A DNA stretch of 32,879 nt, taken from the NCBI GenBank assembly GCA_025965715.1, contig JAOPWJ010000023.1, positions 1 to 32,879 on the forward strand. Reading direction: 5' to 3'. The first letter of the stretch is position 1; each line of letters opens with the position of its first letter. Below the pieces are notes generated by a model that ran no database searches, was not told where the DNA came from, and was given only the letters and a program-made list of their open reading frames with translations. Source of the DNA: Blastococcus sp. GTDB taxonomy: Bacteria > Actinomycetota > Actinomycetes > Mycobacteriales > Geodermatophilaceae. Positions 1 through 32,879 of the stretch are shown in pieces. Position numbers and translations under genes: made by a program.

Positions 1-101
1 CGGCTGAAGCGCTCCTCCTCCGCGGCGGCCACGATCCGGCCGTCGATGACGAGCGCCGCCGCGGGGTCGTGGTAGATCGCGTTAATGCCGAGAACCTTCA
101 C
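1..101 (-). CDS. Carbamoyltransferase (NodU/CmcH family), 5' end only
   Basis: The gene runs off the left edge of the window, so only about 33 N-terminal residues are visible. They begin VKVLGINAIYHDPAAAL and continue to an AAAEEERFSR segment. This is the conserved start of the NodU/CmcH carbamoyltransferase family, which transfers carbamoyl groups from carbamoyl phosphate to small-molecule or sugar hydroxyls. The GTG start is at 99-101 (complement) and is set by an AAGGAG Shine-Dalgarno at 110-115 with an 8-nt gap. The family call rests on this short segment only, and the substrate cannot be told. It lies downstream of recQ on the same strand, 111 bp away. Confidence 0.8.
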   Translation of the reverse strand, partial: MKVLGINAIYHDPAAALVIDGRIVAAAEEERFS

Positions 102-117
102 GCGTGCACTCCTTCTC

Positions 118-132
118 ACGGGCCTGACCCGT
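118..132 (-). terminator. Small hairpin between recQ and the carbamoyltransferase
   Basis: ACGGG and CCCGT form a perfect 5-bp stem around a 5-nt loop, 3' of recQ and just upstream of the carbamoyltransferase ribosome binding site. There is no T-run. It could be a weak terminator for recQ or a leader hairpin for the next gene. The rest of this intergenic stretch shows nothing else. Confidence 0.3.
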
Positions 133-212
133 TTGCTCCAGGCGCGGGCCCGACGTCGTCTCGATGATCACGGCCTGGGCGGGAAGCCGCAGCTCGAAGC
201 GGTTCCGGTGCC

Positions 213-1937
213 TTATGTGCGGGTGCGCAGCAGGCCGTTCTCGGTGACCGCGGCGAGGGCCAGCGTCTTGTAGCCGACGTCGTCGAACAGGACGACGACG
301 CGGTCGTCGTCCACCCGCATGACGATGCCGTTGCCCCATTCGCGGTGCTCGACGGGCGTCTCCACCGCGAACGGGGTGTCCTGCTCGGCGTCGGCCTGCT
401 CCAGGGCGACGCCGCTCGAGCAGTTGTCGCAGTTGCCGCAGAGCCCGTCGAGGCGCTCCCCGAAGTAACCGAGCAGGAACTGCCGCCGGCAGTCCGTCGT
501 CTCGGCGTAGCCACGCATCATCTCCACGCGGCTCTGGTCCACCTTCTCGCGGCTCTCGGCCAGTTCCCGGGCCGCGGCCGCCGCCTCGGCGGGGGGCGGG
601 GCATCGTCGGCCGGGTGGGCGGCGCCCTCCTCGTCGAGGACGACGGCGGAGACCTGTTCGAGGAGGTTCAGATCGCGGACCAGCGGGGTGGCCGCCCGGC
701 CGGTCTCCTCGCGGAGGTCCTGCACGTCCACGCCGTCCTCGATGCCGGCGGCGGCCGCGGCCGACACCAGCCCGGCGACCTGCTGCAGCTCCTCCTCGGC
801 CGGGGTGCCGGCCGCGAAGAAGCGGCGCAGCCCGAGGTCCTCCTGCCGGTAGACCAGCACCGCCAGGGCCGGGTCGCCGTCCCGGCCCGCCCGGCCGATC
901 TCCTGGTAGTAGCTGTCGACGGAGTCCGCGGGCTCGGCATGGATGACGAAGCGCGTGCCGGGCTTGTCGATGCCCATGCCGAACGCCGTCGTGGCGACGA
1001 CCACGTCGAGCTCGTCGTCCATCCAGGCCCGCTGGGTGTCCTCGCGGTCCCCCTTGTTCAGGCCCGCGTGGTAGTGCCGGGCACGCAGGCCGCGCTCGGC
1101 GAGCTGGCCGGCGATCTCCTCGGTGCCCCGGCGGGTGGCGCTGTAGACGATGCCGGGCCCCCGGCCCTCGCCGATCTCGGCCAGCACGCGGTCCAGGACG
1201 CCCTGCTTCTTGCCGTGCGCGTCCGCGTAGTGGTCGACCTCGAGGCGGATCTCCGGCCGGTCGAACCCTGCGACCACGATCTCGGGCTCGCGCATCTCCA
1301 GCTGCGCGACGATCTCCGCTCGCACCGGTGGGGACGCCGTGGCGGTCAGGGCCAGGACCGGCGGGTGGTCCAGCTGCTCGATCACGCTGCCGAGACGGAG
1401 GTAGTCGGGCCGGAAGTCGTGGCCCCACGCGGACACGCAGTGCGCCTCGTCGACGACGAAGAGGGCGGGGTCCGCCTCGCGCAGAGCCTTGACCACCTCG
1501 GCCTTGCCCAACTGCTCCGGCGCCAGGAAGACGAAGCGGACCGTTCCGTCACCGATGGCCTCGAGGACCTCGCGCTGGTCGCCGGCCGACAGGGTGGAGT
1601 TCAGCTGGGCCGCCCGGCCGGCGCGGTCCTCGATCTCGCTGAGCCGCTCGACCTGGTCGCGCTGCAGTGCGATCAGCGGCGAGACGACGATGACGGGCCC
1701 GTCGAGGAGTTGGCCGGCGACCTGGTAGATCGCCGTCTTCCCGGCTCCCGACGGCAGGACCGCGAGGGTGTCCCGTCCCGAGACCACGGCCTGCATGGCG
1801 GCCTCCTGGCCCGGGCGGAACTCCTCGTAGCCGAGGACGTCGCGGGCGAACTCGCGGATCCGGCGGGTACGGACGCCGGCCGTGGCGCCCGCGGGATTGG
1901 TCTCGTCGGTGGTCCTGTTCCGGCGGCTGGGTGGCAC
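213..1937 (-). CDS. recQ: RecQ-family ATP-dependent DNA helicase with Tudor-like C-terminus
   Basis: This is a superfamily 2 3'-5' DNA helicase acting in recombination and repair. With the GTG start at 1937 it has 574 residues. The Q-motif region is YEEFRPGQ. Walker A reads PSGAGKT (about residues 62-68; the usual RecQ form is PTGGGKS). The DEAH box is at about 163-166, followed by CVSAWGHDFRPDY. Motif V is AFGMGIDKP and motif VI is QEIGRAGRDG. The zinc-binding segment ends CGNCDNC. A classical winged-helix RQC or HRDC domain is not evident. After the zinc site comes a short tail with HREWGNGIVMRV and VVVLFDDVGYKTL, which resembles the Tudor-like module at the end of UvrD/PcrA. The start is uncertain: an in-frame extension reaches 2087 but would overlap the next gene, and a TTG at 1970 is also possible. 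Confidence 0.88.
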   Translation of the reverse strand: MPPSRRNRTTDETNPAGATAGVRTRRIREFARDVLGYEEFRPGQEAAMQAVVSGRDTLAVLPSGAGKTAIYQVAGQLLDGPVIVVSPLIALQRDQVERLSEIEDRAGRAAQLNSTLSAGDQREVLEAIGDGTVRFVFLAPEQLGKAEVVKALREADPALFVVDEAHCVSAWGHDFRPDYLRLGSVIEQLDHPPVLALTATASPPVRAEIVAQLEMREPEIVVAGFDRPEIRLEVDHYADAHGKKQGVLDRVLAEIGEGRGPGIVYSATRRGTEEIAGQLAERGLRARHYHAGLNKGDREDTQRAWMDDELDVVVATTAFGMGIDKPGTRFVIHAEPADSVDSYYQEIGRAGRDGDPALAVLVYRQEDLGLRRFFAAGTPAEEELQQVAGLVSAAAAAGIEDGVDVQDLREETGRAATPLVRDLNLLEQVSAVVLDEEGAAHPADDAPPPAEAAAAARELAESREKVDQSRVEMMRGYAETTDCRRQFLLGYFGERLDGLCGNCDNCSSGVALEQADAEQDTPFAVETPVEHREWGNGIVMRVDDDRVVVLFDDVGYKTLALAAVTENGLLRTRT

Positions 1938-1983
1938 CGACCGTGGCTGCCCCCCTCCCGAGAGCGGCAAACGGTCCGGGTGC

Positions 1984-2637
1984 TCACGCCGGGCTGGACT
2001 CCGCGGCACCGCCCGTCGCGGCCCGCGTCTCGCGCCTGGTCCACCAGCCCACGGCCAGTCCCCCGACGAGGTCGGCGACGAGGTCACGAGCGGTGTTGTC
2101 GTACCCGCCCACCTGGTGCTCGGGCAGGATCAGGGTGAGCAGGTACTCGACGATCTCGTTGACCGCACCCGCGGCGGCCGCCCCCAGGACGACGATCCAC
2201 ATCGAGATGCCCGGTCGGTCGCGCTCGCTGGGGGCCAGGCGGTGCTGCAGCGTCTCCCAGATGGCCCGGCCGACGAAGCCGAAGCCCAAGTGCTGCAGGT
2301 TGTCGTAGCGCAGGACGCCGTCGATCAGCCACAGCGAATAGAGGATGCCGTCGCCCACCGCGACCATCCCGCCGGCCAGATGCCCCAGCGCGAAGGCCAC
2401 CAGGCCCCAGATCGTGGTCGTGCTCAGCCCGACCCGCAGATGGATGCCGGCGACCGCGGCGGTGCCGGCGAGCACGACCGCGGCGTACACGGGCCAGTTG
2501 TCCCGCCCGGTGACGATTCCGAGCGTGAGCAGGCCCGCGGTCCCGGCGGCCAGCAGGGCCACCGGCGCCGGCGATGCCCGCACCGCGGCCCGCAGTCGGC
2601 TCGGTGCTGCACCTGTTGCAGTCATGGACCGTCTCAT
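1984..2637 (-). CDS. DUF2238/YjdF-like integral membrane protein
   Basis: A 217-residue protein with about five or six hydrophobic helices: the first two near residues 27-45 and 50-68, others near 75-100, then a charged loop and a final pair. Conserved-looking signatures are RYDNLQHLGFGF, VNEIVEYLLT and YDNTARDLVADLVGG, which fit the DUF2238 family of inner membrane proteins of unknown function. The ATG at 2637 overlaps the TGA of the upstream gene (ATGA), so it is translationally coupled to the HAAS-domain gene; a second ATG lies four codons in. It is the last gene of a PadR-led operon, which suggests a membrane or envelope role under PadR control. The function is not known. Confidence 0.7.
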   Translation of the reverse strand: MRRSMTATGAAPSRLRAAVRASPAPVALLAAGTAGLLTLGIVTGRDNWPVYAAVVLAGTAAVAGIHLRVGLSTTTIWGLVAFALGHLAGGMVAVGDGILYSLWLIDGVLRYDNLQHLGFGFVGRAIWETLQHRLAPSERDRPGISMWIVVLGAAAAGAVNEIVEYLLTLILPEHQVGGYDNTARDLVADLVGGLAVGWWTRRETRAATGGAAESSPA

Positions 2638-3365
2638 CCCGCGGAGCCGAGGAGCACGGCCATGACGACGACCACGGCCATCAGGAGCAGCAGTGGTGTC
2701 CACAGGAGTGCGGTGAGCAGGATGCCGGACCGGCGCCGCTTGGCGTCCACGTCGGCGGGGGAGTCGAACGGCATCACGACGACGTCGATCGTGCGGTCGA
2801 TCGCCAGCGTGCCCGCGACCAGGGTGCTCAGGCCCAGGCCGGCGGCCACGGCGGGGTGCACGGTCAGTCCGACGGCGTCGTCGACCAGCAGGTCCAGGCC
2901 ACCCCACGCGGCGCCGGCCACTACGAAGACGGCCAGCCCCAGGGCCATCCGGCCGCGCGACCGCGAGACCAGCTGCTCGAGCAACCACGGCGCGCCGGCC
3001 CCGGCGAGCACGGCGGCTCCCAGGGGGATCGGCCCGAGCCGGGCGTCGGTACCCGTGGCCAGGCTCACCGCACCCTCGAGGAGCCAGACCACGCCCAGCA
3101 GGCACGCCGCGCCGCTTCGCGCCTCGTGGAGGCGGGCGGCGCGGCTGCGCCGCGGAGCCGGCGCCGCCAGTGCGGCGGCGTACTCCTCCGGGGGGCCGAA
3201 GGCGGCCTCCGGCTCCTCGCCGCTGTCGACGAGGTGGGCCCGGACCTCGGCCAGGACCGAGCCGATGCGCGGCCCCGGGACGTCCTTCATCCGCAGCGCG
3301 AGGAGCAGCTCGTCGCAGTACCGATCGATGCGGCGCACACCGGTCGGGGAGGGGTGATCGGTCAC
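2634..3365 (-). CDS. HAAS-domain membrane protein, partner of PadR
   Basis: A 243-residue protein. The N-terminal 60 residues (RRIDRYCDELLLALRM, then EVRAHLVDSG and GPPEEYAAAL) look like the HAAS signalling domain (DUF1700-type) that commonly accompanies PadR regulators. The rest contains about five hydrophobic segments, the last near the C-terminus (a run of Leu, Val and Met before VLLGSAG). The GTG start at 3365 overlaps the PadR stop (GTGA) and the stop overlaps the next gene (ATGA). In characterised PadR-HAAS pairs the membrane protein is thought to sense an envelope condition. Applying that here is inference from architecture. Confidence 0.65.
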   Translation of the reverse strand: MTDHPSPTGVRRIDRYCDELLLALRMKDVPGPRIGSVLAEVRAHLVDSGEEPEAAFGPPEEYAAALAAPAPRRSRAARLHEARSGAACLLGVVWLLEGAVSLATGTDARLGPIPLGAAVLAGAGAPWLLEQLVSRSRGRMALGLAVFVVAGAAWGGLDLLVDDAVGLTVHPAVAAGLGLSTLVAGTLAIDRTIDVVVMPFDSPADVDAKRRRSGILLTALLWTPLLLLMAVVVVMAVLLGSAG

Positions 3366-3730
3366 AGCGAGCCTCCGGTGGTCGCGGGGTCGGACAGCAG
3401 ATCGGTGGTCAGTCGGGTGAAGGCACGCCAGTGGACGGCCTGCTCGCGCAGCCGGGACCGGCCGGCGGGTGTGGTGGCGTACCACTTGCGTCCCGGGCCC
3501 GAGGTGCTCTCGCGCCAGGTGGCCGAGACCGCACCGTCCTCCTCGAGGCGGGCCAGGAGGGGATAGAGCGTGCCGCCCTTGACCGCACCGAAACCTGCCT
3601 CTTCCAGGTCGGCGGCGATGCGGTAGCCGTAGGTCTCGCCGCGGTCCACCACGGCCAGGGCGGCGAGTTCGAGAACGCCGCGCAGCCACTGGGCGGGCCA
3701 GGGGCCCTCGGCGGCTGGCGTGGGAGGCAC
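3362..3730 (-). CDS. PadR-family transcriptional regulator
   Basis: A 122-residue protein, the usual size for small (subfamily 2) PadR repressors. The winged-helix core is clear: WLRGVLELAALAVVDRG, then TYGYRIAADLEEAGFG, GGTLYPLLARLEEDG and GPGRKWYATTPAGR. The GTG at 3730 is the only sensible start, because the in-frame extension upstream is arginine-rich and lacks domain character. It is the first gene of a three-gene operon with 4-bp overlaps. Two dyads directly upstream of its start are candidate autoregulatory operators. The effector is unknown. Confidence 0.88.
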   Translation of the reverse strand: MPPTPAAEGPWPAQWLRGVLELAALAVVDRGETYGYRIAADLEEAGFGAVKGGTLYPLLARLEEDGAVSATWRESTSGPGRKWYATTPAGRSRLREQAVHWRAFTRLTTDLLSDPATTGGSL

Positions 3731-3733
3731 GGG

Positions 3734-3767
3734 TAGATAGTGACGCCATCTAGGTAGCGGCGCTACC
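3734..3767. promoter_or_regulatory. Candidate PadR operators (two adjacent dyads)
   Basis: Two inverted repeats abut each other just upstream of padR. At 3734-3752 TAGAT and ATCTA flank 9 nt, with 7 of 9 positions symmetric overall. At 3753-3767 GGTAGC and GCTACC form perfect 6-bp arms around GGC. PadR repressors usually bind a dyad in their own promoter, so autoregulation is the likely role. The promoter hexamers themselves are not obvious. Confidence 0.5.
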
Positions 3768-3793
3768 CCCTTGGGGGTGGCTGTCGGGGCGTG

Positions 3794-3850
3794 TTCCGCA
3801 ACAACGGAATTCGTCTTGCTTGCCGATCCCGCATCTGCGGATCTAGGGTG
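3794..3850 (+). promoter_or_regulatory. Promoter and dyads of the molybdenum operon
   Basis: TTCCG and CGGAA form a perfect dyad with a 6-nt spacer (3794-3809). CCGCA and TGCGG form a second with a 2-nt spacer (3829-3840). A -10-like TAGGGT at 3845-3850 lies 5 nt before the GTG at 3856, with a possible -35 TTGCCG at 3820-3825 (19-nt spacer). There is no Shine-Dalgarno, so the transcript is probably leaderless. The dyads are candidate sites for the HTH-TOBE protein encoded just downstream. That assignment is inference. Confidence 0.45.
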
Positions 3851-3855
3851 CGGCT

Positions 3856-4248
3856 GTGCCCACGGCCTACCGCATCGCCGAGGCCGCCGCGCTGCTCGGC
3901 GTGAGCGACGACACCGTTCGGCGCTGGATCGACAGCGGGCGGCTCCGGGCCTCCCGGGACGGCGTCGGTCCCGCGGTCGTGGACGGGGCCGACCTCGCGC
4001 GGGTCTCGACCCAGCTCCGCGAGCTGCCGAAGCCGGGGACGACGCCATCCTCGGCCCGCAACCGGCTGGCCGGCATCGTCACCCGCGTCCTCCGCGACAC
4101 GGTCATGGCCCAGGTCGAGATCCAGGCCGGCCCCTTCCGCCTGGTGTCGCTGATGTCCCGAGAGGCCGCCGACGAGCTCGGGCTGGAGGTGGGGGTGCGG
4201 GCGGTGGCCACCGTCAAGGCAACCCAGGTCAGCGTGGATGTGCCGTGA
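3856..4248 (+). CDS. Helix-turn-helix plus TOBE (Mop) domain molybdate-binding regulator
   Basis: A 130-residue two-domain protein. The N-terminus (YRIAEAAALLGVSDDTVRRW, residues 5-24) is a MerR/excisionase-type helix-turn-helix. Residues about 68-128 (NRLAGIVTRVLRDTVMAQV to TVKATQVSVDVP) form one TOBE/Mop domain, which binds molybdate or tungstate. It is the first gene of the mod operon, and the modA GTG overlaps its TGA. It is best read as a short actinobacterial counterpart of ModE that senses molybdate and controls uptake. It is not classical ModE, which has a different DNA-binding domain and two Mop domains. Whether it represses or activates is not visible. Confidence 0.82.
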   Translation: MPTAYRIAEAAALLGVSDDTVRRWIDSGRLRASRDGVGPAVVDGADLARVSTQLRELPKPGTTPSSARNRLAGIVTRVLRDTVMAQVEIQAGPFRLVSLMSREAADELGLEVGVRAVATVKATQVSVDVP

Positions 4249-5033
4249 GGGCGCGTCTCGCCGCCGCCGCCGTCCTGCTGATCGTGTCCGGCTGCGGCGC
4301 GTCGGACGCCCCCGATGGAGGGGACGGGCGCCTGAGCGACGGCACCTCCGGTCCCGCCCTGTCCGGCACGCTGACAGTCTTCGCCGCAGCCTCGCTCACC
4401 GACGTATTCACCGACCTGGGTGACCAGCTGATGGAGCTGCACCCCTCGCTCGCCGTGCGGTTCAATTTCGCCGGCAGCTCGGCCCTGGCCACCCAGATCA
4501 CCCAGGGCGCTCCCGCCGACGTGTTCGCCTCGGCCAATGCGGCCCAGATGGCGGTGGTGACCGACGCCGGTATGGCCCAGAACCCCACTGTCTTCGCCGG
4601 GAACGTCCTGGAGATCGCCGTGCCCGCGGGCAACCCCGGCGGGGTGGACGGTCTGGCCGACTTCGCGCGCGACGAGCTGGCGCTGGCCATCTGCGCACCG
4701 GACGTGCCCTGCGGCGCGGCGGCGGAGCAGGTCTTCGACAGCGCGGGCGTGGCAGCCGCCCCGGACACGCTCGAGGAGGACGCGCGGGCCGCCCTGACGA
4801 AGGTCGAGCTGGGGGAAGTGGACGCCGCGCTCGTGTACGCCTCCGACGTCGTCTCCGCCGGGGACGCCGTCGAGGGCATTCCGTTCCCCGAGGCCGAGAA
4901 CGCGGTCAACGCCTACCCCGTGTGCGCACTCGCTGACGCCCCGAACCCCGGGGCGGCGCGAGCCTTCGTCGACCTGGTGCTGTCCGGCGTGGGACAGGCC
5001 GCACTCGGCGACGCGGGCTTCCGGGCTCCGTGA
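4245..5033 (+). CDS. modA: Molybdate ABC transporter substrate-binding lipoprotein ModA
   Basis: A 262-residue periplasmic-type binding protein. The signal peptide ends in a lipobox (LIVSGC, lipidated Cys at about 17), followed by a Gly/Asp/Ser-rich linker. The mature fold opens with LTVFAAASLTDVFTDLG, then FNFAGSSALATQITQGAPAD and DVFASAN, all hallmark ModA segments lining the oxyanion site. A central CAPDVPCGAAAEQVF and a C-terminal VNAYPVCAL fit the family. Start GTG 4245 overlaps the regulator stop, and modB overlaps its end by 4 bp. The protein captures molybdate (or tungstate) at the outer face of the membrane and passes it to ModBC. Confidence 0.95.
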   Translation: MRARLAAAAVLLIVSGCGASDAPDGGDGRLSDGTSGPALSGTLTVFAAASLTDVFTDLGDQLMELHPSLAVRFNFAGSSALATQITQGAPADVFASANAAQMAVVTDAGMAQNPTVFAGNVLEIAVPAGNPGGVDGLADFARDELALAICAPDVPCGAAAEQVFDSAGVAAAPDTLEEDARAALTKVELGEVDAALVYASDVVSAGDAVEGIPFPEAENAVNAYPVCALADAPNPGAARAFVDLVLSGVGQAALGDAGFRAP

Positions 5034-5833
5034 GGGGCGCCCGGAGCCGGACCCGGGTCCCCGCGCCGCTGCTGGTCCCGGCGGCTCTGGCGGTGGCCTT
5101 CCTGGTGCTGCCGCTGGTGGGCCTGCTGGTGCGGGCCCCGTGGTCGTCGCTGGGCCCGGCCCTCACCACGCCGGGGGTCGGACAGGCGCTGAGGTTGTCG
5201 CTGGTGTCGGCCACCCTCGCCACGCTGGTGTCGGTCCTCCTCGGTGTGCCGCTCGCGTGGGTGCTCGCCCGGTCGGCGGCGCGGGGCCGCACGCTGCTGC
5301 GTGCGCTGGTCACCGTGCCGCTGGTGCTGCCGCCGGTGGTGGGGGGTGTGGCGCTGTTCCTCGTGCTGGGACGGCAGGGGGTTGTCGGCCGCTGGCTGTT
5401 CGAGGCCTTCGATCTCACGATCCCCTTCACCACGACCGCGGTGGTGATCGCCGAGACGTTCGTGGCGATGCCCTTCCTCGTCATCAGCGTCGAGGGTGCG
5501 CTGCGGGCGGCCGACGCCCGGTTCGAGGACGTCGCGGCCACCTTGGGAGCCGACCGCTGGACCACCTTCCGCCGGGTCACCCTGCCGCTGGTCGCGCCCG
5601 GGGTCGGCGCCGGGGCGGTCCTCTGCTGGGCCCGTGCGCTCGGCGAGTTCGGGGCCACGATCACCTTCGCCGGCAACTTCCCCGGGACCACGCAGACGAT
5701 GCCGCTGGCCGTCTATCTGGCGCTGCAGCGCGATCCCGAGGCCGCGATCGCCCTGTCACTGGTGCTGCTGGCGGTGTCCCTGGCGACCCTGCTCCTGCTG
5801 CGTGGCCGCTGGCTCGGGCGGGCCGCACCGTGA
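5030..5833 (+). CDS. modB: Molybdate ABC transporter permease ModB
   Basis: A 267-residue permease with about six hydrophobic segments. The EAA-loop region that contacts the ATPase reads EDVAATLGADRWTTFRRV and is followed by TLPLVAPGVGAGAVLCWARALGEFGATITF, a strong match to ModB/CysW-type permeases (the long motif spans about 5566-5670). PLVLPPVVGG in the third helix region is also typical. The GTG at 5030 overlaps the modA stop, and modC starts inside its stop codon, so production is coupled across modABC. It forms the membrane channel for molybdate. Confidence 0.95.
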   Translation: MRGARSRTRVPAPLLVPAALAVAFLVLPLVGLLVRAPWSSLGPALTTPGVGQALRLSLVSATLATLVSVLLGVPLAWVLARSAARGRTLLRALVTVPLVLPPVVGGVALFLVLGRQGVVGRWLFEAFDLTIPFTTTAVVIAETFVAMPFLVISVEGALRAADARFEDVAATLGADRWTTFRRVTLPLVAPGVGAGAVLCWARALGEFGATITFAGNFPGTTQTMPLAVYLALQRDPEAAIALSLVLLAVSLATLLLLRGRWLGRAAP

Positions 5834-6882
5834 CCCTCGACGCGTCGGTGCGCCTGCGCCGAGGTGCCCTCGACCTGGCGATCGACCTCCGGGTGGCCGG
5901 CGGGGAGGTGGTCGCCGTCCTCGGGCCCAACGGTGCCGGCAAGTCCACGCTCCTGCGTGTCCTCGCCGGGCTGCTGCCGCCGGACGACGGCCGCGTCGCC
6001 GTCGGGGGCCGCATCTGGGACGACGTCACGGGCCGGACGCACCTCCTGCCGCACCGCCGCTCGGTGGGAATGGTGTTCCAGGACGCCCTGCTCTTCCCCC
6101 ACCTGACGGTCTCCGACAACGTCGCCTTCGGCCTGCGCACGCGCGGCGTCCCGAAAGCGGCGGCGCGTGTCGCCGCTGCCGGATGGCTGGCGCGGGTGGG
6201 CCTGGCCGGCCTGGGCGACCAGCGGCCGGCGCAGCTGTCCGGAGGGCAGGCGCAGCGGGCGGCACTCGCCCGGGCGCTCGTGGGCGACCCGGCGCTGCTC
6301 CTCCTCGACGAGCCGCTCTCCGCGCTCGATGCGCGCACCCGGCTGACCGTGCGGGCGGAGCTGCGCCGCCACCTCGCCGAGTTCGGCGGCGGCACGGTGC
6401 TGGTCACCCACGATCCCGTGGACGCGATGGCCCTGGCCGATCGGGTCGTCGTCGTGGAGCAGGGGCGCGTGGTGCAGGCGGGTACGCCCGCCGAGGTCAA
6501 CAGTCGTCCGCGCACCGACTACGTCGCCCGGCTGGCGGGCCTGTCACTGCTGTCGGGTACCGGGTGGGGGCGCAGTGTCCGGCTGGACGGCGGGGGGGTG
6601 GTGGCCGTCGCCGAGGAGGCGGCCGGGCCGGTGTTCGCCGCCGTCCGTCCGGAGTCGGTGGCGCTGTACCTGAGCCGGCCCGACGGCAGCCCGCGCAACG
6701 TCTGGTCCGCCCGGCTGGTCGGCGCCACCCCGCACGGGGCGACGGTGCGGTGCGAGCTCGCGGGCGAGGTTCCGCTGGTCGCCGATGTCACGGCGACCGC
6801 TTTCGCGGAACTCGGGCTGGCTCCGGGGGTGGAGGTGTGGGCGACGGTGAAGGCCTCCGAGGTCGCCGTTTACGCGCGCTGA
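5830..6882 (+). CDS. modC: Molybdate ABC transporter ATPase ModC
   Basis: A 350-residue ATPase. Walker A is GPNGAGKST (residues 32-40), the Q-loop region is VGMVFQDALLFPHLT, the signature is LSGGQAQR, Walker B is LLLLDEPLSALD and the switch histidine is in VTHD. The C-terminal 65 residues (WSARLVGATPHGATVRCEL to ATVKASEVAVYAR) form a TOBE domain, which identifies ModC and allows regulatory molybdate binding. The GTG start at 5830 overlaps the modB stop. It powers molybdate import at the inner face of the membrane. Confidence 0.95.
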   Translation: MTLDASVRLRRGALDLAIDLRVAGGEVVAVLGPNGAGKSTLLRVLAGLLPPDDGRVAVGGRIWDDVTGRTHLLPHRRSVGMVFQDALLFPHLTVSDNVAFGLRTRGVPKAAARVAAAGWLARVGLAGLGDQRPAQLSGGQAQRAALARALVGDPALLLLDEPLSALDARTRLTVRAELRRHLAEFGGGTVLVTHDPVDAMALADRVVVVEQGRVVQAGTPAEVNSRPRTDYVARLAGLSLLSGTGWGRSVRLDGGGVVAVAEEAAGPVFAAVRPESVALYLSRPDGSPRNVWSARLVGATPHGATVRCELAGEVPLVADVTATAFAELGLAPGVEVWATVKASEVAVYAR

Positions 6883-6891
6883 CAGAGTGGG

Positions 6892-7482
6892 GTGGTGAGC
6901 AGCCCCACGGTCGCCGCCGTCGTCCTCGCCGCCGGTGGCGGCCGCCGTTACGGGATGCCGAAGGCGCTGGTCACCTACGAGGGCAGCCTGTTGGTCGAAC
7001 GGGCCGTCCGGACGGCACGGGCGGTCTGCGACCAGGTGCTGGTCGTCCTGGGCGCGCAGGCGGTCGACGTCTGGCGCCGGGCGGACCTGGAGGGCGCGAC
7101 GGTGCTGGCCAACGCGGAGTGGGAGAGCGGGATGGCGTCCTCGCTGCGCGCCGGCCTCGACGGCCTCCGCGGCTGGCCCGGGCGCGTGGACGCTGCGCTC
7201 GTCACGCTCGTCGACATGCCGGGCATGACCGCCGACGCCCTGCGCCTGGTGGCCGGGCACGCGGCGCCCGGTGCCCTGGCGGTGGCGACGTACGACGGCG
7301 TGCGTGGGCACCCGGTGCTGCTCGGGCGCGACCACTGGGCCGGGGTCACCGGGACCCTGACCGGCGACGAGGGCGCCCGCCGTTATCTGGCCGCGCACGA
7401 CGTGACCGAGGTCGACTGCACCGGGCTGGCGGACCCGACCGACCTCGACGTCCCCCCGCCGGGGGTACCTTCGGCGCCGTGA
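6892..7482 (+). CDS. MobA/MocA-like molybdenum cofactor nucleotidyltransferase
   Basis: A 196-residue protein. AAVVLAAGGGRRYGMPKAL is the NTP-binding Gly-rich loop plus catalytic Lys of the MobA/MocA/IspD-type nucleotidyltransferase fold. TLVDMPGMTADALR carries the metal-binding Asp region, and YDGVRGHPVLLGRDHW fits MocA-like enzymes. These add CMP (MocA) or GMP (MobA) to molybdopterin; the context of Mo-hydroxylase accessory genes favours the CMP form, but this is inference. It starts 9 bp after modC at GTG 6892, with GTG 6895 equally possible, and its stop overlaps moaE. It therefore links molybdate import with cofactor finishing in one operon. Confidence 0.82.
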   Translation: MVSSPTVAAVVLAAGGGRRYGMPKALVTYEGSLLVERAVRTARAVCDQVLVVLGAQAVDVWRRADLEGATVLANAEWESGMASSLRAGLDGLRGWPGRVDAALVTLVDMPGMTADALRLVAGHAAPGALAVATYDGVRGHPVLLGRDHWAGVTGTLTGDEGARRYLAAHDVTEVDCTGLADPTDLDVPPPGVPSAP

Positions 7483-7889
7483 TCGCACGGGTCGTCGACG
7501 CGCCGCTGTCGGTCGCGGAGCATGAGGACGCAGTCGCCGACGAGGCAGCCGGCGCTGTGGTGTCCTTCGCGGGGGTCGTCCGCGACCACGACGGCGGCCG
7601 GTCGGTCACCGCGCTCGAGTACGTGGGCCACCCGACGGCGTCCGACGTCATCACGGAGCTGGCCGAGGAGTTCGCCGCGCGGCCCGAGGTGCACGCCGTC
7701 GCCGTCTCCCACCGGATCGGGCTGCTCGGCATCGGTGACGTCGCGTTGGCCTGCGCCGTCAGTGCCTCGCACCGCGGCGAGGCCTTCGCCGCCTGCGCCG
7801 AGCTCGTCGACGAGGTGAAGAAGCGGTTGCCGATCTGGAAGCGGCAGGTCTTCACCGACGGCGAGGAGGAATGGGTCGCCTGCCCCTAG
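7479..7889 (+). CDS. moaE: Molybdopterin synthase catalytic subunit MoaE
   Basis: A 136-residue protein. Family landmarks are GAVVSFAGVVRDHDGG, TALEYVGHPTAS, HRIGLLGIGDVALACAVSASHR (long motif at about 7708-7776) and the catalytic KKRLPIWKRQVF near the C-terminus with its conserved lysines. MoaE and the thiocarboxylated MoaD convert cyclic pyranopterin monophosphate to molybdopterin. The GTG start at 7479 overlaps the stop of the nucleotidyltransferase gene. It is the last gene of the operon; its TAG is immediately followed by the stop codon of the convergent lactonase gene, leaving no spacer for a terminator. Its partner moaD is on the opposite strand about 1 kb away. Confidence 0.95.
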   Translation: MIARVVDAPLSVAEHEDAVADEAAGAVVSFAGVVRDHDGGRSVTALEYVGHPTASDVITELAEEFAARPEVHAVAVSHRIGLLGIGDVALACAVSASHRGEAFAACAELVDEVKKRLPIWKRQVFTDGEEEWVACP

Positions 7890-8729
7890 TCAGCCGGCGA
7901 ACTCCCGTGCCGGGAGGCCGCGGACGCCGACGTCGGCGCGGAACAGGGAGCCGGCGACCGGATCGCCCTCGCGATCGTCCGCGGAGGTCGTGATGAACAG
8001 CTCGTCGAGGTCCCGACCGCCGAACGTGCACGCGGTGACCTGCGGAGTCGGCAGCTCGATCACTGCGTCGAGCCCGCCCTCGGCGGTGTACCGGCGGACG
8101 GCGCCCCCGCCGAACAGGGCCACCCAGACGCCGCCCTCGGCGTCCACGGTCAGTCCGTCGGGGTGCTCGTCGTCTGCGAATCGGACGAACGGGCGCCGCC
8201 CGGTCAGGCCGCCGTCGGCCGAGTAGTCGAAGACGTCGGTGCGGTGGGTGTCCGTGTCGACGTAGTAGGCCAGCGAACCGTCCGGGCTCCACTCCAGGCC
8301 GTTGGACACGGTCACCCCGTCGAGGACGCGGTGCACGGCGCCGTCCGGATCGAGCCGGTACAGCGCGGCGGCACCCCGCCGCTGGTCGTAGGCCATCGAC
8401 CCGCAGTAGAAGCGCCCGTCGGGGTCGCAGCCGCCCTCGTTCATCCGCACGGACTCGTCGGCCCAGATCGGTCGGAGGGGCCGGAGGGAGCCGTCCGGGT
8501 CCTCCAGCGCGAAGCCGCGCTCGATCGCGATCACCGCGCCGCCCCCGCTCCGTGGGCGCAGCGCCGCGGCGATGGCGCCGGCGGAGAACCGCCCCACCGT
8601 GCCGTCGTCGGCCAGGGAGAGGACGTCCCCGGAGAGCATGTCGACCCAGCGCAGACCGCCCCAGGAACCGGACCAGACAGGGCCCTCGGCGTGGTGGGCG
8701 ACCGGCCCGGTCAGCTGCTCGGCATGCAC
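7890..8729 (-). CDS. SMP-30/gluconolactonase-family hydrolase
   Basis: A 279-residue six-bladed beta-propeller of the SMP-30/regucalcin/gluconolactonase family. Likely metal ligands are Glu15 in AEGPVW, the Asn in VSNGLEWSPDG and the Asp in PDGLTVDAEGGVWVA; RMNEGGCDPDGRFYCG is the characteristic strand around the substrate loop. Such enzymes hydrolyse sugar lactones with a divalent metal. The ATG start leaves only 2 bp after the small upstream gene, so the two are probably co-transcribed. No sugar-metabolism partner lies nearby, so the substrate is open. Confidence 0.88.
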   Translation of the reverse strand: MHAEQLTGPVAHHAEGPVWSGSWGGLRWVDMLSGDVLSLADDGTVGRFSAGAIAAALRPRSGGGAVIAIERGFALEDPDGSLRPLRPIWADESVRMNEGGCDPDGRFYCGSMAYDQRRGAAALYRLDPDGAVHRVLDGVTVSNGLEWSPDGSLAYYVDTDTHRTDVFDYSADGGLTGRRPFVRFADDEHPDGLTVDAEGGVWVALFGGGAVRRYTAEGGLDAVIELPTPQVTACTFGGRDLDELFITTSADDREGDPVAGSLFRADVGVRGLPAREFAG

Positions 8730-8731
8730 GA

Positions 8732-8929
8732 TCAGCGCGCGCTCGTGAGGCCTTCGTCGTCCGGCCGGGCGGCCTTCCGCTCAGCGGCCTCCTCCTCGGC
8801 CTGGGCCTCCAGGACGTGTGCCTCGCCGGCCACGGTCGCCGCGGCGTCCCCGTGCGACTCCCCGTAGACCTGCTCGGCGCGACCGAGCAGCTCCTCGGCC
8901 TTGGTCTTCACCTTGTCGAACAAGCTCAT
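8732..8929 (-). CDS. Small charged CsbD/antitoxin-like protein
   Basis: A 65-residue, Ala/Glu-rich, probably helical protein beginning MSLFDKVKTKAEELLGRAEQ and ending in an acidic, disordered-looking tail. The opening resembles small CsbD-like or MT0933-like stress proteins, but the match is weak and I do not assign a function. The ATG at 8929 is preceded by GGAAGGA with a suitable gap, and the gap contains a perfect palindrome GGATGCATCC. It sits between moaD (30 bp upstream) and the lactonase gene (2 bp downstream) on the same strand. Confidence 0.7.
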   Translation of the reverse strand: MSLFDKVKTKAEELLGRAEQVYGESHGDAAATVAGEAHVLEAQAEEEAAERKAARPDDEGLTSAR

Positions 8930-8959
8930 GGATGCATCCTTCCGCAGGCCGGCAAGCCG

Positions 8960-9205
8960 TCATCCACCGGCAAAAGGTGGCAGGACGTCGACGACGGCCC
9001 CGGGCGTCAGCGTCAACGCCCGGTTCCGGGTCGAGGTTCCGTCGACCAGGAAGGAGCAGGCGGTGAGCACCCGTTCGAGCCTCTCCCCGTGCTCGTCGAC
9101 GATCTGGCCGACGAGCTCGTCCAGCGTGGCCGCCTGACGTGACTCGGTGTCGACGCCGGATGCGGCTCGCGCCCCGGCGAAGTAGCGGACGGTGATCGTG
9201 GCCAC
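8960..9205 (-). CDS. moaD: Molybdopterin synthase sulfur carrier subunit MoaD
   Basis: An 81-residue ubiquitin-fold protein beginning VATITVRYFAGARAASG and ending VDVLPPFAGG. The C-terminal Gly-Gly is adenylated and thiocarboxylated to carry the sulfur used by MoaE. The start is GTG at 9205; a GGAGGG upstream is rather far (about 17 nt), so the start or its ribosome binding site is not certain. It lies 119 bp downstream of moaA on the same strand. No moeB-like activating gene is in the window. Confidence 0.9.
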   Translation of the reverse strand: MATITVRYFAGARAASGVDTESRQAATLDELVGQIVDEHGERLERVLTACSFLVDGTSTRNRALTLTPGAVVDVLPPFAGG

Positions 9206-9324
9206 GGTGACACCCGCGGGACCCTCCGCTCCTCGCTCGCTCCGCTCTCCGCCGGCTGGCGCCAGCTCCCTGCCGGCCTCGGCGCCCGCGGTGACAGTCA
9301 CGTCCCTGTCCGCTCCCACGGGAC
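9206..9324. repeat. Spacer with palindromes and a GCTC-rich repeat-like segment
   Basis: The moaA-moaD spacer holds a perfect 12-bp palindrome GCTGGCGCCAGC (9255-9266), a GTGAC-A-GTCAC dyad (9291-9301) and a GCTCCTCGCTCGCTCCGCTC segment at about 9228-9247. The last resembles dispersed intergenic repeats I associate with high-GC actinobacteria. No T-run terminator is visible. A search of the whole genome for this segment would show whether it is dispersed. Confidence 0.35.
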
Positions 9325-10389
9325 TCAGCCGCCGATCGCCGACATCGGCCGGCTCGGCTGCAGGAAGCTGGGGTCGTCGATGCCGTGGCCGGGCAGCTTG
9401 GCCAGGGTGGCGATCCGCCAGCGGTCGGCCAGCTCTGCGTCGGTCGCGCCCTCGCGCATGGCCGTGCGCAGGTCGGACTCCTCCCGGGCGAACAGGCAGT
9501 TGCGGATCTGGCCGTCGGCGGTCAGCCGGGTGCGGTCGCAGGCGCCGCAGAACGAGCGGGTGACCGACGCGATGACGCCGACCGTCGCCGGGCCGCCGTC
9601 GACGAGCCACCGCTCGGCGGGTGCCGAGCCGCGGGCCTCGGTATCGGGCGTGAGCGTGTGCGCGACCGACAGCCGCTCCAGGATGTTCTCGGCGGTGACC
9701 ATCTCGCCGCGGGTCCAGGCGTGGTGGGCGTCGAGCGGCATCTGTTCGATGAACCGCAGCTGGTAGCCCTGCTCGAGGCAGAAGTCCAGCAGCGGAACGG
9801 CGTCGACCTCGTTGATGCCCCTCAGCAGCACGGCGTTGACCTTGACCGGTGTGAGCCCGGCCGCGTGTGCCGCGGCCAGCCCGGCCAGGACGTCGTCCAG
9901 CCGGTCGCGGTGGGTGAGCTGACGGAACCGCTCCGGGTCGACGGTGTCCAGGCTGACGTTGATCCGGTCCAGCCCGGCGGCGGCCAGCGCCGGCGCCACG
10001 CGAGCGAGCCCGATGGCGTTGGTCGTCAGGCTGACCTCGGGCCGGGGGCGCAGCGCGGTTGCCGCGGCCACGATGCCGACCAGCCCCGGGCGCAGGAGGG
10101 GCTCCCCTCCGGTGAACCGCACCTCGTTGATGCCGAGCTGCTCGACGCCGATCCGGACCAGCCGGGCGATCTCCTCGTCGGTGAGCACCTCGACCTTGGG
10201 CAGCCAGTCCAGGCCCTCGGGCGGCATGCAGTAGGTGCAGCGCAGGTTGCAGCGGTCGGTCAGCGACACCCGCAGGTCGGTCGCGACGCGGCCGTGCCGG
10301 TCGACCAGTCCGCCCGTGCCTGCACCGGCCACGGGCGCGTTGCCGTGCGGCGGGCGCACCCACGGGTCGGGCAGCGGTTTCCTGGTCAC
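9325..10389 (-). CDS. moaA: GTP 3',8-cyclase MoaA
   Basis: A 354-residue radical SAM enzyme for the first step of molybdenum cofactor synthesis. The N-terminal cluster is CNLRCTYC (Cys47, Cys51, Cys54), followed by FTGGEPLLRPGL for SAM binding. The C-terminal cluster is CGACDRTRLTADGQIRNC. The protein ends in Gly-Gly, which is needed in MoaA for catalysis. The chosen GTG at 10389 lies 6 nt after a -10-like TACATT and has no Shine-Dalgarno, consistent with a leaderless mRNA; an in-frame extension to 10425 is less likely. It heads a moaA-moaD transcript on the strand opposite to moaE. Confidence 0.95.
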   Translation of the reverse strand: MTRKPLPDPWVRPPHGNAPVAGAGTGGLVDRHGRVATDLRVSLTDRCNLRCTYCMPPEGLDWLPKVEVLTDEEIARLVRIGVEQLGINEVRFTGGEPLLRPGLVGIVAAATALRPRPEVSLTTNAIGLARVAPALAAAGLDRINVSLDTVDPERFRQLTHRDRLDDVLAGLAAAHAAGLTPVKVNAVLLRGINEVDAVPLLDFCLEQGYQLRFIEQMPLDAHHAWTRGEMVTAENILERLSVAHTLTPDTEARGSAPAERWLVDGGPATVGVIASVTRSFCGACDRTRLTADGQIRNCLFAREESDLRTAMREGATDAELADRWRIATLAKLPGHGIDDPSFLQPSRPMSAIGG

Positions 10390-10395
10390 GTCCCG

Positions 10396-10401
10396 AATGT
10401 A
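10396..10401 (-). promoter_or_regulatory. -10 box for leaderless moaA
   Basis: TACATT on the minus strand sits 6 nt before the moaA GTG. Transcription starting 6-7 nt downstream of the hexamer would begin at or next to the start codon. No convincing -35 hexamer is visible. Confidence 0.45.
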
Positions 10402-10453
10402 GCGGCGGATGACGACAGTCGGCACCTCTCCGCCGAACGGCGGTGCAGGGAGC

Positions 10454-10990
10454 TCAGTGGGTGAGGGTGAGCTTGAGGAGCACGGCGATGCCGGCGACTG
10501 CTGCGGCCGAGGCCCCGACGGCCCACGCCTTGCCCAGTGGAACCTCCTCGCGCAACCGCCGGTAGACCACCCCGGTGGCCGCGATCCGGCCGATCAGGAC
10601 GGTGCAGGCACGTGCCTGACCCCACGTCGTCGGCAGTCGGTCCAGAGCCGCCGCGGACAGGAGGACGGCGGGGGTGATCCCGGAGCTGAGCACCGGAACG
10701 GCGTCCCGCAGTTGCCGCCGTACCGCCGTCCGGCCGTGCACGCCACTGAGCAGCGAGCCGATCGAATGCGCGAGGACGTGCGCCACGTAGGTGGACAGGA
10801 CCGTGCCCGCCACGAGCGCGACGGCGGTGCCGGAGGCGACGGTCGGCGGTGAGGCGCCCACGACGGCGGCCAGCACGAGGATGTTGCCGTAGACGTAGGC
10901 CGCCACCCGGCTCTCGCCGCGCTCGGAGGGAACGTCCCCACGCCGCCGGGTGAGACGTGTCGTCCACCGCAGGGCCTCACCGGAGGTCAC
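10454..10990 (-). CDS. Small integral membrane protein of unknown function
   Basis: A 178-residue protein with about four hydrophobic helices (near residues 31-49, 53-78, 95-115 and 155-172), including AAYVYGNILVLAAVVG and an AVGASAAAVAGIAVLL segment close to the C-terminus. A short arginine-rich N-terminus precedes the first helix. I do not recognise the family. The GTG start at 10990 lies 6 nt after a -10-like CAGACT (10997-11002), so it is probably leaderless. It is divergent from the MFS transporter gene across about 100 bp. Confidence 0.65.
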   Translation of the reverse strand: MTSGEALRWTTRLTRRRGDVPSERGESRVAAYVYGNILVLAAVVGASPPTVASGTAVALVAGTVLSTYVAHVLAHSIGSLLSGVHGRTAVRRQLRDAVPVLSSGITPAVLLSAAALDRLPTTWGQARACTVLIGRIAATGVVYRRLREEVPLGKAWAVGASAAAVAGIAVLLKLTLTH

Positions 10991-10996
10991 CTGCCC

Positions 10997-11042
10997 AGTC
11001 TGACGTCGGGGGACGGCTTCGGCGGCAGGGCGCTGCTAGGTT
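10997..11042. promoter_or_regulatory. Divergent promoter region
   Basis: Minus strand: CAGACT (10997-11002), 6 nt before the GTG of the small membrane protein. Plus strand: TAGGTT (11037-11042), giving a leader of about 40 nt for the MFS gene, which contains a GGAGG at 11067-11071. Clear -35 boxes were not found. Confidence 0.35.
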
Positions 11043-11088
11043 CGAGCGGCCACCCGAGGGACCGGCGGAGGACAACCCGCACTCGCCT

Positions 11089-12372
11089 GTGGCCAGAGAG
11101 CGCGAGAACACCGTGTCGCCCCGCACCGTCTTCAGTCCGTACACCCGGTTGTTCGCCGTGCCCGGTGCGCGCGCCTTCTCCCTGGCCGGCTGGGTGGGCC
11201 GGTTGCCCGCGCCGATGCTCGGACTGGGCGCCGTGCTCCTGGTCGAGGGGCAGTCCGGCAGCTATGCCCTGGCCGGCGCCGTCTCCGGAACTCTCGCCCT
11301 GTCCTACGGGCTGTCGGGCCCGCAGTGGGCCCGCGCCATGGACCGTCGCGGCCAGGGGGCGATCCTGCTCTGGGCCATGGCGGCGTTCCTGGTCACCGGT
11401 CTGGCCTTCGTGGCGGTGGTCGTGGCCGACGCCCCGTACTGGAGCTGGTTCCTGCTCGCCATCGGCGCGGGCCTGGCCGGCCCGAACATCGGGTCGCTCG
11501 TGCGTGCCCGGTGGTCCGCCCTGCTCGATCCCGCCGAGCGGCAGACGGCGTACGCGTTCGAGGCCGTGGTCGACGAGGTCGTCTTCGTCGTCGGCCCGCC
11601 GCTGGTGACGGTCCTGGCGACGCTGATCGCTCCACCGGTCGGCTTCCTCACCGGTGTGGTCGTCGGCACGCTCGGCGGCGTGTGGCTGGCTTTGCAGCGA
11701 GCCACCGAACCCCCCGTCGACGCCGTCGACGCGACCACTCCCGGACGGCGGTGGTCGTCCGTCCTCACCCCGACGCTGCTGGTCGTCGTGACGACCTACC
11801 TGGCGGTCGGCACGGTGTTCGGCGCGACCGACGTCGTGGTCGTGGGCTTCGCCGAGGCGGAAGGCGCGCCGGCCCTCTCGGGGGCCGCCCTGGCCGTCTT
11901 CGCCGGCGGCAGCCTGGTCGCCGGGCTGGTCTACGGGCTGGCCCCGCTCCCCGGGACGCTGGCGAGCCGGTTCGTGGTGACCGCGATCGCCTTCGGGGTG
12001 GCGGTCCAGACGCTGTGGGCGGTGGGGTCGTTGCCGGTACTGATCGGGTGCGGCTTCCTCGCCGGCCTCACGATCGCCCCGGTCCTCGTGTCGGGAACGT
12101 CGCTGGTCGAGTCCCGCGTGGCTCCCGGCGTGCTCACCGAGTCCCTCGCCTGGACCATCACCGGCCTGACGCTGGGGGTCACCGTCGGCTCGACGCTCGC
12201 GGGCGCGGCCGTGGATGCCTGGGGCGCGGAGGCTGCGTTCGTCGTCCCGGCGTCGGCCGGGGGGCTGGCCGCGGTGCTGGCGCTCGCGGGGCTGCCGCTG
12301 GTGCGACCCACTGCGCCGCCCGTGCGCCCCGAGGACGCGGCCGACCGGGTTGAGCCCCGGTCCGCCGGGTAG
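11089..12372 (+). CDS. MFS transporter (major facilitator superfamily)
   Basis: A 427-residue protein with about twelve hydrophobic segments, beginning FSPYTRLFAVPGARAFSLAG and ending in a Pro-rich cytoplasmic tail. The first cytoplasmic loop carries QWARAMDRRGQGAIL, a variant of the MFS loop motif, and the second half starts after a charged linker near residue 210. It resembles actinobacterial MFS efflux-type proteins annotated only by superfamily. The substrate is not inferable. The start could be GTG 11089 or GTG 11113; the GGAGG at 11067-11071 is 17 nt from the first, and neither is ideal. Confidence 0.85.
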   Translation: MARERENTVSPRTVFSPYTRLFAVPGARAFSLAGWVGRLPAPMLGLGAVLLVEGQSGSYALAGAVSGTLALSYGLSGPQWARAMDRRGQGAILLWAMAAFLVTGLAFVAVVVADAPYWSWFLLAIGAGLAGPNIGSLVRARWSALLDPAERQTAYAFEAVVDEVVFVVGPPLVTVLATLIAPPVGFLTGVVVGTLGGVWLALQRATEPPVDAVDATTPGRRWSSVLTPTLLVVVTTYLAVGTVFGATDVVVVGFAEAEGAPALSGAALAVFAGGSLVAGLVYGLAPLPGTLASRFVVTAIAFGVAVQTLWAVGSLPVLIGCGFLAGLTIAPVLVSGTSLVESRVAPGVLTESLAWTITGLTLGVTVGSTLAGAAVDAWGAEAAFVVPASAGGLAAVLALAGLPLVRPTAPPVRPEDAADRVEPRSAG

Positions 12373-12441
12373 CGGTCGATGCGGCAGGCCGTGCACCTCT
12401 TCGCCTCGCGCGGCGCCACCATCGATCGAGAGGACCTTCCT

Positions 12442-13278
12442 GTGGCATCCGTGCCCACTCTTCGGCTGAACAACGGCGTCGAGATCCCCCAGCTCGGCTT
12501 CGGCGTCTTCCAGATCAAGCCCGCCGACACGGTCGAGGCGACCAGGACCGCCCTGGAGATCGGCTACCGGCACATCGACACCGCGCAGATGTACGGCAAC
12601 GAGAAGGAGGTCGGGCAGGCGGTCCGCGAGTCGGGCATCGACCGCGGCGACGTGTTCGTGACCAGCAAGCTCAACAACAATCGGCAGGAACGCGACGACA
12701 TCCTGCGCTCGTTCGACCAGAGTCTCGCCGACATGGGCTTCGACCACCTCGACCTGTTCCTCATCCACTGGCCGCTGCCCGGAGTGAGCGACTACGTCAA
12801 GCGCTGGACGGTGATGGAGGAGATCTACGCGAGCGGCCGGGCACGGGCGATCGGCGTCTCCAACTTCCAGCCACACCACCTCCGGAACCTTTTCGGCGCC
12901 TCCGAGATCACCCCGGCGGTGAACCAGATCGAGGTCAGCCCCTTCCTGATCCAGGAGGAGCTGCGCGCGTTCGACGCCGACCACGAGATCGTCACCGAGG
13001 CGTGGTCGCCGATTGCCCGCGGCAAGGTGGCCGACGACCCGGTCATCGGCCGGATCGCCGAGAAGCTGGGCAAGAGCCCGGCGCAGGTGACGCTCCGCTG
13101 GCACATCCAGCGCGGCGACGTCGTCTTTCCCAAGTCGGTCAACCGCAGTCGGATCGAGGAGAACTTCGCCCTCTTCGACTTCGAGCTCGACGCCTCCGAC
13201 ATGGTTGCGATCACCGCTCTCGACCGCGGAGAGCGCACCGGCCCGAACCCCGACGACTTCAACTACATCCCCGGCTGA
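12442..13278 (+). CDS. Aldo/keto reductase (2,5-diketo-D-gluconate reductase type)
   Basis: A 278-residue NADPH-dependent oxidoreductase of the aldo/keto reductase family, AKR5-like. The catalytic tetrad is visible: Asp46 and Tyr51 (HIDTAQMYGNE), Lys76 (VTSKLNNN) and His109 (LFLIHWP). Cofactor-binding segments are AIGVSNFQPHHL, AVNQIEVSPFL and a C-terminal VVFPKSVNRSRIEEN. GTG 12442 is preceded by GAGAGGA with a 7-nt gap and places the usual PTLRLNNGVEIPQLGFG near the N-terminus; an in-frame ATG at 12379 lacks a ribosome binding site. The physiological substrate is unknown. Confidence 0.93.
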   Translation: MASVPTLRLNNGVEIPQLGFGVFQIKPADTVEATRTALEIGYRHIDTAQMYGNEKEVGQAVRESGIDRGDVFVTSKLNNNRQERDDILRSFDQSLADMGFDHLDLFLIHWPLPGVSDYVKRWTVMEEIYASGRARAIGVSNFQPHHLRNLFGASEITPAVNQIEVSPFLIQEELRAFDADHEIVTEAWSPIARGKVADDPVIGRIAEKLGKSPAQVTLRWHIQRGDVVFPKSVNRSRIEENFALFDFELDASDMVAITALDRGERTGPNPDDFNYIPG

Positions 13279-13287
13279 CCACCTAGC

Positions 13288-13326
13288 GGAGTGGATTCGT
13301 GCGAGTAACGCGCACGAATCCACTCC
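13288..13326. terminator. Bidirectional terminator: perfect 16-bp stem
   Basis: GGAGTGGATTCGTGCG and its exact complement flank a 7-nt loop (AGTAACG). The hairpin lies between the convergent aldo/keto reductase and DUF3097 genes, 9 bp after one stop codon and 18 bp from the other. There is no T-run on either side. Its perfect symmetry also suits a dispersed repeat. Confidence 0.75.
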
Positions 13327-13344
13327 ACTCGAGCGACTCGCCGC

Positions 13345-14154
13345 TCAATCGGTGGTGACGAAGTCGATGAGTTCCTCGACGCGGCCCAGCAGCGTCGGCT
13401 CCAGGTCGGTGAAGCTCTTCACCCGGGCGAGGATGCGCTGCGCCCAGACGTAGCCGGTGTCGTCCTCCCAGCCCAGGCGCTTGCAGACGCCGCCTTTCCA
13501 GTCCTCGCCCTTCGGCACGACCGGCCAGGCCTCGATACCGACGACCGACGGCTTGACCGCCTGCCAGATGTCGATGAACGGGTGTCCCACGACCAGCGCG
13601 TGCGCGCCGGTGATCTGCTCGGCGATCCGAGTCTCCTTGCTCCCCGTCACCAGGTGGTCGACGAGGACGCCGAGCCGCCGTCCCTGCCTCGGCCGGAACT
13701 CCCGGACGATCGCCGGCAGGTCGTCGACACCGTGCAGCGGCTCGACGACGACCCCCTCGACCCGCAGGTCGTGGCCCCAGACCTTCTCGACCAGCTCGGC
13801 GTCGTGCTTGCCCTCGACATAGATCCGGGCCGCCCGGGCGACCCGCGCCTTCGCGCCCACCACGTAGGTGGAGCCCGACGCGCTGCGCATGGGGCCGGAG
13901 GGGCCGGCCTGCTTGGGCCGCACCAGGACGACGGGGCGCCCGTCCACCCAGAAGCCCGGGCCGAGCGGGTAGCCCCGCACCTTGCCGAACCGGTCCTCGA
14001 GGTGGACGACGTCCTTCTCGCAGCGGATGACGGCACCGACGAAGCCGGAGCTCGGGTCCTCGACGACGAGGTCCTTCTCCGCCTCGACGGTCGGCACCGG
14101 CTTCTTCACGGTGCGGGGGTGGACGAGGTTGTCGTACGGCGAACGGGCAGGCAC
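13345..14154 (-). CDS. DUF3097 family protein
   Basis: A 269-residue soluble protein typical of the actinobacterial DUF3097 family. Recognisable blocks are SPYDNLVHPR, GFVGAVIRCEKDVVHLEDR, ARIYVEGKHDAELVEKVWG, VEGVVVEPLHGVDDLP, GVLVDHLVTGSKE and GHPFIDIWQAVKP. The VEGKHDAELVEKVWG and DHLV segments look Toprim-like (an acidic motif after a hydrophobic strand), so a nucleic-acid role is possible, but this is inference. The GTG at 14154 lies 6 nt after a -10-like CAGCAT, which supports a leaderless start; the arginine-rich in-frame extension to 14313 is unlikely. Confidence 0.85.
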   Translation of the reverse strand: MPARSPYDNLVHPRTVKKPVPTVEAEKDLVVEDPSSGFVGAVIRCEKDVVHLEDRFGKVRGYPLGPGFWVDGRPVVLVRPKQAGPSGPMRSASGSTYVVGAKARVARAARIYVEGKHDAELVEKVWGHDLRVEGVVVEPLHGVDDLPAIVREFRPRQGRRLGVLVDHLVTGSKETRIAEQITGAHALVVGHPFIDIWQAVKPSVVGIEAWPVVPKGEDWKGGVCKRLGWEDDTGYVWAQRILARVKSFTDLEPTLLGRVEELIDFVTTD

Positions 14155-14501
14155 CCCTACATGCTGAGCACGACCGGGCCCCGGGGCGTGGAGGACGCGC
14201 CGTCCAACGGTGGACCGGCCCGTTCCGACACGCCCGGGCAGGAACGTCCTCGCTGTGCGTGACGATCGCTTCCCGTCGGCAGCCCGGTGCCGCCAGGTCC
14301 GGTTGTGCACCATCTACTCGCCTGTGACGTGCACAAACGTCCGTGACCAGGGGCCCGTCGCGCCCGCCCCTCGGCGGTCGGAACCGACGGGTTCCGACCC
14401 CGCGGTGGAGTTGATCACGGGGGGATCGTTTCGCGGAAGCGATCCAGGTCACCCAGAAGAGTGACCGCACAGCCCCGTGCATGGATGGGAGCACCACCAC
14501 G
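14155..14501. promoter_or_regulatory. Intergenic region with two strong dyads (divergent promoters)
   Basis: This 347-bp gap between the divergent DUF3097 and PRC-barrel genes has no convincing gene. It contains the CAGCAT -10 of DUF3097 (14161-14166, minus), a perfect 9-bp stem GTCGGAACC/GGTTCCGAC with loop GACG (14377-14398), and a 10-bp stem GGATCGTTTC/GAAGCGATCC with one G-T pair and a 3-nt loop (14423-14445). The second lies about 55 nt before the PRC-barrel start, next to a possible -35 TTGATC (14411-14416). Both are candidate operators or leader hairpins. Confidence 0.5.
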
Positions 14502-15338
14502 ATGATCGGTACAGACACCATCAGCCGCGTGATCGGCCAGGACGTCTACGACGAGTCCGGCCAGAAGATCGGGTCCGCCTCCGAGGTCTACCTCGACGAC
14601 GAGACCGGTCAGCCCGAATGGATGACGGTGCGCACCGGCCTGTTCGGCACCAAGGAATCCTTCGTGCCGATCCGGAACGCCGACCTCACCGATGACGGCG
14701 TTCGGGTATCCGTGAGCAAGGACCGGGTGAAGGACGCCCCGAAGATCGACACCGACGGTCACCTGTCGCCCCAGGAGGAGCAGGAGCTCTACCGCTACTA
14801 CGGCATGGGCGAGTCCGGCACGACCGACACCATGAACGCCGGCATGTCCACCACCGACACGTCCACGACCGGCATGTCCTCGACGGACACCACCGCCGGC
14901 TTCGACGACCGGGCCCCTGTGGGTCACGACACCTCGGGCCCGACGACGGACAACGCCATGACGCTCTCCGAGGAGCGCCTCAGTGTCGGCACCCGCCAGA
15001 CGGAGGCCGGCCGTGCCCGCCTCCGGAAGTACGTCGTCACGGAGAACGTGACCGAGACCGTCCCCGTGTCCCACGAAGAGGTTCGCCTCGAGCGCGAGCC
15101 GATCACCGACGCCAACATCGGCAACGCGATGGACGGTCCGGCGATCAGCGAGGAGGAGCACGAGGTCGTGCTGCACGCCGAGCAGCCCGTCGTCGCCAAG
15201 GAGGCCGTGCCGGTCGAGCGCGTGCGCCTGGACAAGACCACGGTGACCGAGCAGCAGCAGGTCACCGAGGGCCTCCGCAAGGAGGAGATCGAGGTCGAGG
15301 GCGCGGACACCACGCTGGGCAACACCCGCCGCGTCTGA
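14502..15338 (+). CDS. PRC-barrel and DUF2382 domain protein
   Basis: A 278-residue acidic protein. Residues about 5-75 form a PRC-barrel (VIGQDVYDESGQKIGSASEV, then GQPEWMTVRTGLFG and FVPI). A low-complexity linker rich in Thr, Ser, Asp and Met follows (MSTTDTSTTGMSSTDTTAGF). The C-terminal 110 residues are a DUF2382 domain (TLSEERLSVGTRQTEAGRAR, RKYVVTENVTETVPV, VERVRLDKTTVTE). Such proteins are common in desiccation- and radiation-tolerant actinobacteria and are regarded as stress-associated, with no defined activity. ATG 14502 has GGGAG at 14487-14491; an ATG at 14481 is in frame but has no ribosome binding site. Confidence 0.88.
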   Translation: MIGTDTISRVIGQDVYDESGQKIGSASEVYLDDETGQPEWMTVRTGLFGTKESFVPIRNADLTDDGVRVSVSKDRVKDAPKIDTDGHLSPQEEQELYRYYGMGESGTTDTMNAGMSTTDTSTTGMSSTDTTAGFDDRAPVGHDTSGPTTDNAMTLSEERLSVGTRQTEAGRARLRKYVVTENVTETVPVSHEEVRLEREPITDANIGNAMDGPAISEEEHEVVLHAEQPVVAKEAVPVERVRLDKTTVTEQQQVTEGLRKEEIEVEGADTTLGNTRRV

Positions 15339-15356
15339 GGAAGAACCACTGGGCCA

Positions 15357-15393
15357 CGGCGGCCGGTCGAGGATCGGACTCGGCCGGCCGCCG
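15357..15393. terminator. GC-rich terminator after the PRC-barrel gene
   Basis: CGGCGGCCGGTCGAG pairs with CTCGGCCGGCCGCCG (15 bp, one G-T pair) around a 7-nt loop, 18 nt after the stop codon and followed by a short TTCCT. Confidence 0.75.
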
Positions 15394-15421
15394 TTCCTGC
15401 GCCCGGGCCAGGAAGCGGACG

Positions 15422-15615
15422 TCAGCCGGCGCCGAGCGGCCGCAGGGTGAGCAGCTCACCGACCGGCCGGCCGAACACCACGGTGGTGTCCGGCCCGAAC
15501 TGCCGCTCGTCGGATCGCCGGGTTCCACCGACGTGTGGACGGGGACGACGGGCGTGCCGTCCAGCCTGGTGCAGTGGGCGCTGCCCACGGGTTGCCATCC
15601 GCTCGAGGGAGCGGG
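15422..15615 (-). pseudogene. Frameshifted gene remnant, family unknown
   Basis: Two reading frames carry coding-like sequence with almost all G or C in third positions. Upstream is WQPVGSAHC then TRLDGTPVVPVHTSVEPGDP. After a frame change near 15510 comes RQFGPDTTVVFGRPVGELL then TLRPLGAG and a TGA at 15422. Neither frame alone gives a full plausible protein, and no good start codon precedes it before the M18 gene ends. It looks like the decayed or misread 3' part of a small gene. I do not recognise the family. Confidence 0.35.
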
Positions 15616-15620
15616 GCGGT

Positions 15621-16904
15621 TCAGCTCTCGAAGCAGGCGGTGAGCGCGTCGACCATGAGCGGGACGTCGAGGGCCGACGCCGTCTCCCGGCAGGAGTGCA
15701 TCGCCAGGGTCGGTGATCCGACGTCGACGGTGGCGATGCCCAGCCGGGTCGCGGTCAGGGGCCCGATGGTGCTCCCGCAGGGCAGGTCCGCCCGGGTGAC
15801 GAACCGCTGGAGCGGAACGCCCGCTTCCGCGCACCGCTCGGCGAACCAGCCGCCGGTCGCGCCGTCTGTGGCGTAGGCCTGGTTGGCGTTCAGCTTCAGC
15901 ACCGGCCCGCCGCCCAGCCGCGGCTGGTGCGCCGGCTCGTGCCGGTCGTACTGCGTCGGATGGACCGCATGCGCCATGTCCGCCGACACGAGCATGGAGC
16001 GGGCGAGGGCGCGGTGCGGCGCCTGCGGGTCCTCAGGAGCGGTCGCGGTCGCCAGCCGGGAGACGACGTCCTCGAGGAAGCTGCCCCGGGCCCCGGCCAT
16101 CGATCCGCTGCCCACCTCCTCGTGGTCGTTGCACACCAGCACCTGGGTGCGGTCGCCGGCCCGTGCCGCCAGGAGCGCCAGCAGCCCGGCGTGCGAGCAG
16201 CCCAGGTTGTCCAGCCGCGGCGCCGCGACCCAGGAGCCGTCCGCCCCGGCGCGGGCCGCCGGCTGGGTGTCGGACAGCACGAGGTCGTGCCCGACGATGT
16301 CGCCGGGGTCGACACCGACGGCGGACGCGACGGCGTCGAGCAGGCCGGGCTCGTTGTGCAGCTCCTGGTCCCAGACCGGGACGAGGTGGCGCTGCGCGTC
16401 CAGGGTGAGCCCCTCGCGCAGGCTGCGGTCCAGGTGGATGGCCAACGAGGGGAGCCGCAGCGGCGCGCCGGGCAGCCGGACGAGGGCCGTTCCGCCGCCC
16501 CGCAGCACCACCCGGCCGGCGACGGTCAGCTCCCGGTCCAGCCAGGTGTGCCACAGCCCGCCGCCGTAGGGCTCCACGCCCACGAGCCGGTACCCGGCCT
16601 GCCGGACGTCGGAGTACGGGCGGACCTTGAACGTGGGTGAGTCGGTGTGCGCGCCGACCAGCCGCATTCCCGCCTCGGCGAGCGGCCGCCCGCCCACGCG
16701 GAAGGCCACCAGGCTGCCGTGCCGGACCACGAGGTGCTGTGCCCCCGGAGCCGGCTCCCACCGGTCGGTCTCGGAGAGCTCGGTGAAGCCCGCTCCGGTC
16801 AGGCGCCGCGCCATCTCCGCGACGGCGTGCGAGGGGGAGGGGGAGGCATCGACGAACGAGCGGAGGTCGTCGCCCAGTGCGAGATCCGAGGACGGCGAAG
16901 GCAT
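15621..16904 (-). CDS. M18-family aminopeptidase
   Basis: A 427-residue cytosolic metallo-aminopeptidase of the M18 (aspartyl aminopeptidase-like) family, the usual length. Landmarks include the metal ligand in VGAHTDSPTFKVRP, GGGLWHTWLDREL, the bridging Asp in APRLDNLGCSHAGL, the catalytic and metal Glu pair in CNDHEEVGSGSMAGA, SADMAHAVHPTQYDRHEP and a final metal His in TLAMHSCRE. It removes N-terminal residues, preferring acidic ones in characterised members. The ATG at 16904 is the natural start. It is divergent from the MoxR gene, 54 bp away. Confidence 0.93.
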   Translation of the reverse strand: MPSPSSDLALGDDLRSFVDASPSPSHAVAEMARRLTGAGFTELSETDRWEPAPGAQHLVVRHGSLVAFRVGGRPLAEAGMRLVGAHTDSPTFKVRPYSDVRQAGYRLVGVEPYGGGLWHTWLDRELTVAGRVVLRGGGTALVRLPGAPLRLPSLAIHLDRSLREGLTLDAQRHLVPVWDQELHNEPGLLDAVASAVGVDPGDIVGHDLVLSDTQPAARAGADGSWVAAPRLDNLGCSHAGLLALLAARAGDRTQVLVCNDHEEVGSGSMAGARGSFLEDVVSRLATATAPEDPQAPHRALARSMLVSADMAHAVHPTQYDRHEPAHQPRLGGGPVLKLNANQAYATDGATGGWFAERCAEAGVPLQRFVTRADLPCGSTIGPLTATRLGIATVDVGSPTLAMHSCRETASALDVPLMVDALTACFES

Positions 16905-16958
16905 GGATCCATTCTCGACCTCGCCGTCCGTGCGCCCCGAGGTGGGATGCTGCAGCGT

Positions 16959-17852
16959 GTGAGCGAGCCCGCGCCAACCCTCCCCGCAGACCCCGGCGCG
17001 CTCGCGGTCGCCCTCGAGGCGACGGGCTACCTGCCCGACGAGGGCCTCGCCACCGCCGCGTACCTGGCGCTGGCGATGCACCGGCCGCTGTTCCTCGAGG
17101 GTGAGGCCGGTGTCGGCAAGACCGCACTGGCGCAGGCCATGGCGCAGGTCACCGGGCGGCCGATCTACCGGCTGCAGTGCTACGAGGGCCTGGAGGCCAG
17201 CCAGGCGCTCTACGACTGGGACTTCGGCCGGCAGCTGCTGCACCTGCGGGCCGCCGAGGCCGCGCACGCCCACGAGGACACCGACAAGCTGGAGGCGTCG
17301 CTGTACGACCGGCGCTTCCTGCTCGCGCGGCCTCTCCTGCAGGCGTTGGAGGACTCCCCGAGCGTGCTGCTGGTCGACGAGATCGACCGCGCCGACGACG
17401 AGTTCGAGGCATTCCTGCTCGAGGTCCTCTCCGACTTCACCATCTCCATCCCCGAGCTGGGCACCGTGCGCGCACAGACCCCGCCGCTCGTCGTCCTCAC
17501 CTCCAACCGGACCCGCGAGGTGCACGACGCGCTGAAGCGGCGCTGCCTCTACCACTGGCTGCAGCACCCCGACTTCGATCGCGAGGTCGCCATCCTGCGG
17601 CGCCGGCTGCCGCAGGTGACCGAGCGCCTGGCCCGCGAGGTGGCCCGGGCGACCGCGACCCTGCGCACGCTGGACCTGCTCAAGCCGCCCGGCGTCGCGG
17701 AGGCGATGGACTGGGCGACCGCCCTGCACACCCTCGGCGCGCGGCATCTCGACCCGGATCTGGCGGCCCGCACGCTGGGCGCCGTCCTCAAGTACCGGGA
17801 GGACACCGACCGCGTGCGGGCCCTGGCCGGCGGGACGCTCTTCGGTGGCTGA
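16959..17852 (+). CDS. MoxR-type AAA+ ATPase (CoxD-like)
   Basis: A 297-residue AAA+ chaperone-like ATPase. Walker A is GEAGVGKT (residues 48-55), Walker B is VLLVDEIDRADDEFE, sensor 1 is VVLTSNRTREV and the arginine region is DALKRRCLYHWL. It overlaps by 8 bp the gene for a VWA protein, and that pair matches CoxD-CoxE of carbon monoxide dehydrogenase clusters, where the ATPase helps insert the sulfurated Mo-Cu centre. GTG 16959 follows a -10-like GATGCT (16946-16951) by 7 nt, so it may be leaderless; an ATG at 16947 is an in-frame alternative. Confidence 0.88.
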   Translation: MSEPAPTLPADPGALAVALEATGYLPDEGLATAAYLALAMHRPLFLEGEAGVGKTALAQAMAQVTGRPIYRLQCYEGLEASQALYDWDFGRQLLHLRAAEAAHAHEDTDKLEASLYDRRFLLARPLLQALEDSPSVLLVDEIDRADDEFEAFLLEVLSDFTISIPELGTVRAQTPPLVVLTSNRTREVHDALKRRCLYHWLQHPDFDREVAILRRRLPQVTERLAREVARATATLRTLDLLKPPGVAEAMDWATALHTLGARHLDPDLAARTLGAVLKYREDTDRVRALAGGTLFGG

Positions 17853-18972
17853 GCCCCCGACGGGGACCGCCCCCCGCGACGTCGTGGACACCCTGCTCGG
17901 CTTCGCCCGCACCCTGCGTTCCGCCGGAGTGCCGGCCTCCCCCGACCGGGTGGAGGCGATGCTCGAGGCGCTCGGCATCCTCCGGGTGCTCGACCCGCGC
18001 GACGTCTACTGGGCCGGCCGGCTCACCTTGTGCGGCGGACCGGACGACCTGGACCGCTACGACTGCGCCTTCGCCGCCTGGTTCGCCGGCGAGATGCCGC
18101 GCGCCGTGCCCGCCACGGCCCAGCGCCGGCCGGAGCTGGCGGTGTCCGCGCCGCTGGATCCGGGCCCGGGGGCGGGCGAGGACAGTGACGGGCCGGATCT
18201 GGCCACGCGGGCGGGCGCTGACGAGGTGCTCCGGCATCGCGACGTGGGCGACATGACGCCGGCCGAGCGGGAGCACCTGCGCCGGCTGTTCGCGCTCCTC
18301 GTGCCGGCGTCGCCCATGCGGCCCGCCCGGCGCCGGCGGCCGAGTTCCGGGGGGTCGGTACACCCCGCCCGCACCGTGCGGCAGGCCCTGCACGACGGCG
18401 GCGAGGTGCGGCGGCTGCTGCACCGCCGTCCGCAGGCCCGGCCACGGCGGGTCGTGCTGCTGGTCGACGTGTCCGGCTCGATGACGCCCTACGCCGACGC
18501 CCTGCTGCGGTTCGCGCACGCGGCGGTGCGCGCCCGGCCCGGTTCGACCGAGGTCTTCACGATCGGTACCCGCCTGACCCGGGTGACGCGGGAGCTGCGG
18601 CTGCGCGACCCGGACAAGGCCCTGGCCGCCAGCGGCTCGGCGATCCCCGACTGGTCCGGCGGCACCCGGCTGGGCGAGGTCCTGAAGGCGTTCCTGGACC
18701 GGTGGGGCCAGCGCGGAACGGCGCGCGGCGCGGTGGTGGTGCTGTGCAGCGACGGGTGGGAGCGCGGCGACGCCGCGCTGCTCGGGGAGCAGATGACCCG
18801 GCTGCGGCGGCTGGCGCACACCGTCGTCTGGGTGAATCCGCACAAGGGCCGGACCGGTTACGAGCCGTTGACCGCTGGGATGCGGGCGGCGTTGCCGTCG
18901 GTCGACCACTTCGTGTCCGGGCACAGCATGGCCGCGTTCGAGGAACTGACAGGGGTGATCGGCCGTGCTTGA
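17845..18972 (+). CDS. VWA domain protein, CoxE-like
   Basis: A 375-residue protein. The N-terminal half is helical (DVVDTLLGFARTLRSAGV, LDPRDVYWAGRLTLCG). A polar Pro/Gly/Asp linker leads to DMTPAEREHLRRLF. A von Willebrand A domain starts at about residue 203 with a complete MIDAS, VDVSGSM (Asp208, Ser210, Ser212), followed by SGGTRLGEVLKAFLDRWG and VVLCSDGWERGD. This is the CoxE-type partner of MoxR ATPases. The GTG start overlaps the MoxR stop by 8 bp. In CO dehydrogenase systems CoxD and CoxE mature the enzyme; here the enzyme is not in view. Confidence 0.88.
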   Translation: MAEPPTGTAPRDVVDTLLGFARTLRSAGVPASPDRVEAMLEALGILRVLDPRDVYWAGRLTLCGGPDDLDRYDCAFAAWFAGEMPRAVPATAQRRPELAVSAPLDPGPGAGEDSDGPDLATRAGADEVLRHRDVGDMTPAEREHLRRLFALLVPASPMRPARRRRPSSGGSVHPARTVRQALHDGGEVRRLLHRRPQARPRRVVLLVDVSGSMTPYADALLRFAHAAVRARPGSTEVFTIGTRLTRVTRELRLRDPDKALAASGSAIPDWSGGTRLGEVLKAFLDRWGQRGTARGAVVVLCSDGWERGDAALLGEQMTRLRRLAHTVVWVNPHKGRTGYEPLTAGMRAALPSVDHFVSGHSMAAFEELTGVIGRA

Positions 18973-19012
18973 ACGACTTCCCTGCCCCCCGACGCTCACA
19001 AGCTCGCGCCGG

Positions 19013-19029
19013 GACCCCGCAGCGGGGTC
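19013..19029. terminator. Hairpin between coxE-like and xdhC-like genes
   Basis: GACCCCGC and GCGGGGTC flank a single A, giving a 7-bp stem with a 3-nt loop in practice. It sits in an 86-bp spacer that may attenuate read-through into the XdhC-like gene. The GACCCCGC/GCGGGGTC core and its surroundings look like a dispersed intergenic repeat. Confidence 0.45.
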
Positions 19030-19058
19030 TCCACGCTTCCGAAAGAAGGAGCCCACCC

Positions 19059-20180
19059 ATGCGTGACGTGCTCGACGACCTGGTTGGCTGGTGGCAGGCG
19101 GGCGAGACCGTCGGCATGGGCACCGTGGTCGCCACGTGGCGCTCGGCGCCGCGTCCGGCCGGCGCCTCGATGCTGGTCGGCCCCGACGGCACCGCGGTCG
19201 GCAGCGTCTCCGGCGGCTGCGTCGAGGGCGCCGTCTATGAGGAGGCGAAGGACGCCGCCGACACCGGCGTGCCGACGCTGGAGCGCTACGGCGTCAGTGA
19301 CGACGACGCGTTCGCGGTCGGCCTGACCTGCGGCGGGATCCTCGACGTGTTCGTGGAGTCGATCTCGCGGGAGTCGTTCCCCGAGCTCGGGGAGGTGGCG
19401 GAGTCGGTCGGCCGGCACGAGCCGGTTGCCGTCGTCACGGTGGTCAAGGGTCCCGACGACCGGCTGGGCCGGCGGCTGGTGCTCTGGCCCGACCGGGAGT
19501 CGGGGACCTTCGGTCTGCAACGCCTGGACGACGCCGTGGCGGCCGACGCCCGCGGCATGCTCGCGGCCGGCCGCACCGGGCTGCTGCACGTCGGCCACGA
19601 CGGCGAACGGCGGGGCGACGACCTCACGCTGTTCGTCAACTCCTTCGCCCCGGCTGCCCGGATGGTGGTGTTCGGCGCGATCGACTTCGCCGCCGCCGTG
19701 GCACGCGTGGGCGCCTTCCTCGGCTACCGGGTCACCGTCTGCGACGCCCGGCCGGTGTTCGCGACCCCGAAGCGCTTCCCCGACGCGCACGAGGTCGTCG
19801 TCGAGTGGCCACACCGCTATCTGCAGGCGGAGGTCGACGCCGGGCGGCTCGACGAGCGCACGGTGCTGTGCGTGCTCACCCACGATCCCAAGTTCGACGT
19901 CCCGCTGCTGGAGGTGGCGCTGCGGATCCCGGTCGCCTACGTGGGGGCGATGGGCTCGCGCCGCACCCACGACGAGCGCCTGGCCCGGCTGGCCGAGGCC
20001 GGCCTGACGACGGCGGAGATCGACCGCCTGTCCTCGCCGATCGGCCTGGACCTCGGCGCCCGCACGCCGGAGGAGACCGCGGTGTCCATCGCGGCGGAGA
20101 TCATCGCCGCGCGCTGGGGCGGCACGGGTGAGCGGCTGGCCGGTACCGACGGGCCGATCCACCGGACGGCCGAACGCTGA
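19059..20180 (+). CDS. XdhC/CoxI family molybdoenzyme maturation protein
   Basis: A 373-residue protein. The N-terminal domain (MGTVVATWRSAPRPAGASML, GSVSGGCVEGAVYEEA, VGLTCGGILDVFVE) is XdhC/CoxI, including the conserved Cys in SGGCVE and the TCGG motif. The C-terminal half is the Rossmann-like XdhC_C domain (VVFGAIDFAAAVARVGAFLG, VTVCDARPVFATPKRFPDA, AYVGAMGSRRTHDERLARL). XdhC binds the finished cofactor and promotes its sulfuration before insertion into Mo-hydroxylases. The ATG at 19059 has AAGGAG at 19046-19051 with a 7-nt gap. It follows the CoxD/CoxE-like pair. Confidence 0.93.
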   Translation: MRDVLDDLVGWWQAGETVGMGTVVATWRSAPRPAGASMLVGPDGTAVGSVSGGCVEGAVYEEAKDAADTGVPTLERYGVSDDDAFAVGLTCGGILDVFVESISRESFPELGEVAESVGRHEPVAVVTVVKGPDDRLGRRLVLWPDRESGTFGLQRLDDAVAADARGMLAAGRTGLLHVGHDGERRGDDLTLFVNSFAPAARMVVFGAIDFAAAVARVGAFLGYRVTVCDARPVFATPKRFPDAHEVVVEWPHRYLQAEVDAGRLDERTVLCVLTHDPKFDVPLLEVALRIPVAYVGAMGSRRTHDERLARLAEAGLTTAEIDRLSSPIGLDLGARTPEETAVSIAAEIIAARWGGTGERLAGTDGPIHRTAER

Positions 20181-20316
20181 AACTCCGAACCGGGACAGAA
20201 CCGGCTGCCCGACACGCCAGGTCGGGGGGATACTCCCCGGGACCGCGCGCGGCACCGCAGGATGCTCAGGCCGGACGACCGAGCTCCGGGAATGCCCGCA
20301 CGTCCGGAGGAAGTCC

Positions 20317-20979
20317 ATGCGCATCCGTCGTCTGACCGTGGCAGCCGTTGCCGTCCTGCTCCTTGCCGCCTGCGGCGGGAACCCGCTGGACGACAAGAAC
20401 GGTCAGGAGGTGGCGTCCGCTGCGGCCACCGCACTCGAGGACGCCGGTGCGGTGCACGTGAAGGGCAGTGTCGACCAGGGCGGCGAGGCCGGCAGGATCG
20501 ACCTGCAGCTGCAGGGCGAGGACGCCTCGGGAACGATCACCTTCAATGGCGCCGACGTCCAGCTCCTGAACGTCGGCGGCCAGGCCTACCTGCAGGCTCC
20601 GGTCGACTTCTGGACCTCGTTCGGACTGCCCGAGGAGGCCACGGCGCTGTTCGAGGGCAAGTGGATCGTCGTGCCGGACGAGGCGGCGGCCCAGTTCCAG
20701 GACTTCTCACTGGGCGCCTTCGTCGACGACCTCCGACACCCGACCAGCGACGTGAAGAACGCCGTCACGTCCGACGAGGTCGACGGCGACCCGGTCGTGG
20801 TCATCGAGCAGGAGGACGGCAGCACCCTCACCGTCGCCAACGCCGAGAAGGCCTATCCGCTGGCGCTGACCAACGAGGGCGACTCGCCGAGCTCCCTGAC
20901 CTTCAGTGACTTCGGCGAGAAGGACGACATCTCCGCTCCCAGCGACCCCATCGACCTCTCCGAGCTGGCGGGTGGCTGA
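20317..20979 (+). CDS. LppX/LprG-type lipoprotein
   Basis: A 220-residue exported lipoprotein. The signal peptide RRLTVAAVAVLLLAAC ends in a lipobox with Cys at about 19. The mature part has the repeated strand pattern of the LppX/LprAFG fold (GAVHVKGSVDQGG, GTITFNGADVQLLNVGGQ, YLQAPVDFWTSFG, TVANAEKAYPLALTNEG), which forms a half-barrel for lipid cargo in mycobacteria. Lipid binding here is by analogy. ATG 20317 is preceded by GGAGGAA (20306-20312). A -10-like GATACT at 20229-20234 upstream lies within a small CGGGG/CCCCG hairpin. Confidence 0.82.
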   Translation: MRIRRLTVAAVAVLLLAACGGNPLDDKNGQEVASAAATALEDAGAVHVKGSVDQGGEAGRIDLQLQGEDASGTITFNGADVQLLNVGGQAYLQAPVDFWTSFGLPEEATALFEGKWIVVPDEAAAQFQDFSLGAFVDDLRHPTSDVKNAVTSDEVDGDPVVVIEQEDGSTLTVANAEKAYPLALTNEGDSPSSLTFSDFGEKDDISAPSDPIDLSELAGG

Positions 20980-20991
20980 CGCTCCACCGAT

Positions 20992-21024
20992 GACCGGCCA
21001 GAACCCGTGCGCTTGCGGCCGGTC
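20992..21024. terminator. Terminator between convergent genes
   Basis: GACCGGCC and GGCCGGTC form an 8-bp stem with a 17-nt loop. It lies between the lipoprotein stop (20979) and the alcohol dehydrogenase stop (21042), so it can serve both strands. Confidence 0.6.
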
Positions 21025-21041
21025 GTAGGGCCACGCTGGGC

Positions 21042-22169
21042 TCAGCGGTCGGCGTCGGTGTAGACGACCATCCCGCGGATGTTGTTGCCGTCGCGCATGT
21101 CCTGGTAGCCCTGGTTGATCTCTTCCAGTGCGTACCGGCGGGTGACCAGCTCGTCGAGCTTGATCTGGCCCTCGCCGTAGAGCGAGAGGATCTCCGGGAT
21201 GGCCGCCCGGGGGCTGAGACCGCCGAAGATGGCGCCCTGCAGGTCCTTCTGCATCAACGTGAGGTCGAAGAGGCTGAGCTTCACGTCGATGTTGGCGTAG
21301 TTGCCCATGCCCGTGACGACCGCCCGGCCGCCCTTGCCGGTGAGGCTCATCGCCGCCGCGATGTCCTCGCCCTGGATGTCGCCGACGCAGATGATCGTCT
21401 TGTCCGCCATCCGGCCCCAGGTCAGCTCGTTGACCGCACCCATGGCTTCCTCGGCCGAGGCGAAGGAGTGCGTCGCGCCGTACTGCTTGGCCCAGTCGCG
21501 CTTGTGCGCGACGGGCTCGACGACGACGACGTGGCGGGCCCCAGCCGCTGCGGCGCCCTGGACGGCGTTCATGCCGACACCGCCGACGCCCAGGACGACC
21601 ACCGTCTCGCCGGGCCGGACAGCGGCGACCTTGGTAGCCGAGCCCCAGCCGGTGGTCACGCCGCAGCCGACGAGAGCCGCGACCTCCAGCGGGATGTGCG
21701 GCTCGATCTTCACGACCGAGGCCTGGTGCACGGTGATGTAGGGGGAGAAGGTGCCGAGCAGGCACATGGGGGAGACGCCCTGGCCCTTGGCCGTGACGCG
21801 GTGCGTGCCGTCGGAGATGGCGACGCCGCCCAGCAGGTGGGCTCCGAGGTCGCAGAGGTTCTGCATTCCCTTCGCGCACGGAGGGCACTGGCCGCACGCC
21901 GGAATGAAGGCGGTGACCACGTGGTCGCCCTCCTTCAGATTGGCCACGCCTGGTCCGACCTTCGTCACGACGCCGGAGCCCTCGTGTCCGCCGATGACGG
22001 GGAAGGAGGCCACGGGAGTACCCCCGGTGACCAGGTGCTCGTCGGAGTGGCAGAGCCCCGTCGCGGCGAGCTCGACGGTCACCTCGCCGGGCGCCGGATC
22101 GCCGACCTCGATCTCCTCGACCGACCACTCGTCGCCGACAGCCCAGAGAATTGCGCCCTTGGTCTTCAC
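21042..22169 (-). CDS. NDMA-dependent (mycofactocin-type) alcohol dehydrogenase
   Basis: A 375-residue zinc-dependent medium-chain dehydrogenase. Catalytic zinc region: ATGLCHSDEHLVTGG and IGGHEGSG. Structural zinc site: CGQCPPCAKGMQNLCDLG. Nucleotide fold: VVVLGVGGVGMNAVQGAAAAG. The DGTHRVTAKGQGVSPMCLLG and RMADKTIICVGDIQG stretches match the NDMA-dependent alcohol dehydrogenase family, whose nicotinamide cofactor is tightly held and recycled by an external acceptor, mycofactocin in vivo. The mycofactocin locus begins about 2.3 kb away, which supports the call. GTG 22169 is preceded by a GAGGGA ribosome binding site. A CTGTG/CACAG dyad (22231-22248) overlaps the likely -35 region. Confidence 0.93.
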   Translation of the reverse strand: MKTKGAILWAVGDEWSVEEIEVGDPAPGEVTVELAATGLCHSDEHLVTGGTPVASFPVIGGHEGSGVVTKVGPGVANLKEGDHVVTAFIPACGQCPPCAKGMQNLCDLGAHLLGGVAISDGTHRVTAKGQGVSPMCLLGTFSPYITVHQASVVKIEPHIPLEVAALVGCGVTTGWGSATKVAAVRPGETVVVLGVGGVGMNAVQGAAAAGARHVVVVEPVAHKRDWAKQYGATHSFASAEEAMGAVNELTWGRMADKTIICVGDIQGEDIAAAMSLTGKGGRAVVTGMGNYANIDVKLSLFDLTLMQKDLQGAIFGGLSPRAAIPEILSLYGEGQIKLDELVTRRYALEEINQGYQDMRDGNNIRGMVVYTDADR

Positions 22170-22345
22170 GCCGTCCCTCTCGATTCGCCCGTCGCCGTCG
22201 GCGGGCCCGGTCGCACCGTACGCAGCGGTTCTGTGTGCTGGCTCACAGGGTCGGGGGGGCTCGGAGGGCGGTCAAGCGTGGAGCGGGTTCCCGCAACCTG
22301 TTGCAACCCTGACCGGGCCGGCCGACGCTCCGCGACACTGGAGCC
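22170..22345. promoter_or_regulatory. Divergent promoter region with two dyads
   Basis: Towards the dehydrogenase there is a -10-like TACGGT (22215-22220, minus), with the dyad CTGTG-N8-CACAG (22231-22248) over the -35 position. Towards the monooxygenase there is GACACT (22334-22339), 6 nt before its GTG, with the dyad GCAAC-CT-GTTGC (22293-22304) just upstream of where a -35 would lie. These are candidate operators; no regulator gene is adjacent, mftR being the nearest. Confidence 0.45.
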
Positions 22346-23803
22346 GTGTCCGACGCGCCGGTGATCGTGGTGGGGGCCGGCCCGGTCGGGCTGACCGCAG
22401 CCCTGCTGCTCGCCCGCCGGGGCGTCGGTGTCCTGGTGCTCGAGCGGCACGGCAGCCCGTATCCCCTTCCTCGGGCGGTTCACCTCGACGACGAGGTGTT
22501 CCGTGTCCTGCAGGCCGCCGGCGTCGCCGACGCGGTCGCCGCCCGCACGCGGCCGATGGCCGGGCTTCGCCTGCTGGACGGCGCCCACCGGGTGCTCGCC
22601 GAGTTCCGCCGGGCCCCGTCGGCGGGGGCCAACGGGTGGCCGCAGGGGTCGCTGGTCCACCAGCCCGATCTGGAGGAGGAACTGGCGGCAGCGGTGGCCG
22701 CCACCCGCGCGATCACGGTCGTCCGCGGCGCGGAGGTGACCGCGCTGGACCAGGACGGTGCCGGGGTGGACGTGACCGTGCTGGATCGCGACTCCGGGGT
22801 GGAACGGTCCGTCCGGGCCCCGGCGGTGCTCGGGTGCGACGGTGCCAACAGCACGGTGCGGGCCCTCGTCGGGGCATCGATGCGAACGCTCGGGCGGCCC
22901 GACCGCTGGCTGGTGCTCGACGTCCGCTCCGCCGACGAGCTCCCCGTCTGGCCGGGTGTGCACCAGGTGTGCGACTCCCGCCAGCCGGCGACGTTCATGC
23001 CGGTGACGGGCGGTCGCTACCGGTGGGAGGGCCGGCTGCGGTCCGGGGAGACTGTCGAGGATGCGACGGCGCCGGAGCGGCTGCGCCGGCTGCTCGCGCC
23101 GGTCGACCCCGCACGGGTCGAGGTCCTACGGGCCGTCGAGTACATCTTCCGGGCGCAGGTGGCCGACCGGTGGCGGGTGGGGCGGGTGCTGCTCGCCGGC
23201 GATGCGGCGCACCTCACCCCACCCTTCGTCGGCCAGGGGATGGGACTGGGCCTCCGCGACGTGCACCAGGTGGTCTGGAAGCTGGCCGACGTCCTCGCCG
23301 GCCGGGCGGCGGACAGCCTTCTCGACACCTACCAGGCGGAGCGGGAGCCACACGCCCGCGCGCTGATCCGGGTCGCGCAGCTCCTGGGTGCCCTGATGAC
23401 CGGTGGAGGGCTGGCCGGCGATGTCGTGCGTGGCCGCGTCCTCGCCGTCCTCCGGCGGATCCCGGCGGTGGCGCGGCTGGCCACGGACAGCCGGACGCCG
23501 CCGCTGCGGCAGGGTCCGCTGGTCGACCGCCGAGGCCGCGCCGGCCGGCGACTGGCCGGCACGTTGATCCCTCAGCCCGACGTGGTGGTCGAGGGACGGC
23601 GCTGTCGGCTGGACGACGTCCTGGGGGACGGTGACGCCGAGTTGACACGGGACCTGCTCGTGCGCCGGGCGGACGGAACGGAGATCCGGATCGAGGACCC
23701 CAGCGGCCTGCTGCACCGGTGGATCGGCTCTCTAGCGGTCGTGCGGATCCGCCCGGACCGCATCGTGCGGTCGGTGCGACGGGGACGCGGCGGGCGGCAC
23801 TGA
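22346..23803 (+). CDS. FAD-dependent aromatic-ring monooxygenase (MhpA/PheA-like)
   Basis: A 485-residue flavoprotein monooxygenase. The FAD-binding Rossmann motif is VIVVGAGPVGLTAALLLARRG, spread over residues 6-26. The DG motif is VLGCDGANSTVRALVG and the second FAD motif is VLLAGDAAHLTPPFVGQGMG, followed by DVHQVVWKLADVLAG. A C-terminal thioredoxin-like region with LTRDLLVRRADG is typical of phenol and hydroxyphenylpropionate hydroxylases. It would hydroxylate a phenolic ring with NAD(P)H and oxygen; no ring-cleavage genes are in view. The GTG at 22346 lies 6 nt after GACACT and is probably leaderless. It is divergent from the alcohol dehydrogenase. Confidence 0.88.
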   Translation: MSDAPVIVVGAGPVGLTAALLLARRGVGVLVLERHGSPYPLPRAVHLDDEVFRVLQAAGVADAVAARTRPMAGLRLLDGAHRVLAEFRRAPSAGANGWPQGSLVHQPDLEEELAAAVAATRAITVVRGAEVTALDQDGAGVDVTVLDRDSGVERSVRAPAVLGCDGANSTVRALVGASMRTLGRPDRWLVLDVRSADELPVWPGVHQVCDSRQPATFMPVTGGRYRWEGRLRSGETVEDATAPERLRRLLAPVDPARVEVLRAVEYIFRAQVADRWRVGRVLLAGDAAHLTPPFVGQGMGLGLRDVHQVVWKLADVLAGRAADSLLDTYQAEREPHARALIRVAQLLGALMTGGGLAGDVVRGRVLAVLRRIPAVARLATDSRTPPLRQGPLVDRRGRAGRRLAGTLIPQPDVVVEGRRCRLDDVLGDGDAELTRDLLVRRADGTEIRIEDPSGLLHRWIGSLAVVRIRPDRIVRSVRRGRGGRH

Positions 23804-23806
23804 GGG

Positions 23807-23995
23807 ATGGTCACGGCGGCGCGGAACTGGACCCGTCGCGCCTTCGCCGTCCGTCCTGATCGTGCGGACCGGTGGTACCGCGCCGAGACACGAGGCGAGG
23901 CCCTCCGGCTGGACACGGCCGCCCTCGTCCGGTCCGGGGGGCGGCGCCTGCGGCGTCGGGTCGAACTGGTCTCCGCTGGGTCGCCGGTTCTCTGA
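23807..23995 (+). CDS. Possible small arginine-rich protein
   Basis: A 62-codon ORF starts at an ATG 3 bp after the monooxygenase stop. The product begins MVTAARNWTRRAFAVRPD and is rich in Arg. GAGGG just before the ATG is too close to be a good ribosome binding site. Nothing recognisable; it could be a chance frame in GC-rich DNA. The rest of the 251-bp gap (23804-24054) holds only the direct repeat described next. Confidence 0.25.
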   Translation: MVTAARNWTRRAFAVRPDRADRWYRAETRGEALRLDTAALVRSGGRRLRRRVELVSAGSPVL

Positions 23996-24012
23996 GCGGG
24001 AGCTTGGCCTTG

Positions 24013-24033
24013 CCTTAGCGTCACCTTTGCGTC
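24013..24033 (+). promoter_or_regulatory. Direct repeat upstream of exported repeat protein
   Basis: CCTTAGCGTC and CCTTTGCGTC occur with an 11-bp period and match at 9 of 10 positions, 21 bp upstream of the ATG at 24055. Direct half-sites one helical turn apart are typical of OmpR/PhoP-type response regulators. No two-component genes are in the window. Confidence 0.35.
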
Positions 24034-24054
24034 GGCGGTCGCATCGTCTGCGGC

Positions 24055-24414
24055 ATGAGGAAAACAGTGATCTCCGCAGCTGCCCTGGCCATGAGCACCG
24101 CACTGGCCGGCTTCGCCTACGCCGCCGCTCCCGGCGGACCGACCGCCACGGACACCATCTCCGTGGTCTCTCCCGCGTCCACCTCCGCGGGTCACACCGA
24201 CCCGAACGACGCTCCCGACGACAGTGACGGCCGGGTGGGTGGCGGGCACGGTGCCGATGACGTGAACGACGCTCGGGACGACAGTGACGGCCGGGTCGGT
24301 GGCGGGCACGGTGCCGATGACAGTGGCTCGGACGACTCCGGCTCGGGCGGGCACGGCTCCCACGACAGTGGCTCCGACGACTCCGGCTCGGGCGGGCACG
24401 GCTCCGACGACTGA
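24055..24414 (+). CDS. Exported Asp/Ser/Gly/His-rich repeat protein
   Basis: A 119-residue protein with a Sec signal peptide (MRKTVISAAALAMS then TALAGFAYA, cleavage likely after AYA). The mature part is low-complexity. Two copies of a 20-residue unit contain DDSDGRVGGGHGADD, then two copies of a 15-residue unit DSGSDDSGSGGHGSH (the second ends in Asp). The mature chain is very acidic with regularly spaced His and lacks Cys. The composition suggests disorder and possible divalent-cation binding (inference). No sorting signal or membrane anchor is seen. It lies between the monooxygenase and mftR genes with its own upstream region. Confidence 0.72.
   Translation: MRKTVISAAALAMSTALAGFAYAAAPGGPTATDTISVVSPASTSAGHTDPNDAPDDSDGRVGGGHGADDVNDARDDSDGRVGGGHGADDSGSDDSGSGGHGSHDSGSDDSGSGGHGSDD
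24204..24408 (+). repeat. In-frame tandem repeats (60 bp x2, then 45 bp x2)
   Basis: Copies at 24204-24261 and 24264-24321 are 58-bp matches with 3 mismatches at a 60-bp period. Copies at 24319-24363 and 24364-24408 have a 45-bp period and differ at two positions. All keep the reading frame, so the units can expand or contract without breaking the protein. Confidence 0.9.
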
Positions 24415-24467
24415 CCGGCACACCCACGGCTCCGCCCGCGCCCGGATCCCCCACCGGGCGCGGGCGG

Positions 24468-25067
24468 CTACTCGTTCAGCGCGGGGAAGCCGCTGGTCAG
24501 CTGGGCGAGGGAGTCGCGGAGCAGACCGCCCAGCGGGGTCCGCTCGTCGGCCACCCACAGCTCGAACGCCGTCGTGGCGGCCGCCCGGGTGCTGACCGCG
24601 ACGAGCCGCGGCACCAGCGCCGTCGGCGAGCTCCCTGTCCGGTGGGCGACGTGCCGGGCCACCACGCGGTCGATATCGGCGTACCGCAGCTGCGAGTGCG
24701 CCAGGAGCGCCGGCTCGGTCAGGATCAGCTGCATCCGCCCACGCAGCACCGGCAGCTCGGAGTCGGCGTAGTCGTTCACCGCCGCGTAGGCCGCGCACAC
24801 CGACGCGAGGACCGGCTGCTGCGGCTCGGTCGCCGCGAGCAGCTCCTCGAGGCGCGCGACGTGCGCGCGGAAGTCCCCCCAGACGGCGTCGGCCTTGGTG
24901 CCGAAGTACCGGAAGAACGTGCGCCGGCTGATCCCGGCCGCGGCGGCGACGTCGTCGATGATCACGTGCTCGAAGCCCTTGCTGGTGAACAGGTCCAGCG
25001 CAGCGTGCTCGACGCGGGCACGGGTGTCGGCACGCGTGTCGTCGAGGGCCTCGGTCACGCGCGGCAT
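24468..25067 (-). CDS. mftR: Mycofactocin system TetR-family regulator MftR
   Basis: A 199-residue TetR repressor. The N-terminal helix-turn-helix is HAALDLFTSKGFEHVIIDDV then AAAAGISRRTFFRYFGTKAD. The ligand-binding domain includes YADSELPVLRGRMQLILTEP and SQLRYADIDRVVARH, as in MftR. The gene is divergent from mftA across about 130 bp, its standard position. In mycobacteria MftR represses the mft genes and responds to acyl-CoA; the same role is expected here. ATG 25067 has GGGAG at 25074-25078. An alternative GTG at 25058 lies 7 nt after a -10-like CACAAT and would be a leaderless start. Confidence 0.92.
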   Translation of the reverse strand: MPRVTEALDDTRADTRARVEHAALDLFTSKGFEHVIIDDVAAAAGISRRTFFRYFGTKADAVWGDFRAHVARLEELLAATEPQQPVLASVCAAYAAVNDYADSELPVLRGRMQLILTEPALLAHSQLRYADIDRVVARHVAHRTGSSPTALVPRLVAVSTRAAATTAFELWVADERTPLGGLLRDSLAQLTSGFPALNE

Positions 25068-25088
25068 TGTGCTCCCGGCCCGGCCGTC

Positions 25089-25157
25089 GCAACAGCTGCG
25101 CGGAGCGGGGACGGTCGCGAGCCCGCTGTTGCCGGTGGCACTGGGTGTCACTAACGT
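25089..25157 (+). promoter_or_regulatory. mftA promoter with embedded MftR operator candidate
   Basis: -35 TTGCCG (25129-25134), a 17-nt spacer and -10 TAACGT (25152-25157) make a good promoter, with transcription starting about 30 nt before mftA. The spacer itself (25135-25151) is a dyad, GTGGCAC-TGG-GTGTCAC, with 6 of 7 arm positions symmetric. A second, perfect 8-bp inverted repeat, GCAACAGC (25089-25096) and GCTGTTGC (25125-25132), spans the region and overlaps the -35. A TetR-type dimer on the spacer dyad would block RNA polymerase. Confidence 0.6.
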
Positions 25158-25196
25158 GCGCGGCACCCGACCGCGTGCGATTCCCCGGAGGTCCCC

Positions 25197-25319
25197 GTGC
25201 CCGAGACGCCCCAGAGCGACGCACCCGTGGTCGAGACGCCGGTGGCAGTGGAGGAGCTCCTGGTGGAGGAGTCGCTCGTCGAGGAGATCTCCATCGACGG
25301 CATGTGCGGCGTCTACTGA
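25197..25319 (+). CDS. mftA: Mycofactocin precursor peptide MftA
   Basis: A 40-residue precursor peptide. The leader is acidic with a Val/Glu/Leu pattern (VEELLVEESLVEEIS). The C-terminus is the invariant core IDGMCGVY (Cys37, Val39, Tyr40). MftC, with MftB, decarboxylates the terminal Tyr and cross-links it to Val; MftE then releases the modified C-terminal dipeptide, which becomes the redox cofactor. GTG 25197 is preceded by GGAGG (25187-25191) with a 5-nt gap. The stop is 13 bp before mftB. It is short enough to be missed by length-filtered gene callers. Confidence 0.96.
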   Translation: MPETPQSDAPVVETPVAVEELLVEESLVEEISIDGMCGVY

Positions 25320-25332
25320 GCGACCGCTCCCC

Positions 25333-25677
25333 GTGACTCCGGGCTTCGACCCCGACGTCCCCTGGCAGCGCGCCCGGTCGGTGGCTCTGCGGCCCGAGCC
25401 GTTCGGCGCGCTCGCCTACCACTTCGGCAACCGCAAGCTGTCCTTCCTCAAGTCCAAGACCCTCGTCAGGGTCGTCGAGACGCTGGCGGACCATGCCAGC
25501 GCCCGCGCGGCGATCGAGGCGGGCGTGCCCGAGGCGCAGCGACCGGCCTACCTCGAGGCCCTGGCCGACCTGGCCCGGTCGGAGATGATCGAGGTGAGGA
25601 CCTCCCTGCCGCCCACGGGGGGCGACCTCGCGGCGGGCCCCCGTGGGCACGCCGACCACCAGCAGGAGGACACGTGA
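25333..25677 (+). CDS. mftB: Mycofactocin peptide chaperone MftB
   Basis: A 114-residue protein built around a RiPP recognition element that binds the MftA leader and presents it to MftC. Its hallmark is ALRPEPFGALAYHFGNRK followed by LSFLKSKTLVRVVETLAD. The C-terminal 20 residues are polar and probably disordered (GPRGHADHQQEDT). The GTG start lies 13 bp after the mftA stop, and its stop overlaps the mftC GTG, so A, B and C form one transcript. Confidence 0.94.
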   Translation: MTPGFDPDVPWQRARSVALRPEPFGALAYHFGNRKLSFLKSKTLVRVVETLADHASARAAIEAGVPEAQRPAYLEALADLARSEMIEVRTSLPPTGGDLAAGPRGHADHQQEDT

Positions 25678-26888
25678 CCGCCGTCGTTCCCGAGCGTCCC
25701 GTCGGCGGCCGCCTCATCGACCAGTTCGAGTACGGGCTCGACGCCCCGATCTGCCTCACCTGGGAGCTGACGTACGCCTGCAACCTTGCCTGCGTGCACT
25801 GCCTGTCCTCCTCAGGACGGCGGGACCCGCGGGAGCTGTCCACCGCCGAGGCCGAGGCGGTCATCGACGAGTTGCAGCGGATGCAGGTCTTCTACGTCAA
25901 CGTCGGGGGTGGGGAGCCGACCGTCCGGCCGGATTTCTGGCACCTGCTCGACTACGCCGTCCACCACCAGGTCGGGGTCAAGTTCTCCACCAACGGCATC
26001 AGGCTGGACCGCGCCCGCGCCGAGCAGCTCGCCCGCACCGACTACGTCGACGTCCAGATCTCCCTGGACGGCGCGACGGCGGAGGTCAACGACGCCGTCC
26101 GTGGCGCCGGCTCCTTCGCCACCGCCGTCCGGGCGCTGGGGAACCTCGCCGAGGCGGGGATGAAGGACGTCAAGGTCTCGGTCGTCGTGACCCGCGAGAA
26201 CGCCGGCCAACTCGACGCGTTCAAGGCGCTCACCGACTCCTACGGAGCCCAGCTGCGGATCACGCGGTTCCGGCCGTCGGGCCGTGGCGCCGACGTCTGG
26301 GACCGGCTGCACCCGACGCAGGCGCAGCAGCGGGAGCTCTACGCGTGGCTGCTCGCCCACGGGGACGGCGTCCTCACCGGCGACTCGTTCTTCCACCTGT
26401 CCGCCCTCGGCGAGGCGCTGCCCGGGCTCAACCTCTGCGGCGCCGGCCGCGTGGTCTGCCTCATCGACCCGGTCGGCGACGTCTACGCCTGCCCCTTCGC
26501 CATCCACGAGAGCTTCCTGGCCGGCAACGTCCGCGACGACGGCGGGTTCCGGCGGGTGTGGCAGCAGTCCGAGCTGTTCGCGGAGCTGCGACACCCGCAG
26601 ACCGGCGGCGCCTGCACGAAGTGCGCCCACTTCGACGCCTGTCGCGGCGGCTGCATGGCGGCCAAGTTCTTCACCGGCCTGCCGCTGGACGGCCCCGATC
26701 CCGAATGCGTCCAGGGCTACGGCGAGACGGCGCTGGCCGCCCGCGACAGCGGGGCTCCGGCGCCCCGGAGCCATCTCGACCACTCACACCGCGGCCCCGT
26801 CCGTGGACAGCCCACGCTGCTGGGCCTGCCGTCGGTCCCGAGCAAGATCTGCGACGAGTCACCGTTGGCCGGCCTCGCCCCGCGCTGA
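25674..26888 (+). CDS. mftC: Mycofactocin radical SAM maturase MftC
   Basis: A 404-residue radical SAM/SPASM enzyme. The cluster motif is CNLACVHC (Cys36, Cys40, Cys43) in an ELTYACNLAC context. VGGGEPTVRPDFW binds SAM, and FSTNGIRL and DVQISLDGAT complete the barrel. The C-terminal SPASM region carries CGAGRVVCLIDPVGDVYACP, then CTKCAHFDACRGGC, for two auxiliary clusters. It oxidatively decarboxylates the MftA terminal Tyr and forms the Val-Tyr C-C bond. The GTG overlaps the mftB stop. The 76-bp gap after it contains only a CCCCC-GAT-GGGGG hairpin (26898-26910), a possible weak terminator. Confidence 0.96.
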   Translation: MTAVVPERPVGGRLIDQFEYGLDAPICLTWELTYACNLACVHCLSSSGRRDPRELSTAEAEAVIDELQRMQVFYVNVGGGEPTVRPDFWHLLDYAVHHQVGVKFSTNGIRLDRARAEQLARTDYVDVQISLDGATAEVNDAVRGAGSFATAVRALGNLAEAGMKDVKVSVVVTRENAGQLDAFKALTDSYGAQLRITRFRPSGRGADVWDRLHPTQAQQRELYAWLLAHGDGVLTGDSFFHLSALGEALPGLNLCGAGRVVCLIDPVGDVYACPFAIHESFLAGNVRDDGGFRRVWQQSELFAELRHPQTGGACTKCAHFDACRGGCMAAKFFTGLPLDGPDPECVQGYGETALAARDSGAPAPRSHLDHSHRGPVRGQPTLLGLPSVPSKICDESPLAGLAPR

Positions 26889-26964
26889 CCCGGGCTCCCC
26901 CCGATGGGGGCAGGCCGTCCTCCCCTCGCTCCAGGGGGATCGGCCCACGGTCGATTGCCCTTCC

Positions 26965-28800
26965 GTGATCCTCGACCTCCGGGACCGTGCTGCCCGGTTG
27001 CTGCCCGAGGGTCGGTTGCTGCCGGAAGCGGTGTGGCAGCAGCGACACCGGGCGATCGTCCGCCTCGCCCTGGCATGCGCCGGCGCCCTCGTTCTCCTGG
27101 CCTGGGGATGGGGCTACGGCCAGCCGGCAGCCGTGGCGGCGCTGGCCGCCGTGGCCGGCCCGATCGCGCTCTCGTTCCTCCCGGGGCTGGGCCGCAAGGG
27201 CCGGGCCGCCGCCACCACGTTCAGCCTGATGGCCGTGTCGGTCGCCCTCGTGCACCTGTGGAGCGGGGTCACCGAGGCCCACTTCATCTTCTTCGTGATG
27301 ATCGGCGTGGTGTCCCTCTACCAGGACTGGGTGCCCTACGGCATCGCCCTGCTGGTGGTCACCGTGCACCACGGCATCGTCGGCACCGTCTTTCCGCACG
27401 CCGTCTACGGCCATGGCGCTCAGCAGGACCCGTGGCTGTGGGCCGCCATCCATGCGGCGTTCGTCCTGGCGGCCAGCCTCGCCCACCTCGCCTCCTGGCG
27501 GCTCAACGAGGATCAAGTGCTCAGCGACCCGCTGACCGGCCTGGCCAACCGGACGCTGCTCGAGGAGTTCACCCAGCGGAGCCTTGAGCGGGGCCGCGCG
27601 GTGAGCGTGCTGTTCATCGACCTCGACGACTTCAAGGACGTCAACGACAGTCGTGGACATGCGGCCGGTGACGAGCTGCTCCTCGTGCTCGCCGATCGGT
27701 TGCGCGGCTGCGTGCGCCCCGGCGACGTCGTCGCCCGCCTTGGTGGCGACGAGTTCGCCATCGTGGTCAACGGCGGGCCGGACGTCGCACGGGCCGCCGG
27801 GGAGCGCGTCCTCACCGCTCTCGCGCTTCCCGTCCCGCTGGACGGCGGCGCCGTGTCGGCTCACGGCAGCATCGGCGTGGCCGCCTCCACCGACTCCGAC
27901 GACTACTCCGCCGGCGCACTGCTGCGCAACGCGGACCTGGCGATGTACCTGGCCAAGGCCCAGGGCAAGAACCGTCTGGTGGTCTACGCCGAGGGCATGG
28001 CCGAGGCGGCTCGCCGCCGGGCTGACCTGACCCGGGACCTGGCCGATGCGGCGGTGTCGGGCCAGCTCGAGGTCCACTACCAGCCGGTGGTCAAGCTGGC
28101 CGACGGACGGATCTCCGGCTTCGAGGCGCTCGTGCGGTGGCACCACCCCGAACGGGGCCTGGTGCCGCCGGCGGAGTTCATCCCCCTCGCCGAGGAGACC
28201 GGCGCGATCAGCGGGATCGGCCGGTGGGTGCTGCGCGAGGCCACTCGGCAGGGCGCCGCCTGGTCTACCGCGACGGGGAGCCCCCTGCGCGTCGCGGTGA
28301 ACCTCTCACCCCGCCAGTTCCAGGACGGCGACGTCACCGCCGACGTCATGGCGGCGCTCGAGGAGAGCGGGCTGCCGGCCGACCAGCTGACGCTGGAGGT
28401 CACCGAGGGGGTCCTGGTCCGGGACCTCGACGCGGTCGTCGCCGAACTCGAGGCGCTCCGCGGCCTGGGGATCCGCATCGCCATCGACGACTTCGGCACC
28501 GGGTTCGCTGGGTTGTCCTACCTCCGGCACCTGCCGGCGGACGTCATCAAGATCGACCGCAGCTTCGTCAGCGACCTGCCGGCCAGCCGGTCGGCGACCA
28601 CCCTCATCACGTCCATCGTCGAACTGGCCCGGACGCTCGGGCTCGATGTCGTGGCCGAGGGGGTCGAGACCGAGGAGCAGCGCCAGGCGCTGGTGGAACT
28701 GAACTGCGCGCGGGCGCAGGGCTACCTGTTCGCCCGCCCGCAGCCCGCGGACCGTTGCGCCGCTCTCCTGCCCGCGCCGTTGACCGCGCCCGTCGGCTGA
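26965..28800 (+). CDS. Membrane-bound GGDEF-EAL cyclic-di-GMP enzyme
   Basis: A 611-residue protein. The N-terminal ~180 residues hold about five hydrophobic segments (near 30-50, 54-72, 84-103, 107-140, 158-178) with a central HHGIVGTVFPHAVYGHG His-rich loop, a possible sensor. A GGDEF domain follows (DPLTGLANR, RLGGDEFAIV with GGDEF at 260-264). An EAL domain follows (FEALVRWHHPERG, Glu387; then NLSPRQFQ, IDDFGTGFAGLSYL, IKIDRSFV, VAEGVETEEQ). Both active-site motifs are intact, so synthesis, hydrolysis or both are possible. It occupies the mftC-mftE interval where mftD is expected. GTG 26965 has no clear ribosome binding site. Confidence 0.93.
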   Translation: MILDLRDRAARLLPEGRLLPEAVWQQRHRAIVRLALACAGALVLLAWGWGYGQPAAVAALAAVAGPIALSFLPGLGRKGRAAATTFSLMAVSVALVHLWSGVTEAHFIFFVMIGVVSLYQDWVPYGIALLVVTVHHGIVGTVFPHAVYGHGAQQDPWLWAAIHAAFVLAASLAHLASWRLNEDQVLSDPLTGLANRTLLEEFTQRSLERGRAVSVLFIDLDDFKDVNDSRGHAAGDELLLVLADRLRGCVRPGDVVARLGGDEFAIVVNGGPDVARAAGERVLTALALPVPLDGGAVSAHGSIGVAASTDSDDYSAGALLRNADLAMYLAKAQGKNRLVVYAEGMAEAARRRADLTRDLADAAVSGQLEVHYQPVVKLADGRISGFEALVRWHHPERGLVPPAEFIPLAEETGAISGIGRWVLREATRQGAAWSTATGSPLRVAVNLSPRQFQDGDVTADVMAALEESGLPADQLTLEVTEGVLVRDLDAVVAELEALRGLGIRIAIDDFGTGFAGLSYLRHLPADVIKIDRSFVSDLPASRSATTLITSIVELARTLGLDVVAEGVETEEQRQALVELNCARAQGYLFARPQPADRCAALLPAPLTAPVG

Positions 28801-28855
28801 ACCTCGGGGGTCGACCTTCTCGTTCTCCCCGGCCTCGATCCGATCGCGGAACGGC

Positions 28856-28917
28856 GGTGGCCGTGGTCGGGGCCGTGGCCGTGGCCGTGACGAGACGGTG
28901 GCCGTGACGAGACGGTG
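28856..28917. repeat. Tandem GGCCGTG repeats in the spacer before mftE
   Basis: The 258-bp gap between the GGDEF-EAL gene and mftE contains a run of GGCCGT hexamers (about 28856-28890) and a 17-bp unit GTGGCCGTGACGAGACG present twice in tandem (28881-28897, 28898-28914), followed by GTG. No gene is seen in the gap. The run could be slippage-prone or, as RNA, structured. Confidence 0.7.
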
Positions 28918-29046
28918 CCCGGCCGGCGGCCCGGGCTGTGCCAGTACTCAGCGGCGCCCCTTCCGGGCGACTCGACCTCCCGGCGACCGGACCGCCCTCG
29001 CGCCTGGTCGACTCCCTCCCGCCCTGCGTTCGGACGGGGGTCTGCG

Positions 29047-29052
29047 TAGCCT
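29047..29052 (+). promoter_or_regulatory. -10 box for leaderless mftE
   Basis: TAGCCT lies 6 nt before the mftE GTG, with no Shine-Dalgarno sequence. It implies mftE can be transcribed apart from mftABC. No firm -35 was identified. Confidence 0.4.
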
Positions 29053-29058
29053 GCGGCG

Positions 29059-29754
29059 GTGCCGTCCCTGGCCGGCTCGGTCTGGCCGGAGATCCCCACC
29101 GCGCCACTGCTCGTCGTCCCCCTCGGTTCGGTGGAGCAGCACGGCCCGCACCTACCGTTGAACACCGACACCGTGGTGGCCGCAGCGCTGGCCGAGGCGG
29201 CGGCAGACGCGCTGGACGGCGCACTGCTGGCGCCGGCCCTGACCTACGGCGCCAGCGGAGAGCACGAGGACTTCCCAGGCACGATCTCCATCGGCACGGA
29301 GGCCCTGACCGGGCTGCTCGTCGAGTACGGCCGCTCCGCCTGCCGCTGGGCCGGCCGGGTGCTGATCGTGAACGGCCACGGCGGCAACCTCGACGCCCTG
29401 CGCGCCGCCGGCACCGTGCTGCGCAGCGAGGGCCGGGACGTCGCCTGGTTCCCGTGCGCGTTTCCGGCCGGCGATGCGCACGCGGGCCGGACCGAGACGT
29501 CACTGATGTTGCACGTGGAACCGAAGCGGGTGCGAGGGACGCGCTCGATCCTGGGGGAGACGGCGGGGATCGCGACGTTGCTGCCCCGGCTGCGCGCCGA
29601 GGGCGTCCGGGCGGTCAGCCCCAACGGCGTGCTCGGCAGCCCGGCCGGCGCCTCGGCCGAAGAGGGCGCAGCGCTCCTCGCCGGACTCGTGCACCAGCTG
29701 GTCGGGGCGGTGTCCGGCTGGCGGGTGGACACGTTCGGGCGGTTGGTCCCGTGA
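29059..29754 (+). CDS. mftE: Mycofactocin peptidase MftE (creatininase family)
   Basis: A 231-residue metal-dependent peptidase of the creatininase superfamily. Likely ligands and catalytic residues are Glu26, His28 and Asp37 (PLGSVEQHGPHLPLNTD), His107 (NGHGGN) and Glu146 (DAHAGRTETS). The segment TYGASGEHEDFPGTISIG is characteristic of MftE rather than true creatininase. It cuts modified MftA to release the Val-Tyr-derived core. It follows a 258-bp gap and is followed after 91 bp by the permease gene. The GTG start appears leaderless. Confidence 0.93.
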   Translation: MPSLAGSVWPEIPTAPLLVVPLGSVEQHGPHLPLNTDTVVAAALAEAAADALDGALLAPALTYGASGEHEDFPGTISIGTEALTGLLVEYGRSACRWAGRVLIVNGHGGNLDALRAAGTVLRSEGRDVAWFPCAFPAGDAHAGRTETSLMLHVEPKRVRGTRSILGETAGIATLLPRLRAEGVRAVSPNGVLGSPAGASAEEGAALLAGLVHQLVGAVSGWRVDTFGRLVP

Positions 29755-29792
29755 CATCCGGTCCGGCGGCCTGCGGCGCGGGCCCCGGGCGC

Positions 29793-29798
29793 TAGTGT
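29793..29798 (+). promoter_or_regulatory. -10 candidate for the permease-hydrolase-mftF transcript
   Basis: TAGTGT lies about 48 nt before the permease ATG, which would leave a leader of about 40 nt carrying the GGAAGGA ribosome binding site at 29828-29834. Confidence 0.35.
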
Positions 29799-29845
29799 CC
29801 GCAACCGAAGCGGGGGCCGGCCCCGGACGGAAGGACGGACGCCAG

Positions 29846-31333
29846 ATGGCTCACCAGCGGGTGCACGCGGGATCCTCGAGCGGAGTTCCGGAGGCGCCGA
29901 CGCCGCGGGTCGCCATCGAGACCAACGGCATCAACGTCATCGCCGAGAACGAGCGCAAGGGCACGCCGCGGCAGCTGTTCTGGCCGTGGTTCGGCGCCAA
30001 CGTCAGCGTCTTCGGCCTGGCCTACGGCTCGTTCCTGCTGGGGTTCGGCATCAGCTTCTGGCAGGCGATCGTCGCCGGCACCATCGGCATCGTCGTCTCC
30101 TTCCTCCTCTGCGGCCTCGTCGCCACCGCGGGCAAGCGCGGCTCCGCGCCGACCCTCGTGCTCAGCCGGGCGGCGTTCGGTGTCAACGGCAACCGGGTGC
30201 CCTCGGTGCTGTCCTGGGTCCTGACCGTGGGCTGGGAGACGGCGCTGGTCTCCCTGGCCACGCTGGCGACCGCGCAGGTCTTCGACCAGCTGGGCTGGGG
30301 CGGAGGGACGGCGACCAAGCTCGTCGCCCTGCTGGTGGTGGCCGCCCTTGTCGTCGGCGGCGGCATCCTGGGCTTCGACGTCATCATGCGCATGCAGGCG
30401 GTCATCACCTGGGTGACCGGCATCCTCACCGTGGTCTATCTCGTGCTCGTCGCCGACCACATGAACTGGTCCGCCGTCGCCGCCCAGCCGAGTGGATCGA
30501 CCGCCGCGTTCATCGGCGCGCTGGTGCTGGCGATGACCGGCTACGGCTTCGGCTGGGTCAACGCCGCTGCCGACTACTCGCGCTACCTGCCCCGCGGGGC
30601 CTCGACCCGGGGCGTCGTCGGCTGGACGACCTTCGGCGGCGCACTGGCCCCGGTGCTGCTGCTCGTCGCCGGCCTGCTGCTGGCCGGTTCGGACAGCGAA
30701 CTCTCCGGCGGCATCGGCGTCGACCCGATCGGCGCGCTCGCCACGATCCTGCCGACCTGGTTCCTCGTGCCGTTCGTCGTCGTCGTCGTGCTCGGGCTCA
30801 TCGGCGGCGCACTGCTGGACATCTACTCCTCGGGCCTGTCGCTGCTCGCGGCCGGTCTCCGGGTGCCGCGGCCGGTGGCGGCGACGATCGATGGAACCCT
30901 CATGGTCATCGGCACCGTCGCGGTCGTCTTCTTCGCCGACAGCTTCATCGGCCCCTTCCAGGGCTTCCTGATCACGCTCGGCGTTCCCATCGCCGCGTGG
31001 TGCGGGATCATGCTGGCCGATCTCGCCCTGCGAAAGCGCGACTACGCCGAGGCGGAGCTGTTCGACCCGCGCGGCCGCTACGGCAGCGTGCAGCCGGTGC
31101 CGCTGGTGCTGCTGGCGTTCGGCACCATTCTCGGCTGGGGGCTGGTCACCAACACCTACGCCGGCTGGCTGGACTGGCAGGGCTACTTCCTCGACGTCGT
31201 CGGGCTGGGCGGGAGGGACGGCGCCTGGGCGTACGCGAACCTCGGTGTGCTGCTGGCCTTCCTCATCGGACTGATCGGCACCCTGGCCCTCCGCCGGTCG
31301 GCGGTGCGCGCACAGGAGACCGCGTCCCGGTGA
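29846..31333 (+). CDS. NCS1-family (cytosine/purine/hydantoin-type) permease
   Basis: A 495-residue transporter with about twelve hydrophobic helices. The N-terminal IETNGINVIAENERKGTPRQ and QLFWPWFGANVSVF, and the helix-6 motif GWVNAAADYSRYLPRG, are typical of NCS1 nucleobase and allantoin symporters. These import nitrogen heterocycles with a cation. ATG 29846 follows GGAAGGA; GTG 29795 is in frame but coincides with the -10. Its stop overlaps the hydrolase start (GTGA), and that gene overlaps mftF, so it belongs to the mycofactocin operon by position. I know of no established NCS1 component in mycofactocin synthesis. Confidence 0.9.
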   Translation: MAHQRVHAGSSSGVPEAPTPRVAIETNGINVIAENERKGTPRQLFWPWFGANVSVFGLAYGSFLLGFGISFWQAIVAGTIGIVVSFLLCGLVATAGKRGSAPTLVLSRAAFGVNGNRVPSVLSWVLTVGWETALVSLATLATAQVFDQLGWGGGTATKLVALLVVAALVVGGGILGFDVIMRMQAVITWVTGILTVVYLVLVADHMNWSAVAAQPSGSTAAFIGALVLAMTGYGFGWVNAAADYSRYLPRGASTRGVVGWTTFGGALAPVLLLVAGLLLAGSDSELSGGIGVDPIGALATILPTWFLVPFVVVVVLGLIGGALLDIYSSGLSLLAAGLRVPRPVAATIDGTLMVIGTVAVVFFADSFIGPFQGFLITLGVPIAAWCGIMLADLALRKRDYAEAELFDPRGRYGSVQPVPLVLLAFGTILGWGLVTNTYAGWLDWQGYFLDVVGLGGRDGAWAYANLGVLLAFLIGLIGTLALRRSAVRAQETASR

Positions 31334-31866
31334 CCCCGGAGGGCTGGCTGGTCGTGGTGGACCTGCAGCGGGTGTTCGGCGACCCCGGCTCGCCGTGGGC
31401 GGCACCGCGGTTCGCCGAGGTGCGGCCACCGATCCATCGGCTGGCCGACGCCTTCGGCGAGCGTGTGGTCTTCACCCGTTTCCTGGCGCCGGCCGAGCCG
31501 ATCGGCGCCTGGCAGGCCTACTACGAGCAGTTCGCCTTCGCGCTGCAGCCGCCGGACTCGGCCCTCTACGACCTCGTCGACGACCCGGCCGGCCGGCCGG
31601 TGGTGAGCGCGACGACGTTCGGCAAGTGGGGTCCCGACCTCGCCGCCGTGGTCGGTGGCGGACCGCTGACCGTCACCGGAGTGGCCACCGACTGCTGTGT
31701 GATCTCCACCGTGCTGCCCGCGGCGGACGCGGGTGTACCGGTGCGTGTGGTGACCGACGCCTGCGCGGGGTCCACCGACGACGACCACGACCGCGCGATC
31801 CGCGTGATGAGCCTCTACGCGCCACTGGTGGAACTGACGACGACGGCCCAGGTCCTCGGCGGTTGA
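31330..31866 (+). CDS. Isochorismatase-superfamily cysteine hydrolase
   Basis: A 178-residue cysteine hydrolase. The catalytic triad is visible: Asp11 (VVVDLQ), Lys99 (TTFGKWG) and Cys123 (GVATDCCVISTVL, with the family's non-proline cis-peptide region before the Cys). The superfamily includes nicotinamidase, N-carbamoylsarcosine amidohydrolase and ureidoacrylate hydrolase, all cleaving amide or carbamoyl C-N bonds. GTG 31330 overlaps the permease stop, and its stop overlaps the mftF TTG. This tight coupling to mftF and to a heterocycle permease suggests processing of an imported amide or ureide. The substrate is not deducible. Confidence 0.9.
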   Translation: MTPEGWLVVVDLQRVFGDPGSPWAAPRFAEVRPPIHRLADAFGERVVFTRFLAPAEPIGAWQAYYEQFAFALQPPDSALYDLVDDPAGRPVVSATTFGKWGPDLAAVVGGGPLTVTGVATDCCVISTVLPAADAGVPVRVVTDACAGSTDDDHDRAIRVMSLYAPLVELTTTAQVLGG

Positions 31867-32879
31867 TCCCCCCGGCACCGCAGGACCGGCTGCCGGACGG
31901 ATTCGCTGTCCGGCTGGACCCGCGGGTCCGCCGTCGCGACGGGGGAACGGCGCTGCTCGGCGGATCGCCCCTGCGGCTGCTGCGGCTCTCGGCCCGCGCC
32001 CGCGAGCTGCTGCCGAACGACCGGCTCGTCGTCCGGAACGCGACGACCGCGGAACTGGCCGCCCGACTGCTGGATGCCGGCCTGGCCCATCCCGACCTGC
32101 CCGCCGTCGCGGCCCCGGACGGGGTCAGGGACGGCGTCACGGACGGTGTCACCGTCGTCGTCCCGGTCAAGGACCGCGCCCAGCCACTGGCCCGGCTGCT
32201 GGCGGCGCTGCGGGCCGACCCGACCACCCGGGAGCTGCCCGTCGTCGTCGTGGACGACGGGTCCGCGGAGCCGGTGCGGGCCGAAGGCGTGCGGGTGATC
32301 CGGCACGAGCGGGCCCGCGGACCGGCCGCCGCGCGGAACGCCGGGCTGCGGATCGCGACGACGGCGACGGTGGCGTTCCTGGACTCCGACTGCGTGCCGC
32401 GGCCCGGCTGGCTCCCGTCCCTCCTCCCGCACCTGGCCGATCCGGTGCTGGCCGTGGTCGCGCCGCGGATCGTTGCGCTGGGGGAGCGGCGACCCACCTG
32501 GCTGAGCGACTACGAGGGCGCGGTCAGCGCGCTGGACATGGGCGAGCACCCCGCCGCCGTGCGGCCGCTGTCCGCGGTGTCGTACGTGCCCAGTGCGGCA
32601 CTCCTGGTGCGCCGGAGGGCGCTCGGCAGCGGCTTCGACGAGACGATGCCCGTCGCCGAGGACGTGGACCTCGTGTGGCGGCTCGCCGCGGCGGGCTGGC
32701 GGGTGCGTTACGAGCCGCGCGCCGCCGTGGCGCACCGGCATCCGGTCGCGACGGGGGAGTGGCTGCGCCGGCGGGCGTCCTACGGCACCGGCGCCGCACT
32801 GCTCGCCGCCCGGCACGGCAGCCTGGTCGCGCCGCTGGTGCTGGCCCCTTCGTCCGCGCTGACCTGGGCGCTCGCGGTG
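31863..32879 (+). CDS. mftF: Mycofactocin glycosyltransferase MftF, N-terminal part
   Basis: The first 339 residues are present; the gene runs off the right edge (full-length members are about 470). The N-terminus has the MftF-specific LPDGFAVRLDPRVRRRD then LLGGSPLRLLRLS. The GT2 domain begins VTVVVPVKDRAQPLARLL with VVVVDDGS, RGPAAARNAGL and the metal-binding DSDC, then AEDVDLVWRLAAAGWRVRYE. MftF adds a beta-1,4-glucan chain to the cofactor in mycobacteria. The TTG start at 31863 overlaps the hydrolase stop (TTGA). No ATG or GTG is better placed. Confidence 0.93.
   Translation, partial: MIPPAPQDRLPDGFAVRLDPRVRRRDGGTALLGGSPLRLLRLSARARELLPNDRLVVRNATTAELAARLLDAGLAHPDLPAVAAPDGVRDGVTDGVTVVVPVKDRAQPLARLLAALRADPTTRELPVVVVDDGSAEPVRAEGVRVIRHERARGPAAARNAGLRIATTATVAFLDSDCVPRPGWLPSLLPHLADPVLAVVAPRIVALGERRPTWLSDYEGAVSALDMGEHPAAVRPLSAVSYVPSAALLVRRRALGSGFDETMPVAEDVDLVWRLAAAGWRVRYEPRAAVAHRHPVATGEWLRRRASYGTGAALLAARHGSLVAPLVLAPSSALTWALAV

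Follow-up and report, generated by a model that had tools for sequence, protein, structure and literature searches.

The mycofactocin (mft) operon of Blastococcus sp. (assembly GCA_025965715.1, contig JAOPWJ010000023.1) contains two genes encoding an NCS1-type permease and an isochorismatase-like cysteine hydrolase, which are located directly before the glycosyltransferase gene mftF. We propose, with a probability of about 0.72, that this pair is an autonomous actinobacterial catabolic module for a nitrogen-rich base, ureide or riboside, which was inserted into the mft operon before mftF. As the pair persists in some relatives that lack the cofactor genes, we consider it most likely to be a lodger in the operon and not a mycofactocin enzyme. 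Units consisting of a transporter and a hydrolase are of a known kind; the variant and its setting are new. The window, i.e. the whole stretch of 32,879 nucleotides that was analysed, carries the following features:

24468 to 25166, minus strand: mftR, TetR-type regulator (longest frame; called gene 24468-25067); TIGR03968, 226.6 bits, cut-off 224.9
25251 to 25316, plus strand: mftA, precursor peptide (model match; called gene 25197-25319); TIGR03969, 40.6 bits, cut-off 25
25333 to 25677, plus strand: mftB; TIGR03967, 110.1 bits, cut-off 33
25674 to 26888, plus strand: mftC, radical SAM maturase; TIGR03962, 648.5 bits, cut-off 265
26965 to 28800, plus strand: GGDEF-EAL protein, between mftC and mftE; PF00990 and PF00563 above cut-off
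29059 to 29754, plus strand: mftE, peptidase; TIGR03964, 334 bits, cut-off 172
29846 to 31333, plus strand: NCS1-type permease, first gene of the pair; PF02133, 122.8 bits, above cut-off
31330 to 31866, plus strand: isochorismatase-fold cysteine hydrolase, second gene of the pair; PF00857, 90.1 bits, cut-off 27
31863 to 32879, plus strand: mftF, glycosyltransferase, first 339 residues, running off the window end; TIGR03965, 382.1 bits, cut-off 280

The locus is the same as the known mftABCDEF cluster, of which mftA, mftB, mftC, mftE and mftF are present together with mftR; a search of the window's own genome, which is 80% complete, gave no match for mftD. In relatives (loci L053 and L054), mftD is found divergently oriented beyond mftR or elsewhere in the genome. 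The GGDEF-EAL (cyclic-di-GMP) protein belongs to a cluster of ten members, the window included, and its gene directly follows mftC in seven other loci (L045, L050, L053, L056, L057, L058 and L068). CoxE-like and XdhC/CoxI-like genes are located upstream of the mft genes (17845-20180), and many relatives encode CO-dehydrogenase-like molybdenum hydroxylase subunits downstream of mftF.

Both genes of the pair share codons with the gene that follows, as had been reported in a preliminary description of this DNA and as can be read directly in the sequence. Permease and hydrolase overlap by 4 bp in the motif GTGA (31330-31333), which combines the hydrolase start codon GTG (31330-31332) with the permease stop codon TGA (31331-31333), and hydrolase and mftF overlap by 4 bp in the motif TTGA (31863-31866), which combines the mftF start codon TTG (31863-31865) with the hydrolase stop codon TGA (31864-31866). 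None of the 14 mftF codons after this TTG is another ATG, GTG or TTG, and the match to the MftF profile model starts at residue 16; TTG is thus the sole common start codon ahead of the conserved part of MftF. On the other side, mftE and the permease gene are separated by 91 bp, and the pair is not coupled to mftE. Among called genes, where some genomes enter twice as a numbered and a named record, the permease-hydrolase overlap of 4 bp is found in 60 of 73 neighbour pairs, and the hydrolase-mftF overlap of 4 bp in 32 of 38 loci in which the hydrolase gene directly precedes mftF, with ATG, GTG or TTG as start codon. Both overlaps are more than chance. The preliminary description had argued that a passenger would rarely be coupled on both sides; however, the permease-hydrolase overlap belongs to the pair and accompanies it wherever it is found, so that only the hydrolase-mftF overlap is specific to this site. 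Neither sigma-70 promoters nor terminators were detected in a scan of positions 28750-32100, for which about 0 promoters and 0.7 terminators would be expected; at 73% G+C this result carries little information, and the hydrolase gene may well contain a promoter for mftF, the condition that the preliminary description had named against its reading.

By profile, the hydrolase is a member of the isochorismatase-like cysteine hydrolases (PF00857). Enzymes of this family that act in the breakdown of N-heterocycles or ureides, namely RutB, the maleamate amidases NicF/Ami, BiuH and TrtA, are 17-24% identical to it. Residues D11 and C123, which we take to be the catalytic Asp and Cys, are kept in 96 (the remaining four being gaps) and all of 100 homologues, respectively, these counts being not fully independent as some family genomes are in twice. 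In contrast to RutB, NicF/Ami, BiuH and TrtA, position 94, presumably that of the usual catalytic lysine of the fold, is alanine in 78 and lysine in 2 of the 100 homologues, and a lysine located five residues further on, Lys99, is present in 98. Lys99 may replace the usual catalytic lysine; with the usual position mostly occupied by alanine and Lys99 displaced by five residues, catalysis by the hydrolase is plausible, but not certain. The best structural folds include amidohydrolases of N-heterocycles and ureides, with several amidases tied, and the best PDB sequence match is a nicotinamidase/pyrazinamidase. The sequence TRDWHPENH of this match, which we assume to be the aspartate-histidine metal site, stands opposite TRFLAPAEP in the hydrolase, and the NCBIfam nicotinamidase model yields 28.9 bits against a cut-off of 174; an identity as nicotinamidase (PncA) was rejected on these grounds. 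The hydrolase also remains below the BiuH equivalog cut-off (26.5 versus 370 bits), and the profile search listed no match of the RutB model.

The permease was assigned to PF02133 and to the NCS1 fold, and it scores 71.6 bits against a cut-off of 353.1 bits for the NCS1 subfamily model TIGR00800. A PDB search by sequence returned nothing at E values up to 0.001 for the first permease alignment and a match to Mhp1 (3e-7) for a broader one. In a VIA-align comparison of the permease model, the permease is 21% identical to the cytosine transporter CodB and 18% identical to the hydantoin transporter Mhp1. Of the residues W117, W220 and N318, which we take to be Mhp1 contacts, W117 is kept, and W220 and N318 are opposite Gly and Asp in an alignment judged by eye. 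The matches to PF02133 and PF00857 agree with the earlier view of the pair as a transporter and a hydrolase of a C-N-cleaving fold family.

To describe the distribution within the Geodermatophilaceae, 112 genomes, assigned to this family through contigs that they share with named records, were searched for the hydrolase (E up to 1e-15) and the permease (E up to 1e-60); here and in the other searches, absence is the lack of a match at the E value used. The hydrolase was found in 63 genomes, mftF in 97 and the permease in 39; a strain-specific insertion was rejected on account of the 63 hydrolase genomes, and the placement between mftE and mftF, whose restriction to this strain had been considered beforehand, is conserved well beyond one strain. 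Hydrolase and mftF occur together in 59 genomes and lie within 300 bp of each other at this conserved position in 58 of them, the exception being G057, whose only hydrolase homologue (49%) is encoded on another contig than mftF. The presence of the two genes is associated across the family (2x2 counts 59/4/38/11, Fisher p 0.023), as would result from physical linkage alone. The 97 mftF-bearing genomes comprise 30 with both genes of the pair, 29 with the hydrolase alone, five with the permease alone and 33 with neither. Two of the five permease-alone genomes, G033 and G060, have permease paralogues (62-63%) on other contigs; at their mft sites, which carry neither gene, mftE and mftF are separated by 38 bp in G033 and directly share 4 bp in G060, which looks like the pre-insertion arrangement. 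One genome, G059, encodes mftC and a hydrolase near a contig end and gave no match for mftF; these two features indicate that mftF is probably missing due to an assembly gap. Permease and hydrolase are separated by 1.1-1.4 kb in ten family genomes, and in two of them (L063 and L064) the gap contains one reversed gene of a protein cluster whose representative is of the siderophore-binding type, with a score below the cut-off of the corresponding model.

The cargo of the mftE-mftF interval is varied and includes, for instance in L051, L055 and L062, a siderophore-binding-type protein, a Hen1/Pnkp RNA-repair pair and ribosomal protein L31. ABC transporter genes are found ahead of mftE in L053, L055 and L056. 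In G079, a permease match beside mftF (C19:159252-160718) is interrupted close to its start by an in-frame TAG and is otherwise open (473 aa); no hydrolase was matched in this genome.

Three family genomes, G090, G093 and G099, which are 95-99% complete, gave no match for MftC, MftD or MftF and retain the overlapping permease-hydrolase pair. The pair is under purifying selection in these genomes, dN/dS among them being 0.083-0.151 in the hydrolase gene and 0.067-0.136 in the permease gene; the one TGA counted in the G099 permease match is the gene's own stop by its coordinates. In a midpoint-rooted hydrolase tree, in which some family genomes enter twice, all family hydrolases except the 49% homologue of G057 fall into one group of 42 rows, whose support of 83/79 is under the 95/80 mark and which includes four non-family rows. 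The hydrolases of the three genomes nest, with a support of 100/99, among Modestobacter rows with mftF at the locus; the likeliest history is therefore that the mft genes were lost and the pair was kept.

The pair is also found outside the family. An alignment scan for the hydrolase, with one genome per species, revealed at least 594 candidate stretches, of which at least 419 were confirmed; the best 80, which lean to close homologues, were used and comprise 54 loci outside and 26 inside the Geodermatophilaceae. Two inside loci (L083 and L094) were dropped from the neighbourhood counts because a simple gene caller did not call a hydrolase, L026 was excluded from one alignment on account of a stop within the matched stretch, and the neighbourhood counts are not all independent, as several family genomes are included as numbered and named records. 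Among these best 80 of at least 419 loci, the outside carriers belong to Streptomyces, Amycolatopsis, Planotetraspora, Pseudonocardia, Kribbella, Leifsonia, other Microbacteriaceae, Intrasporangiaceae and more; the permease gene lies directly upstream of the hydrolase gene in 51 of the 54 outside loci, with the 4-bp overlap in 38 of the 51, and mft genes were called in none of the 54 stretches. The genomes of 40 of these 54 loci were checked for MftF, the 14 omitted all having MAG in their title, and 32 gave no match and eight a match. In a class-wide sample of 345 genomes, the window's own set aside, 28 genomes have the hydrolase, 91 have mftF and three have both, with about 7.4 joint genomes expected among the 344 (Fisher odds ratio 0.31, p 0.07); in these three genomes, the two genes are never on one contig. 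The pair does not occur only with the mft cluster and, unlike the genes of mftABCDEF, is not restricted to mft genomes.

The neighbours of the pair give hints on its substrate class. Within six genes of the hydrolase, a GntR regulator is encoded in 25, an ADP-ribosylglycohydrolase in 24 and a PfkB kinase in 24 of the 54 outside loci (from the best 80 of at least 419). In many lineages, these three genes would complete the operon, and the partner set suggests that a riboside is cleaved and its ribose phosphorylated there. The riboside part is not applicable to the window, since a search for the ADP-ribosylglycohydrolase (E up to 1e-30), whose query recovered 4/4 carriers, gave no match in the 112 family genomes. 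In L114 (10619-12670), ADP-ribosylglycohydrolase and PfkB kinase are fused in one protein adjoining the pair, and L125 (11280-13307) carries the same fusion as judged only by clustering with the L114 protein. Further neighbours also bear on the substrate class. A Paracoccaceae plasmid, the one record with plasmid hydrolase homologues at E up to 1e-20, encodes a distant homologue (38-40%) whose neighbours are two monooxygenases of the NtaA/DmoA type and a molybdenum hydroxylase, with gene annotations nicA and nicB. In the Streptomyces locus L107, the pair is preceded by two molybdenum-hydroxylase pieces, and the clusters around the permease paralogues of G033 (62%) and G060 (63%) encode an adenosine-deaminase-family protein and a monooxygenase of the NtaA type. 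The import of a nitrogen heterocycle or ureide, as suggested in the preliminary description, remains the likeliest kind of role. The permease would import a small nitrogen-rich compound, i.e. a base, ureide or riboside, and the hydrolase would then cleave an amide-type C-N bond of this compound or of a derivative.

With respect to the regulator, the glycohydrolase and the kinase, the outside operons resemble the E. coli locus yegTUVW, which according to the available part of the source encodes a nucleoside-type transporter, an ADP-ribosylglycohydrolase, a putative sugar kinase and a GntR regulator (PMC10819704). However, its transporter is a predicted MFS protein of the nucleoside symporter type, not an NCS1 permease, no cysteine hydrolase is named in that part, and the role proposed there is in glycogen accumulation with ADP-glucose as effector (PMC10819704). 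In the available parts of two other sources, the metformin carrier MetT is described as an NCS1 carrier for a non-cyclic nitrogen-rich compound (PMC13390362), and guanylurea hydrolases are assigned to the family to which the present hydrolase belongs (PMC9800807). In the literature outside most subscription journals, as far as its texts were available, no description of the pair or of its placement at the mft locus and no combination of mycofactocin with isochorismatase was found; the available parts of PMC11778925, PMC9800807, PMC13390362, PMC11633122 and PMC10819704 do not describe the pair or its placement. For mycofactocin and "Geodermatophil-", the genus appears once in the available part of PMC3023750, in a table of dehydrogenase counts.

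The preliminary description had considered that the pair serves mycofactocin. In a first version considered here, the pair supplies or handles a compound that is oxidised by a mycofactocin-dependent dehydrogenase, the coupling to mftF being functional within the Geodermatophilaceae and the pair itself more widespread. The linkage of hydrolase and mftF in 58 of 59 genomes, the conservation of the overlap in 32 of 38 loci despite differing start codons and the 29 mftF-bearing genomes that have the hydrolase and no permease match speak for it; we nevertheless regard it as unlikely, as the pair is maintained by selection in three genomes that gave no match for MftC, MftD or MftF, 33 of 97 mftF-bearing family genomes have neither gene, and linkage to mft is absent outside the family, both in the 54 loci of the best 80 of at least 419 and in the class-wide sample, where the 3/344 joint genomes against about 7.4 expected never carry the genes on one contig. 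A role of the hydrolase in the processing or salvage of mycofactocin, of the leader peptide or of an amide from its breakdown is suggested by the position of the gene between a peptidase and a glycosyltransferase gene, yet is hardly credible: the pair is retained in the genomes with no match for MftC, MftD and MftF, 32 of the 40 checked outside carriers (from the best 80 of at least 419 loci) are without mftF, and an NCS1 permease is an unlikely peptide carrier. Both mycofactocin roles were rejected as the main reading because of the outside occurrence, the class-wide sample, the retention without mft and the genomes with neither gene.

Salvage of nicotinamide (riboside) would assign a step to each partner, with import by the permease, release of nicotinamide by the ADP-ribosylglycohydrolase, deamidation by the hydrolase and phosphorylation of ribose by PfkB. 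The gene set outside the family fits these steps, and so does the best PDB match of the hydrolase; the replaced metal site, the low NCBIfam score and the tie of several amidase folds make this explanation improbable.

For the pair as a lodger, we propose the following course of events. In an ancestor of the Geodermatophilaceae, the pair would have landed between mftE and mftF in a single insertion. The hydrolase stop codon would then have merged with the start codon of mftF, so that translation of mftF is probably coupled to that of the preceding hydrolase gene. The hydrolase stays beside mftF across many species, also without the permease, so that a pure passenger is not an obvious explanation. 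The retained overlap may reflect no more than a dependence of mftF translation on the hydrolase frame, given that the TTG start of mftF in the window is without a simple Shine-Dalgarno match; with the same crude pattern, at least 18 other loci have one. It is tempting to speculate, as a tentative possibility, that permease, hydrolase, GntR regulator, ADP-ribosylglycohydrolase and PfkB kinase form an undescribed actinobacterial base or riboside pathway, in which the amidase lysine has moved by five residues, and that its core captured mftF in the Geodermatophilaceae, so that the supply of the glycosyltransferase would track a substrate-responsive catabolic transcript.

Taken together, these results correct a case of guilt by association, as genes that are locked into a cofactor operon by overlapping codons also occur and persist without the cofactor genes. 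The conserved operon of permease, cysteine hydrolase, ADP-ribosylglycohydrolase and PfkB kinase is small enough for direct substrate screening, and the Geodermatophilaceae provide a natural case in which a gene for cofactor glycosylation is apparently translated behind an unrelated catabolic gene.
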